A model generated the notes under the pieces. That model was not told where the DNA came from. It made no database searches and saw only the letters and a list, made by a program, of their open reading frames with translations. Positions 1 to 64,000 of a DNA stretch of 64,000 nucleotides are shown piece after piece; the first letter of the stretch is position 1; each line of letters opens with the position of its first letter. Source of the stretch: Arthonia radiata (taxonomy: Eukaryota > Ascomycota > Arthoniomycetes > Arthoniales > Arthoniaceae). The translations under genes and the position numbers were made by a program. The stretch is taken from assembly GCA_002989075.1 (NCBI GenBank), contig PSQN01000003.1:813366-877365 (forward strand). Direction: 5' to 3'.

Positions 1-2339
1 CAATATAGACTAGCTTTAAGTATTAGCGCTATTATCTTATTAATGTACAGTACTTAGTAAAGATCGTAATAGACTATAATAATCTACGGTATTTTATAAC
101 AACAAAAGTATTGTCTCGCCGATAGGTGCGCTAGATAGAAGACCTATTAGTATTTAACTTTAAAATACTATACCGTATAGATAGCAAGAACTTAGCAGAC
201 GCGCTGTTGTGCCGTCTAGATTACAAGAATTTACGTAGAGTAAAGGAAGATAACGCCAACAAAATATTGCCGAGCCTATAGTAGAAGCTTAGGAGAGGTG
301 CTGCTTTGTTTAATACTAAGGAAGAGCCCTCTAGCCCAAAAGAAGGTGTAATTGCTGCCTTAATTATATTGCTTAAAAATTAGTTTGAATACTGTTAGCG
401 GTTTAGCCACCGATCTAAAACTCTAAACGCGACTGTAACTTAAATCGAGGGTAGATCGGAGTTAGATACAGACCTTATATAGGACGCCTAGAAGCAAGAA
501 ACGCGTTCGTCTTTCTCTGCTAATATAGAGCCTTTTCCGGTAGCTCTCGTATTACGAGTTAAGGTAGTTGCAGCTACCGCTCTTAAAACAGCTTACAATA
601 ATACTTCTCGGGGTCTTACGACCCTAATCCTCGAAGCCTAGTAGAGGAACGCCTTTATAAAGTAGAAAGTATCGGAGTTAAAATTATTGGCTGGAACTAA
701 AGATCAGTAGAGTAATAAAATAGCAACGGATCGCCGTTAAGCCGGTACAAGAAAGCGCTGTACGAGTCGAATCGACTTAGATACCCCGATAGAGCCCAAC
801 TCGAACTCCGAGTCTCTAAAGTACGCAGAATAGTTAGTTAACAGCTACAAGTTGTTGCGCTAAGATAGCAAAATCTAGATACTAGAATGCTCTGCGTTAA
901 AGCTTAAAATTATAAGTAGAAATTATAATAATAAGCTTGCTGGCTACTTTAAGGTCGAGAAGACTCTTAAAATTTTAAGACGTAAATATACGTAGAAAAA
1001 GATAATAATGTATATTAAGAACTTTGTTGCTAAATACAATATATACTAACGAACAGCTATAAAGAGGTATAAGCTATACAGCGAAATAACAGCGATGCTG
1101 GTTCCAATTAGCTTCTTTAAGGACCTATCCTTAGACTTTATTGTTAAACTACCGATAGTTCTTTTAAAGAATAGAGATATTGTTAATTTAATCTTTATAG
1201 TTGTAAACCGCTTCTCTAAGTTTATAACCTATATTCTAGTTAGTAAAACTATAAATACTATAGAGCTAATAGAAGTGCTTTACAAACATTAGGCGAAAAC
1301 GTTAGGATTCCTAAGAAGCCTCTTGTCTAATAAAGGATCTATATTCACTAGCTTATATTAAAGCACCTTTTGCTAGTATTTAGCTGTAAAACGAAGATTG
1401 AGTATAGCATTTTACCCTCAAACTGATAGCTAAACTAAGCGTTAGAACTAGAAGCTTAAAAACTATCTATATATCTATATCTCTTAGAATTAAGATAATT
1501 GGTATAAGTATCTAAAAGAAGCTACTTTTACGTACAATTTAAAAGTTTATTTATCGACAAAAATTTTGCTAATTGAATGTACGTTCGGTCGCGTTACAGA
1601 CGTACTAGACGGCGCGCCGCCACTAAATCGGTATCGTACCGTAGTTAAGCCGAACAACCCTTCTATCGGTAAGGACACCTCCTGTTAAGAGGGAAGGTAG
1701 CTTAGACCAGAACATCCTATAACAGTTAAGTATATAGAAGAACGCCTTCTCCGCTAACAAGAAATAAAGCAGCAGCTAAAAAAAGCTTAGCGTCTATAAA
1801 TAGAATAGTATAATACTAAGTATATACTAAAACACTATATAGTAAAGAACTTAGTGCTACTATTGTTAAAGAACCTTAAGACAAAGAGGTTAATAAAGAA
1901 GCTCGATAATCGAAGCTTAGGACTATTTAGAATTCTTAAGAAAGTAGGTAAATAAGCTTACTAGCTAGTACTACTAGACTTCTACTATATCTACTCTATC
2001 TTCTATATATCCTTACTGGAGCTATATCGCTATCGACCCGGTACGAAACCGCCTAGTCCGGTTAAAGTTAATAGTAGTAAAGAATAGCTCGTTAAGGCGA
2101 TTTGCTTTAAGATTAAGAATAAAGACTAGTATTGAACTAAGTAGCAGGGGTAGTTAGAGGCAAATAACACAATAGAGCTGCGGACACATCTTAAAGACTC
2201 TAACGCCCTCAAAAAATTTAAGAAGCGTAAAGACGCTGAGCCGAGAGGCAAGCGTCTAAGACAAACTAGGCAATATAGATAAGAAAGGGCTACAAGCCTA
2301 CGCAATTAGTCTACGATGTAACGCCGAAGAGAAGATAGA

Positions 2340-4274
2340 TTACCTAAAGTACAGTTTTAAATATAGAATTAGTATAGTATTAAACTTTAAGACTATTTAT
2401 ATATAATTATAAAGCTTAAGCTATAAGAAAGCTAAAATAAGACTTATACAGGAAGAAAATATAGAACTATTCCGATAGACTAAGGAAAACTACTTATATA
2501 GACTAAAACCCTAGCTAAATAAAAGGCAGAAAACTATAAGAAGACTACTTAAACTGACGCCGAAGTTAGTACAGATCGGCGGTATAATACTACTTAACCT
2601 AGCCACAACTATCGTTAACGCGGTCTTAAATTTAATTAACTAGATCTACTATAGCTAGCTCGTAAGAAGCCTTATTTGTAGGCGGCTAAGGGCCGTACAA
2701 CTCTATACTAGAATCGAAGCTCTAGCGTAGCGCCTTAATGCGCCTAAAATCGTTAGTATTGGCCTACTTAACTAACTTAGTGCCTAGACCGCGCTACTAG
2801 GCCTATAGCTAAATATAAAAGGTACGAAGTAGAGTAAGATAGTTGTCGCGGAAAGACTCTTTGTTATCTTAGACGTCCTCGCTAAAGGTTAAGAAGAAGT
2901 TAACGCGTACAAGAAGGTTGTAGGTACGTCTCTACCGAGCGAGAACCTAGCATACGTTAATATAGGGTCAATTAGTATTTAAGACGGAGAGGTATTAGAC
3001 TTACTATCTTATACTTGTCTCTCAACCTCCTAATACTAGTACAGCGAGTATACTTAGCGTACTATTCCTTAAGCTACTCGCAGGTCTAGTCTTTATAATA
3101 CTTAAAATCGAAGTTTGCGGAAGGACTACTATATACAGCTATGTCGCTAAATAAAGCCTTTATACAACGGTAGTATACTAAGACGTAAGCCTCTAGCTAA
3201 GGCTAGATTAACGTAGATATAGCGCAAAAAGTAGGATTCGAGGAGGTAGACTAGCAAGACTTTGTAGACGACTTAGGCTTATAAGTAGTGCCGCGGTAAT
3301 AGAGAGAATAGACAATTTTATTATCGTTAGAGTCGTCTTTACGGACGTAACGCTTTTAACAAGCTAGAATACTAATATTTAGACTAAAATAAAGCAATAA
3401 GAGATAGTAGACTTATAAGGAGTCGTAGAAGTTAGAGACACGCTATCTAGTTTAAAAGAGCGTAGACTAAGAAAAGCTGTAGATAATTTAAAAATTAGTA
3501 AAGTAATCTTAGAAGCTTTTTTCTTACAAGCGTTATAAAGAAGAGCTTTAAGATTAACGGCGGCTTTAGAGTCCTTAATACTGCAAGTTAAGCGGCGAGT
3601 TGGCGCTTTAAAAGAGCTCGCTCTAGCAGCGGGTTTATTAACAGGGTTAAAACTTAATATAGTAGAGATTATAAAGGCGAATTAAAGGCAATCTGACACT
3701 AGATTAGCTACAAATTTATTACCTAAGAAGAGAAGTGAAGGCTTATTAGAGAAGAGAAGCTTATAGGCTAAGTAGAAGAGTATAATAATGTTAAAGAAAG
3801 AAAGAGAAAGTTTAAAAGAGTAAGAGCCTTATTTTATATCTATTGTTAGGTACTAATAACAAAGCTTCCGCCTACAGGTACTAATATAGAAGCAAAGAAG
3901 CCTATTTATGTAGGTTGCTACTATCTATAGAGGCAATTGATTAGTAAAAGTATATATAAGAGTATATAAAAGAACGTAAAATTAGGTAAAAATAATATAT
4001 AACCTTACTACCGAGCTTATAACTTAGGCTTAAAAGCTTTAAATTAAAAGTAAAGCTTAGTACTATAACTTAGTACTGTAGAAAACTAGCACTAAATAAC
4101 GTATAGAATAACAGTAAGCAATATTACTCTTTTTCCGACTGAACGTAGATATAAGCCAGCAGGTTTTTAACGAGGTTGTTGCTCTACGTAAGACAATAAA
4201 TAGAAGGTACGATAGAGATAGCGGATTGTACTTAGATCGAGAGCGATCCTCCTTAAGGGGGAAGGTAGTTATAA
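2340..4274 (+). other. Unassigned RIP-degraded segment inside element F
   Basis: About 1.9 kb lies between the chromodomain-like end of the polyprotein and the putative 3' LTR. It is AT-rich and stop-filled, and I recognise no domain in it. It could be an extra ORF of this chromovirus family, a captured sequence, or part of another old element. Nothing in it resembles the copia or gypsy B sequences of this window by eye. Confidence 0.4.
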
Positions 4275-4465
4275 TGTATAAACGTTCCGATAGTAAATTA
4301 AGACGGAATGTTGTCTATTTAGAAAGGCTACAATCCTGAAAGGATATCTTCCCTCTAGTAGACGTATCCCTTTCTAGTCTCCTTAATAATTAGCTTGAAC
4401 ACTAGTAGAGCCTATTTAGGCCCTTTTTGCTACCTAACTGCTCCCTGCTCTATACCCAGATCACA
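4275..4465 (+). repeat. Putative 3' LTR of gypsy element F
   Basis: A stretch of about 191 bp that starts with TGT and ends with ACA. It follows a purine-rich tract (about 4250-4266) and ends exactly where copia E sequence begins. Its partner LTR lies outside the window, so it cannot be confirmed here. Confidence 0.45.
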
Positions 4466-7400
4466 GCAATAGACAATAAATCGACGCAAAGGACCGAAGA
4501 AAAATTAAAATCTTTAAGTAAAAACTAAAAAAAATGCCCCTTTTACAACAAAAAGAGGCATAAACCGGCAACTTATTAGAAAAAATACCTAAATCTCTAG
4601 CTAAATTCTAACAAAAGCTCCAAAAATACCGATTTTTTAATGTTTTCTCTATATAGTTCTAACTTATAAGAAGAACAATACTTTACAGCATTACTAAACA
4701 GAGTCAATTACTCTACTAATTCTTAGATTCTCGATATAAGCTTAATAAGCTATATTTACTCGAATATTAATCTTCTAACGGATATCCGGCTAACTAACTA
4801 AATTATTTATTAAAGAGAAGGAAAGTTAATCTAAGCCTTTTAGACAGATAAAGTAAAACTGTTCTTTAAGAACAAAATAATTGTTCTAAACAAAGTTTTA
4901 TTTGTTAAGAAATTTAAAATTAACCTTCTAAGCTTTAATAAGCTTAGAAAGAGGAAAGATAAGGTAACTCTTAGCTAAAACAAGCTAAAAGTTAATTAAG
5001 CTAGACAACTAACTACTGAAAAACGGTATATTAACGGCCTAATAGTAATAGAAGCTTAGACTATTAATATAGTCTAATCTCTTTATACTATTTCTTCGAA
5101 AACTAACCTTTAGTATCAATAAATAGAATATATAGGCAAAAACGCCTTAAAATAGCTTAAAAAGGTTGCCCTAGGAATAAATTATTTAGACAAATTAGAA
5201 GATAATTACTAAATTTGCTTTAAAGCAAAGGCAACAGCTAAAGTTAGCTAAAAAACTCTAGATAAATTAGCTAATTATTTAGAAAAAGTCTACTTAAATA
5301 TTTATAAGCTAATTATACCGCAAATCTCTTCTAAAGGTCGATTATTTACTAGCTTTATAGACAATAAAACCCGGTATACAACTACTAAGGTACTATAGTC
5401 TAAAGATTAGGTTTTTAACGCACTATTTATCTATATTACTCGAAAAGAAACGTAGTTCGAGCATCCTTTTAAAAGACTATATCTAAACAACGCAAAAGAG
5501 TATCGGAAAGGCTAGGTAAAATAGCTTTTAGAACAAAAGAGAGCTATTCTAACGATATTTGTACTATATACTCTCTAGCAAAATAAACGAGCCGAACGCT
5601 TTAACCGAACAATTGTTAGTAAAGTTTAAGCAATACTTTATACCGCCGGGCTACCCTAGATATATTAGGGTAAAGTATTAAAAGCAGCTATCTAAATTTA
5701 TAACAGAATCTCTTATACTAAATTACTGGGATTTATTACCCCGTATAAAGCAAAATACGGCAAAAAACTAGATGTTAGTACTATTAAAATCTAGAGCTCA
5801 GTTACTTATCTTAAAGAATCTAAACTAAAAAAACTAGACGCTAGAGTAACTATCTATATTCTAATAGACTACAAATCGAACTAATATAAGCTCTTAGATT
5901 CTAATAGCCAGAAGGTTTACTAAGGAAGAGACGTCTACGTTCAAAAAGAAAAATTTATTTAGAACCTATAGGAATCTATAGTTAATCGATTAACTAAGAG
6001 TATTTCTAAAGAGTTTAAAGAACAACTAAAAGTTAAGTTTAAAAATAAGCTATATTTAACCGCTAAATCTTAAGATAATAGAGAGATATCTCCCAATAAA
6101 GAAGAGAGTTCTCTATATAAGAAACAGTATACCCTCTTTATATCTTAACAACTAGCGGACGAATCTAAATAAGAACTATACTAAACTAGAGCTCTAAACA
6201 AGTCTAACCTTTCTATCGAGTTAGATTATAGAAGTACTAAAGACCCTGACCGAGTAGACACCGATTGCGCCTAAGAAATAGATTTTATATACGAAAACGT
6301 CGATAAAAATTAGTTTAACGAGTTTTACAATAATCTAGAACAATACGCCAAGCAGGCCTTAGTCGCAGTTACTAAAGAGCTTAATAACTTAAAACAAATA
6401 AGAGTATCTAAGAATTGGTCTTCTTAGCTAGATACAATATAGTTAGAGCTCAAAGAGCTAGCTAACTAAGAAACTTAGATATTAATCGAGCTGCTGCTAG
6501 GTAAAAAGGCGCTAAAAGGGCGCTAAGTACTAAAGATTAAGTACCTTCCGGAGGGCGAGTCGATTTTTAATGCCCGCTAGATAGCTAAGGGCTGCTAGTA
6601 AAAAGCCGGCCTTAATTTTATAGAGACCTTTATAAATATAGTAAATTTAATTATCTACCGGCTTATACTAGCCTTAGTAGTAGAGAAAGACTAAGAAATA
6701 AAGCAATAGAACGTAAAATTAGCTTATCTTAATATAAAGTTAGACGAAATTGTCTATATTGAGTAACTAACTGGCCTATCTAACGGAACTAATAAAGTTT
6801 ATTGAATAAAGAAGGCCCTTTACGGTTTAAAACAGGCCGGCCGATAGTAAGAAGCCTATCTTTAAGAATTACTAAGGAGAATAGGTTTTAAACCTCTAGT
6901 ATCCGATTAGTCGGTTTATACTTAAAGAACTAGAAAACAGACAATTTTAATCGCCTATATAGACGATATATTAGCTGTATCCGATTCTACCGAAACAATC
7001 TCTAAAATCTACTAGAAACTAAACAAGACTCTTACGGTTAAGAACTTAGAAGACGTTAGTAAGTTTCTAGAAATTAAAATTACTCGAGATCGCCCGGCAA
7101 AAATAATTTGTCTAGACCAGTCAACTTATTTAGCTAAAATTTTAACTAAATACTCGAAGAAAAACGGCCGAATGCCCGAAAAAATACCGCAACCCATCGA
7201 CTTAAAATTAACATCAAATTCTAACTAAGCTAGTAGTGCCAATATTTCTAATTATTAGCAACAAATTAGGTCGATTTTGTATCTAATAACAAAGACAAGA
7301 CCCGATATTATCTTTACAACTAGCCTACTAGCCCGATACATATTAAATTCTAGCGAGAAGCACTAAAGAGTTTTAAGTAGCCTTTAGGCTTACTTAGATA

Positions 7401-8633
7401 AAACTTCTAACCTTAGCCTTTACTATAAATCTCCCTTAATAGACAGTATAACCGGCTATTATAACGCAGATTGGGGGGGAAAACCTCGGTACTAAGAGAT
7501 CGACTACCGGCTATATCTTTTTACTTAGAAACGGAGCCCTTAGCTAAAATTCGAAGCTACAAAAAACGGTCGTCTTAAGCTCTTATAAGGCCGAATATAT
7601 AGCTCTTAAAGAAGCTATAAAGAAACAGTTATTTATCCGATTAATTGTTACTAAACTGTCCGGAATTTTCGAAGAAAATTCGATTACTACCGTGTTAGCG
7701 GGTACTTTTAAAAAGTCTGCAGATAAAAAGACTCGGCGGGCTCCAACGCACCAGGCAAGCATATATTTGTCCGGGTAAGCCTGTTAAATTAGACCGGAGA
7801 CTCTAGTTTTACCGGTAAAACTGTTACTTACCGACAGCAATTCGGCAAAAGAACTTACAAAAAACCCTACCTTCCGAGCTAAATCTAAGCATATTAATAT
7901 ACAGTATTACTATATTAGAGAAAACGTTTAGGCAGGCTAAATAGAGCTTAAATACGTTTCTACAAAGGAACAATTAGCAGACAGTTTAACAAAACCGATC
8001 GACTTGGCTAAAATACTAACGTTTAGAACTTAAATTAGCTTACAATTTGGCTAAAATAACTAGTCGATTAAGAGAGTGTATTAAAAATTAACCAACTAGC
8101 TGGTTAGCCGGAACCCTTAGAGGTCTAGAGTATTAGATAAGTTTTACTAGCTATTTCGGTCTAGAATAGAATAAGCCTTTTATTTAAAGAGTTGGGCCTA
8201 GTAGCTCGAGTTTAGGACAAAAAGAAGCATTGTACGACCCGTTTTAAATAGCTAATCTATAGTCTAAGACAATATAAAATAGACTTAAAGACTAATAGTT
8301 TTAGATAGACAGAATTACTGTCTTATATAGTAAGTTACGGGTTATTTAGCTTTTATTAAAAGAACAGACATTTAGTAAGTTCTATACGGGCCGCTAAACT
8401 TAAATATATAAGCTAGAATTTCTTTAGAGAATTCTAGCTAACAAGACAGATAATATAATAACAGCTTCTCCTTGCTACTAAGTATTGTATCTGTACCAAG
8501 CTTAAGTATTGTACCTGTACCAAGCTTAAGTATTGTACCTGTACCAAGCTTAAGTATTGTACTAGTCTCAAGCTAGTCTCGTCTTTCTACTCTTTGTAGT
8601 AGTATTCTTCTTCTTTCCTGCATCTTTTTAACA
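4466..8633 (+). mobile_element. Ty1/copia fossil E, plus strand, 5' part missing here
   Basis: Old, broken Ty1/copia element. It reads from the end of gag through protease (about 4630-5000), integrase (about 5200-6000), reverse transcriptase (about 6600-7350) and RNase H (about 7480-8000) to a 3' LTR at 8079-8633. The order protease, integrase, reverse transcriptase, RNase H defines copia. It belongs to the same family as copies C and D, in the opposite orientation. Its gag start and 5' LTR are not next to it; gypsy F occupies that position and probably inserted into it. It has many breaks and heavy AT drift, clearly more than copy D, so it is older or was mutated more often. Confidence 0.8.
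8079..8633 (+). repeat. Copia LTR (3' LTR of E) with 24-bp tandem repeats
   Basis: The LTR is 555 bp and matches the 504-509 bp LTRs at 8794-9301, 14170-14673, 19072-19577 and 29211-29719 in the opposite orientation. The extra length is explained by a 24-bp unit, starting at 8481, 8505, 8529 and 8553, which is present about four times here and about twice in copy D. Confidence 0.85.
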
Positions 8634-8793
8634 CTAGTAGACTAGAAAGACTCTATATATAATATATATATTCTATAGTATGCTATAGTTATTAATAAGA
8701 GCTTTAGAATCCCTAAGGGTAGATACTATCTTACTAATACTAGCTATTACTACTTAAAATTTATATTAATACTATATTATAGTATATAGTATT
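8634..8793. other. AT-rich spacer between two inverted copia copies
   Basis: This 160-bp, extremely AT-rich stretch has no coding signal. It separates the 3' LTR of E from the 3' LTR of C, which face each other, so it is the loop of a multi-kilobase inverted repeat. Confidence 0.7.
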
Positions 8794-9301
8794 TGTTTAA
8801 AAGATGCAGGAAAGAAGAAGAATACTAATATAAAGAGTAGAAAGACGAGACTAGCTTAGAACTAATACAATACTTAGGCTTAATATAAGTACAATACTTA
8901 GTAACAAAGAGAAGCTATTATTATATTGTCTGTCTTATTAGCTAAAATTCTCTAAAGAGATCTTAACTTATATATCTAAGTTTAGCGGTCTATATAGAAC
9001 TTACTAGATATCTATTCTTTTTAATAAAAGCTAGATAACCTATAACTTACTGTATAAGATAATAATTCTGTCTATCTAAAACTATTAGTCTCTAAGTTTA
9101 TTCTATATTGTCTTAAATTATAGGCTAGCTGTCTAAAACAGGTCGTATAATGTTTCTTTTTGTCTTAAACTTAGGCTACTAGGCCCGACTCTTTAGATAA
9201 GAGGCTTATTCTATTCTAAGCTAAGACAGTTAGTAGAATCTATTCGATACTCTAGACCTCTAGGGGCTCTAACTAACTAGCTAGTTAGTTAATTTCTAAT
9301 A
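8794..9301 (-). repeat. Copia LTR (3' LTR of C)
   Basis: The LTR is 508 bp and related along its whole length to the LTRs of D. It is bounded by the conserved ends of the family. Confidence 0.85.
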
Positions 9302-12300
9302 TACTTTCTTAATCGACTAGTTGTTTTAGCCAAATTATAAGCTAATTTAAGTTTTAAACATTAGTATTTTAGCTAAGTCGATCGGGTTTGTTAAACTGTC
9401 TGCTAATTGTTTCTTTATAGAAACGTATTTAAGCTCTGTTTGGCCTGTCTAAACGTTTTTTCTAATATAGTAATACTGTATATCAATATGCTTAAATTTA
9501 GCTTAGAAGATGGAATTTTTTATAAGTTCTTTTGTCGAATTGCTGTCGGTAAGTAACAGTTTTACCGGTAAAACTAGGGTCTCTAGTCTAATTTAACCGG
9601 CTTACTTAGATAAATTTATGCTTGTCTAGTACGTTAGAGTCCGTCGAGTTTGTTTATCCGCAGACTTTTTAAAAGTACCAGCTAAATCGGTAGTAATCAA
9701 ATTTTCTTTAAAAATTTTAGATAGTTTAGTAGCAATTGATCGGATAAATAACTATACTTTTATAGCTTCTTTAAGGACTATATATTTAGCCTTATAAGAG
9801 CTTAAGGCGACTATTTTTTGTAGCTTTAAATTCTAGCTAAGGGCTCTGTTTCTAAGTAGAAAGATATAGCCGGTAGTCGATCTCCTAGTACTAAGGTTCC
9901 TCCTCTAATTTATGTTACAATAGTAGGTTATACCGTCTATTAAGGAAGATTTATAGTAAAGACTAAGGTTAGAAATTTTATCTAAGTAAGTTTAAAGGCT
10001 ACTTAGAACTCTTTAGTACTTCTTACTAAGATTCGATATATACTAGGCTATTAGGCTAGTTATAAAGGCAATATCGGGTCTTATCTTTACTATTAGATAC
10101 AAAATTAATCTAATTTGTTGCTAATAATTAGAAATATTGGTACTACTAGCTTAGTTAAGATTTGATGTCAATTTTAAGTTGACGGGTTGCAGTATTTTTT
10201 GAAGCATTCGGCCGTTTTTTCTCGAATATTTAGTTAAATTTTTAGCTAAATAAGTTAACTGGTCTAGGCGAATTGTTTTTGCTAGGCGATCTTAAGTAAT
10301 TTTAATTTCTAGAAACTTACTAACGTCTTTTAAGCCCTTAATTGTAAGAGTCTTGTTTAGTTTCTAGTAAATTTTAAAGATTATTTCAGTAGAATCGGAT
10401 ACAGCTAATATATTGTCTACGTAGACAATTAGAATTACCTGCTTTTTAGTTCTTTAAATATAAACTAATTAATTGGATACTAGGGGTTTAAAACTTGTTC
10501 TCCTTAGTAATTTTTAAAGATAGGTTTTCTACTATCGGCCGACCTATTTTAGACCGTAAAGGGCCTTCTTTATTTTAATAAACTTTATTAGTTCTGTTAG
10601 ATAGGCTAGTTAGTTGCTCAATATAGACAATCTTATTTAACTTTGTGTTAAAATAAGCTAATTTTACGTTCTATTGCTTTATTTTTTAGTCTTTTTCTGC
10701 TACTAAGGCTAATATAAGTTGGTAAGTAATCAAACTTACTATATTTTTAAAGGTTTCTATAAAATTAAGGCTAAGTCTTTGCTAACAGCCCTTAGCTACT
10801 TAGTAGGCTTTAAAAATCGGCTTACTAATTAGAAGATACTTAATCTTTAATACTTAGTGCCCTTTTAGCGTCTTTCTACTTAGTAGTAGCTTAGTTAATA
10901 TTTAATTTTTTTAGTTAGCTAGCTCTTTAAGTTTCAACTATATTGCGTCTAGCTAAGAAAGCTAATTCTTAAATACCCTTATTTCTTTTAAATTAGTAGA
11001 CTCTTTAGTAACTGCAATTAAGACCTGTTCGGCGTATTATTCTAGATTATTATAAAACTCGTTAAACTAATTTTTGTCGACGTTTTTGTATATAAAATCT
11101 ACTTTCTAGGCGCAATTAATATCTATCTAGCTAGAGTCTTTAGTACTTCTATAATTTAACTCGATAAGAAGATTAGACTCGTTTAGAGCTCTAGTTTAGT
11201 ACAGTTTTTGTTTAAATTCGTTTGCTAGTTGTTAAAATATAGAGGAGGTATACTGTTTTTTGTACAAGAGACTTCCTTCTTTATTAAAAGGTACCTTCTT
11301 ATTAATCTAAGATTCAGCGGTTAAATTTAGCTTATTTTTAAATCTAACTTTTAGTTATTTTTTAAGCTCTTTAGAAATACTTTTAGTTAATCGATTAACC
11401 GTAGATCTCTATAAGTCTTAAATAAACTTTTCTTTTTAAACGTAGACGTCTCTTCTCTAGTAAATTTTCTAATTATTAGAGTCTAAGAGCTTATATTAAT
11501 TTAATCTGTAGCCTATTAAAATATAGATAGTTGCTCTAGCGTTTAGTTTCTTTAGTTTAAGTTTTTTAAGGTAAGTAACTAAGTTCTAAATTTTAATAGT
11601 ACTGACATTTAGTTTTTTACTGTATTTTACTTTATACAGAGTAATAAATTCTAGTAATCTAGTATAAGAAGTTCTATTATAAATATAGATAGCTATTTTT
11701 AGCGCTTTATCTTAATATATCTAAGGTAGCTCGGCGGTATAAAGTATTGCTTAAACTTTACTAACAATTATTCGGTTAAAGCGTTTAGCTTGTCTATTTT
11801 ACTAAGAGATATATAGTATGATTATTATTAAGATAGCTTCTTTTTATTTTAGAAGCTATTTTACTTAATCTTTCTGATATTCTTTTGCGTTGTTTAAGTA
11901 TAATCTTTTAAAAGAATGCTTAAATTACGTTTCTTTTTAATAATATAAGTAAATAGTACGTTAAAAACCTAGTTTTTAGACTATAGTACCTTAGTAGTCG
12001 TATACCAGGCTTTATTGTTTATAAAGCTAGTAAATAATTAATCTTTAGAAGAAATCTACAGTATAATTAGCTTATAAATATTTAAGTAGACTTTTTTTAA
12101 ATAATTAGCTAATTTATCTAAAGTTTTTTAACTAACTTTAGCTATTGTCTTTACTTTAAAGTAAATTTAGCAATTATCTTTCGATTTATACGAATAATCT
12201 GTTCTTAGAGCAACCTTTTTAAGCTATTTTAAGGCGTTTTTGCCTATATATTCTATTTGTTAATACTAAAGATTAGTTTTTAAAGAAATAGTATAGAACG

Positions 12301-13144
12301 ATCGAACTATATTAATAGTCTGAGCTTTTATTACTATTAGACTGTTAATATACTGCTTCTTAGTAGTTAGTTGTTTAGCTTAATTAACTTTTGGCTTATT
12401 TTAGCTAAGAGTTACCTTATCTCTTCTCTTTTTAAGCTTATTAAAGCTTAGAAGGTTAATTTTAAATTCTTTAACAAATAAAACTTTGTTTGGAACAACT
12501 ATTTTATCCTTAAAGAATAGTTTTGCTTTACCTATTTATAAGGCTTAAATTAACTTTCCCCCTTCTTAATAAATAATTTAGTTAGTTAGCCGGATATCTA
12601 TTAAAAGATTAATATTTAAGTAAATATAGCTTATTAAGCTTATATTGAGAATTTAAGAATTAGTAAAGTAATTGACTCTATTTAGTAATACTATAAAGTA
12701 TTGTTCTTCTTATAGATTAAAACTATATACAGAAAATATTAAAAAATCGGTGTTTTTGGAGCTTTTGTTAGAATTTAGCCGAAAGTTTAGATATATTTTC
12801 GAATAAGTTTCCGGTTTATGCCCCTTTTTGTTACAAAAGGGGCATTTTTCTTAGTTTTTACTTAAAGATTTTAATTTTTTTCCGGTCCTTTACGTTGATT
12901 TATTGTCTATTGCAGTAAAAACTTTTTTTGCTAAGGTACTACTATAAATTCGACGAGACTTGTTTGTAAGTTAACTAAATAAGTTCTATAAACTTCTATC
13001 GCTAGCCGTTTACCGGTAGCTTTAGCTAATAATAGCTACCGTATATTTATATTCGAGGATCAAATTATAGAAGACGTAGGTAGCTACTACCTTGTTGAGT
13101 AGTACTAGTCCTTAGATTAATAAATTGTCTGTTAATTGCCTAAT
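8794..13144 (-). mobile_element. Ty1/copia fossil C, minus strand, cut by gypsy A
   Basis: Old, broken Ty1/copia element read on the minus strand. It has a 3' LTR at 8794-9301, then RNase H, reverse transcriptase, integrase and protease remnants, and part of gag up to 13144. Gypsy A begins at 13145 inside the gag region; the matching unoccupied site in copy D is 18512-18516. The 5' end of C is not seen to the right of A in this window. It has many breaks and is more AT-shifted than copy D. By nesting it is one of the oldest elements in the block. Confidence 0.8.
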
Positions 13145-13593
13145 TGTTACGGTCTTACTATATTCAGCTAGTGTAAGATTAAGCGCAGCTAGCCTTATTA
13201 GAGCATTATACAGTATATCTAATAACTCCGATATAGCAACATCGGCGGTATCGCTATATCGCAATAGAATTCCGATAATACGACAGAGAAGCTATTACAA
13301 CCGTTAAACATAGGAAAACCTATCTATATACTCTAAACTATATAATTAAACTAATAGCTAACCTTAAAATAAACTTTAGTCTGTTAACTTAATATTTAAA
13401 TATAAGTTTCTTAACTATATTTAAGTAATATACTTTACCTTCTGTTTACTTTAATTAAGCCTCTATTACCCTCTATAATCTATTTTACCTCTCCTATCTT
13501 TTAGTCTTTAGTATACAAGACACCCTTACTCAGGTTAACAAGTATACAAGGTAAGTAAGCCTTAGTTTAGTTTTTATAGCGATTAGCGTTACA
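13145..13593 (+). repeat. Gypsy A 5' LTR, variant form
   Basis: The LTR is 449 bp. From about 13300 to its end it aligns well with the gypsy B LTRs, but its first part differs strongly from them, so the two copies carry different U3 regions. It is followed by the same internal sequence as B. Confidence 0.75.
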
Positions 13594-14169
13594 CTTTAAC
13601 AGACTTGCTATAAAAGTAGAGAAAGTAGATTAATTATATCTACTACTTTAATACCCAATAGCCGCAACGCTACAGATAGGTTAGCTAATATAATAGCTAA
13701 TACAAGTAAGATATCGAATATTAATACTAAGATAGAAAAGAGCTTCTTAAATAAATGTTCTAAATTTACTTTATTTTTAATACGCCTAGCTATATACTTT
13801 AAAACTTATAAAGACTAGTTTCTAAACGATACTACTATAGTTCTATTCGCTACTTCTTATATAAACAGAGACGCCTACAAGTAAGTTAAGTACTACCTTA
13901 ATAACTTCTTATTTATCTTAATAAAGAGTAGACGCAAGGATACTAATAAATTCTTTATTAGCTTTGTTTTCTTCTAAAGAAAGCTTAGAGAGATCTTTAG
14001 TTAGACTAACGCTAGACGCGTCGCTACCAAAAAGCTTCGGAATCTAAAATAAATAGGACTAGTAAGCAGGTATACTGCTAAATTTATACAGTATGCTAAT
14101 TAAATAGAATAGAATAAGAAACCCCTTATTAAGACCTTTTACGAAAGACTTAAGAAGTATATTAAGGAA

Positions 14170-14673
14170 TGTTAAAAGGTGCAGGGAAGAAGAAGGATAC
14201 TACTACAAAGAGTAGGAAGACGAGACCAGCTTGAGACTGGTGCAATACTTAGACTTAATACAGGTACAATACTTAGTAGCAAGGAGAAGCTGTTGTTATA
14301 TTGTCTGTCTTGTTAGCTAAAATCCTCTAGAGAGATCCTAGCTTATATATCTAAGTTTAGCGGTTTGTATAGAACTTACTAGATATCTGTTCTTTTGATA
14401 AAGGCCAGATAACCTATAACTTACCGCATAAGACGGTAATTCCGTCTATCTAAAACTATTAGTCTTAGTCTATCCTATGTTGTCTTAGACTACGGGCCAG
14501 CTGTCTAGGACGGGTCGTGCAATGCTCCTTTTTGTCCTAGGCCCGGGCCACTAGGCCCGATTCTTTAGGTAAAAGGCTTGTTCTATTTTAGACCAGGACA
14601 GCTGGTAGGACCTGTCCAATACTCTGGGCCCCTGAGGGTTCCGGCTAACCAGCTAGTTGGTTAATTTCTAACA
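14170..14673 (-). repeat. Copia D 3' LTR
   Basis: The LTR is 504 bp, starts TGTTA and ends AACA, and is flanked on the left by AGGAA. It pairs with 19072-19577. Differences between the two seen by eye are mostly C/T or G/A. Confidence 0.93.
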
Positions 14674-17600
14674 CACCTTCTTAATCGACTAGTTGTTTTA
14701 GCCGGATTGTAAGCTAATTTAAGTTCTAAACGTCAGTATTTTAGCTAAGTCGATCGGTTTTGTTAAACCGTCTGCTAATTGTTCCTTTGTAGAAACGTAT
14801 TTAAGCTCTGTTTGGCCTGCCTAAACGTTTTCTCTAACATAGTGATACTGTATATCAATATACTTAGATTTAGCTCGGAAGGTAGGGTTTTTTGTAAGTT
14901 CTTTTGCTAAATTGCTGTCGGTAAGTAACAGTTTTACCGGCAAAACCGGGGTCTCCGGTCTAATTTAACCGGCTTGCCCGGGCAAATATATGCTTGCCTG
15001 GTGCGTTAGAGCCCGCCGAGTCTTTTTATCCGCAGACTTTTTAAAAGTACCCGCTAAAACGGTAGTAATCGAATTTTCTTTAAAAATTCCGGACAGTTCG
15101 GTAGCAATTGATCGGATAAATAACTGTTCCTTTATAGCTTCTTTAAGGGCTATATATTCGGCCTTACAAGAGCTTAAGGCGATTGTTTTTTGTAGCTTCA
15201 AATTCTAGCTAAGAGCTTCGTTCCTGAGTAGAAAGATATAGCCGGTAGTCGATCTCCTGGTGCCGAGGTCCTCCCCCCAATCTGCGTTACAATAGCCGGT
15301 TATACCGTCTATTGAGGGAGATTTGTAGTAAAGGCTAAGGTTAGAAGTTTTATCTAAGTAAGCCTAAAGGCTACTTAAAACTCTCTAGTGCTCCTCGCTA
15401 GGATTCGATATGTACCGGGCTAGTAGGCTAGTTGTAAAGGCAATATCGGGTCTTGTCTTTGTTATTAGATACAAAATCGACCCAATTTGTTGCTAATAAT
15501 TAGAAATATCGGCACTGCTAGCTTAGTTAGGATTCGGTGTCAATTTTGAGCCGACGGGTTGCAGTATTTTCCTGGGTATTCGGCCGTTTTTCTTCGAGTA
15601 TTTAGTTAAAATTTTAGCTAAATAAGTCGACTAGTCTAGACAAATCGTTTTTGCCGGACGATCTTGGGTAATTTTAATTCCTAGGAACTTACTAACGTCT
15701 CCTAAGTCCTTAACCGTAAGAGTTTTGTTTAGTTCCTGGTAAATTCCGGAGATTGTTTCGGTAGAATTAGATACCGCTAATATATCGTCTACGTAGACAA
15801 TTAAAATTGCCTGTATTTCCGTTCTTCGGATATAAACCGACTAATCGGATACTAAGGGTTTAAAACCTATTTCCCTTAGTAATTCTCGAAGGTAGACTTT
15901 CTACTGTTGACCGGCCTGTTTTAGACCGTAAAGGGCCTTCTTTATTTAACAAACTTTATTAGTTCCGTTAGATAGGCTAGTTGGTTGCTCGATATAGACA
16001 ACCTCGTCTAACTTTGCGTTAGGATAAGCTAATTTTACGTCCTATTGCTTTATTTCCTAGTCTTTCTCTGCTGCTAAGGCTAGTATAAGCCAGTAAGTAA
16101 TTAAATTTACTATATTCGTAAAGGTCTCTTTAAAACCGAGGCCGGGTCTTTGCTGGCAGCTCTTAGCTACCCAGCGGGCTTTAAAAATCGGCTCGCCCTC
16201 CGGGGAGTACTTAATCTTCGGTATCCAGCGCCCTTTTAGCGCCTTTCTACCCGGCGGCAGCTCGGTTAATATCTAGGTTTCTTAGTTAGCTAGCTCTTTA
16301 AGCTCCGACTACATTGCGTCTAGCCAAGAAGGCCAATCCTTAGATGCCCTTCTTTCTTTTAAATTAGTAGGCTCTTTAGTAACTGCGACTAAGGCCTATT
16401 CGGCGTATTATTCTAGATTATTGTAGAACTCGTTAAACCAAATTTTATCAGCGTTTTCGTATATAAAATCTATTTCCTGAGCGCAATCGGTATCTGTCCG
16501 GCCGGGGTCTTCGGTACTTCTATAATCTAACTCGGTAGAAAGGTTAGACTCGTTTAGAGCTCTAGATTAGTATAGTTCTTGTTTAGATTCGTCCGCTAGT
16601 TGTTAAGATATAGAGAAGGTATATTGTCCTTTGTATAAAGAACTCCCTTCTTCATTGGGAGGTACCTCCCTATTATTCTAGGATCCAGCGGTTAGATTTA
16701 GCTTATTTTTGAACTTAACTTCTAGTTGTTCTTCAGGCTCTTTAGAAATACTCTTGGTTAATCGATTAACCGTAGATTCCCGTAGGTCTCAAACAAATTT
16801 TCCTTTCTAGACGTAGACGTCTCTCCCCCAGTAAACCTTCCGGTTATTGGGGTCTAAGAGCTTATATTGGTTCGATCTGTAGTCTATTAGGATATAGACA
16901 GTTGCTCTGGCGTCTAGCTTTTTTGGTTTGGGTTCTTTAAGATAAGTGACTGAGCCCCAGATTTTGATAGTACTGACATTCGGTTTTTTGCCGTATTTTG
17001 CTTTGTACGGGGTAATAAACCCCGACAATCCGGTATAAGGGGTCCTGTTGTAAATATAGATAGCTGCTTTTAGCGCTTTACCCCAATATATCTAGGGTAG
17101 CCCGGCGGTATAAAGTATTGCTCGAACTTTACTAATAATTGTTCGGTTAAAGCGTTCGGCTCGTCCGTTTTACTGAGGGGTATACGGTACGGATGTCGTT
17201 AGAATAGCTCCTTTTTGTTCTAGAAGCTGTTTTACCCGGCCTTCTCGGTATTATTTTGCGTTGTTTAAGTATAGTCTTTTAAAAGGATGCTCGGACTGCG
17301 TTTCTTTCCGAGTAATATAGTTAGATAGTGCGTCGAAAACCTAATCTTTAGACTATAGTACCTCGGTAGTCGTATACCGGGTTTTATTGTCTATAAAGCT
17401 AGTAAATAATCGACCTTTAGAAGGGGTTTGCGGTACAATTGGCCCGCAGATATCTAAGTAGACTTTTTCCAAATAATTAGCCGATTCGTCTAGAGTTTCT
17501 CAGCTAACTTTAGCCGTTGCCTTTGCTTCGAAGCAAATTTAGCAATTATCTTCTAATTTGTCCGAATAATCTGTTCCTAGGGCAACTTTTTTAAGCTGTC

Positions 17601-19071
17601 TTAAGGCGTTTTCGCCTATATGTCCTATCCGTTGATGCTAAAGGTCAGTTTTCGAAGAAATAGTGTAGAGAGATCGGACTGTATTAATAGTCTGAGCTTC
17701 TATCACTATTAGGCCGTCAACATACCGCCCCTCAGTAGTTAGTTGTCCGGTTCAATCAACTTTTGGCTTATTTTGGCTAAAAGTTACCTTACCTCCCCTC
17801 TTTCTAAGCTTATCGAAGCTTAGGAGGTTAATTCCGAATTCCTTAACAAACAAAACTTCGTCTAGAACAATTGTTTTGTTCTTAAAGAACAGTTTTGCTT
17901 TGCCTGTCTGTAAGGCTCGGATTAACTTCCCTCCACCCCAACGAATAATCCGGTCAGTTGGCCGAATATCCGTTAGAAGATCAATATTCGAGCAAATATA
18001 GCTTATTGAGCCTGTATCGAGGATCCAAGAATTAGTAGAGTGATTGACTCTGTCTAGTAATGCTGTAAAGCATTGTTCTTCTTGTAGGTTAGAACTGTGT
18101 ACAGAAAACATTGAAAAATTGGTGTTTTTGAAGCTTTTGTTGGAATTTAGCCGGAGGTTTGGGTATTTTTTCCAACAAGTTGCCGGTTTATGCCCCTTTA
18201 TGTTGCAAAAGGGGCATTTTTCTTAGTTTTTACTTAGAGGTTTTAATTGTTCTCCGGTCCTTTACGTCGATTTATTGTCTATTGCAGTAAAAACCTTTTC
18301 TGCTAGGGTACTACCGCGGATTCGGCGAGACTCGTCTATAAGTTGACTAAATAAGTCCTATAGACTTATATCGCTAGTCGTTTGTCGGTAGCTTTGGCTA
18401 ATAATAGCTACGGTGTGCTCGTATTCGGGGGTCAGATTGTGAAGGACGTAGGCAGCTACCACCTTGTTGGGTAGTGCTAGTCCTCAGGTTGCCAAATCGT
18501 CCGTTAATTGTCTAATTTTAGCAAGGTAAAGCTCAAGGTTTTTTACCTTACTAAGTGTAGTGCTAAAGAGCTCCTTGCAAATTAGAAACTCGAAACTAAA
18601 ACCTTTCGATTCGTATAACCTTTTTAGGCTATCTCAAAGCTCTAGAGAGTTATAAATCCTCTTTGTTTAAATAAGGGGACCGTTCCTTAGAGTTAGTCGA
18701 ATAAGGGCTGCTGCCCTTGTCGACCGTTCCTAACGGCTAGCTTTGGTAATATCTCCAGCTAAATAGCCGGAAAAGGGGATTATAACATTACCGTAGCCCT
18801 TTTTAGTTAAAAGGGCCTCCATTCGAATCGACCAAATGTCTCAATTAGTCGAGCCCCTGAGTTTAGGAATCTTATGAGAGGAGTCCATAGCCGAATATAT
18901 AGTTGGAGATTTCCGAAAAAAAAGGAAATTCTGTTCTAATAGTTAAATTGAGCTAAAAATTTAGAGTCGATTGGTAATAGAATCGTTTAGAGGTGCCGAT
19001 AGGTGTCGTAGGGGAAATATTTTCTAAAAAGGAAATTTGAAAGGAATTGGTGCTAACCCGGGCTCATAACC

Positions 19072-19577
19072 TGTTTAAAAGGGTACAGGGAAGAAGAAGA
19101 ATACTACTATAAAGAGTAGAAAGACGAGATTAGCTTGAGACTGGTACAATACTTAGGCTTAATATAGATACAATACTTAGTAGCAAGGAGAAGCTGTTGT
19201 TATATTGTCTGTCTTGTTAGCTAGAATCCTCTAGAGGGATCCTAGCTTATATATCTAAGTCTAGCGGCCTGTATAGGACTTACTAGATATCTGTTCTTTT
19301 AATAGGGGCCAGATAACCCGTAACTTACTGTATAAAACAGTAATTCCGTCTATCTAAAACTATTAGTCTTAGTCTATCCTATGTTGTCTTAAACTACAGG
19401 CTAGCTGTCTAGAACAGGTCGTACAATGCTCCTTTTTGTCCTAGGCCCGGGCTACTAGGCCCGATCCTTTAGGTAAAAGGCTTGTTCTATTCTAGACCGG
19501 GACAGCTGATAGGACCTGTTCAATACTCCGGGCCCCTGAGGGTTCCGGCTAACCAGCTAGTTGGTTAATTTCCAACA
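19072..19577 (-). repeat. Copia D 5' LTR
   Basis: The LTR is 506 bp and is the partner of 14170-14673. It is flanked on the right by the second AGGAA copy. A likely primer-binding region lies just inside, at about 19045-19071, followed by the gag start on the minus strand near 18890. Confidence 0.92.
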
Positions 19578-20738
19578 AGGAAATAATCTATATTTATAGA
19601 GAAAAGTTTAATAATCTCGATAGCTTTATACAACGAGTAAAGGAAATCGATGACAGTAACTTTAAAAGATAAATAAAGAAGAAGAGTAACCTTACTAATA
19701 GATTCTATAGAGCAAAGAATTAAGCAAACTTACGACAAGACCGAGGCGATCTAATAAAGTTAAATTTTATAAAGCCTCGAGAGAAACTAAACAACTAGAA
19801 AAGAAAGCATAGAATAAAGAATAAGCTATACTTATATTGTAGAAAACTAGGACATTAAGTTAAGAAGTACTGTTCTAAGAAATAACAGTTTAACAGTATA
19901 GAATAAAGTAGATACAATAATCGATCTTAGAAGCCCCGCTCTCTGCGACAATAGTTTAATATAACTACTTAAGAGTTATAGAAAGAGACTAAAAAACGAT
20001 AAATAAAACAGAGACAATAGAATTTACAGGACTGAAACAATATTAACCGTACTATTCTGAGGTAGTAGGTATAGAATACCGTTATACTATATAAGACACT
20101 ATTCTAGACCGCGTACTATAATAACGATTGTACAATCTATAAATCCGACAAATTGGGATTAGAATAGTAGCTAAAGAAACCGACATCTTTAAAACAAGGT
20201 TCGATATAAGAACTAGGCCTTACTCAAGGACAATCTAGGTTATCTTATCTAAAAACTTAAGGAAAATCTAAGAAAGAATAAACTATAGAAGCTAAGCAAG
20301 ATAGCAGCTACGATACGTTATAGATAAGATAACGACTTAAAGACAAAAATATAAATTCTAATAGTATAGAATTCTCTCTTAAGAACGATACTAACTAGAA
20401 AGAACAAACTCTAATTTATTGGAAAGAAATAATATAGAGACTTTATTAGTTAGCCTTCTACAATAGAAAGTTAAGCGCTAATAGAGACATTAACGATATT
20501 CTAAGATATATTTACTTACATCTATAACGACTAGTAAACTACCTTATTAGAAGTCTAAAATTGTATAATTAGTACTAATACCTTCGACTAACAATATACA
20601 ATCTATAGACACAACGAGTCCTAACTAGTAGTAGTTATATAATTAAAGTAGAAATTATAAACAATAAACTAGACGTTATAATAAGAGTAGTACTAAGATA
20701 CTATATATAGAAATTCTTATAGCAAATTAACTAACAAT

Positions 20739-21210
20739 TGTTACGGGTACCAGCTCTAGACGGCCTAGCGTACATCTAAGCATTAACTACCGCCAATTAG
20801 CTCAGCCCTACCAGCACTATTCCCGACTAAGCCAATAAATCCGCTGTAGATATTATCGAACAAGACGGCTATAAAGGCCTATATTTCCTACAAACCCGAT
20901 ATAGGTATTGTCGGGTTAGCGAATATAGAGGAACTTCCTCTATATACCTTAGACTATATAGCTAGACTAATAGTCGACCTTAGAATAGACTTTAGTTTAT
21001 TAACTTAATATTTAAATATAAGTTCCTTAACCCTATTTAGGTAACATACTTTATCTTCTATCTACTTTAGTTAAGCTCCTCTTACCTTTAGTAATCTATT
21101 TCGCCTCTCCTACCTTTTAGTCTCTAGTATACAAGACACCTACTACTAAGGTCGATAAGCATACAAGGTAAGTAAGCCTTAGTTTGGTTCTCCCAGCGAC
21201 TAGCGTTATA
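20739..21210 (+). repeat. Gypsy B 5' LTR
   Basis: The LTR is 472 bp and is the partner of 27359-27830. It is directly flanked on the left by ACAAT. The internal sequence following it matches that of gypsy A after 13593. Confidence 0.92.
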
Positions 21211-24200
21211 CTTTAATAAACTCGCTACGAAAGTAGAGAAAGTAGATTAGTTATATCTACTACTTCGACACCTAACAGCCGCAACGCTGTAAATAGGTTA
21301 GCCAATAGAATAGCTAGTACGAGTAAGATATTAGACGTTAATACTAAGATAGAAAAAAGTTTCTTAGATAAACGTTTTAAAGTTACTTTATTCTTAATAC
21401 GCTTAGCTATATACTTTAAAACTTATAAAGACTAGTTTCTGAACAACACTACTATAGTTTTATTTACTACCTCTTATATAGACAGAAATACTTACAAGTA
21501 GGTTAAGTATTATCTTAACGACTTCTTGTTTACTCTAATAAAGAGTAGGCGCGAGGATACCAATAAGTTCTTTGCTAGCTTTACCTTCTTTTAGAAGAAG
21601 CTTTATAAAATCTTTAGATAGACCGACGCTAAACGTATCGCTACCAAGAAGCTTCGGAACCTTAAGTAGATAGGACCAGCGAGCAGGTACGCCGTCGAAT
21701 TTATATAGTATGCTAATTAAATAGAATAGAACGAGAAACCCCTTATTGAGACCTTTTATAAAGAGCTTAAGGATTATATTAAGGAAATAACCTATATTCG
21801 TAGAGAAAAGTTTAACGATCTCGATAACTTTATATAATAAGTAAAGGAGATCGACGACAGCAACTTTAAAAGATAAATAGAAAAGAAGGGTAACCCTACT
21901 AATAGGTTCTATAAAATAAAGAATCGAGCAAACTTACGATAAGACCGAGGCGATCCAATAGAGTTAGATTTTATAAAACCTCGAGGGAAACTAAATAACT
22001 AGGAAAGAGAATACAGAATAAAGAACAAGCTATACTTGTATTACGGAAAACCAAGGCATTAAGTTAAAGAATGCCGTTTCAAGAAATAACAGTTCGACAG
22101 TACTAACAGAAACGGGCACAACAATCGATCTTAGAAAGCCTGTTTTCTACGACAATAGTTTAATATAACTACTTAGATACAGAAAGACACTTACTAGGTT
22201 ACTTTTAACGAGAAGCACAACAAGCTAAACTTATTTAATTTACACAAAAACTGGGATACGGACAGTAAATTATAGAAAGAGACAAAGAAACAACAAATAA
22301 AACAGAAACAACAAAATCTATAGGACTGAAACAATATTAACCGCATTATTCCAAGGCAGCAGGTACAAGATACCGTTGTACCACACAAAACACTATTTTA
22401 AACTACGTACTACGATAACGATTATACAACCTACGAATCCGATAAGTTTGAATTAGGATAATAGCCAAAGAAACCGATATCTCCGAAACAAGGTTCGATA
22501 CAAGAACTAGGCCTTACTCGAGGACGATCTAGGTTACCTTACTTAAAAACCTAAGGAAAATTTAAGAAAGAACAGACCATAGAAGCTAAGTAAGATAGCA
22601 GCTACGATATGTTATAGGTAAAATAACGGCTTAAAGACAAAAATATAGATTCTAATGGTACAGAATCCTCTCTTAAGAACGATACTAACTAGAAAGAGTA
22701 AACTCTAATTCGTTGGGAAGGAATAATATAGAGACTTTGTTAGTTAACCTTCTACAATAGGAAGTTAAGCACTAATAGAGAAATTAACGATATTCTGGGA
22801 TATATTTACTTACGCTTACGACAACTAGTAAACTACCTTATTAGAGGTCTAGAATTGCGTAGTTAGTACCAATATCTTTAACTAACAATATACAATCTAC
22901 AGATACAACGAGTTTTAACTAGCGATAGTTGTATAATTAAAGTAAGGATTGTAAACAATAAACCAGACGTTATAATAAAAGTAGTACTAGAACATCTTAT
23001 ACAGAAATTCTTATAGCAAATTAACCGACAATAGATTCCGATATCTAAAATACTCTAGAACGTATACGATTAACAGGGAAAAAGACTAGGCCGACTACTT
23101 TAAGAGCAGTAGTACCGGCCCGTTCAACAGTTAAACTCTCTAAAAGTCTAGCTCTACGTAAGCTTGGCTGCTTACAGAACATATCTGCATACTTAGACAA
23201 CAATAAACTACAGAAACATTAAAATTATAATCGATTTAGGCGTAATAGGCAACTTTATCTCAATACGCTACGTTAAGGAGTACTAAATATAAACACAAAA
23301 GAAGAAATTATCCTACGTACTGTTTAAATTTCAAGAAGTAAAGGGAAGAGTTAACTACAAGACTTTGCTAATAGGTATAACAATTAGAAATTATTAGAAA
23401 GAAATTACTTATAATATCGTAGATATTAATCAGTACTACGCTGTACTAGGTATACTCTAGTTACAACAATATAATCTAAAAGTAGATTAGAGAACTAAGA
23501 AACTTCTCTTTACTAGGTATAAGTACTCTAGACAAGAGTCGTTCTACAGAATAAATACTCTATAAGCTATTTTTAGTAGTAAGAATAAGGAGCGCGATAA
23601 AGAACTTATACAGATTAGTACTACTATACTTTAATATTTAGATATTCTATAAGAGAAGTTTAACGTAGTATCTTATCTATAGCTAGCTATACGTAAGTAT
23701 AAACAAAAGACGACTGTACGCCAACGATTTTATACGACGACAAGTACTCAGTTGATTACTAAGATACCTAAGGAATACAATTAATTCTAATATCTATTTA
23801 AGAAAGCTGAGCCGAACTTAGCTCTCTTAGAATATAAACCGTAAGATTATACAATACCTTTATAAGAAGGCAAGACGCCAATATTCGGTTCAATATACTC
23901 TCTATTAGAAGCAGAAAATTAAGCACTCTGCGACTATCTTAACGAAAATCTTAAGAAAGAATTTATCCGGAAATTAACATTACCGGCCGAATACCCGATA
24001 CTCTTTATACTAAAGAAGAATAGCAAACTACAACTTTATATAGATTATAGACAATTAAACGGAATAACTATTAAAAATTAGTACCCTTTACTATATATCG
24101 ACGAAATAACAGATTAATTGTATAACGTACAATAGTTTACTAAGTTTAACCTACAAGAAGCCTACAACCTAATTTATATAAAGAAAGGCGAAGAATAGAA

Positions 24201-27200
24201 AACAGCCTTCTATACTAGACACAGACTTTTTAAGTATTGCGTTATACTCTTTAAGCTAATAAACGTACTAGCATTATTTTAGAAACTAATTAACAACATA
24301 CTTAGTAATTACCTAGACATATTTATAACTACTTATCTAGACGATATCTTAGTATACAGCTATATACTAGAAGAATATAAGAAACATATTAAGAAGGTAC
24401 TAGAAAGATTAACGCGTACCAATTTATAAATCGATATCGAGAAAACCTAGTTTTACCAACAATCCGTCGAATTTCTTAGATTTATAATTATCGAGCACGG
24501 TCTCTAAATAAAAGATTCGAAGATCTAATCTGTTTTAATCTAGCCTATATTAAAGAATATAAAACAGTTATAACAGTTTCTTAGTTTTACTAACTATTAT
24601 AGGCGATAGATATTCAACTTTAGCCGAATTATAGTACCGCTGTCTTAATAGACAAAACAATCGATAGAATTCTTTTAGACGTAGAAAGAACAATTAGTAT
24701 TTAAAGAGCTTAAGAAAGCTTTTAAGATTGAGCCCGTACTAGCAATATTCGACCCTAACCTACCAATTATTATAGAAATAGACGCGTTAGACTATACGAT
24801 TGAAGTATATATAAGTTAAAACAATAAGAAAAGAAAGCTTAGACCAGTAGCTTTCTACTTAAGAAAGATATTATCTACAGACCAAAACTATAATATTTAC
24901 GATAAAGAGCTCTTAGCTATTATAGCAGTATTCGAGATATAGCGAGCTTACTTAGAAGAAGCAAACGATACAATTATAGTATATACAGACTTAAAGACTA
25001 TAGCTCTATACGACTTTATTATTACCTACAAAAAGGGTTCTAAGAACGATAGAGCCGACGCTCTAAGCTAACGTCTAGATTACCTCAATAACAAAGAATA
25101 CGTTGAATACGCAATATTCTAAGAATATAATAATAAGATTAGATACAATCAATTGGCTATAACAATCGAGTTTGTTATCGAGCTAGACAGCCGAATCCTA
25201 GATATTCTGAACGACCCTGAGACCTACTAGAAAAACGGGAAACGACACCTAGAATTAACTAAGAACAACAAGAGCTATTACGAATTCTAAGGCAAAATCT
25301 ACGTTCCAAGGAATCTAATTCAATATATTATTAGTAACTTTTACAATAATCTAACGAAAGAACACAAAGGTATTAATAACACTATTAAAAAGATTATACA
25401 AACCTATTATATCCCGAGAATTAGACACTACGTCGAGAATTATATCTAGAAATACGACGTATACGCAAGAACTAAGCACCTAAGGTATTTACTATACGGT
25501 AAACTACAACTACTAGAGATACCCGAGAGACTATAGTATACAGTCTTACTGAACTTTATTACTAAGTTACTAACTTCCAAGGATTTACTTATAGAAGTAG
25601 CTTACAACGCTATTCTAGTTATATACGACAAACTAACAAAGTACGCGTACTTCGTACCTTATAGGGAAGCCAGCAACTTAGAACAATTAGTATATATCTT
25701 CCTTCGGATTATCTTAGCTATCTATAGTTAACCACAAAGAATTGTCTTAGACAGAGACTAAAAATTTGTCTTACAATTTTAAACATCGCTAATACAACAA
25801 CTAGAAACAAAACAAAAAATATCTACGTTATTCTATCTGCAAACAGACGGACAGACAGAACAAACAAATTAAATACTAGAATAGTATCTCTAGACGTATA
25901 TTAACTACTAGTAAAACGACTAGATACAATTACTGCTAGTAGCGTAAGCAGCGTACAACGATACAAAGAACGATATAATCAAGACAACACCGTTCTACGT
26001 CTTATATAGCTATTACCCTCTTTAAGGTAAATAACTATAGAACACTACAGAAAACGATACTACTATACGAATAGCAACAAATATAAGAACCCTGTACCAG
26101 CAGTTAAAGGCTAACAGCGAGTTTATTAACAAACGAACAAGAAAATAGTATAATAAGTCAAGAACTACCCTAAACACGGGCATAAAAGAGGGGGGAAGAG
26201 CTTACTTGCTTATAAGAAACTTAAAAACTATTAAACTAAGCAAGAAACTTAACTATACTAAGACAGAACCGTTTAAAATCTTACAGCAATTAAAACCCGT
26301 AACATTTAAACTAGAACTCTTAAAAATAATAAGAATACATTCTATATTCTATGTAGCGCTATTAAAACTAGCCTACTTCTAAGAGATAGAACGACCCAAC
26401 CTAGAAATCCTTTTTAACAACTAAGAACCCGAGTATAAGGTTAAAACAATTCGAGCCTATAAACAATATCGAGGTAAACAACAGTATCTTATAAAATAGA
26501 AAGAATATTCCGAACATAAAAATTAATAGGAACCGGAATAAAACCTAACTAACTATAAAGACACTATTTAATAATATTAGAACTAGAATATTAGTCGGTT
26601 ATAGCAGCATAAATACTCTAATTTACTATCTAGTATACCTCGCTAGCACCTAAATTACTCTTAAACGAACCAGTCTACTACGTTATAGAACTACTACCTA
26701 ACTCTAAATAGAAGTTACTCTAAAAGTTAACAGACAACCCGCTCGGACATTTAAATATATTACTATTAGCAATCGACGCAGTAAACTTCTCTTACTCTAA
26801 CAACTTATTTCGAGCTAACTTCGCTGCTATCCGCGTACAAGTCTTCTAAACCTTCTCTTTTAACTTTCGGACCTTAAATCGGTTACGCTGTATAGCCGTA
26901 ATTAACGCTGCTGTCTAAGACTTTAACGCGCGTAACTAACGTTTTGTACGCTAAAGGACAGCCGACTAAAAGGAATATTGAGAGTAAACCGAACGCGCTG
27001 CAACTAAGTTAGTACCAGGTATTATAGAAAGACAACGATAGGGCATACTATCTACTATCGATACCCGTAAATTACAACTCTTCTTATTCCGAGTATATAC
27101 CAAACACGTCGCCTTCCCGAACTAAACCATACACCTTTTCTTAGTCAACATACATTTAGAATAAGAAGGCATTTTAATACCGTAAGCTTCAATTAATAGG

Positions 27201-27358
27201 TATTAACTATACTTTTTGTTAGGACCCGTAGTAACAGATTTTATACGAGGTATAGCGACTTACAGATTAGTTACAAAAGAAGGGACGAAACGTAACTTAT
27301 AGGTATTTAAAAAGCTAAGAGTTAATTAAGAACAATTTAACTAGAAGAGAAGGAATTA

Positions 27359-27830
27359 TATTACGGGTACCAGCTCTAAACGGCCTAGCGTATATTTAAG
27401 CATTAACTACCGCTAATTAGCTTAGCTCTATTAGTACTATTCCCGACTAAGCTAATAAACCCGCTATAGACATTATCGAACAAGATAGCTATAAAGGCCT
27501 ATATTCCCTATAAACTTAATATAGGTATTATTGAGTTAGCGAATATAGAGGAACTTCCTCTATATACCTTAGACTATATAGTTAGACTAATAGCTAACCT
27601 TAGAATAAACTTTAGTTTATTAACTTAATATCTAAATATAAGTTTCTTAACCCTATTTAAATAATATACTTTACCTTCTATCTACTTTAGTTAAGCCCCT
27701 CTTACCTTTAGTAATCTATTTCGCCTCTCCTATCTTTTAGTCTCTAGCATACAAGATACCTACTACCAAGGTCAACAAGCATACAAGGCAAGTAAGCCTT
27801 AGTTCGGTTCTCCCAGCAATCGGCGTTACA
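27359..27830 (+). repeat. Gypsy B 3' LTR
   Basis: The LTR is 472 bp and is flanked on the right by ACAAT, after which gypsy A sequence resumes. Confidence 0.92.
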
Positions 27831-29210
27831 ACAATAGATTTTAGTACTAAAAATACTTTAGAACGTATACAATTAACAGAAAAAAGACTAAGTCGACTGC
27901 TTTAAGAGTAGTAGTACCGGCCCGTTTAACGGTTAGATCCTTTAGAAGCCTAACTCTACGCGAGCTTAGCTACTTATAGAACATATCTACAAACTCGAGC
28001 AACAATAAACTACAAAAATATTAAAATTATAATCGATTTAGACGCAATAGACAACCTTATCTTAATACGCTACGTTAAGAAGTATTAGATATAAATATAA
28101 AAGAAGAAATTATTTTACGCACTATTTAGATTTTAAAGAGTAGAAGAAAGAGTTAACTATAAGACTTTACTAATAGATATAACTATCGAGAACTATTAAA
28201 AAGAAATTACTTATAATATTATAGATATTAACTAGTATTACGCTATACTAAGTATACCTTAGTTACAATAATATAACCTAAAAGTAGATTAGAGAACTAA
28301 GAAACTCCTTTTTACTAGATACAAGTACTCTAAACAAGAGTCGTTCTATAAAATAGATACTTTATAAGCTAATTTTAGTAGTAAGAATAGAGAGCGCGAT
28401 AAAGAACTTATATAAGTTAGTACTACTATACTCTAATACTTAAATATCTTATAAAAGAACTTTAACGTAGTATCTTGTTTATAGCTAACTATATATAAGT
28501 ATAAATAAGAGACGACTGTACGCCAACGATTCTATACAACGATAGGTACTTAGTTAATTACTAAGATACTCTAGAAATACGATTAATTCTAATATTTATT
28601 TAAGAAAGCTAAGCTAAACTTAGCTCTTCTAGAATATAAACCGTAAGATTATACAATACCTTTATAAAAAGATAAAACGTTAATATTTAGTTTAATATAC
28701 TCTCTATTAAAAGTAGAAAATTAAGCGCTCTACGACTATCTTAATAAGAACCTTAAGAAAGGTTTTATTTAAAAATTAATATTACCGGCCGAATACTTAA
28801 TACTCTTCGTACTAAAGAAAAATAATAAACTACGACTCTATATAAACTATAGGCAACTAAATAGAATAACTATTAAAAACTAATATCTATTACTATATAT
28901 CGACAAAATTATAGATTAATTGTACGACGTACAATAGTTTACGAAGTTTAATCTTTAAGAGGCTTATAACTTAATCTATATAAAGAAAGGAAAAGAATAG
29001 AAAACCGCCTTCTATATAAGACACAGACTTTTTAAGTATTGCGTTATACTCTTTAAGCTAATAAATGTACTAGTATTATTTTAGAAATTAATTAATAATA
29101 TACTTAGTAATTACTTAAATATATTTATAACTACTTATCTAAACGATATTCTAGTATATAGCTATATACTAGAAGAATATAAAAAATATATTAAGAAGGT
29201 ATTAAAAAGA

Positions 29211-29719
29211 TATTAAAAAGGGTACAGAAAAGAAGAAGAATACTACTATAAAGAGTAGAAAGACGAGACTAGCTTAAGACTAATACAATACTTAGGCTTA
29301 GTATAGGTACAATACTTAGTAGCAAGGAGAAGCTATTATTATATTATCTATTTTATTAGCTAAAATTCTCTAAAGAGATCTTAACTTATATATTTAAGTT
29401 TAGCGGTCTATATAGAACTTACTAGATATCTATTTTTTTTAATAAAAGCTAGATAACTTATAACTTACCGTATAAGACAGTAATTCTGTTTATTTAAAAC
29501 TGTTAGTCTTTAAGTCTATTCTGTGTTGTCTTAGACTACAGGCTAGCTGTCTAAGACAGGTCGTACAATGCTTCTTTTTGTCTTAGGTTCGGGCTACTAG
29601 GCCCGACCCTTTAGGTAAGAGGCTTGTTCTATTTTAGACCGAGACAGCTAGTAGAACCTGTCCGATACTCTAGACCCCTGGGGGTTCCGGCTAACCAGCT
29701 AGTTGGTTAATTTCCAACA
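29211..29719 (-). repeat. Lone copia LTR at the edge of the repeat block
   Basis: This LTR is 509 bp, of the copia C/D/E family, in minus orientation. Gypsy A abuts it on the left. On the right lies unrelated AT-rich DNA that leads into the gene region. No copia internal sequence touches it. The flanking 5-mers, AAAGA on the left and AAGGC on the right, do not match, so it is not a simple solo LTR with its own target repeat. Confidence 0.85.
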
Positions 29720-30565
29720 AAGGCTAAACTACGTACTGTATACAGCGATAAGGCGCTAGAGCGGCTTTTTATAGATAAAACTCTATCTTCTTAGCGTTAG
29801 AACTAAATTTAACTAAATTTACTAATTATGCAATTATATTAGCTTTATTAGAAGTAAACAGCTTACCTAATATTAAGATATATTGGCAATTGCGGCATAT
29901 TGGCTTGGAAATTTGATGTTGGTAGGCAGGCTTGGCGCGAAAGTAAAGAGGCCCTAAGCATGAGATACGGGGCCAAAAGAGCGATCCAGCGCTTTTCCAA
30001 AAACGATCGGGGCTCGCCTTGCTGCAGACAACGGTCTCTCGGAGTAGCTCCGCAAATGTAATAAACGCACCGTGCGATACTGTGCTGGCGTGACAGCTCA
30101 AGCGTACCTAACCTGCGCATTGCTCGAATTCGACGAGGGCGGCTAGACTGTTCGTATGATCTTCTGCCGTGCTATCGTACGAGTGCATCACCTAGAACTG
30201 CGCGCTCGTCTTGGTAATCATCCCAGCATTGTCTCGAACATGTGGCAACCACCAGCCACACATGACGTCGTTATGGCGGTCGAATCCCCTTCTTTCTGCT
30301 GACCAGACCACCATTTGGTCTTGTGCTCACCAGCCTTGACCATCATTCACATCCTCAGCACCTTCGCCATTGGCACTCAAATACGTCCTGCGCCGCCGTT
30401 GTGGCTCCCTTACCTTCATCATCAGCGCCCCGTTGACGTCGAATGCAGCTCTTACCAAGTTCGGATGTCGCTGCGTTACTGCGTGCCCGTCTCTAGAGGT
30501 TCTGCAATTCTTAGTTCCTAGCCACTTCTATCATCAGGAGGCTGCATTGCTTGCAAACCCTCGTG
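29720..30565. other. Transition from AT-rich repeats to gene region
   Basis: From 29720 to about 29860 the DNA is non-repeat but still very AT-rich, as if mutation spread from the repeats. From about 29870 composition switches to a normal gene-region level. The rest is presumably promoter and 5' UTR of the phosphatase gene. Short open frames here overlap one another and show no recognisable domain. Confidence 0.6.
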
Positions 30566-33100
30566 ATGGCTCCTCTACTTTCGCCGACTCCAAAGACGCC
30601 TCATCCGTCACAACGCCGTCCTGAGGAGATTACCGCAAGTCCGAATTACTTTGGCCTCAAAGTCGACCCTACGACTTCCACCGTCAGGTCTTCCGCCTCT
30701 GGCAATGCACAAATGCCTTGGTCACCCTCAAACGCTCAGTTCTTTACGGCCGCAGCAAGTTCGCCTCAGAAACTTGTCGCCAACAATCCTGAGTACGAAG
30801 CATTCCTCAGACAAACCGAAGAGAACCGCGTCAGCTTGACTAAGAACCAGAGTCTTTCCCAACTGTTTCCTCCCAGTCCTTCTTCCATACCACCCTCGTC
30901 GTCCATTAAACCAGCGCATCACAAGACCTCTTCGTCGTCCTCCCCAGCACCCGCGAACCCGCCAGGTCCACTCCCTATATCAAAGGTCGAGTCTAATGAT
31001 GAGATCGTGCATCTGTCGAGATCGCCAAAGCGGTTGCTGTCATCAGATACTGCTGGGCAAATCCTGGATGGACCCAGACGACAGTCCCCGGCGGACTTCA
31101 ACGAAAAAGCCTCTGGACGCTCGCTTGGCAGCCCAACCCGCAAGCAGGAAGAAAGACCAATGAGACTGTCGTTGCCACCTAAAGGAACGGCACCTGCAGT
31201 CAAGGATCAGATCCATCATAGATCCAGCACTCTGGGTGGTCCTCCAGATCCTGGCTCTCCAACACTCATAACACCTCAACATGCTGTGGATTTGCTGAAG
31301 AGCAGCGGCGACAAGGCCTTGCTGTTGGACTTGCGCGTCTCTACTCAATATGCACAATCACGCATTCAGAACGCTCTCAATCTCTGCATCCCTACAACCC
31401 TTCTCAAACGACCGTCTTACAACGTGTCAAGACTTGCAGACACGTTCAAGGATGCGGGCCAGAAAGCCAAATTCAGCTCTTGGAAATCCTGCACCATGCT
31501 TATCGTATATGACAATGGCTCATCGCAACTTAAGGAGGCATCGAACTGTGTCAATATTCTCAAGAAATTCTCTTCTGAAGGGTGGCAAGGACAGAATTTT
31601 ATCATTCGTGGTGGCTTCACGGAGACTGCTCAGAGGTGCGCGGACGCCATTGATGACTCTGGGCCTGAAGCTTCACACGGTGCCTCCGCAAACTTGACGA
31701 TCCACGCTAAACACACCGGTTTGCCGCCCGTAATGGGTGGTTGTCCCATGCCCGAGACACAAAGTGCCGCAAACCCTTTCTTTGGTAACATCAGGCAGAA
31801 CATGGATCTCATTGATGGCGTTGGTCAAATCGCCGTGCAGTGTCCCGTTGGGTTGAACAAACGCGACCTCGACGAATTACCGCATTGGCTGCGAAAGGCC
31901 GCCAACGAACGAGATAACGGCAAGAATGTTTCAGACAAATTCCTGAGGATTGAAAAGCGCGAGCAAAAGCGTATGCAGCAGGCAATGTCAGGCAATACTT
32001 CCATGCTCATGAGTCCTACCACTGGTCCCGTTGGCAAGGTTGAGATTGCCGGCATCGAGAAAGGGAGCAAGAACAGATACAATAACATCTTTCCCTACGA
32101 GCATTCACGAGTCCGACTCAAAGGTGTGCCGCGAGACGCATGTGACTATGTCAATGCCAACTTCGTACAAACGTCTCTATCTCACAAGAAATACATCGCT
32201 ACACAGGGGCCTATACCGGCAACGTTTGGCGACTTCTGGAACATGGTCTGGCAGCGCGACGTCAGAGTTGTGGTCATGTTGACCGCGGAGTCAGAGGGTG
32301 GCCAGATCAAAGCTCATGATTACTGGAGTGGGAAGCACTACGGGCCGGTCAAGATTAATTCGCACTCCGAAAACAGAGTGCTCCTGGATGGGACTCGGCT
32401 TAAGAATCCCATGGACAAGATGCAGGCGCAACGGCGATCATCCCACCATGATCTCTTCAAACGGTCAGATGTGCCCTCCTCTTCCGACGGCCCCGAGTCA
32501 GGCAATATCGAGCAACCCACCGTAATCGTCCGCAAGCTCACCATCTCCCATGACAATCATCCGTTCGAGCGCATGCGCGAAATCACCCATCTACAATATG
32601 CAAATTGGCCAGATTTTGGTGCGCCTGCACATCCGCTGCACCTGCTCAGGCTTGTGGAGCAATGTGACGGCGTCGTTCGCACTACCAGTTCTGGACCAAG
32701 TGACGGGCCAGAGCCTCCTACGAACCGTCCCGTCTTGGTACATTGCAGCGCTGGATGTGGGAGAACCGGCACATTCTGCACGGTGGATACTGTGATTGAT
32801 GTGCTAAAGCGGCAACGACGACATCGCAACAAGCCTCGCGAGCCGACGCCAATGGACGTGGACTCAACTCCGACGCCTGTTGCCCGCAACCGGGCCACCA
32901 GCACACCGAACATGGCACCAAAGCCAGACGATGTTGAAGGCGACTGGCTAATGAAAGACGACATTGACTTCATCGAGCGTATTGTAGACGAGTTCAGATT
33001 ACAGCGTTTGAGCATGGTCCAAAGCTTGCGACAATATGTACTATGCTATGAGGCGGTTTTGGAGTGGATTGCCCAGCTGGGTATCCCGAAGACGGCGTGA
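30566..33100 (+). CDS. Rhodanese-domain protein tyrosine phosphatase (Pyp/Ptp2-3 type)
   Basis: Single-exon gene of 844 residues. The N-terminal about 230 residues are Ser/Pro-rich and probably disordered. A rhodanese/Cdc25-like domain follows (about 232-355), then a classical tyrosine phosphatase domain (about 500-840). The catalytic loop HCSAGCGRTG is residues 726-735, with nucleophile C727 and R733; the WPD acid loop is 681-683. A low-complexity insert of about 45 residues interrupts the domain just after the catalytic loop. Fission yeast Pyp1/Pyp2 and budding yeast Ptp2/Ptp3 are the nearest types known to me; they dephosphorylate stress and cell-wall MAP kinases. That role here is inference. 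The start is the ATG at 30566, since the frame upstream of it has no ATG. Confidence 0.92.
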   Translation: MAPLLSPTPKTPHPSQRRPEEITASPNYFGLKVDPTTSTVRSSASGNAQMPWSPSNAQFFTAAASSPQKLVANNPEYEAFLRQTEENRVSLTKNQSLSQLFPPSPSSIPPSSSIKPAHHKTSSSSSPAPANPPGPLPISKVESNDEIVHLSRSPKRLLSSDTAGQILDGPRRQSPADFNEKASGRSLGSPTRKQEERPMRLSLPPKGTAPAVKDQIHHRSSTLGGPPDPGSPTLITPQHAVDLLKSSGDKALLLDLRVSTQYAQSRIQNALNLCIPTTLLKRPSYNVSRLADTFKDAGQKAKFSSWKSCTMLIVYDNGSSQLKEASNCVNILKKFSSEGWQGQNFIIRGGFTETAQRCADAIDDSGPEASHGASANLTIHAKHTGLPPVMGGCPMPETQSAANPFFGNIRQNMDLIDGVGQIAVQCPVGLNKRDLDELPHWLRKAANERDNGKNVSDKFLRIEKREQKRMQQAMSGNTSMLMSPTTGPVGKVEIAGIEKGSKNRYNNIFPYEHSRVRLKGVPRDACDYVNANFVQTSLSHKKYIATQGPIPATFGDFWNMVWQRDVRVVVMLTAESEGGQIKAHDYWSGKHYGPVKINSHSENRVLLDGTRLKNPMDKMQAQRRSSHHDLFKRSDVPSSSDGPESGNIEQPTVIVRKLTISHDNHPFERMREITHLQYANWPDFGAPAHPLHLLRLVEQCDGVVRTTSSGPSDGPEPPTNRPVLVHCSAGCGRTGTFCTVDTVIDVLKRQRRHRNKPREPTPMDVDSTPTPVARNRATSTPNMAPKPDDVEGDWLMKDDIDFIERIVDEFRLQRLSMVQSLRQYVLCYEAVLEWIAQLGIPKTA

Positions 33101-34532
33101 TAATTCGAGTGAAAGCGGTCATGATCTCTCCACATGGGGTGAAGGCCACGTTTTCGTTTCATCATATGACAAGACAGCATCATCGTGAGCTCGCATGGCG
33201 AGGGAGTCTCTGGGTCTTCCTGAAAGCATTACAGACAGCAAACATTCCGGCTGCATGGCGGGCAATACTAAGTGCATTGGATAGGAGTTCAGATCGTTAA
33301 TGATAATGGCATTGCTGATATGCTTTCCTCTTTGCTTTCTCATATGGCTATGTTACCTCCCTTGCCACAGCGAGCAGGGACTGAGCGCACCCTCGAGGAA
33401 CTGGATCGTCGAAGAGGACACCGTACAATCTCACGCAACAATCATTCGACGTCACTTCCATCTTTTATTGTGGCTACGTCGCCTCTAGACTGGACTGAGC
33501 ATCTCGCGACACTATGACCATCTTGATGAGGAGAGTTTATAGTGTTTGTGCTTTCCAGGATGACAGCAAGCAGAACGACTCTGAAACAAGTGGAGTTGAG
33601 ACAGGACTGTGTGAGAGTGATTCCAGATATATCTCGCTGGTCGGAATAGGTAACGCAGCTTCTATGCTTAGACCCTGAAGGACAACTATACCGTGTCGCG
33701 CACTGCATGCGTAAAGGGCAAAATGGGCGAAGCGTGGTAGCAGCGTGCACGCACAGCGAACGGGCGCGACGGTCTCACTCTGACATTTCAGCGTCGAGCG
33801 TGACACCGGTGCGGCGCACGTGCGCGAGCCGCACATCAAACGCAACGAGCCGTTGATCGGCGATGTCATAGAGATCTAAGCTGTGCCCTCGTTGGTGCGG
33901 CATTCCTGGGGCTCGAATGTTCCCTGTTGCGGCTGCAAGGTCGATCAGTGTTACCGAGCGCTGGCGGCGGCTACGTGCATCAAGGGTCGCGGAGCCGCAA
34001 GTGGCAGACAATCAAGGTAAGAATGCTAATGCCACATGCAAGAGTCGGGGCGAGAACTGTCGGCGTCCACGGGCAGTGCGCGGGAGTGCCTGAGTAAGAG
34101 GCTCTAAGCATCGGCAACCGAGAAGACTAATGAGGACGTCGTCGGGCGATGTGAGGGCAGATCGAGCCTATGGCGCCGTCAATGGGTCCTCGACGGGTTA
34201 TGGTCTGGAGTGAACAGCGCCGGAAGAGGAAGCGACTGGACGCATCGAGTGGGGATCGAAGCGATGAAGTTGAAGGTCGTGTTTGAGGAGGCTGTCAGAC
34301 ACAGCGGCAGGGTCCATCTCAGGATAGAAACTAGCCCTCACTAGTGTCATTAGTGGGGGCCGAACTACATGGCTCGCGTTTCAAGTGTGAGGGATGCCGT
34401 TCCCCGCACGGACCGTCAGCTGCGCACGCCGCCCCTCGCGAGGACCGTGCACGGAAAATAAAGGCCACCTGTTCCTTTCGCCCTCCTCTTCTGCCTGCAC
34501 ACACCACCGCCACTGCGAAAAGGCCACACACT
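33101..34532. other. Intergenic region, phosphatase 3' side and hacA upstream
   Basis: About 1.4 kb with no frame I can support as a gene. The short open frames overlap on both strands and have no recognisable motifs. It presumably holds the phosphatase 3' UTR and the hacA promoter and long leader. I see no tRNA or repeat. Confidence 0.5.
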
Positions 34533-34610
34533 ATGAATACCCCTTCCATCCCCCAGTCAATTGGCACACAATCCGATCGTGCTACTCAGATCATCACGCT
34601 CGCTTTCTAA
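34533..34610 (+). promoter_or_regulatory. Upstream ORF ending directly against the hacA start codon
   Basis: A 25-codon ORF starts with ATG at 34533 and ends with TAA at 34608-34610. The hacA ATG follows at 34611 with no gap and in the same frame. In Aspergillus and Trichoderma, hacA/hac1 leaders carry an upstream ORF that is shed by a 5'-truncated transcript under ER stress, so this one may repress translation. Whether it lies in the transcript is not shown by the sequence. Confidence 0.6.
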
Positions 34611-35878
34611 ATGTCTTCCTCAACTTTCGACATGATGAACGCCTCCCTCCAGTCTTTTGCCCCTGTCAACTACCACAACTCCAACCCGACGCCGCCCGAC
34701 TCCATCATGGATGACGGTTCCCCTCCCCCGGATTTCATCAACCCACAAGACATTTCGAATGATCAATACGAGATGGGCATGTCGTCACGTTCGACATCCG
34801 TGTCCCTTGCTCCTGGTCACGAGGCTCCCTTCGACGACGGCTCCGACGAACAACCCAAGAAGAAGAGGAAGTCTTGGGGTCAAGTCCTTCCCAAGCCGAC
34901 GACCAATCTCCCACCGCGAAAACGCGCTAAGACCGACGTCAGTAGCCTCTTGTTCCACCGTGACTACCACCCTTACTGACATTCATTACAGGATGAGAAG
35001 GCTCAACGCAAATACGAACGTGTCCAACGCAATCGTCATGCCGCTCACATGTCTCGAATGCGCAAGCAAGACGAGATGGAGAATCTTCGCCGCGAGAACG
35101 ACCGCCTACGCATCGACAACAACGACCTCGAGGACGAGATCAACCGTCTCCGTCAAGAGCTGAACGGTGGCCAACCGGTCGCTCCCTCCAACCACAAATT
35201 CAGCCCACGCATCAAGAACGAAATGGCCTCAAGACCCATGACGCCTGCTGAATCCATGGAGCGATCCATGTCCACCGATAGCTCATCCACGTCACCACAA
35301 TCAATGCCGTCTCTCTCTTACTCTTCCAACTCTAGCACTTCGAGCGACTTCGAGAACCAACAAGACTCACACCGACCGATCTACACCGAGACCCTTACCG
35401 CCTTTGACCCGTCGACCATCAACCCCTCTGATTTGAAGCAATCCAATGTGTCACGTTCAGCTGAAACGTGTTCCCGGCAGTGGACATTGGATACGCCAAC
35501 GATCAGAGTGGTGACACCTACAACCAGACGGAGTCACAGGCTTCAAGTGAGACTCGACGAATGATGGACTTCACGAGTATGGGACCCGCGATGCCCAGCA
35601 TTGCATCCCACAAGCTTACCAACTCACCCATTGAAGAATCCATCCGCTTCACCATGAACGACCTCATCGACTTTGACGGCCTTGACGTCGAGTCTGATAA
35701 GGAGGATAGTACCCCCAAGCACCGCAAGATGTCCCCAACGTCTGCCGTGTTCAACTTCTCCAACACCAATTCGATGGAGGAGTACCGTGCCGCCGACGGC
35801 AACGACAGCAGTCTACTCGACGAGGCCATGAACGCCGCCATCCTCAACCTCCCGAGGATGATGAGCAGCGAGGCTTAA
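34611..35878 (+). CDS. hacA: HacA/Hac1-type bZIP transcription factor of the unfolded protein response
   Basis: Master regulator of the unfolded protein response, acting in the nucleus on chaperone and secretory genes. Model: 34611-34937, 34992-35460, 35478-35878, giving 398 residues. The 54-nt intron 34938-34991 is spliceosomal (GTCAGT donor, CTGAC branch). The 17-nt gap 35461-35477 is an Ire1-type intron. Residues 82-87 are PKKKRK, followed by the family signature SWGQVLP and a second basic stretch before the intron. The basic region has N123 and R131 (NRHAAHMSR) and leucines 141, 148, 155 and 162 form the zipper. Without Ire1 splicing the frame stops at 35564, giving 299 residues with a different tail. 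Splicing exchanges this for a 133-residue tail ending at 35878. The HacA assignment rests on the bZIP context and the Ire1 hairpins together. Confidence 0.95.
35452..35487 (+). promoter_or_regulatory. hacA: Ire1 double hairpin and 17-nt unconventional intron of hacA
   Basis: Hairpin 1: a perfect 6-bp stem, CACGTT (35452-35457) with AACGTG (35465-35470), around the 7-nt loop CAGCTGA. Hairpin 2: loop CGGCAGT (35475-35481) on a short stem TCC/GGA that extends with one bulged base. Both loops fit the Ire1 consensus CNGCNGN, cut after the third base, releasing 35461-35477. Removal shifts the frame exactly into the 3' open frame. The intron is 17 nt; Aspergillus and Trichoderma have 20 nt, the same length modulo 3. 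Confidence 0.93.
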
Positions 35879-38004
35879 GTGCCTTCGCTTACGGTCGATC
35901 AACATCGCTCTTGTTTCACTCCTTCGACAACTTTTGCGCACTCTCTACGCTGCAGTTGAGACCGCCATTTCTCTCGTCCGATTCTTTCGCCTAGCGATGC
36001 ACCTGCATGTACTGGCGCGCTTTATGCGCGACGTCTTGCTTGATTCCGCGACCGTGAGGAGTTGGATTGACGAGATCTGGCACTCGACAGCGGCTCTCTT
36101 GATGCTGCAGGGTTGTCGAAGGCTGACGACAGAGCCACACGACTTCATGCCTCACGACATGTCAAGCATTTACCGGTGTTCGTTCGTTTCGGGTCAATCA
36201 CTTGGGAAGGATCACCACCGGCCAGGGAAGAGCTCCGTCAGGCCATGGAGTTTGGACGGAGGTGGAAGAAGACGCAAGCTAGACTTGCACACTCACTTGT
36301 ACGAAAAGAAGCAATGATGTTCTATTCGCTATATACCCACAATTGTTGAACACATTATTGCCAAACTTTGTCTCTTCTTCTCTTGCGTCTTGTTTCGTGT
36401 TCTCACTTTCGTTAAATCTAATTCTTGCTTGGCCATCTCCATCATCTTTTTTCGCCTACATTCATTTCTGTACAGTTTCAGTACTACTCATTGGCTTTGC
36501 TTTCACAAAGCATCTCGCCGGCAAAAATAAGTGGCCAAACTGACCTTACCGCCGCCGGTACGTTTGTGCCTGCATCGCAGCTTTGACCTCAGCCCTACAA
36601 GACTCGCTTAGTCTCATCCGCTCTCCCGTCCACTTCAAACTTCCCACCTTCCCCAGTCTCCACACTTCCTTCCGTCCCTCGACCTGGATCACTCTGGACA
36701 TCATGCTATTTCTGTCCGCTGGCTGATGTCACTCGATCGTGCAACCATCCCGATGCGTGCTGACGGAAGGTGTCTCGCTTGAGCGGGACAACAGCGCTTG
36801 AGAGTCGAACATTGCGGAGCTCCACTGCGGACGTCGCCGTGCCCAACTTTGTTGTGATGGTCTTGGTGCGGGCGGCGGTCCACTGCGGGTCGTGAGTTGT
36901 GGTGTTGGGGAAGTGGCTGTGTTGAGGTGTTTGAGATCGCCGTGGGCCGCAGGTAACTTGGGATCGCGCGCTGCGAAAATTATTTCACAACGTGCAACGG
37001 AGCCATCGATCCAACCTGTCCGCAACGGCACCTGGTCACCCCATCTACTAGTAAAGCTCTCCTCGTATCGGTGGGCTCGACGAAGGCGGCTGCACTGGCC
37101 AAGACTTAGCCTTCGGCTTTCCCTTCCTGGAGACCATTCGCTATTTGTTGCAACAAGAGGCAGACGAAGAATTCAAAACGATGTCGAGGTCACGCAGACC
37201 ACCACACCATGAAGAGGCAGAGCAAAAGGCACGGAAAGGGACATGCTGTAAAACCCTGATAAGATGAAAGAGAACGGTACTGTAGGCGAAAGCGACTACA
37301 CAAGTGAAGCTGCGCGCAGCGCGTATACACGCGCCCATATTGATGAGGTGACTCTCTGTGCAACGGACTGCGGCGCCATGGTCTCCGCGATATCGAGCTC
37401 AAAAGGAACCGGAAACATCCTTTGATTTCATGGTCTTGCCGGATGCAATGCATCAAAGAGCGAAAACAACGCAAAAGGAAAGACACATAACGAACACCAC
37501 ATTTTTCTGCTCCCAGGGTACACTCGTCAATGTCGCTTAATATCGGCATAGGGCAAAACCTCCAAGCAGTTATACGCACCTTTTAGCGTTCAAGGGTGTC
37601 TCAGCAACGGTTTGATTGAAGCAACGACAGCATCATCTACCCACTTGATACATCTGACGCGTGTGCAAAGGTTGTGACGCCTTTTATTCTTGTGATCGAT
37701 CTTATCCTGCACCCGCTTTCCGGTGCTGCGTTGATCTGCTTCCAGGGCATGAAAGGACACTGATGTGGCTCGCAAACTCCTATTCCCGGGATCTCCAACT
37801 CCCTCTGTCGTTCGACTGCTTCTGTGATCCACATCCCATGCATTTCCCAAGCTCCTCGACTTTGTCTTAGTATTTCCAACGATGGTCACGTGTCTGCAGA
37901 CCCCGCTTACCTAATGTCGTACAGCGTGGTTGCCTGCAGCTGCTGACCCAGGCATGACTCCATGCAGACATGATGAACAAATCTACTCTTATCTCAACTC
38001 AACA
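35879..38004. other. Gene-free stretch downstream of hacA
   Basis: About 2.1 kb without a supportable gene. The longest frame (35934-36317, 127 codons) starts 55 bp after the hacA stop and has no family resemblance, so 3' UTR is more likely. The rest shows scattered short frames on both strands. It may contain a non-coding RNA or simply the hacA 3' UTR and the promoter of the next gene. Confidence 0.5.
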
Positions 38005-39721
38005 ATGGCGGATGACAATGCTGCACGGCCGCCGCAAGCAAAGATAGAAACTTTGCCGCAAGAAATACTGGGCCAAATCCTGAGCAACATCGTCGATATT
38101 AGCGTTGCTCGCCGAGATGGAGGAACAAGCCATGGTGAGCATCGAGCCTTCTGGCCTTCTCTTCGTATAGCTTCTCTTCACTGACCAGCATGCCGGCGTT
38201 GCTTGACGAAGCTTCTCGCTGCCTCTGAGCTCCATCGCGTGGCTGCTGTAGATGACTGTGCTGACAGCTTCATTGAAAGGTCTGGCGCCGCTATCGTTCA
38301 CGCGCAAGTCTCTCCGTGCTCAGTGCATACCGGCACTCTTCGAAACTATCACTGTGCGCGGCGAGAGCCATGAAGCCGCTCACAAGATCAACACGGGCAG
38401 CAAACTGGCTAGCGTCCACGAGCACTTGAAACACACCAAGTAAGTAGCCTTCCTTGTCGGGGACAGCGTGCACGCCTGGAATAGATAGCCCCAGTGCATG
38501 CTCAATATTCAGCAATCAGATGGCGCAGCGTCGCCTCGGTACTGTTGACGCTCCAACGCTTCGTCGCAGCTGCTGTTCTGACTTACACTGACTACCACAA
38601 TAAGAATCCTCAACATCCACTTTCGCGATCCAGGCTTCACCCCGAAATCGCAGCCTATACTAGCCGACATAGACCCTAGCAAACTACAGCAGATCGCTCG
38701 CAAGCAGCGCATCGCGTTCTTCAGGTCTCTCACGACCCTGCTGCGCCTCACTCCGGATCTCGAAACGCTCTCCTTCGATCTGTACACGAACAAAGAGCTC
38801 GACTGCCTCCAACAAACTCGCGAGTGCCTGGACCACCTCATACTATCGCTTGTTGACTTCCGTGACAAATTGCCAAAACTGCGCACGCTGAAGACCTATC
38901 AGAGCCGCCGGCCGAGCGATCGTGAGACCCGGACTATGGGCTTGGATGTCCGCAAAGAGGTAAGCCTTAGAGCATGCACACATTCCATTACATTGCCTCA
39001 AACCCATCGCCAGACCGCTAGCGCGCCGGCGTGGTCTCTCAATGCTTTGTTTGAAACCTGAAAAGACTTCCGAAGGGGCTGTGCTAACGTCTTGTTCCAG
39101 CTCGCACAGATCTTCGGCGCCAACATCGAAAAGTTCCACGTCGCCGGCGTACCGTTCGTTGGAGCAGACAGCCCCCTACTGACAGACTACATCACCCGTG
39201 CTACCAACCTAACAGACCTGAGAGTCGAGACCTACTGGCGCCCCAGCATGGTCGAAGACATTGCCAAAACCGCCCCCAACCTGAAGAGCCTGGGTATGGC
39301 CGGCTGGTACGCCAACCAGCGGGGCCGACCGCTCAACGCCGACGACGTGAAGCTGTACGTTCAGCAATGGCGCTATTTACCTGCATTGGATCGGCTCGAG
39401 CTGCCACGCCTGACATTCGAAAGCAGAGACGAGGAGGAGGCCAAGGGGAAGCTGGAGGCCTTGGCGAGGGAGGAGGGCCAGTGGGTCGTCAAGTACATGA
39501 AGAATGTGAAGGTGGTGGAGTGGAAGGGATTTGCGTGGTTCAAGAGCGGGTCGCAGGACGTGATGATGAAGAGGTTCAGGCTGGAGCTGGAGCGGGGGGA
39601 GTTGTATGACCCTCAGGGGGAGTACGGTAACGTGGTGATAACGATCAATGACGAGGTGCACTGGAAGGCGAGGAGTGTGAGGAACTTTGATAGGAGTATC
39701 TTGGGAAAGACTCCGGAGTAG
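38005..39721 (+). CDS. F-box domain protein
   Basis: Predicted 425-residue protein from four exons: 38005-38134, 38268-38439, 38605-38959 and 39101-39721, with phases consistent throughout. Splice sites are GTGAGC/ACAG, GTAAGT/AAG and GTAAGC/CCAG. Exon 1 encodes an F-box-like start (ETLPQEILGQILSNIVD, about residues 13-29). This continues across intron 1 into a typical second half (LKGLAPLSFTRKSLRAQCIP). The remainder is a leucine-rich, helix-strand region common in fungal F-box proteins, with no named repeats that I can call. F-box proteins recruit substrates to SCF ubiquitin ligases through Skp1; the substrate is unknown. An in-frame ATG at 37954 could add 17 residues. The first intron (133 nt) is the least certain part. 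Confidence 0.75.
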
Positions 39722-39943
39722 ACTTCTGGCGGACAGCACGCACGTTGTGCCTCTGAGCTTCGGAAACCCGACAGTTGTTGCGACGCCAGTCATCCGAATA
39801 CTCTGCTGTGCTTTTTCCTAGTCCTGAGCTGTCATCTTTTGCTCGGCTGTTAATATGGAGTCTGCGGCATGCCTATGCAAGAAACACCCATCTACACTTA
39901 TGCATCCCCCGAACGCCGCGCTAAAGCACCATCTATGCCAGTC

Positions 39944-42087
39944 TCAGACCTCAACGCCCCTCCTCATCGCCTCCAATGTCTTGACGCCAACACCGCCCAG
40001 GCGCTCAAGGCCACCCACCGTTAACTCCTCGTCTCCCATCTCGCACAAGCTGTTCACGATCGCCTCAGCCTTCTTTGCGCCAACGCCTTTCAACGATCGA
40101 ATCTGACTGATGTCGCGGCTGTTAATCACGCGCAAGAGGTGCGTCGTGCGTGGAGTGAGACTGCCAGCGTCAGGCAAGACCGCGAACTTCGTTTTCGTTC
40201 TGGCACGAGGCTTCGATTGTCGTGGCACAAGCTCGTCTGTCGCATCCTCGTCTCCGCCATCATCCCGATACTCATCTTCTCTACCGTCGTTATATGTATT
40301 GGTGGATGTCCCCGTACTTCCTCCCATCTTCTGCTGCAGCCTCAAGATCTTGTCGCCCAACTTCTCGTTGCCCGGAAAGAAAGGAAGCGCCATGCGGTAC
40401 ATCCGCAGGGCGCTGGCGTCTTCGCCCCGAACTTGGTGCTGCTTCGCCATTAGCAGGAACTGCAACCCTTCGCTTCTGCTGTCCTCGGTTGAGCCAACAC
40501 GCGACTCGAGTGCTTCCAAGCGCGCGCGCACGGCGTCTGGGATCGTGGTCTGGGCCGGATCTGGAGCAGCGAGAGTACGAGATGCAAGCTTCTCGTCGAC
40601 GAGACGATTGACCATGTCTTCGATAGATTTGGCGTCGACGGCAGAAGACGTGCGAGGCGTGTTGGCTGATGGGAAGGGTTTCAAGGCTTTGGTTGGGCGC
40701 ATCGGTGCTGCGTGGGAATCTGAGGGGCGTTTGAGTGTTGGAGTTCCAGATGAGCTCGGGTTGGAGAGCCGTGACCTCTCAGCGTAGACGGAGAATGACC
40801 GTGCCGGCTTTTCAGGCTTCTCCTTGTCCTTGGCAGCTGTTATCGACGTAGTGGACAGGCCTATATTCGCTGCAGCGGGGAGGGAACGTAGAGGCTGCCG
40901 TTGTACGTTCGCGCCGGAGGGAGCATGTATCTGTTTTGCAGGTCCACGAAAGACGGGCTCGTTTTCAACTTCCCGGACCTCGATCTTCTTCGTGCGGTTA
41001 GCAACTTGCAAGGTTGAGAGGGTGTCGAGATGGAACGCCCGCACGGGGCTTAGATTGAGGATCATGATCGTCAGTCCATTGTTCTGTCCCAGACTGAGGA
41101 TGCGTGTCATCTTGCTTTCTCGGTACGGTATGCGCGACTGCTTCTTGGAGATGGCTTCGACACACTGAGCAAGAGTGAAGAGGGACTTGTTGATGCTCGA
41201 TGACTCGACGAGGCGCTCGCGGTTGTTGTCGGTGCGACGATTATCTTCTGAGCCCGCAAGATCTATGGCTGAGGCAGTGGAGGTGATAGTATGCGTAGGA
41301 GTGATCTGTGTGATCTTGACACATAGAATGGCGTGGGAGCGGGAGGAGTGGGCATTGAGCTACAAAAGGGTGTCAGCTGCAGGTGCTGCCATCACTGTGG
41401 CTCATGAGAGTGTACCTTCGTGCCAGCCGTCGATCGGTTCAGGTTCGCTTGGTCGTATAGAGTCTCAAACTCCCTGAGCGTCGAGCACGGCCTCTCAGTC
41501 AAGCCAGACACGACCGTCTTCCCGCCAGCATCCCTTATCGGCAGCCCTGCCGGAGGTCGCTGGTCCACCGGCTCGAAAAGATCAAAGACCCTGTCGTTGT
41601 ATATTTCGTAGTAGCTCATGGCAACCTCGACGTGTTTCTCCCCCTCCGAGTCCTTCTCCATCTTGCGGCCCTTGCGATAGACGTTGCTGAGAAGGCGTGG
41701 GATGACGCCGCGGTCCGCAAGTGATTTGCCACCTCTCATGGTATGTGTCTTGCCTGTGCCGGTGACGCCGTATGCGAATAGGGTAATGTCGTGGCCGGAG
41801 AAGAGATGCTTGACTGTTGGTGAGACTGATTGGAGTCAGCCATTGTTCGCTCATGAGACAAACAGCTTGTGCTAGCCTTCATTCTCGAACAGCTCTTGTT
41901 GCGACGCCTCCTGATCATAGACGCGACTGAAGTTGAAAGAGAATGACTCTGCGGCATTCTTAGGATTGGGTATCCGAACGGTGCTGGTGATGTCCGAAGA
42001 TGCTGGTGCCGCGGCCTCGACGATTGTATCTGAGTCCCGCTCAGACTTCAGCAGAGGCCTGATACGAGCGACTACTCGAACACTCAT
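39944..42087 (-). CDS. Kinesin-10/Kid-like motor with C-terminal helix-hairpin-helix
   Basis: Microtubule motor of 678 residues from three exons: 42087-41877, 41825-41416 and 41359-39944. The motor domain is N-terminal: VRVVARIRPLL at the start, P-loop GVTGTGKT at 90-97, switch I NAHSSRSH at 209-216, switch II DLAGSE at 240-245, then the SSSINKSL and IPYRESKMTRIL signatures. A low-complexity linker follows, and the last about 65 residues carry a helix-hairpin-helix pattern (SLKGVGAKKA... LGGVGVKTL). A motor plus this DNA-binding tail is the layout of Kid/KIF22, which pushes chromosome arms on the spindle; that role here is inference. Intron 1 (41826-41876, 51 nt) appears to be GC-AG: an in-frame stop follows immediately and no GT donor fits. 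Intron 2 (41360-41415) is GT-AG. Confidence 0.88.
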
Positions 42088-42366
42088 ATCTGGATGATTT
42101 GCTGGTTGCTGGGTATGCTCTCTACCGATGCTCGTTTGGTGACATTCAAGGTTGGCGCAGTCCGGACGAGTCAATTATTGTTGCCCGAGCAACGCTCGGA
42201 GTCTGCTCCGATCATCGATCTTTGCATGTGTACGAGTAACGCCGCGTCCTTGCATCTCATGTGATTCCTTCTGGACATAGAAGAGGCCACTTCTGCTTGC
42301 AGTCATTTCAAAACCATGGTTGCAGTCTTGCATATCTTGCGACGCAATTGAGGCTCACCTACGTCG
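42088..42366. promoter_or_regulatory. Divergent promoter region of kinesin and PhzF-like genes
   Basis: A stretch of 279 bp between two divergent start codons. No TATA box or known factor site stands out. Confidence 0.5.
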
Positions 42367-43539
42367 ATGACAATGACTGACGATAGCGCCAAGCCAAGCA
42401 GAATCCCGTCCTCCACATTTGAGTTCGCAAGTGCCGAAGCATTCAATCCGTTCAAGTCTGAGCAGCTCAGCATCGGAGCAGAGGATTCACACAAAGCCGA
42501 ACGAAAGATGTCCAAGTCTCCAAGCGCAAGGTCTCCAACATCGCCGCCTTCGGCTTCTGATAGCGGAGAGGAGCACGTCTTGCACTACATCATCGTCGAT
42601 GTATTTACGCGTGAGAAATTACGAGGAAATCCTCTTGCTGTTGTCTTCGAAAGTGCTGACAGCAGGCCGATCTCAAGCACAGAGAAGCAGAGCATCGCCA
42701 AAGAATTCAACTTGTCCGAGACAGTCTTCATCGGTGCCCAAGCGCAGGGGCACCCAGAGAACAAACTGCAGAAGCTTTGGTCCCTCACCATCATGACTCC
42801 TTCGGAGGAGCTGCCATTTGCAGGCCACCCAGTCATTGGTGCAGCTTGCGCTCTATCAATGAGCAAGGGTATGGTGTTCAGTGGCGCGTTTCGTACAAAG
42901 GCGGGCAACATTGACTTTGCGGTCGAGCGCTCGATCTCGTCCAAGACTCTTGCCTTGTCTCGTGCAGAGGTTTCCGTACCATTCAAAGTTCATCACCACA
43001 AGAGTCGTGTGAGCCTAAGTGACATCGGCCAGGAGCAGCTCGGACTTCACGATGATCAATTGTACGTCTACGATAGGCACTTCCCAGTCTTCTCAATCAC
43101 GAAGGGCATGACGTACATCCTGGTGGAGATCTCGTCCATGTCCGCGTTGAGTCAGGTTGTTGCATCAAGGAAGAAACTCGACGTCGATCTTGACGAACAC
43201 TGGTCGCCATCGTTCGTTGGCACCTACTTCTACTATCGAGCTCCGGGCTTCTACGAGAACGATCCTGTAGAGCTGCACACTCGTATGATCGAGCCCGAGA
43301 TAGGTGAAGATCCAGTGACCGGGAGTGCAGCCTCAGCTTTGGCTGCATATCTGTCCATCGAAGCAGCCAAGAAGCTCGAGATCCAGCGCAGCTTCGAGTA
43401 TCGCATTACTCAAGGTGAGCATATGGGCCGCAAAGGCACACCGACAGTGCTCGTGAAGCTTGATGAAAGCAAGTGCGTCTCGTCGATGACTCTGAAAGGC
43501 GACGCCGTCAGGGTCATGAGAGGAACCATTGAGAGGTGA
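42367..43539 (+). CDS. PhzF-family protein (phenazine biosynthesis-like isomerase/epimerase fold)
   Basis: Single-exon protein of 390 residues. From about residue 73 it follows the PhzF fold: start HYIIVDVF, GNPLAV at 88-93, the LSETVF motif with the conserved catalytic Glu at 118, the EELPFAGHPVIG motif, and the C-terminal GEDPVTGSAASALAAYL signature. PhzF of bacteria isomerises a dihydro-hydroxyanthranilate in phenazine synthesis. Most eukaryotic members have no known substrate, so no reaction is assigned. Residues 1-70 are a Ser/Pro-rich extension absent from bacterial PhzF. Met48 (nt 42508) would give a start closer to the domain. There is no phenazine cluster around it; neighbours are a kinesin and an acetyltransferase. 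Confidence 0.88.
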   Translation: MTMTDDSAKPSRIPSSTFEFASAEAFNPFKSEQLSIGAEDSHKAERKMSKSPSARSPTSPPSASDSGEEHVLHYIIVDVFTREKLRGNPLAVVFESADSRPISSTEKQSIAKEFNLSETVFIGAQAQGHPENKLQKLWSLTIMTPSEELPFAGHPVIGAACALSMSKGMVFSGAFRTKAGNIDFAVERSISSKTLALSRAEVSVPFKVHHHKSRVSLSDIGQEQLGLHDDQLYVYDRHFPVFSITKGMTYILVEISSMSALSQVVASRKKLDVDLDEHWSPSFVGTYFYYRAPGFYENDPVELHTRMIEPEIGEDPVTGSAASALAAYLSIEAAKKLEIQRSFEYRITQGEHMGRKGTPTVLVKLDESKCVSSMTLKGDAVRVMRGTIER

Positions 43540-44213
43540 TGATGTTGGCTTTTCTCAGCATTGGACGTCACGATGGATCCTTCGCGACCACACAGAACCA
43601 CTTTCCGTCATATTGATCATGCTCGCCTTTGAAACTGCAAGGCCGTCACACTCCAAGCGCCGGGTATGCCTCTCGTGTGCATCACATGATCCAAAAGCTT
43701 CTTTGACAGCGGCCTTTTAAGGAGTGTCAGCGCTCACGATTAAGAGTTCGCGACAAGGCAATGGGCCAATGCTGAACCAGCCAAACATTTGCGGACTGAT
43801 GATCGCAGCTCATGTGTCTCTTGCTGACGTCCTCGCTGAACCGAAGACAAAGTGATAGTGTCATTTAGCGCGCCGGCTTTCAGACTTCTAGCGCAGAGCT
43901 TTTGTGTCAGTCAGCGACTTGAACAGAGTCGACTATCCAGGCCTGTGTTGTCAGACATAGCTGCGTTGAAGCGATGCCGATGATCTGCCAACGTTGTTCA
44001 GACTCCACGGACGAGCCTGATTGGACCGACAGCATGGTTCCAGAGTCACAATGAGTTGAGGAAAGAGCGACTGCTCAGGTCAACTTGACTCTGGCGATGC
44101 GCTATGGAGGAACCTGAGTCTTCGTTAGCTTTCATTCTCGCATTTGAATCAATTTCTGGAATCAACGTGTATTTCCTCTCGGTTGACTGCCTCAAAGCTA
44201 AGCCCCTCGCGTT
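43540..44213. other. Intergenic region between convergent genes
   Basis: A stretch of 674 bp between the stops of the PhzF-like gene and naa30. I see no supportable gene, RNA or repeat; it presumably contains both 3' UTRs. Confidence 0.5.
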
Positions 44214-45182
44214 CTAAGGGTCTTCGTCTTCTACTGCTCTGCGTTTTCGACCTCTTCGTTCGTGAGCTTGCTCGCCTTCGTCGTCATCAAAGCATCCGAA
44301 TTTGATCCCAGAATCCTTTGCCTTTCCTTTCAAATTAGGCATGCTTACCATTTCAGCGACCACCGCTTTGACCTCTCCCTCGCTAGGCATTTCATTCTTC
44401 CCCTTCCCTTTACTTTTCGTCTCCTCGGTTTCCTCTTCCTTCGTACTGGCGTCTTCATCTTGCCGGCCTTTGTCCACATTCATGATGAGTCGAAACGCCT
44501 GATTCCCATTCAGATAGTACCGATGCAACCGCTTGCACCTCAAAAACCCGAGTCCCCCATACAGCCGCAAACTCGCCACATTATCCACCTCCGTCTCCAG
44601 CGCAATCTCCTCCGCCCCCTTCGCCGCCATCGCATCGACACCCAGCCTGACCAAGCGGCCCGCAATACCTCTCTTCCGATAGTCAGAGTGCGTCGCAATC
44701 ATGGCGATGTAACCCCGGTTTCTCGGCGGGTCGTTCTCGTCCACGAGTAGATTCTGCTTGGAGGGTGCAACGTGCGGTTCAAGCTTGTTGATGATGACGC
44801 CAATAAGCTGGTTGTGAGACGAGAGGCAGAGGAAGCAGAGGTCCGGCCAGCTGTACAGGAAGTAGCGGTACACGTAGATTGAGTAGGGTTCGGAGAGGTC
44901 GTGCGAGATGAGAGCGCGCATCGAGGGGAGATAGGCGGACTCGCGTGTGGGGTCGTAGCGAGTGTAGTACCAACCGCGGTCCTCATCGTGAAACTGGATA
45001 TGTGGATCAGAGGAGTCGGGAGCGGGTGCTGTGGGCGGCGGAGGTGGCGGTTTCGTTCCCTCAGGAGGTAGTGGAGGTGGTTCCATGGCGAGTGTGCCGG
45101 GGAATGAGGGCGGCTGCTTCACGTTGGAGGAGGTAGTGGCATCTTGGGCAATCTTGAAGTTGGTTGACTTCTTGCGTGGCAT
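44214..45182 (-). CDS. naa30: N-alpha-acetyltransferase 30, catalytic subunit of NatC
   Basis: Single-exon protein of 322 residues of the GNAT fold. NatC acetylates the N-terminus of proteins beginning with Met followed by a hydrophobic residue, at the ribosome. The conserved core covers about residues 62-232: the family segment LISHDLSEPYSIYVYRYFL, the strand RGYIAMIA, the acetyl-CoA loop RKRGIA (169-174, pattern R-x-x-G-x-A), LETEVDNVASLRLYGGLGF, and RLHRYYLNG, which is diagnostic for Mak3/Naa30. A Pro-rich N-terminal extension (about 60 residues with a run of prolines) and a charged, lysine-rich C-terminal tail are fungal additions. The start ATG at 45182 is the first in frame; a GGTAAG just upstream could be coincidental or part of a leader intron. 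Confidence 0.93.
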   Translation of the reverse strand: MPRKKSTNFKIAQDATTSSNVKQPPSFPGTLAMEPPPLPPEGTKPPPPPPTAPAPDSSDPHIQFHDEDRGWYYTRYDPTRESAYLPSMRALISHDLSEPYSIYVYRYFLYSWPDLCFLCLSSHNQLIGVIINKLEPHVAPSKQNLLVDENDPPRNRGYIAMIATHSDYRKRGIAGRLVRLGVDAMAAKGAEEIALETEVDNVASLRLYGGLGFLRCKRLHRYYLNGNQAFRLIMNVDKGRQDEDASTKEEETEETKSKGKGKNEMPSEGEVKAVVAEMVSMPNLKGKAKDSGIKFGCFDDDEGEQAHERRGRKRRAVEDEDP

Positions 45183-45582
45183 CTTACCTCGCCCTGGAAG
45201 TGTAGGGCAGGAGCTCAGATGAGTTAGGCAACAACGACGCTCACATTCTCAATTACTCTGTGTTTCGCCACCCCAATACCACAGCATCGACGCGGGGGAA
45301 TCTCCATGCAAGTTTCTGCACGCATCGTTGGCAACAATCGAATATCTTACGGTTGAACCTTGTCTGGAAGCTCTTTTCCCGCCAAGACATCCGCCAAGAC
45401 ATCCCCTATGTTCCCACTGAAGTCATTGCTGAGCGTAATAACCCATACCCGCGTGCTCTGGGATGGTCAGATGCCCAACCTCCTAGATAATACTACAAGA
45501 GCGTCATAAAACAACACATGCATCCGTTCCAACGCCGTGCATCATCAAACGTGACGGTGGCCAACCAAATCCGAACCACAAT
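45183..45582. other. Intergenic region between cnd1 and naa30
   Basis: A stretch of 400 bp between the naa30 start and the cnd1 stop. It holds the naa30 promoter and the cnd1 3' UTR (its right part is the naa30-upstream side on the minus strand). I see no gene, repeat or RNA in it. Confidence 0.5.
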
Positions 45583-48500
45583 TCAAGCCGCTGCCTGCAC
45601 GACCTTGAAGCCCTCCTGCACCGTCTTCTGTATATCCTCGTCCTTATGCTGCAGCAGACTGAGCGCAAACGCCACATCGTTCCACTGCCTCTCATCATCA
45701 CACCTAGTAAGCCTTGCTGCAAGCTTGGAGGCAAGCTGCTTGGCATGCTTGTCCTTCTCAATGAAGCCAGCCAAGAACTTGAGGATTTTCTTGAAGCTGT
45801 CTTCCTCCAGATCCTCATCCGCCGAGAGCACGGAGAACATGTCGACAAACTGATTGTACACGGCGTTGTCTTTGGTGGCGAGCTCGGTGAAGAACATTCG
45901 AGATAGATCCGCAATCCGCCTGTCTTCGTCCTCGAGGCATTTGGCCATCTCTCCGAGCTGACCCTTCACTTTCACTTGGCCGGCCAGGATGAGAAACGTG
46001 AGCGTCATGAGACATGTGCGCTTCACCGAGGTGTCTTGATCGCTGAGTCGTCGATAGAGGAAGTCTGTATTCTCGTCGATGAGGTTGTTGAAGCAGACGG
46101 CCATGTCGCCTAGTGCGATGACCACGTTGCTTCGAGTGATGGGGTCTTTTGATCGCTCCAGGATCGTGATGAGGAGCGGTAAGTTCTTCTCGCAGTAATC
46201 AGACGAGACGCACATCAGCTTCGCCAAGCAGATTGCTGCGACGGCCTGTAAGTTTGCGTCTGGATAGGCTGTGTTGTTTGAGCAGATCTCCATCACGAGC
46301 GGACCGCAATTTGACAGCAGTGAGTTGGCGCCGTATAGGATCTCATGTTCTCGGATGTGGTTCATAGCCTCTGTGAAGTCGTCTTCCGAAGTGCCACCGA
46401 TCAGGTCCAGTTCAGCTTCGTCTTCAGACTTCTGTTTAGTGGGTGAGGCACCAGCCGGCTTCTCTTTGTCACGCTCAGCTTTTCGCTTCTTGAAATCAAG
46501 CTCGCACAGTTCCAGGTGGACGATCTGCTTGATTGCAACATGGCCCACAATGGACAACAGCTGAGCCAGAGCAGCTTCTGGTTTCTGCAGATTTTGCGCC
46601 TCTTCAGGTGAAGAGTCCTGCATCTCCTGATCGCCATGTGCGTCCTCCTCGACCTTTGGCTGCTGCCGCCGTGCGAAAACAATCTTCGTCTTGTCGCGCA
46701 CAATGTCTGAGCAGAGCACATCTGGATGCTTCGACAAGGTGTAGATGGCACCAATAGCCTGCTCAGCCACGCCGTACCATTCTTTGCTGTCTGACCTGAT
46801 CATCGTCATTGCAGCCAAGCGTTGCAAGACTGCATGCTCATTATCCAGCCTTGAAAACACCACCTTAGGGTCCTTGGCTTTCTTCTTTGTCGGCGTCATT
46901 CGTGAGAGTGCAATGCAGGTATATTTGGCAAGTCCAAGGTCTGATCTGCCATGGCTCCCTAAACCAATCCGCAGCATAGTTTCGAGTTCCTCATGGACGA
47001 TCTTTGGATCTGCCAGGGCTAGCATGCTGAGCACCAGGATGGCACCCCTCCGCTGGGCCTTCGAGATTTCTTTTCGCTGGACGCCGTAGACCTGCCATAG
47101 CTTGCTGGTGACCACGTCGGAGATCAGGTTGCCTTTCATCATAGTGCAGAGTAGTTGTTCCAATGATGTGAGCTCTGACAAGGAAGCACCAAAGGTGAGA
47201 CTGATCATGTTGCGAGCAATGTAGTTGGCTGCGTCATTCTGAGAGAAGGAATCCGGCGCGCTGAAGAAAATACTTTTATAACACTCGATTAGGTGCGTCT
47301 GCACACCTTTCCCTTCGTCGCTGTTGCCCTTCGTCCAGATCAGGTGCAGCATCTTGCGGATACCGTCTCGAGCTGTCTCAATCCTGTAGGCATCTGCAAT
47401 CATGAAGAAGTCCATCGACTCAATGACTTCGCTCTTGTTCTTTGAAAGCAGCAGCTGAACGATGGCAGGTGTTGCTATATGTAGAACCTCGATGAAAGCA
47501 AGAGCCTCAAGGTAGTACCTGCGCGTCAGTTGCAGTTTGCCAACGGCTTCTGACGTTGCTGCTTCTTCTGCAGCTTTCTTCATCGCGGCTTGCTTCTCTT
47601 CGTCTGACATCTCTTTCGGCTCCGCAGGACGCTCGCCGCCTGCTTCAGTAGCATCATCGAGCAAGGCATCGTCGACCTTATCGCCCGATTTCTCGCCGAG
47701 ACCAGGGCTGTCTTCCGGAGGTTTCAGCTTCTGTAGCTCCGCATCAACTGTTTCTAGTCGATCATGCCACTCTGTGAACGCCAGCTGACCACCGTGAAGA
47801 ACGCTGAAGGGGTGCGTGGAGACCAAATTGCCGAGCAGCTTAACGGCGTTTCGTCGCACGTTGCTGCTCTTATCCTCGAGGCTGCGCGCCGCCAATGTGG
47901 TTGCTGTCTGTCGTCGCTTTGGAAACTTGGCCTCCAAATCACATATCTTGACCCATGATTGCAGAACGCGACATCTGCAGTAAGGGTTGATGTCCAAGAA
48001 GCGCTCCTCTAGAACGTCGAAAAAGGCGTTCATTTGCGCCTTGTGGTTCTCAGCTTGCTCACTCGCTTCTTGCTTGCTCAACATGGCGATCAGGTTGCAG
48101 CACACGTCAATGATCGAACATCGCAGTGTGTAAGACTCGCTATCGAGAAACTTCGCGATCGAGGTCATCTGCTTAATGACGGCCCTCGGTGCGAGCTCTG
48201 AAAGCTTAGAGACGAACGCTGACACCGACTTCGGCCCTTTCAAGTCATTGCTGTTAAACTCCTTCGTCGAGAGCTCCCGCAGGATCTCTTCCGCGAGCTG
48301 AGGATAGTCGTACTGATCAGAAAGAATATGAAGCAACTCAGCCATCGGCTCTGACAAATGCTCAAAGTACGATAGGCTTTGGATGATTGAGGTCTGCGCG
48401 CCGTACGCATGTCCATGATGCTTGATGGCGATGCATAGCACCTTGAAGCTGTGCATTCGAATGGCCACGACCTTGACGCGTGCTTCGCTTTCGAGGATGA

Positions 48501-49212
48501 GGTAGACTGCCCGTGTGAACAGTCCAATGAACGTGTCTCGCTCAGATGTTGTCTGGAAGACTCTTGCCAGTCGCAGCTTCATCACCTTTGTCATTGCATC
48601 CAATGCGCCCTGCACCTGCGCGCCAGAATCCCAAGCTCCTGGATCTTTCTTTGCTTTGCCGCCCTTGCCACCTCTGCCCCGGATGGCCGATGCCGATGTG
48701 GACGCAGACTTCTCCGCAGCCTTTGCTTCTATCGCTGCGACCGACCATTGCAGTAGAAATCCGTACGCCTCCAGTAGTTGCTTGTGTTGCTGGAGTACCG
48801 TTTCTGCGTCGTCTGTTTCATTGTGGATGATGTCGGCTTCAGCAGCGAGACCGGACACAACGATGTCCAGAATCTTGCCAAGCGCTGTGGGTGGAAGATG
48901 GGATGAAGACCTTGTTTGCGATAAGCGCGGACTGTCAGCTTCTTGAGTGTATTCGTTGGGGTCGGTGGGATAATACTTTAGCAAGAACTGGAGCGTGTCG
49001 AAATGGCTGCTGTTGAGAAGCGCATCAGGGTTCTCTGTAACAGCGTCGACGATAGGGTTCAATGCGCCATTGATGATTGGGCTCGTGAAACCTTCTGAAT
49101 CTTGTTCGCATTCGACGAGCGACGAGTCGGCCTCGGGTGTTTCGACAGATTGTGGGTCGGCGAGGTATTCTTTGAGGCTGTTATTGATGTCAAAATCCAC
49201 GCGTTCGCCCAT
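45583..49212 (-). CDS. cnd1: Condensin complex subunit 1 (Cnd1/Ycs4/CAP-D2)
   Basis: Single-exon protein of 1,209 residues, typical in length for fungal condensin subunit 1. It is the HEAT-repeat subunit that, with Cnd3/CAP-G and the kleisin, loads the SMC2-SMC4 motor on mitotic chromosomes. The N-terminal conserved domain (about 70-250) and a long alpha-helical HEAT array are visible. The Cnd1 signature region at about 960-1150 includes VMEICSNNTAYPDANLQAVA, LITILERSKDPITRSNVVIALGDMAV and YRRLSDQDTSVKRTCLMTL. Two acidic or charged linkers (around 490-550 and 870-950) separate the HEAT blocks. The Met at 49212 begins MGERVDFDINNSLKEYL, which reads as a natural N-terminus. It is divergent from cdc7 across 276 bp. 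Confidence 0.95.
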   Translation of the reverse strand: MGERVDFDINNSLKEYLADPQSVETPEADSSLVECEQDSEGFTSPIINGALNPIVDAVTENPDALLNSSHFDTLQFLLKYYPTDPNEYTQEADSPRLSQTRSSSHLPPTALGKILDIVVSGLAAEADIIHNETDDAETVLQQHKQLLEAYGFLLQWSVAAIEAKAAEKSASTSASAIRGRGGKGGKAKKDPGAWDSGAQVQGALDAMTKVMKLRLARVFQTTSERDTFIGLFTRAVYLILESEARVKVVAIRMHSFKVLCIAIKHHGHAYGAQTSIIQSLSYFEHLSEPMAELLHILSDQYDYPQLAEEILRELSTKEFNSNDLKGPKSVSAFVSKLSELAPRAVIKQMTSIAKFLDSESYTLRCSIIDVCCNLIAMLSKQEASEQAENHKAQMNAFFDVLEERFLDINPYCRCRVLQSWVKICDLEAKFPKRRQTATTLAARSLEDKSSNVRRNAVKLLGNLVSTHPFSVLHGGQLAFTEWHDRLETVDAELQKLKPPEDSPGLGEKSGDKVDDALLDDATEAGGERPAEPKEMSDEEKQAAMKKAAEEAATSEAVGKLQLTRRYYLEALAFIEVLHIATPAIVQLLLSKNKSEVIESMDFFMIADAYRIETARDGIRKMLHLIWTKGNSDEGKGVQTHLIECYKSIFFSAPDSFSQNDAANYIARNMISLTFGASLSELTSLEQLLCTMMKGNLISDVVTSKLWQVYGVQRKEISKAQRRGAILVLSMLALADPKIVHEELETMLRIGLGSHGRSDLGLAKYTCIALSRMTPTKKKAKDPKVVFSRLDNEHAVLQRLAAMTMIRSDSKEWYGVAEQAIGAIYTLSKHPDVLCSDIVRDKTKIVFARRQQPKVEEDAHGDQEMQDSSPEEAQNLQKPEAALAQLLSIVGHVAIKQIVHLELCELDFKKRKAERDKEKPAGASPTKQKSEDEAELDLIGGTSEDDFTEAMNHIREHEILYGANSLLSNCGPLVMEICSNNTAYPDANLQAVAAICLAKLMCVSSDYCEKNLPLLITILERSKDPITRSNVVIALGDMAVCFNNLIDENTDFLYRRLSDQDTSVKRTCLMTLTFLILAGQVKVKGQLGEMAKCLEDEDRRIADLSRMFFTELATKDNAVYNQFVDMFSVLSADEDLEEDSFKKILKFLAGFIEKDKHAKQLASKLAARLTRCDDERQWNDVAFALSLLQHKDEDIQKTVQEGFKVVQAAA

Positions 49213-49488
49213 TCTGAGGATCGAAAAAAGCGGACAGCGCTGTGCGCATGGAATGAAGATGGTGGTCGGAGTAGTTGAGACGAAAGAGTGTCAGTGTTGA
49301 CTTTACACCGATTTGGAACTAGCGTTATTTACGACGCGTTTCCACGCGGCAACAGTCCCTCCACCAACGCAAAATGTGATCGATGCGATCCTGCCTCACT
49401 TAGGCCCCCAAATACGACATCTGATATTTTTAGCATGCGCGACACGTCATGAGTCCATCACAACACCCAGCATCCCCCAGTGAGAAGT
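49213..49488. promoter_or_regulatory. Divergent cnd1/cdc7 promoter
   Basis: A stretch of 276 bp between two cell-cycle genes transcribed away from each other. It contains one perfect ACGCGT core (49334-49339) and nearby CGCG-rich words (ACGCGG at 49344, GCGCGACACG near 49436). Confidence 0.55.
49334..49339. promoter_or_regulatory. MCB-like ACGCGT box
   Basis: ACGCGT is the core site of MBF-type (Swi6/Mbp1) G1/S regulators in fungi. It is palindromic, so it could serve both cnd1 and cdc7. A single match can occur by chance. Confidence 0.45.
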
Positions 49489-50892
49489 ATGGCCGCTGTA
49501 GCAAGACAGCCAGACTACCCGCTGTCACACAACCAAGGGCATTACATCTACGAGGACGAATACAACAGCGACAATGACATTTTCATGTCCAGCCGAGAAG
49601 GCGATCCGGAGGAAGACAGTGGTCGGACACAGTCCGCAAACAGCGATGGCGAAGAGAATGGGGAGCTCGAAGATTCCGTGGTCGAGGACATGCGTGGCTT
49701 GGAAGAGAGCTTTCGAGGCTTCACGTCAAATTATCGTCTGATCAATCGAATAGGAGAAGGCACCTTTTCTACAGTATACAAGGCAGAGGACTTGGCATAT
49801 GCAGAACACAGGAACGAATGGGATATTGACGCAAATGAAAAGAAGTACTGGTATTCGCCATCCGGCACGAGGCGAAGGAAGAAGGGACCTCAGCATCGGT
49901 TTGTGGCCATTAAGAAGATTTACGTCACAAGCAGTCCGCAGCGTATATTGAACGAGCTCGAACTCCTTCACGAGCTCAAAGACTGTCCATTCATAGCACC
50001 GCTCATCACAGCCTTCCGAGATCGAGACCAGGTCATTGCCATCCTTCCTTACTTTCGGCATCTCGACTTCCGGCAGTACTTCCGTGAGCTGACGCCCGCC
50101 GACATGCGTATATACTTCCGCTCCCTGTTCACGGCCCTTGTTGCCGTCCACGAAAAGGGCATCATCCATCGCGACATCAAGCCTACCAACTTTCTTTACG
50201 ACACCAATACCAAGCGCGGCGTCCTCGTTGACTTTGGTCTTGCTGAATGGGAAGAAACTGATTATCAACCCTGCGTGTGCGAGCTCGACCGAGAGGAGCA
50301 CCGCTTCAGAGTCCAAAACAGCCACTACCAAACGCGCGAGAAGATTCTTGGCCATCCGAAGGGCGACACACGACCCTCTTTACGGGCAAACCGAGCAGGC
50401 ACGCGCGGCTTCCGAGCACCAGAAGTTCTCTTCAAATGCACTGCGCAAACCACGAAGATCGACATCTGGTCCGCCGGTGTCATCTTGCTGACCATGCTGT
50501 GCAAACGCTTTCCCTTCTTCAATTCCTCGGATGACATCGATGCCGTGATCGAGCTGACAACACTGTTCGGCAAGATGAGGATGCGAAGAGCCGCGCTCCT
50601 TCATGGCCAAGTCTTTGAGATGACCATCCCGACGATCGGGGAGAAGGGTCATACGCTGGAAGCGATCATCGCCTGGAGTCTAGATCGACCGCAGCGTGAC
50701 AAAAAGACCAACAAACATAGCTTGCGACCAGACGAGGTGCCAGTTGTTGAGTTCTTGGACCAGTTACTTCAGCTGGATCCGAGGAAGAGGTTGACAGCAG
50801 AAGATGCCTTGGATCATCCGTTTTTGCAAGAGCGTGACGACGAAGGCAGCGAAGATGAGATGGACGTGCTGGCGCTTAGTGAGGCCAGCTGA
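49489..50892 (+). CDS. cdc7: Cdc7/Hsk1 kinase, catalytic subunit of DDK
   Basis: Single-exon Ser/Thr kinase of 467 residues that fires replication origins by phosphorylating the MCM helicase together with Dbf4. Kinase landmarks: glycine loop IGEGTFSTV from residue 88, VAIKK with K142, HRDIKPTNF with D229, DFGLAEW with D248, GTRGFRAPE from about residue 304. The segment between the glycine loop and the VAIK lysine holds a basic insert (about 30 residues), and another insert follows DFG; Cdc7 kinases are known for such inserts. The C-terminal DPRKRLTAEDALDHPFL is standard for the fold. The start is the ATG at 49489; the frame upstream has no ATG. The acidic N-terminus (about 1-80) is likely disordered. 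Confidence 0.94.
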   Translation: MAAVARQPDYPLSHNQGHYIYEDEYNSDNDIFMSSREGDPEEDSGRTQSANSDGEENGELEDSVVEDMRGLEESFRGFTSNYRLINRIGEGTFSTVYKAEDLAYAEHRNEWDIDANEKKYWYSPSGTRRRKKGPQHRFVAIKKIYVTSSPQRILNELELLHELKDCPFIAPLITAFRDRDQVIAILPYFRHLDFRQYFRELTPADMRIYFRSLFTALVAVHEKGIIHRDIKPTNFLYDTNTKRGVLVDFGLAEWEETDYQPCVCELDREEHRFRVQNSHYQTREKILGHPKGDTRPSLRANRAGTRGFRAPEVLFKCTAQTTKIDIWSAGVILLTMLCKRFPFFNSSDDIDAVIELTTLFGKMRMRRAALLHGQVFEMTIPTIGEKGHTLEAIIAWSLDRPQRDKKTNKHSLRPDEVPVVEFLDQLLQLDPRKRLTAEDALDHPFLQERDDEGSEDEMDVLALSEAS

Positions 50893-51209
50893 CATTCATG
50901 AATGGCGCATGGGACAGACGGCGACGCTTTATACCCATTTCTAGGCGGCACATGTATGCTTGTTATGTTGGACGAATTGCATTGAATATGATTTCTCTTC
51001 AAAAGTCCTTTCAGAGCCCATGTCAGTCTTCTTACAACTCCTTTGAATTCACCGCCCATGTCGATTTTGCTCTGCGAGAGAAGGTGTGGCGGAACAACCA
51101 TAATCCGCGTGATTGCTTACATAATCCACAAAGTCCGCCAACCTCGAAAAGCGCACAACGACAGCCACCTTTGCGCTTCTTACAGATACCCATCCACACA
51201 TCCACAAAC
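50893..51209. other. Intergenic region, cdc7 3' UTR and rpl28 promoter
   Basis: A stretch of 317 bp between two genes on the same strand. Pyrimidine-rich, A/C-rich sequence precedes the rpl28 ATG, as expected for a ribosomal protein leader. I see no other feature. Confidence 0.5.
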
Positions 51210-51996
51210 ATGCCGACCAGACTCACAAAGACGCGGAAACAGTGGGTCTTACTCTATTTACACAATACACGTCAAACTGCGCTCTGCAGCCCTCAACCAT
51301 ACATCTCCCCCATCCCAGAACATTCCCCTTCATACGCGCTTCAAACTCCGCACATCCAACCATCTCACGCTTCAACCCGATCAACTGCTGACATGACCTC
51401 ACAGCCGCGGCCACGTCTCCGCCGGCCACGGCCGCGTCGGCAAGCACCGCAAGCACCCCGGTGGGCGCGGCATGGCAGGTGGCCAGCACCACCACCGCAC
51501 GAACATCGACAAGTACCATCCGGGTTATTTCGGCAAGGTCGGCATGCGCCATTTCCACATGCTGAAGAATCACTACTGGAAGCCGACTGTGAATCTTGAT
51601 AAGGTACGGGTTTTCCACCCAACCGCCGACGAGTTGAAGCTAGTCACACAAGCGGAGCAAGAAGAAAAACGAGACACAGTGACGAGGTTTTCGTGCTTCA
51701 TGGGAGCCGCTGGGACAGAATGATGGGAAGGAGTGGAGTTGTTGTGGTGAACATGGCTGACAACACAGCAGCTCTGGACGCTCGTCCCCGCCGAAACACG
51801 CTCCAAGTACATCGGCCCGAACGCGATGAAAGCCGACACCGCGCCCGTCGTCGACCTGCTACCGCTCGGATACGCGAAGTTGCTGGGGAAGGGCCGCCTG
51901 CCGGAGGTGCCGATCATCGTAAAGGCGCGGTATGTGAGCAAGCTGGCGGAGAAGAAGATCAAGGAGGCGGGTGGGGTGGTGCAGCTTGTGGCGTAG
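51210..51996 (+). CDS. rpl28: 60S ribosomal protein L28 (uL15, L27a)
   Basis: Large-subunit ribosomal protein of 151 residues, from exons 51210-51241, 51405-51603 and 51772-51996. The sequence follows the family from [20 protein letters not shown] to the C-terminal [14 protein letters not shown]. Exon 1 is only 32 nt, a usual layout for fungal ribosomal protein genes. Intron 1 (163 nt, GTGGGT donor) and intron 2 (GTACGG donor) carry CTGAC-type branch sites. Residue 38 is Gln, the position at which yeast rpl28 (cyh2) mutants gain cycloheximide resistance, so this is the sensitive form. The acceptor of exon 3 is a tandem NAGNAG (51766-51771), so an isoform with one extra Gln (152 residues) is possible. 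Confidence 0.96.
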
Positions 51997-52369
51997 ATGA
52001 CATCGAGGATGCGAAGGCATCAGGGATGAGGAGAGAGATACCGCTGACGGGACAGACAGCGGGAAGCGAGAGCAGACACGTGGTTTTCGCTGCGAGAGAA
52101 ATGCGGCAGTACCACAGCATACAGCAAAATGCAACCAGATCGTCAGATCCACAGACCGCGATGTGGAAAAGCGTAACCGTGAAGAATTCAACGCACGCCG
52201 TTCAGATCGTGCTCGACCTCGAGAGGTTCACCTTCGAATGTTCGTCACCTGTCGCTAAAATGCTCTACATTGCATACAATCATCGAATCGTCTGCTGATC
52301 TGCCGTGGAGAGCTTCCCAACCTTGTGTTGTCGCTTTTATCCTGCTCAGCCCACACCACGTCGATCGCT
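51997..52369. other. Intergenic region between convergent rpl28 and sec24
   Basis: A stretch of 373 bp between two stop codons, presumably two facing 3' UTRs. I see no gene or RNA. Confidence 0.5.
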
Positions 52370-55300
52370 TCACCACAACGGGTTCTTCAGCCCGGTCAAG
52401 TTGTCCAAAAGACTCTTCTCCTCCTCGCCTTGCTTCTTTCTTTGCCCCTGCAACTGTTCACACATTAGCTGACGACGCCTGCGCGTAACGACAGGCTCAT
52501 TACTCACCTCAAGCTGCACACCCCGATGCACGGCCACAAGCCAATCGACATAACTCCTCTCCTCTGCATTCCGATCTTCCATCAACAACCGCGCAAACTC
52601 AAACTCGCTGCCATCCATCCCCTGACGTGCCATTTGTAACACGCATCCCTTGCTGCCCCTCGTATCCGCCATATACTGCAACACGTTCCTTACCTGCGCA
52701 TTCAAATGTGTCTCCAGCACCGGCAGCTCCGCCAGATATGGATCGATGCTCTCCAGACTACTCACATTGGCACCAAAAAGATCTTCAAGCAGGTTTGGCG
52801 ACACCTGCGCGTGCAGCCAGAGTATCACCGGCCCTGTCGCTGGATCGATGAGATATGCTCCGCCCTCCTCTACGCGGCCCCATGAACACCGCATCGAATT
52901 TGGCACTTTGAGATGACCACGCTCGTTGGGGAAGCCGTCACCGGGCTCGAGGTTGTGCAGCGCGATCATGCGAGGGTACAGATGCAGACTCAGCTCGGCG
53001 GGACTCATGCCCTTGATGCTGCGCATGTCGAATACCCTCCGGTCCGCTGGCTCGACCCCGCCTTTCAGTGCCCGGGTTTTAAGAAGGCAGAGACTGTACA
53101 TCGCGAACTCTTTCAAGTTCTCAGGCAGGACAAGCTGACCCGGTGGGTGCGAACCGGAGAAGTTGCGGCGGTAGGAGGATAAGATGTCAATCGTTTTTTC
53201 TGTGATCCGGCTGCGAATTTCGCGCAGAATCTTATCGGGCATCTGCTGCGCGGCTTGCTTTGCAAAGAGAGTCACGACCGCATCTTGGTCGACGAGTTTC
53301 ATGGCCGCGAGAGCACCTTCGGAGACGGAGGCGACGGTGTTAGTACAGCGGATGCGGCGCTCGCCCGATGCTGTTGTGTAAAGAAGTGCACTTTGAAAGT
53401 GAGCATCGAGTTTGGGGTCAAGCTTGCCGTCGTAGGAGAAGGAGGCGCCAAAGGCTTTGTCGGCGTCGATAGCGCCGAGCTCGATGTCAGCGCCAAACGT
53501 GTGTTGTGTGAAGTTGCCGAAATAATTCGAGACCTGCAGACCGTTGCTGCAGCGGACTTTGAGCAGCGCCTGGAAACCCGACTCTCGGGTTAGGTTACGT
53601 GTGAGCTCCTTCGCGATGCGAGCATTGTCGCGGGGATAGACGTAGTTGGGGTAATAATACACCTCGCCACCTGTCTTCTCAGCAATATGGCCAATCGAGG
53701 CAATGTCGAGATAGCCGCCTTGAGGTGCAGCGAGGAAGAAGTCAGCACCGATGCCAGCTTCAGTCATGTTTTTGGCGGCTTTGTGGAAGCCTGGATGTTC
53801 AGTGGCGAATACCTTACGTTCGCCTTCTGTGTCTCTAAGCTCTGGCTTTTCCCGCATGAACAAACGACCGGGTCCCCAAGTGGGTAGTGAAGAAAGTGAT
53901 GTGACGAGGCGACCGCCAGTAGGTTTGAGAGCTTCGACTGCGGCATTGACAGCAGGGAGAAGTGCAGGTTCAGGAGCTTTGATCTTGGAGAACATGGACG
54001 GGACTTTGTTCAAAAGTGTGGTGATGGAAGCGCGGCATTCTTGAGGATCGAAAAAGGTGTCGCCAGCTGTGGGAAGGAATGGATCCTCGATATCAGGCAT
54101 GACATACATGTGGGAGTGTTCCGAGCCAGCAGTGAAATTGTAGAAGTGGGTTTCCTTGTCGAAAGTTGCTATCCCAACCTTGGAGCCAGCAGCTAGTTTG
54201 GGAGTACTGACAGTGCCATTGGTCTCACCGTTGGTCTCGCCTTGCTGGTGATCCTTGCCATAAAGCGTTTCCAGGATGCCCTGACAGAATGCCTCCAAGA
54301 ACCCCTTGCTGACAGCTTCCATGCTCACATCAATGAGGAACAGCCACCGCTGGGGCATGGGCTCCTTCGTCCAGTATTCACGCGGCGCCGCGAACTCGAC
54401 GGTACCAAGTGATAGCTCTGGCCTCTGCATCCGGTCAACCCTCGCGCCTGAGGGATCCGTAGGGGCGAAGTAAGATGGGTCCACGTCATTTGGAAATGTA
54501 CACATGTTGCACACAAACTTGTTACCGCCTGATCGGAAGACCATGAATGGGTTGATGTACGCTCGACATCTCCGACACCGGGGCGGGCCTTGATCACCAA
54601 AGTCTATTACTGGCACTGCTGGCTCACCATCCTGTTGCGGCGCAAGCGGTTGTAAGACGAGTCCGAGGGGCACTGAAGTCGCATTGAGCGCTTCTGATGT
54701 AGTCGGGATATTGTTGAGTGTGAGGCGACAGTATTTGGGTGATGAATTGCTCTGATCCACGGCGACGAAAGGTATGCAAGAGGGCGGCGGTAGGTGTTGC
54801 TCCATCGTAGGATAGACATGATCGAGATAGTATTCTGCCGGCGCGTCTCTTGACCATGGTATGCTTGGAACTTGTTCCGGGTCTACCTTGCCTTGCGCCG
54901 ACGTGACGGGTGCACCGTGAAGAGGGGTACCTGCTCTTGCTGGTGCTTGCATGTGTTGCTGAAAGCCTGCAGCTCCCCCAGGTGTACCCGGTTGTGACCA
55001 TGATTGCTGCCCCTGATAGCCCTGAAAGCCCTGCTGTGTCTGCGCATTCTGCTCGTATTGCTGTCCACCAGGAGGAGCCCATTGACCTGCACCTCCCGCT
55101 GGCATCGGCGGAACACCACCACTCGCGGCCCCTACGTCATGATATGCGTGGCGGCCCTTCTTCTTCATCGTGCTTCTGCCACCAGGTTGCCCGTCCATGT
55201 TCATGCCACCCATCTGCGCATTGAGCTGGGACATGTCCGCTCCTGCCGGTGGCTGTCCGGGCTGCTGGAAGTAGCCTTGGTTGGGCTGCGCGCCTTGAGA

Positions 55301-55414
55301 TTGCGAGCCTGGTGTGCCTGGCGGAAATTGATTTGGAGGACCTCCGTGCTGCGGCATGCCTTGGTAGTCTTGCTGAGGTTGCCCACCCCATTGTTGGTTA
55401 GGTTGGTATGCCAT
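52370..55414 (-). CDS. sec24: Sec24, cargo-binding subunit of the COPII coat
   Basis: COPII adaptor that pairs with Sec23 and selects cargo for ER-to-Golgi vesicles. Model: 55414-52508 and 52453-52370, giving 996 residues; read through without the intron, the frame gives 1,014. The N-terminal about 190 residues are Gln/Gly/Pro-rich and disordered, as usual for Sec24. The zinc finger has C280, C283, C302 and C305. The trunk follows (RWLFLIDVSMEAVSKGFLEAFCQGIL is its recognisable start), then beta-sandwich, helical and gelsolin-like regions. The last intron (52454-52507, 54 nt) has a consensus GTGAGT donor, a GCTAAT branch and a CAG acceptor. Because it is 3n long and stop-free, both forms are readable. 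Only the short C-terminus depends on this choice. Confidence 0.94.
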   Translation of the reverse strand: MAYQPNQQWGGQPQQDYQGMPQHGGPPNQFPPGTPGSQSQGAQPNQGYFQQPGQPPAGADMSQLNAQMGGMNMDGQPGGRSTMKKKGRHAYHDVGAASGGVPPMPAGGAGQWAPPGGQQYEQNAQTQQGFQGYQGQQSWSQPGTPGGAAGFQQHMQAPARAGTPLHGAPVTSAQGKVDPEQVPSIPWSRDAPAEYYLDHVYPTMEQHLPPPSCIPFVAVDQSNSSPKYCRLTLNNIPTTSEALNATSVPLGLVLQPLAPQQDGEPAVPVIDFGDQGPPRCRRCRAYINPFMVFRSGGNKFVCNMCTFPNDVDPSYFAPTDPSGARVDRMQRPELSLGTVEFAAPREYWTKEPMPQRWLFLIDVSMEAVSKGFLEAFCQGILETLYGKDHQQGETNGETNGTVSTPKLAAGSKVGIATFDKETHFYNFTAGSEHSHMYVMPDIEDPFLPTAGDTFFDPQECRASITTLLNKVPSMFSKIKAPEPALLPAVNAAVEALKPTGGRLVTSLSSLPTWGPGRLFMREKPELRDTEGERKVFATEHPGFHKAAKNMTEAGIGADFFLAAPQGGYLDIASIGHIAEKTGGEVYYYPNYVYPRDNARIAKELTRNLTRESGFQALLKVRCSNGLQVSNYFGNFTQHTFGADIELGAIDADKAFGASFSYDGKLDPKLDAHFQSALLYTTASGERRIRCTNTVASVSEGALAAMKLVDQDAVVTLFAKQAAQQMPDKILREIRSRITEKTIDILSSYRRNFSGSHPPGQLVLPENLKEFAMYSLCLLKTRALKGGVEPADRRVFDMRSIKGMSPAELSLHLYPRMIALHNLEPGDGFPNERGHLKVPNSMRCSWGRVEEGGAYLIDPATGPVILWLHAQVSPNLLEDLFGANVSSLESIDPYLAELPVLETHLNAQVRNVLQYMADTRGSKGCVLQMARQGMDGSEFEFARLLMEDRNAEERSYVDWLVAVHRGVQLEVSNEPVVTRRRRQLMCEQLQGQRKKQGEEEKSLLDNLTGLKNPLW

Positions 55415-55701
55415 TGTGTGCGTGCGACTGTGGGAATGGTGCTACCGTGGAGGAGATATGAGGTAGGGCATGTTGCGAGGAGCCGAGCGCAGACTCGATT
55501 GCTGCACAGGAGGCGAAGGATTCACGCAGAGCAACGCGCGTTCACCTAACTTGTCGATTTGGTCTCCGTTTGTGCCTGGACTTTCCAATCCACGCTTCGA
55601 TGCCAGGATGTTTCAGAGTTGGAGGATCACGACACTCCACATTGGGTAACAACGACCTCTGTAGAAATCGAAGAAAGTTGTTGCACTCGTCCGAAATCCG
55701 C

Positions 55702-58676
55702 TCAACACTTCGACTTATTGGCGAAGAATCTCTGCAATCTATCTATGGTCCCGTTGAGGGTTCGATCCTCAGTAAAGAGGCTCGCCTTGATCCACCCTGG
55801 CAGCTTCCCCTGAATATCCGCCCTTCTATATCTCTTGTCCACCAACATGATGGCAGCATAATCGTCCTTATGCCTAATCGCACGGCCAATGCTCTGGTTC
55901 ACTGCGCGCATACATGCACTTGTGTAAAACTCCCTTGCAGCACTGCCACGCTCGCTCAGGGTTGAAGCGCGCTTCTCGGCGAACTCCATTTTCGCTTTCC
56001 ACTCCGGTGACTGAGCATTCGGGAACGGAAGACCGACCACCATGATGCCACGCCCAAGCTGGTCTGCAAAGTTGATTCCTTCGGATAGGGAGCCGCCTAT
56101 GACGGCAAAGAGAAGCGCGCCACGTTGGTCCGTAGCGTCATTAATGTGGCTTGTGTACTTAGCGAGGATCTGATCAACCTTCTCGTGCTTCGAATCTACC
56201 GCCTTGTCCTCTAGTATTTCCTCTGAAGGACCGGCCGAGACTTCTGTCTTCTCCATGAAGATACGCTTCGCTGTTGACATGCGGTCCCAAGGCGTGCCGT
56301 CACCACTGACCGTCTTCCATGAATTGACTGCAGTATTGAGGTAAGCGTAGCTGGGGAAGAAGACAACAAGGCCATCCGGAATGACTTGTGCCGCAGCCAG
56401 AACTGTTCTGCCGAGCTCTTGCAGCATGGCTTGGGACCCTCTCCGCTCGTAAGTGAACTCGAATTCGACACCACTCCGACCTTGAACTACTGGCAGTGCC
56501 ACCAGATTGCTGCTCGGGATTACGTGACCACAAGAGAGCGTCATGATTCGCTCTGATGGCATGTAATGCAACAAATGGCTCTTGTAATCGTCCATTGGGG
56601 ACATCGTGCCGCCTGCTAGGATCACAGCTCTTGCTTCTTCGACGATTTCCTTGAAGTGATGCGTCGGGTCGAGCAACAGATATTTAAGAACTACCTCACC
56701 ATCTGAAGCATCGGCTGTGACTGATCTCGAATAGAAGAAGCGACCCTCCGCGGAAGGATACGTCAGGGCAAGCATGAAACTTTGCACCTGCATCAGCACT
56801 GGCACTGATGCTCGCTTCGATCTTGCTTGGGGTCCACCAGACTGGTTGGGTTGTTGTTCGGCAAAGTCGGTGTATCCATCTACTTTGCGGGCGAGCTTGC
56901 TCTCTTGCAGATAATGCATCAGCTTGTACAGGTTGATTTGATCGACGCCTTTGCCGGTCATCAAGTCTCCGATCTGAACGATGCCTTCACCCTGGCTCGC
57001 CGGCTGCTGCTTCGTTTGAAGGTATACTGCTATCGAGTCGACGAGTCGAACCAGCTGCGTCACATATACCCTGTTCTTGCCCTTCAGCCTGTTCCTGAAC
57101 TTCTGCAAGTAAGCCGTCATCTGTGATCGGGCGCGCTTAAGCTGAGTCACTGATACCGATACAGAGTAGAGCTCAGATATCGTATCCGTCAAATTGTGCG
57201 CTTCGTCTACGATGACGACGTGGTTCTTCAATGACAGCTTGAGAGCTTCCCGCGCGGACTTCTGCAACAGCAGCGGGTACGGTAGGGTTGCGATCTCACT
57301 GGGGTTGATTGCAGCTCGCGAGGCATAGTATGGACAGATGCCAATCTTTTCGCCGAGCTGACCTAGATCTTCAATGTCCCGTACCTTTGCCATTGTGTGG
57401 TCACGAAAGTCATTTACGAGAGCCTCACTATCTGGGTTCGGCAGGAACTTACACTTGGAATCCTTTGGGGTAGAAGGTTGCTGGAGCTCCAGACATCGTT
57501 CGTTGATGGCCGTGGCGTTGCCCAACTTCTTGACCTTGGAATTGATGCAGAGATTTTTGCGAGAGCCGAGCACGAGATGCTTGAAGTCTTCTGCAAGGGC
57601 TTCTTCTTGGTTGGCTGAGGCGTCTGGAATTCCGGGGTCAGGAGGCAGAGCAGGCGGCATCTTGACGCGACGCAGCTCGTTTACGAATTGGCTCAGCTGT
57701 GAATGCGTCCTCGAGCAGAATATGACCTTCAATTCTTCATCGGCTTCCGCTTCATCTGTACCGGCAGCGGGTTTCAGGTAGTCTCCCAGCTTGTCAATCA
57801 GGGCCTGTGTCTCTGATGAGATCCCATCAGCCGTTGCCTTGCTCGCCATCTTCGATCCAGCAGACTCGTCTTCGCTTTCATAGTCGTCAAGAGCAAATTG
57901 CGCTTCGTCAGCATCTGACGTTGAGGTCTCGTTTGCGCCAATTCTCTACCTTTTCAATAAGTAAAATCCACTGATCGAGCACGGAAAAGGTCATACCGCC
58001 CGCTTGGCTGGAGGCTCTCCGCGTTCAAACCGCTGTCGTGCCTTCGCCTCCTTTGCGCGTATCTTCGCAAGCCGCTCTTCCGTATCATTGCGCCGTTGCA
58101 GCACTTGCCGCCGCTTCTCAGCTTTGGCATGCTCGACCATCCACTCAGGCTCGTCTTCATCTGCAATCATCTCAGCACGTGCCTTGCGGAATGAAAGAAT
58201 CATCATAAATACTGGCGACCGCCTCGGAAAGCTGCTCTTCGAGTTGCTTCCGTTTGTGCTCCCGCAGCCATGTCAGGGAGCCGCAGATCAGGCTCAATGA
58301 TTTGCCCTTCCCACGTCAGCACGCATTCTGTTATTAGCGGGTCTTTACGACTAGCTCACAGTGCCTGCGACTAGTGTCAGCAAGCTGTCCGTGGTGACAT
58401 GATTTGTCCTGCATGAAGCACACTAGACGGCGCTTCTGGAGCAGCTGTGGAGAGCCAGCCGCTGGCTACATGAGGGGTCCAAGGCGCACAAGGGGTTTCG
58501 ACATACCTGAATGCTGTCAACTGATGCCATTACGAATGCTAGATGCAGTGCGGACCAGTGGGTGATTCGAAAATGCCGACTTTACCCTCTCCAATGCACT
58601 GATACACCGCATCCATGAAGTCAAGCTGGATGCCATACGGCGTGAAAGGATGGTGATAGTCCCGTCGTACAGCCAT
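55702..58676 (-). CDS. chl1: Chl1/DDX11-type Fe-S DNA helicase
   Basis: ATP-dependent 5'-to-3' DNA helicase of the XPD/FANCJ/DDX11 group, needed for sister-chromatid cohesion and replication-fork work. Model: 58676-58556, 58364-58360, 58306-58213, 58160-57997 and 57945-55702, giving 875 residues, the usual size for Chl1. Exon 1 starts [20 protein letters not shown] and ends at ESPT plus one base. A 5-nt micro-exon supplies the rest of G-T, and exon 3 opens with [17 protein letters not shown], so Walker A reads GTGKS. Motif Ia [11 protein letters not shown], four cysteines of the Fe-S cluster (in NLCIN, NERC, SKCKF and GICPYY), DEAH box VDEAHNL and motif [16 protein letters not shown] are all present. 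Intron 1 has a weak GTCCGC donor; the others are ordinary. The micro-exon is a prediction from reading frame and splice sites. Confidence 0.88.
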
Positions 58677-59064
58677 TGCGCTGGGAGGATGCTGAACGTT
58701 GAGCGAGCAGAGCAGATTCTGTGAATTTTCGACGAGTGACGGACGCGTCCGAAACACGTACTCGCAACGCGTCGCGTGAAACCTTAAAGTTCCTGGAATC
58801 AAACACAGGAAATCGACCGGACACAATACTATCAGGCATAGCAGCTATCATCTCAGCTCTATCGCCTTTGCAATTGCTGTATCTCCAGCAAACAATATGT
58901 ACAAGGCTCTGTTAATCTATACAATAACGTTCAGCCTCGCGGCGCTCCACATCAAGGCATGTTCTATCGTCCCTCTCATGCGTCTGCATATGTATGCTCA
59001 AAACGCCTCGCTTTGCAATGAATATACCTCCACGCGGTTCGGACAGTCAAACCCGTCAAGTTGA
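58677..59064. other. Intergenic region upstream of chl1
   Basis: A stretch of 388 bp between the histidine kinase stop and the chl1 start, both on the minus strand. It contains the chl1 promoter and the kinase 3' UTR. I see no other feature. Confidence 0.5.
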
Positions 59065-62000
59065 TCACACCTTTCCTGAGCCATTCGCCTCTCCTTTACT
59101 TACACTTCTGTTCTCTTTCGCGCCAGACGCGGTGTCCCCAGGAGCCTTCTGCGTGTCCCCCTCAGCTTCTTTCGCTGCTACGTGTGGCTCTTCGATCCAT
59201 CGGGCGATCATCGCCTTCAACACATTCTGTCTCACCGGTTTCGCCAAGTAGCCGTTCATGCCGCTATCCAGACATTTCTCACGGTCTCCACGGATGGCAC
59301 TGGCGGTCATGGCGATGATGAGCACATTCTTCACCTGCTCCTCTGTACTCTTACGAATCTCTCTTGTCGCATCGTAGCCATCCAACACCGGCATCTGGCA
59401 GTCCATCAGCACGATGTGGAAAGGGTTGCCCTCCTGCGCAGCGACGTGTAACGCGTCCACGGCTTGTCTGCCATCGAGATACGCCGAGCATTGATAGCCT
59501 AATTTCTTGACGTAAGCGATCGCGATCTTCTGGTTCAGCAGATTGTCTTCGGCGACAAGGATTTGGATCCTGTCCGCGGGGATGCCCTTCAAATCAATTG
59601 GGTGATCAGCGCCGGACACGGCGCGACGCTCCGTATCGCCCGCGACGTCAGCTTCCGAAGCAGTGTATATGGCCATAGGATCGGCGGCTTGTTTGCGGCG
59701 CTCTGGCAGCTGGGTCGACGTGATCGTACTGCCTGGCTTGATGGCACCATGATGGCCAGGCGCTTTGGGAAATTTAAGGGTGAAAGACACCTTGGTGCCT
59801 TGGTCGACTTTACTCTCCATCCAGATTTTGCCCTTCATCACGCTCTCGATTATCGCTTTGCAGATGCTCAGACCTAGACCGGTGCCACCATGCGATCGCG
59901 CAGTGGAGCTGTCTGCCTGCGAGAAAGGTAGGAACAGCTTTAGCCTCTGCTCTTCGGATACACCGACACCCGTGTCAGCAACTGAACACGTCACCGTTGC
60001 TTCGTTCTCGTCTTCGCTGTCGACGATTGCTGAGACTGTCACTCGGCCGGAGAAGGTGAACTTGTAAGCGTTCGACATGAGGTTCATGAGGATCTGGTGA
60101 AGGCGTACAGGGTCGCCTGAAAGGTGATATCAGCACATGGCACAGAAGGAAACTTCTCAATGGGCACTATTGCTGGCCAACAGAGAGAGGTGTTGGAAGA
60201 CAACGTTACAATGACAGCCGCATGGACTGAAACGGGAATGCTGTGAAGGCTGTAGACTTACCAAGCACGAGCGACCTCGGCTCAACGTCCAATTTGACCA
60301 AAGTCTCTACCTTCTTGTCGTTGCTATAGCTCAACGCGCGCACGACTTCATTGATCGTGTCATAGAGCGAAAGCTCGACGGAGAACACTTGCATTTTGCC
60401 GGCCTCAAGCTTCGAGTAATCGAGAATGTCGTTAATAACGGTGAGCAGTGTGTCAGCGCAGACCCTGTGAATATATGTGTTAGCATTAGATAGCTGGTGC
60501 AGCGATGCAGATAGCCATCTCGACGTAGCAGAGCAGCTCTTTGTGCGCATGTGACCTACCTAATGGAATCTGCGTACGACTCTTGCTCGGCGCTGAGAGT
60601 GCTTCCTTTCAGCAACTCGCTCATGCCTAGAAAACGCCGCTTAGCACGTCTCGATGTCTCGGTGCCTGAGAGTCTGTAGCTTACCTATGACTCCGTTCAG
60701 AGGTGTCCGCAGCTCGTGTGAGACGTTAGCAAGGAACATCGACTTAGCTTTCGCTGCCTCTTCCTTCAGCTTGACGTTTCGAATAGCCTCAGCCTCGGCA
60801 TCCTTTGCCTTCTGCTCGGACTGCCGAGCCTTCTCCAAAGCATGCTTCTGGGCTTCGATCATGACGGCATTGCTGGCGCTGACCTTCTCAACCTTCTTAA
60901 AGAGCTGCGAGTTCGTTATCGAGGTGCTAAAGGCGTTGCCTAGGAGCTGCAGGAATGTGGCGTTTCGTTGCGTGAAAGACCTCCCGTGCACGAAGATCAC
61001 ACCCAGTATGTCGTTTTCGCCGCGAAAAATAGGCTGAACGATAACGGCCCTGCACTCGCCAAAATGAGCGAGATCCTGAGGTGACATGCTGAATCGGGTC
61101 TGCTCGTAGACGTTGGGCAAGAAAATCGTCTCCCGAAATCTGATTGCACTCATCACTAGACTGATGCCGGCAGCGTTCTTGATCTCGTTCAGGCGCATAT
61201 GCTTCTTTGTTTGGGCTGCTCTGGCGTCAGTAAAAGAACTGACCACCCAGCCTTCGTCACTCTCTTGCACGAGGCCAAAAACACTCGCGTTAGTCGCATC
61301 GATCGTAATCTTCGTCATCGACTCGAATAACCGGTCGGAATTGAGCTCAGACGCGAGAACTTGGCTGCTGCTTAAGATGGATTGTAGATCGAGCACATCC
61401 AGCCCAAGGGAAGCGGCATCTCCATGATAAGCTTCTTGTGAGCCTGATCCTTTGGAGACATGTCTAGCAGCAGCAATAGCTGGCATTGAAGGAACATCGA
61501 GCTCGTCCGTCTCTATTTGGCCGGCGGAGAGGGCCGGCGGAAGTGGGAACTCGTTCTCAATGGTCTGGCAAGCTGCGTCGTTTGAATACATCGAGACGCC
61601 GACTCTAATGACGTACTCGTGGCGTTCTTGAACCTGTGTAGCTTTCGCAAAGGCTGATATCCGCCGGTAGGATGCGATAGCATCGAGCAAGGCACGCCTG
61701 GCAAGCCTCCTCGCTCCACGGCGCACCAAGAACTCTGCAGACAATTCTGTGACGATGCCGTAATCCATATGCAGGCTCGCAAGCTCAGCTGCGTCTTGAG
61801 CAGCTTCGAATGCGGCAACGCTCACGTCGTACCTCTCATCCGCCTCTGCGATGAGAGCGTTGAGGAGATGGATGTACGTAGCGTAGTTCGCCTCGTTGAC
61901 TGCGGACCACGACTCCATGCGCTGCTTGACTTTTCGCGCCTCTAAGAGGTTACCTGTTAGTAATGCAAGCATCTTGGGGGCACTACCGAGACTTGCCTTG

Positions 62001-64000
62001 CACTATTGAAGCCTCATCGCCTTCTGACGAGCCTGGCTGCTCTCTCAAAAGCCCGAAACGGGCTAGTGTGCGAAAGAAAGGTACCAAAACTGTGAAGCGC
62101 GAGCTCCAAAACTCCCACAGGTGCGGTATTAGCAGGTCCGCGGTGTCGATTGCTTCGCGATAGTAACCCAAAAGATATTGAGCTAAAAGAGTGTAGAAAT
62201 TGTAGGATGTCATGTTCTTCTCAAGCCGAACGGACTTGGACTTGATGTAATCAGCGTCTGAAGATGTGCGTTAGTAAGGCTTGTAAAGAAGAGCAATGAT
62301 CAAGATATTGTTAGATAATACATGTTCTGCAAGAGTACGTCGCACGGAAGGGGCAGTCAACCATGAGACGGCTCGCAAACTTACATGATTGAGAGTCGTG
62401 GTCGGCATCAGAAAGAACCAGATCGGCAGCGTCAGTTCTCGTCTTCCCCTGCATGGCTCTGGCAAATTGCCTGGCGGCAATTAGAAACATGCCGCCCCTG
62501 GAGTCGTCCTGCCATCGAGGTATCTCTTCAGCGCCATATGTGCAGAAATTCTCAACGTCAACCAAATCTTCAGAGCTCCAGATCTTGACACTTGCTGTGA
62601 AGCCGACATTGAGCAGAGCCATGTTCGTATCACCCATAACTAAAGACTGCTCCAGCCCCTGTGCAAGCTGATATTGAAGTGCGTCGACGGAACTTTGGAA
62701 ATGGCCCACAAGAACACAGTACAACGTCTCGCCTCGACCAAAGGTATAGCTGTCGTAAGAGTGCTTGCGGAGAAATTCCTGAGCCAGGTCCGCCTTTTCA
62801 GACGCAAACTCAACCATGTCGAAGCGTCCGATGGCGACGGCAGCAAGATGGACAAATGCGAGCCCAATCTGGGTAACAGGCGCATCGGAAATATTTAGCT
62901 CAACTTCGAGAAGCGTCAACTGATAGAATAGCAGTGGGTCTGAGGCTTTGTCAGCAACAAGGAGCTCTCGGGCAAGAAGACCACACTCACCGGCCCAAAA
63001 TGCGGCACTTATCGCATCACATAGGACATTACCCCTCATCACGATAGTTCTTGAGTCGCTAAGAGGTTTATTGAAAAGCGCGGCTAGGTCGATGGTTTGA
63101 AGTTTTTCGCAAAGCAAGTGGAACTGGTGGTCACAATCCTGCCAACTGGTTTCTGGTACCTGCAGATCAAGCTGGCCGAGACATTCTTTGAGGACGCCAA
63201 AGGCGCCAGCATGGTCTCCGCGCGCCGAATGGATTCGGCTCTTCAGCATGTATGACGGCACCTTGTCCACAGCGTCCTTCGCATTTTTGAAAATGGTGTT
63301 CATCAAGCCTATAGCTGGCTCCAGGTGACCCTGTGAGTAGTAGCATTCGGCGGCGCGGGTGTAAAGGTGCAGCGTCGATTGGTAGTCCACGTCTTCGTTG
63401 TTCTCGTCCCAATGTTTGGGTTGGAGCATGAGCAAGCAGTTGCTGAGATACTCAAGCGCTTGGGCTCGTCCACCAGCCTCGATAGCCTTCTCTGCAGCGG
63501 CGAACAATGTTCTGCGATACTCTTCTCGATGCGTGCCCTGCTTCCGAATGGTTTTGATACTGGCGCAGATATGCACAGCTTTGACATAGTCAGAATACTC
63601 TCCATCAGCAGCATGTTGAATCATGAGTTGGGCGATGTCGTAGTGCATTTGCTCTGCATTGTCACACAGCGATTCTGAACTTTGTCGAAACCGCTCATGA
63701 CACCATCGGAACTGGGCGTCAGACTCGTCTGCCTCCTGCATTGACACACAATCAGCACGTTTCGATGGAAGTAGCAACTGATGGATTTTGCGTCCACGAA
63801 TATCAGATTGCCTTGCAGCTGCGGAGCACTGATGCTGATACAATCAACCGACTCGTGGGCGTAAAGACTGTAGAAGACTTACCAAGATGTACGCAGCAAT
63901 GCATTCATGCAATGCACCTACAGCGTCTTGCGAAGAACGCCGAATGAGATCGACTTTGCCATTCACACCAGAAAGACGCGGCTGATGGCCACTGGATGTG
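59065..64000 (-). CDS. Hybrid histidine kinase, CHK1-like (group X type), C-terminal part
   Basis: Sensor kinase of the fungal phosphorelay, cut by the right edge; its N-terminus is outside. Exons: 64000-63883 (partial), 63828-62385, 62257-61997, 61941-60685, 60626-60560, 60464-60262 and 60116-59065, all in phase. Order of parts: a long helical, TPR-like region of the kind that follows the AAA-type ATPase in CHK1-like kinases, then GAF (about 61360-60950), a coiled coil, the H box VSHELRTPLNGVIG (His codon 60716-60718), the ATPase domain with GTGLGLSICK, and a receiver domain (VLMDCQMP, Asp codon 59401-59403, with the TAS and KP residues in place). Phosphate should pass from His to Asp and on to an Ypd1-like carrier. 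Intron 61942-61996 is GC-AG. The acceptor near 63829 has an alternative 6 nt upstream (63835). Group X membership is inferred from the helical region. Confidence 0.9.

What the first reader, a model, noticed from the sequence alone, without database searches (positions are those of the whole stretch)
58307..58555. A 5-nt micro-exon appears to encode the Walker A loop of chl1
Exon 1 ends at ESPT plus one base, because a stop follows soon after, and the helicase frame resumes at GKS in 58306-58213. Joining them directly does not work under the GT-AG rule: the phase is wrong by five bases. Within the gap, GCACT at 58364-58360 is preceded by a CTGAC branch and a CAG acceptor and followed by a consensus GTGAGC donor. 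Inserting it gives exactly T-G-T-G-K-S, the family Walker A. The second intron is then 53 nt with its own CTGAC branch. So the ATP-binding loop would depend on correct inclusion of a 5-nt exon, and skipping it would destroy the helicase.
Basis: partly seen in the sequence, partly recalled or inferred. Interest (0 to 1): 0.75.

Follow-up and report, generated by a model that had tools for sequence, protein, structure and literature searches.

The report
Five-base exon in fungal CHL1 helicase
A fungal DNA-repair helicase gene appears to need a five-base exon to complete its ATP-binding loop, an extreme example of a known kind of tiny exon that gene-finding programs easily miss.

Summary
The minus-strand chl1 gene, in an ascomycete genome whose CHL1 groups with an Arthoniomycete, runs through exon 1 to ESPT plus one base (58676-58556) and resumes at GKS (58306). 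The phases do not fit. Of 34 frame-restoring exons of up to 79 nt with AG and GT/GC borders in the 249-base gap, only GCACT (58364-58360) gives the family's TGTGKS; it completes an otherwise intact 875-aa protein. It has a CAG acceptor, a CTGAC branch-like site and a GTGAGC donor. No other site with these signals lies in the 263.5 kb sampled; 0.01% of shuffles of the gap have one. Weak point: the intron 1 donor, GTCCGC. Odd public protein models suggest, indirectly, that each flanking intron position exists alone in other fungi, and the nearest named relative's model omits the GKS exon. No transcript or relative's DNA was available, so splicing is inferred. Fungal micro-exons of 1 nt (CYP621A) and 20 nt (Xlr2) are in print: a new member of a known kind. 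A shared, widely mis-annotated CHL1 micro-exon is possible but unproven.

The parts
58556..58676 (-). chl1 exon 1, codons 1-40 plus first base of Gly41 (MAVRR...ESPT-G)
   Evidence: 29, 24 and 27 of 40 residues identical to P0003, P0004 and P0018.
58365..58555 (-). Intron 1, 191 nt, GTCCGC...CTGAC-N8-CAG; phase 1
   Evidence: Donor is non-consensus; long for this gene.
58507..58555 (-). Possible first part of intron 1 (49 nt, ends TTGACAGCATTCAG), abutting a donor
   Evidence: TTCAG|GTATGT zero-length junction; 21 of 12,998 genome windows of 191 nt have such a site. Post hoc.
58365..58506 (-). Possible second part of intron 1 (142 nt, GTATGT...CAG)
   Evidence: the same mRNA results either way.
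58360..58364 (-). 5-nt micro-exon GCACT: bases 2-3 of Gly41 and all of Thr42
   Evidence: only listed parse giving TGTGKS; chance.
58307..58359 (-). Intron 2, 53 nt, GTGAGC...CTGAC-N5-AAG; phase 0
58213..58306 (-). chl1 exon 3, [31 protein letters not shown] plus one base
   Evidence: 23 of 31 residues identical to each of P0003, P0004 and P0018.
58161..58212 (-). Intron 3, 52 nt, GTATTT...GCAG
57997..58160 (-). chl1 exon 4
57946..57996 (-). Intron 4, 51 nt, GTATGA...GTAG
55702..57945 (-). chl1 exon 5, to the stop codon; holds the DEAD_2 and Helicase_C_2 matches

Best explanation
The gap in chl1 holds two canonical GT-AG introns flanking a constitutive 5-nt exon, GCACT. The exon is too short to be recognised on its own, so I propose it is included by intron definition in sequence: intron 2 (53 nt, consensus donor GTGAGC, CTGAC branch-like site) goes first, which fuses GCACT to exon 3; intron 1 is then removed as an ordinary intron whose acceptor CAG sits in front of a 99-nt exon, either in one 191-nt step or in two steps through the abutting TTCAG|GTATGT. 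The mRNA reads ESP-T-G-T-G-K-S, an intact Walker A, within an 875-aa CHL1. Skipping the exon gives a frameshift and a stop after 72 residues, so inclusion is all-or-nothing. Shown: the sequence elements, the frame arithmetic, uniqueness among the listed parses, the intact remaining protein, the chance figures. Inferred: that the splices occur, their order, and that there is no alternative product.
For: Frame and uniqueness (1 of 34 candidates). Full-length 875-aa protein with DEAD_2 and Helicase_C_2, and 67% and 69% identity over 85% and 81% of the query to two unnamed relatives. ESPTGTGK in 209 of 226 homologs taken from capped lists: 88 of 90 metagenome-type proteins and 121 of 136 others (the split was sorted by hand from the source columns). 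Chance 0.01% of shuffles and 0 full-signal sites in 263.5 kb outside chl1. Conservation with three full-length orthologs runs to Thr40, resumes at Gly43, and leaves exactly two residues between. The 501-base stretch has one match in its genome. Comparative and indirect: Coniosporium apollinis ESPTGT-VR...IQ-GKS fits a retained intron 2 (only 5 of 400 dipeptides can start with a GTRNG donor in that phase); Diplodia corticola ESPTG-EP can be a GTGAGC donor at intron 1 (weak: 160 of 400 dipeptides could); Phyllosticta capitalensis ESPTAGTGKS fits an acceptor 3 nt early at intron 1; Aureobasidium melanogenum RLE-GKS and Trizodia VITQ-GKS fit early acceptors at intron 2. The nearest named relative in the tree, Alyxoria varia, has a public model that joins exon 1 to exon 4 and omits the GKS exon.
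Against: No transcript and no DNA of a relative was available. The intron 1 donor GTCCGC lacks the purine at +3, and my attempts at a splice model of this genome were too few and noisy to say how rare that is. Diplodia corticola and Phyllosticta capitalensis seem to have intron 1 without intron 2, so a 5-nt exon is not general. Exon-skipped models also occur in Diplodia seriata, where I expect no micro-exon, so the Alyxoria sign is not specific. TGxGKS with x other than T occurs in 4 named models (K, K, E, A), so Thr42 is not absolutely required in the database.
Confidence: 0.85

Rival explanations
1. One 244-nt intron with a non-canonical 3' end: exon 1 ACTG joined to GGAAG-GGC, giving ESPTG-K-GKS, with intron ends GT...TG at ...CTGACGTG|GGAAGGGC.
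For: Read by eye from the sequence. A TGKGKS Walker A is listed for two named models, Pseudovirgaria and Trichodelitschia.
Against: It needs a TG 3' splice site four bases after the A of the CTGAC branch-like site, while a canonical two-intron route exists that gives the residue present in 209 of 226 homologs.
Confidence: 0.05
2. The gene is a recent pseudogene or a damaged allele, and GCACT is coincidence.
For: Intron 1 has a weak donor and unusual length.
Against: The rest of the coding sequence is open and conserved. The full signal set appears in 0.01% of shuffles.
Confidence: 0.05
3. An 11-nt exon (TCGCAGGCACT) is used instead, through the TAG acceptor six bases upstream, giving ESPTVAGTGKS.
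For: It is open and in frame.
Against: That TAG ends about six bases after the branch-like A, and the loop spacing of the family is broken. It might occur as a minor isoform.
Confidence: 0.03
4. An assembly or sequencing error makes the gap look like two introns.
For: No reads were available to check.
Against: A small error cannot create 249 bases with paired donor, branch-like and acceptor signals; the 501-base stretch has one match in the genome.
Confidence: 0.02

Closest known systems
CYP621A one-nucleotide exon of Fusarium (PMC12940212, part 1 of 3 of the text read)
   Same: Micro-exon in a filamentous ascomycete, inside a conserved motif, inferred from a phase mismatch and an intronless relative, flanked by AG and GT in an unusually long gap.
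   Different: 1 nt instead of 5; there 20 orthologs were compared and reads from two species confirm it; here there is one gene and no reads.
Xlr2 20-nt micro-exon of Trichoderma virens (PMC11121469, passages read)
   Same: Filamentous fungus, length not a multiple of three, missing from the public gene model, encodes part of a key domain.
   Different: Larger, and reported as a glucose-dependent switch; no evidence of regulation here.
Small exons of Phanerochaete P450 genes (PMC1184071, passages read)
   Same: Fungal exons as short as 6 bp in genes with small introns.
   Different: Basidiomycete P450 genes; exons of 2-10 residues.
Stwintrons (PMC6616335, passages read; others seen only as abstract starts in the listing)
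   Same: Complex intervening sequences removed in consecutive steps; the abutting TTCAG|GTATGT in intron 1 resembles such a case.
   Different: A stwintron leaves no exon sequence between its parts; here 5 coding bases must be kept.

Membership tests
Micro-exon (internal exon of 30 nt or less) | Length, and splice sites of two introns on its sides | tested here: met
   5 nt between CAG and GTGAGC; introns of 191 and 53 nt.
Micro-exon (internal exon of 30 nt or less) | Needed to keep the reading frame or a conserved motif | tested here: met
   Only 1 of 34 candidates gives TGTGKS; skipping gives 72 residues then a stop.
Micro-exon (internal exon of 30 nt or less) | Present in mature mRNA | not testable with these tools
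   No transcript data held.
CHL1/DDX11-type XPD-like helicase | DEAD_2 and Helicase_C_2 domains | tested here: met
   171.1 bits against cut-off 21 and 164.5 against 25.3.
CHL1/DDX11-type XPD-like helicase | Walker A (with the micro-exon), DEAH box and conserved cysteines | tested here: met
   G41, G43, K44, S45, D375-H378, C261, C279, C293 and C332 invariant in 20 aligned proteins; that four such cysteines bind Fe-S is recalled.
CHL1/DDX11-type XPD-like helicase | Nearest relatives annotated as CHL1 | tested here: met
   Many of the 120 rows listed are named ATP-dependent DNA helicase CHL1; the two closest have no name.
Stwintron | An internal intron interrupts a splice element of an external intron, with no exon between | tested here: inconclusive
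   The whole gap fails: 5 coding bases are needed. Intron 1 alone has an abutting acceptor and donor, but its splicing is untested.

The most novel reading that the evidence does not exclude
The 5-nt exon is ancestral in the CHL1 gene of Arthoniomycetes and Dothideomycetes (perhaps wider in Pezizomycotina). Lineages lost one or both flanking introns, and a number of public CHL1 models are wrong at the Walker A because gene finders did not place a 5-nt exon. The TGKGKS and TGEGKS models of Pseudovirgaria, Trichodelitschia and Lineolata would then be the last five bases of intron 2 (GNNAG) mistaken for the exon, and Alyxoria's exon-skipped model the same failure.
Probability: 0.3. Interest if true: 0.65.

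Novelty: new member of a known kind. Interest (0 to 1): 0.48.

Why it matters
If spliced as proposed, it is a very short fungal exon that completes the catalytic loop of a genome-maintenance helicase, so ATPase function hangs on joining five bases. It could also explain some of the odd CHL1 protein models in public databases, and it gives a clean natural test of how intron definition handles an exon too small to be bound by splicing factors on both sides.

Tried and rejected
No collection of fungal genomes was on hand.

A self-trained splice model gave too few and too noisy introns (25; 26 consensus-donor clusters, of which many look real), so I give no percentile for the donor GTCCGC.

One search searched with lysine at the Walker A position to draw out more TG[KEQ]GKS models; none of the 38 proteins it added (P0189-P0226) is odd at this place.

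K, E or Q stands before GKS in 7 of the 10 named models with a residue other than T there (binomial 0.0004 at the family frequency 0.18); in the subset of 6 where only the loop residue seems replaced it is 4 of 6 (0.012). K, E and Q are the residues with NAG codons, as an intron end would give. But A, N and S also occur, the test was made after seeing the data, and these could be real substitutions.

The genome-window controls (3 of 10,392 windows with the full set; 24 of 13,032 with an abutting site) included the chl1 site itself; one search repeats both without it.

A GC-donor first intron ending at another base, and a [D1,2] stwintron for the whole gap, were considered by eye and rejected because neither yields the needed GN-ACN bases.

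Literature: searches. No listed title or abstract start names a CHL1 micro-exon; some listings were capped; one search found 0 papers with 'CHL1 helicase' and 'microexon'; the 6 papers listed were not opened. PMC3990503 was checked for 'microexon': one passage, an aligner setting.

Full report
WHERE IT IS. The window is bases 813366-877365 of contig C9 of a 33.5 Mb, 16-contig genome, and the 501-base stretch 58200-58700 has one match there, itself. On the minus strand, between a frame that reads like the end of a hybrid histidine kinase (59065 upward) and one that reads like SEC24 (52370-55441; both named by eye), lies a gene whose conceptual product is an 875-aa CHL1. It has DEAD_2 and Helicase_C_2 domains, sequence matches to solved FANCJ, XPD and CHL1 chains, and many rows named CHL1 among the 120 best listed homologs. 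In a quick tree of 55 proteins it groups with two unnamed ENA proteins and Alyxoria varia (SH-aLRT 99), an Arthoniomycete. The species is not known.

THE OBSERVATION. Exon 1 (58676-58556) ends ESPT plus one base; reading on gives G-PHCI and a stop. The helicase frame resumes at GGC AAA TCA (58306). The phases are 1 and 0. With both exon ends held fixed, I listed single exons of 1-79 nt between AG and GT or GC in the gap that restore the frame without a stop and leave at least 40 nt of intron on each side: 34 candidates (13 with GT, 21 with GC), of which only GCACT at 58364-58360 gives TGTGKS. One other, of 11 nt, keeps GTGKS but inserts two residues. GCACT is preceded by CTGAC and CAG and followed by GTGAGC; intron 2 is 53 nt with its own CTGAC. 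With it the remaining gene is open; introns 3 and 4 are 52 and 51 nt.

CHANCE. In 20,000 dinucleotide shuffles of the gap, 1.14% contain some 5-nt exon encoding Gly-Thr between AG and GT, and 0.01% contain one with a pyrimidine-AG acceptor, a CTRAY site within 40 nt and a GTRNG donor. In real DNA of the same genome with the chl1 site left out, 42 of 10,364 windows of 249 nt have the bare exon, 3 have it with the donor, 0 have everything; no full-signal site occurs in the 263.5 kb sampled, both strands. The signals were chosen after seeing the site, so these figures are somewhat generous.

FAMILY CONSTRAINT. Of 226 homologs collected from three capped lists, 209 read ESPTGTGK: 88 of 90 metagenome-type proteins, the two misses being P0001 and P0002, which begin after this region, and 121 of 136 others (split by my own reading of the source columns). 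In 20 aligned proteins G41, G43, K44 and S45 are invariant and T42 at least 90%. Conservation with three full-length orthologs, 29, 24 and 27 of 40 residues in exon 1 and 23 of 31 in exon 3 each, leaves exactly two residues to be filled.

RELATIVES, INDIRECTLY. DNA of related fungi was not available. But 15 of the 136 are odd here, and several decode by hand as annotation slips at the two intron positions (sequences, back-translation). Intron 1 position: Diplodia corticola ESPTGEPPGLSTGKS can read GGT GAG CC, a GTGAGC donor after ACTG, though 160 of 400 dipeptides after Gly could encode some GTRNG donor, so this is weak; Phyllosticta capitalensis ESPTAGTGKS fits an acceptor three bases early. 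In both, T or GT stays joined to GKS, so they seem to lack intron 2. Intron 2 position: Coniosporium apollinis ESPTGT-VR...IQ-GKS fits an in-frame retained intron (5 of 400 dipeptides could start so), while its sister species has the normal motif; Aureobasidium melanogenum RLE and Trizodia VITQ before GKS fit early acceptors. Four models have TGxGKS with K, K, E and A (Pseudovirgaria, Trichodelitschia, Lineolata, Phyllosticta citrichinensis). K and E have NAG codons, as a mis-called intron end would give, but A does not, and these may be real. Three models jump from ESPT to the next exon: Diplodia seriata, Watsoniomyces, and Alyxoria varia, the nearest named relative in the tree. Exon 1 and exon 4 have matching phases in the window's gene, so a gene finder that cannot place five bases would be expected to do that; yet Diplodia seriata does it too, so the sign is not specific. 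The remaining three (Phyllosticta citribraziliensis, Pycnora, Onygenales sp.) I could not decode with confidence.

MECHANISM. In a fungus with short introns I expect recognition across introns, not exons (recalled). Intron 2 has the consensus donor and a length like introns 3 and 4 and would be removed first; the 5 bases then belong to a 99-nt exon, and intron 1 is removed next. Intron 1 holds an abutting acceptor and donor, TTCAG|GTATGT at 58507|58506; such a site occurs in 21 of 12,998 genome windows of its size, so it may be removed in two parts of 49 and 142 nt. That pattern, too, was chosen after seeing it. The weak first donor GTCCGC is the main doubt. Skipping gives a stop after 72 residues, so no useful short form is expected; failure would simply lower CHL1. 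The order of splicing and its consequences are inference.

WHAT IS KNOWN. A one-nucleotide exon in Fusarium CYP621A was inferred by the same phase argument and confirmed by reads (PMC12940212, part 1 of 3 read). A 20-nt exon of Trichoderma Xlr2 is reported as a glucose-dependent switch (PMC11121469, passages), and Phanerochaete P450 genes have exons down to 6 bp (PMC1184071, passages). So a 5-nt fungal exon is not a new kind. No title or abstract start listed by my nine paper searches names a CHL1 micro-exon; that is not proof of absence from print.

VERDICT. It is a new member of a known kind. The bolder reading, a shared ancestral micro-exon hidden by annotation errors, could be tested with the genomes of the named relatives, which I could not reach.

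Noticed in passing
window 58507|58506, minus strand: Acceptor and donor abut with no exon between (TTCAG|GTATGT) inside intron 1, so it may be removed in two steps.
   Followed up: partly
P0005, P0006, P0017, P0019, P0033, P0036, P0044, P0047, P0078, P0085, P0092: Eleven CHL1 models of 1383-1468 aa from ten genera also carry PF00854 (a transporter family, recalled); perhaps merged neighbouring genes.
   Followed up: no
P0101 (Alyxoria varia), P0086, P0096: Public CHL1 models that jump from ESPT to the next exon and so lack the Walker A lysine.
   Followed up: partly
window 59065-60129, minus strand: Frame upstream of chl1 reads like the end of a hybrid histidine kinase with a receiver domain (by eye, no search).
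   Followed up: no
window 52370-55441, minus strand: Single long frame downstream of chl1 that reads like SEC24 (by eye, no search).
   Followed up: no
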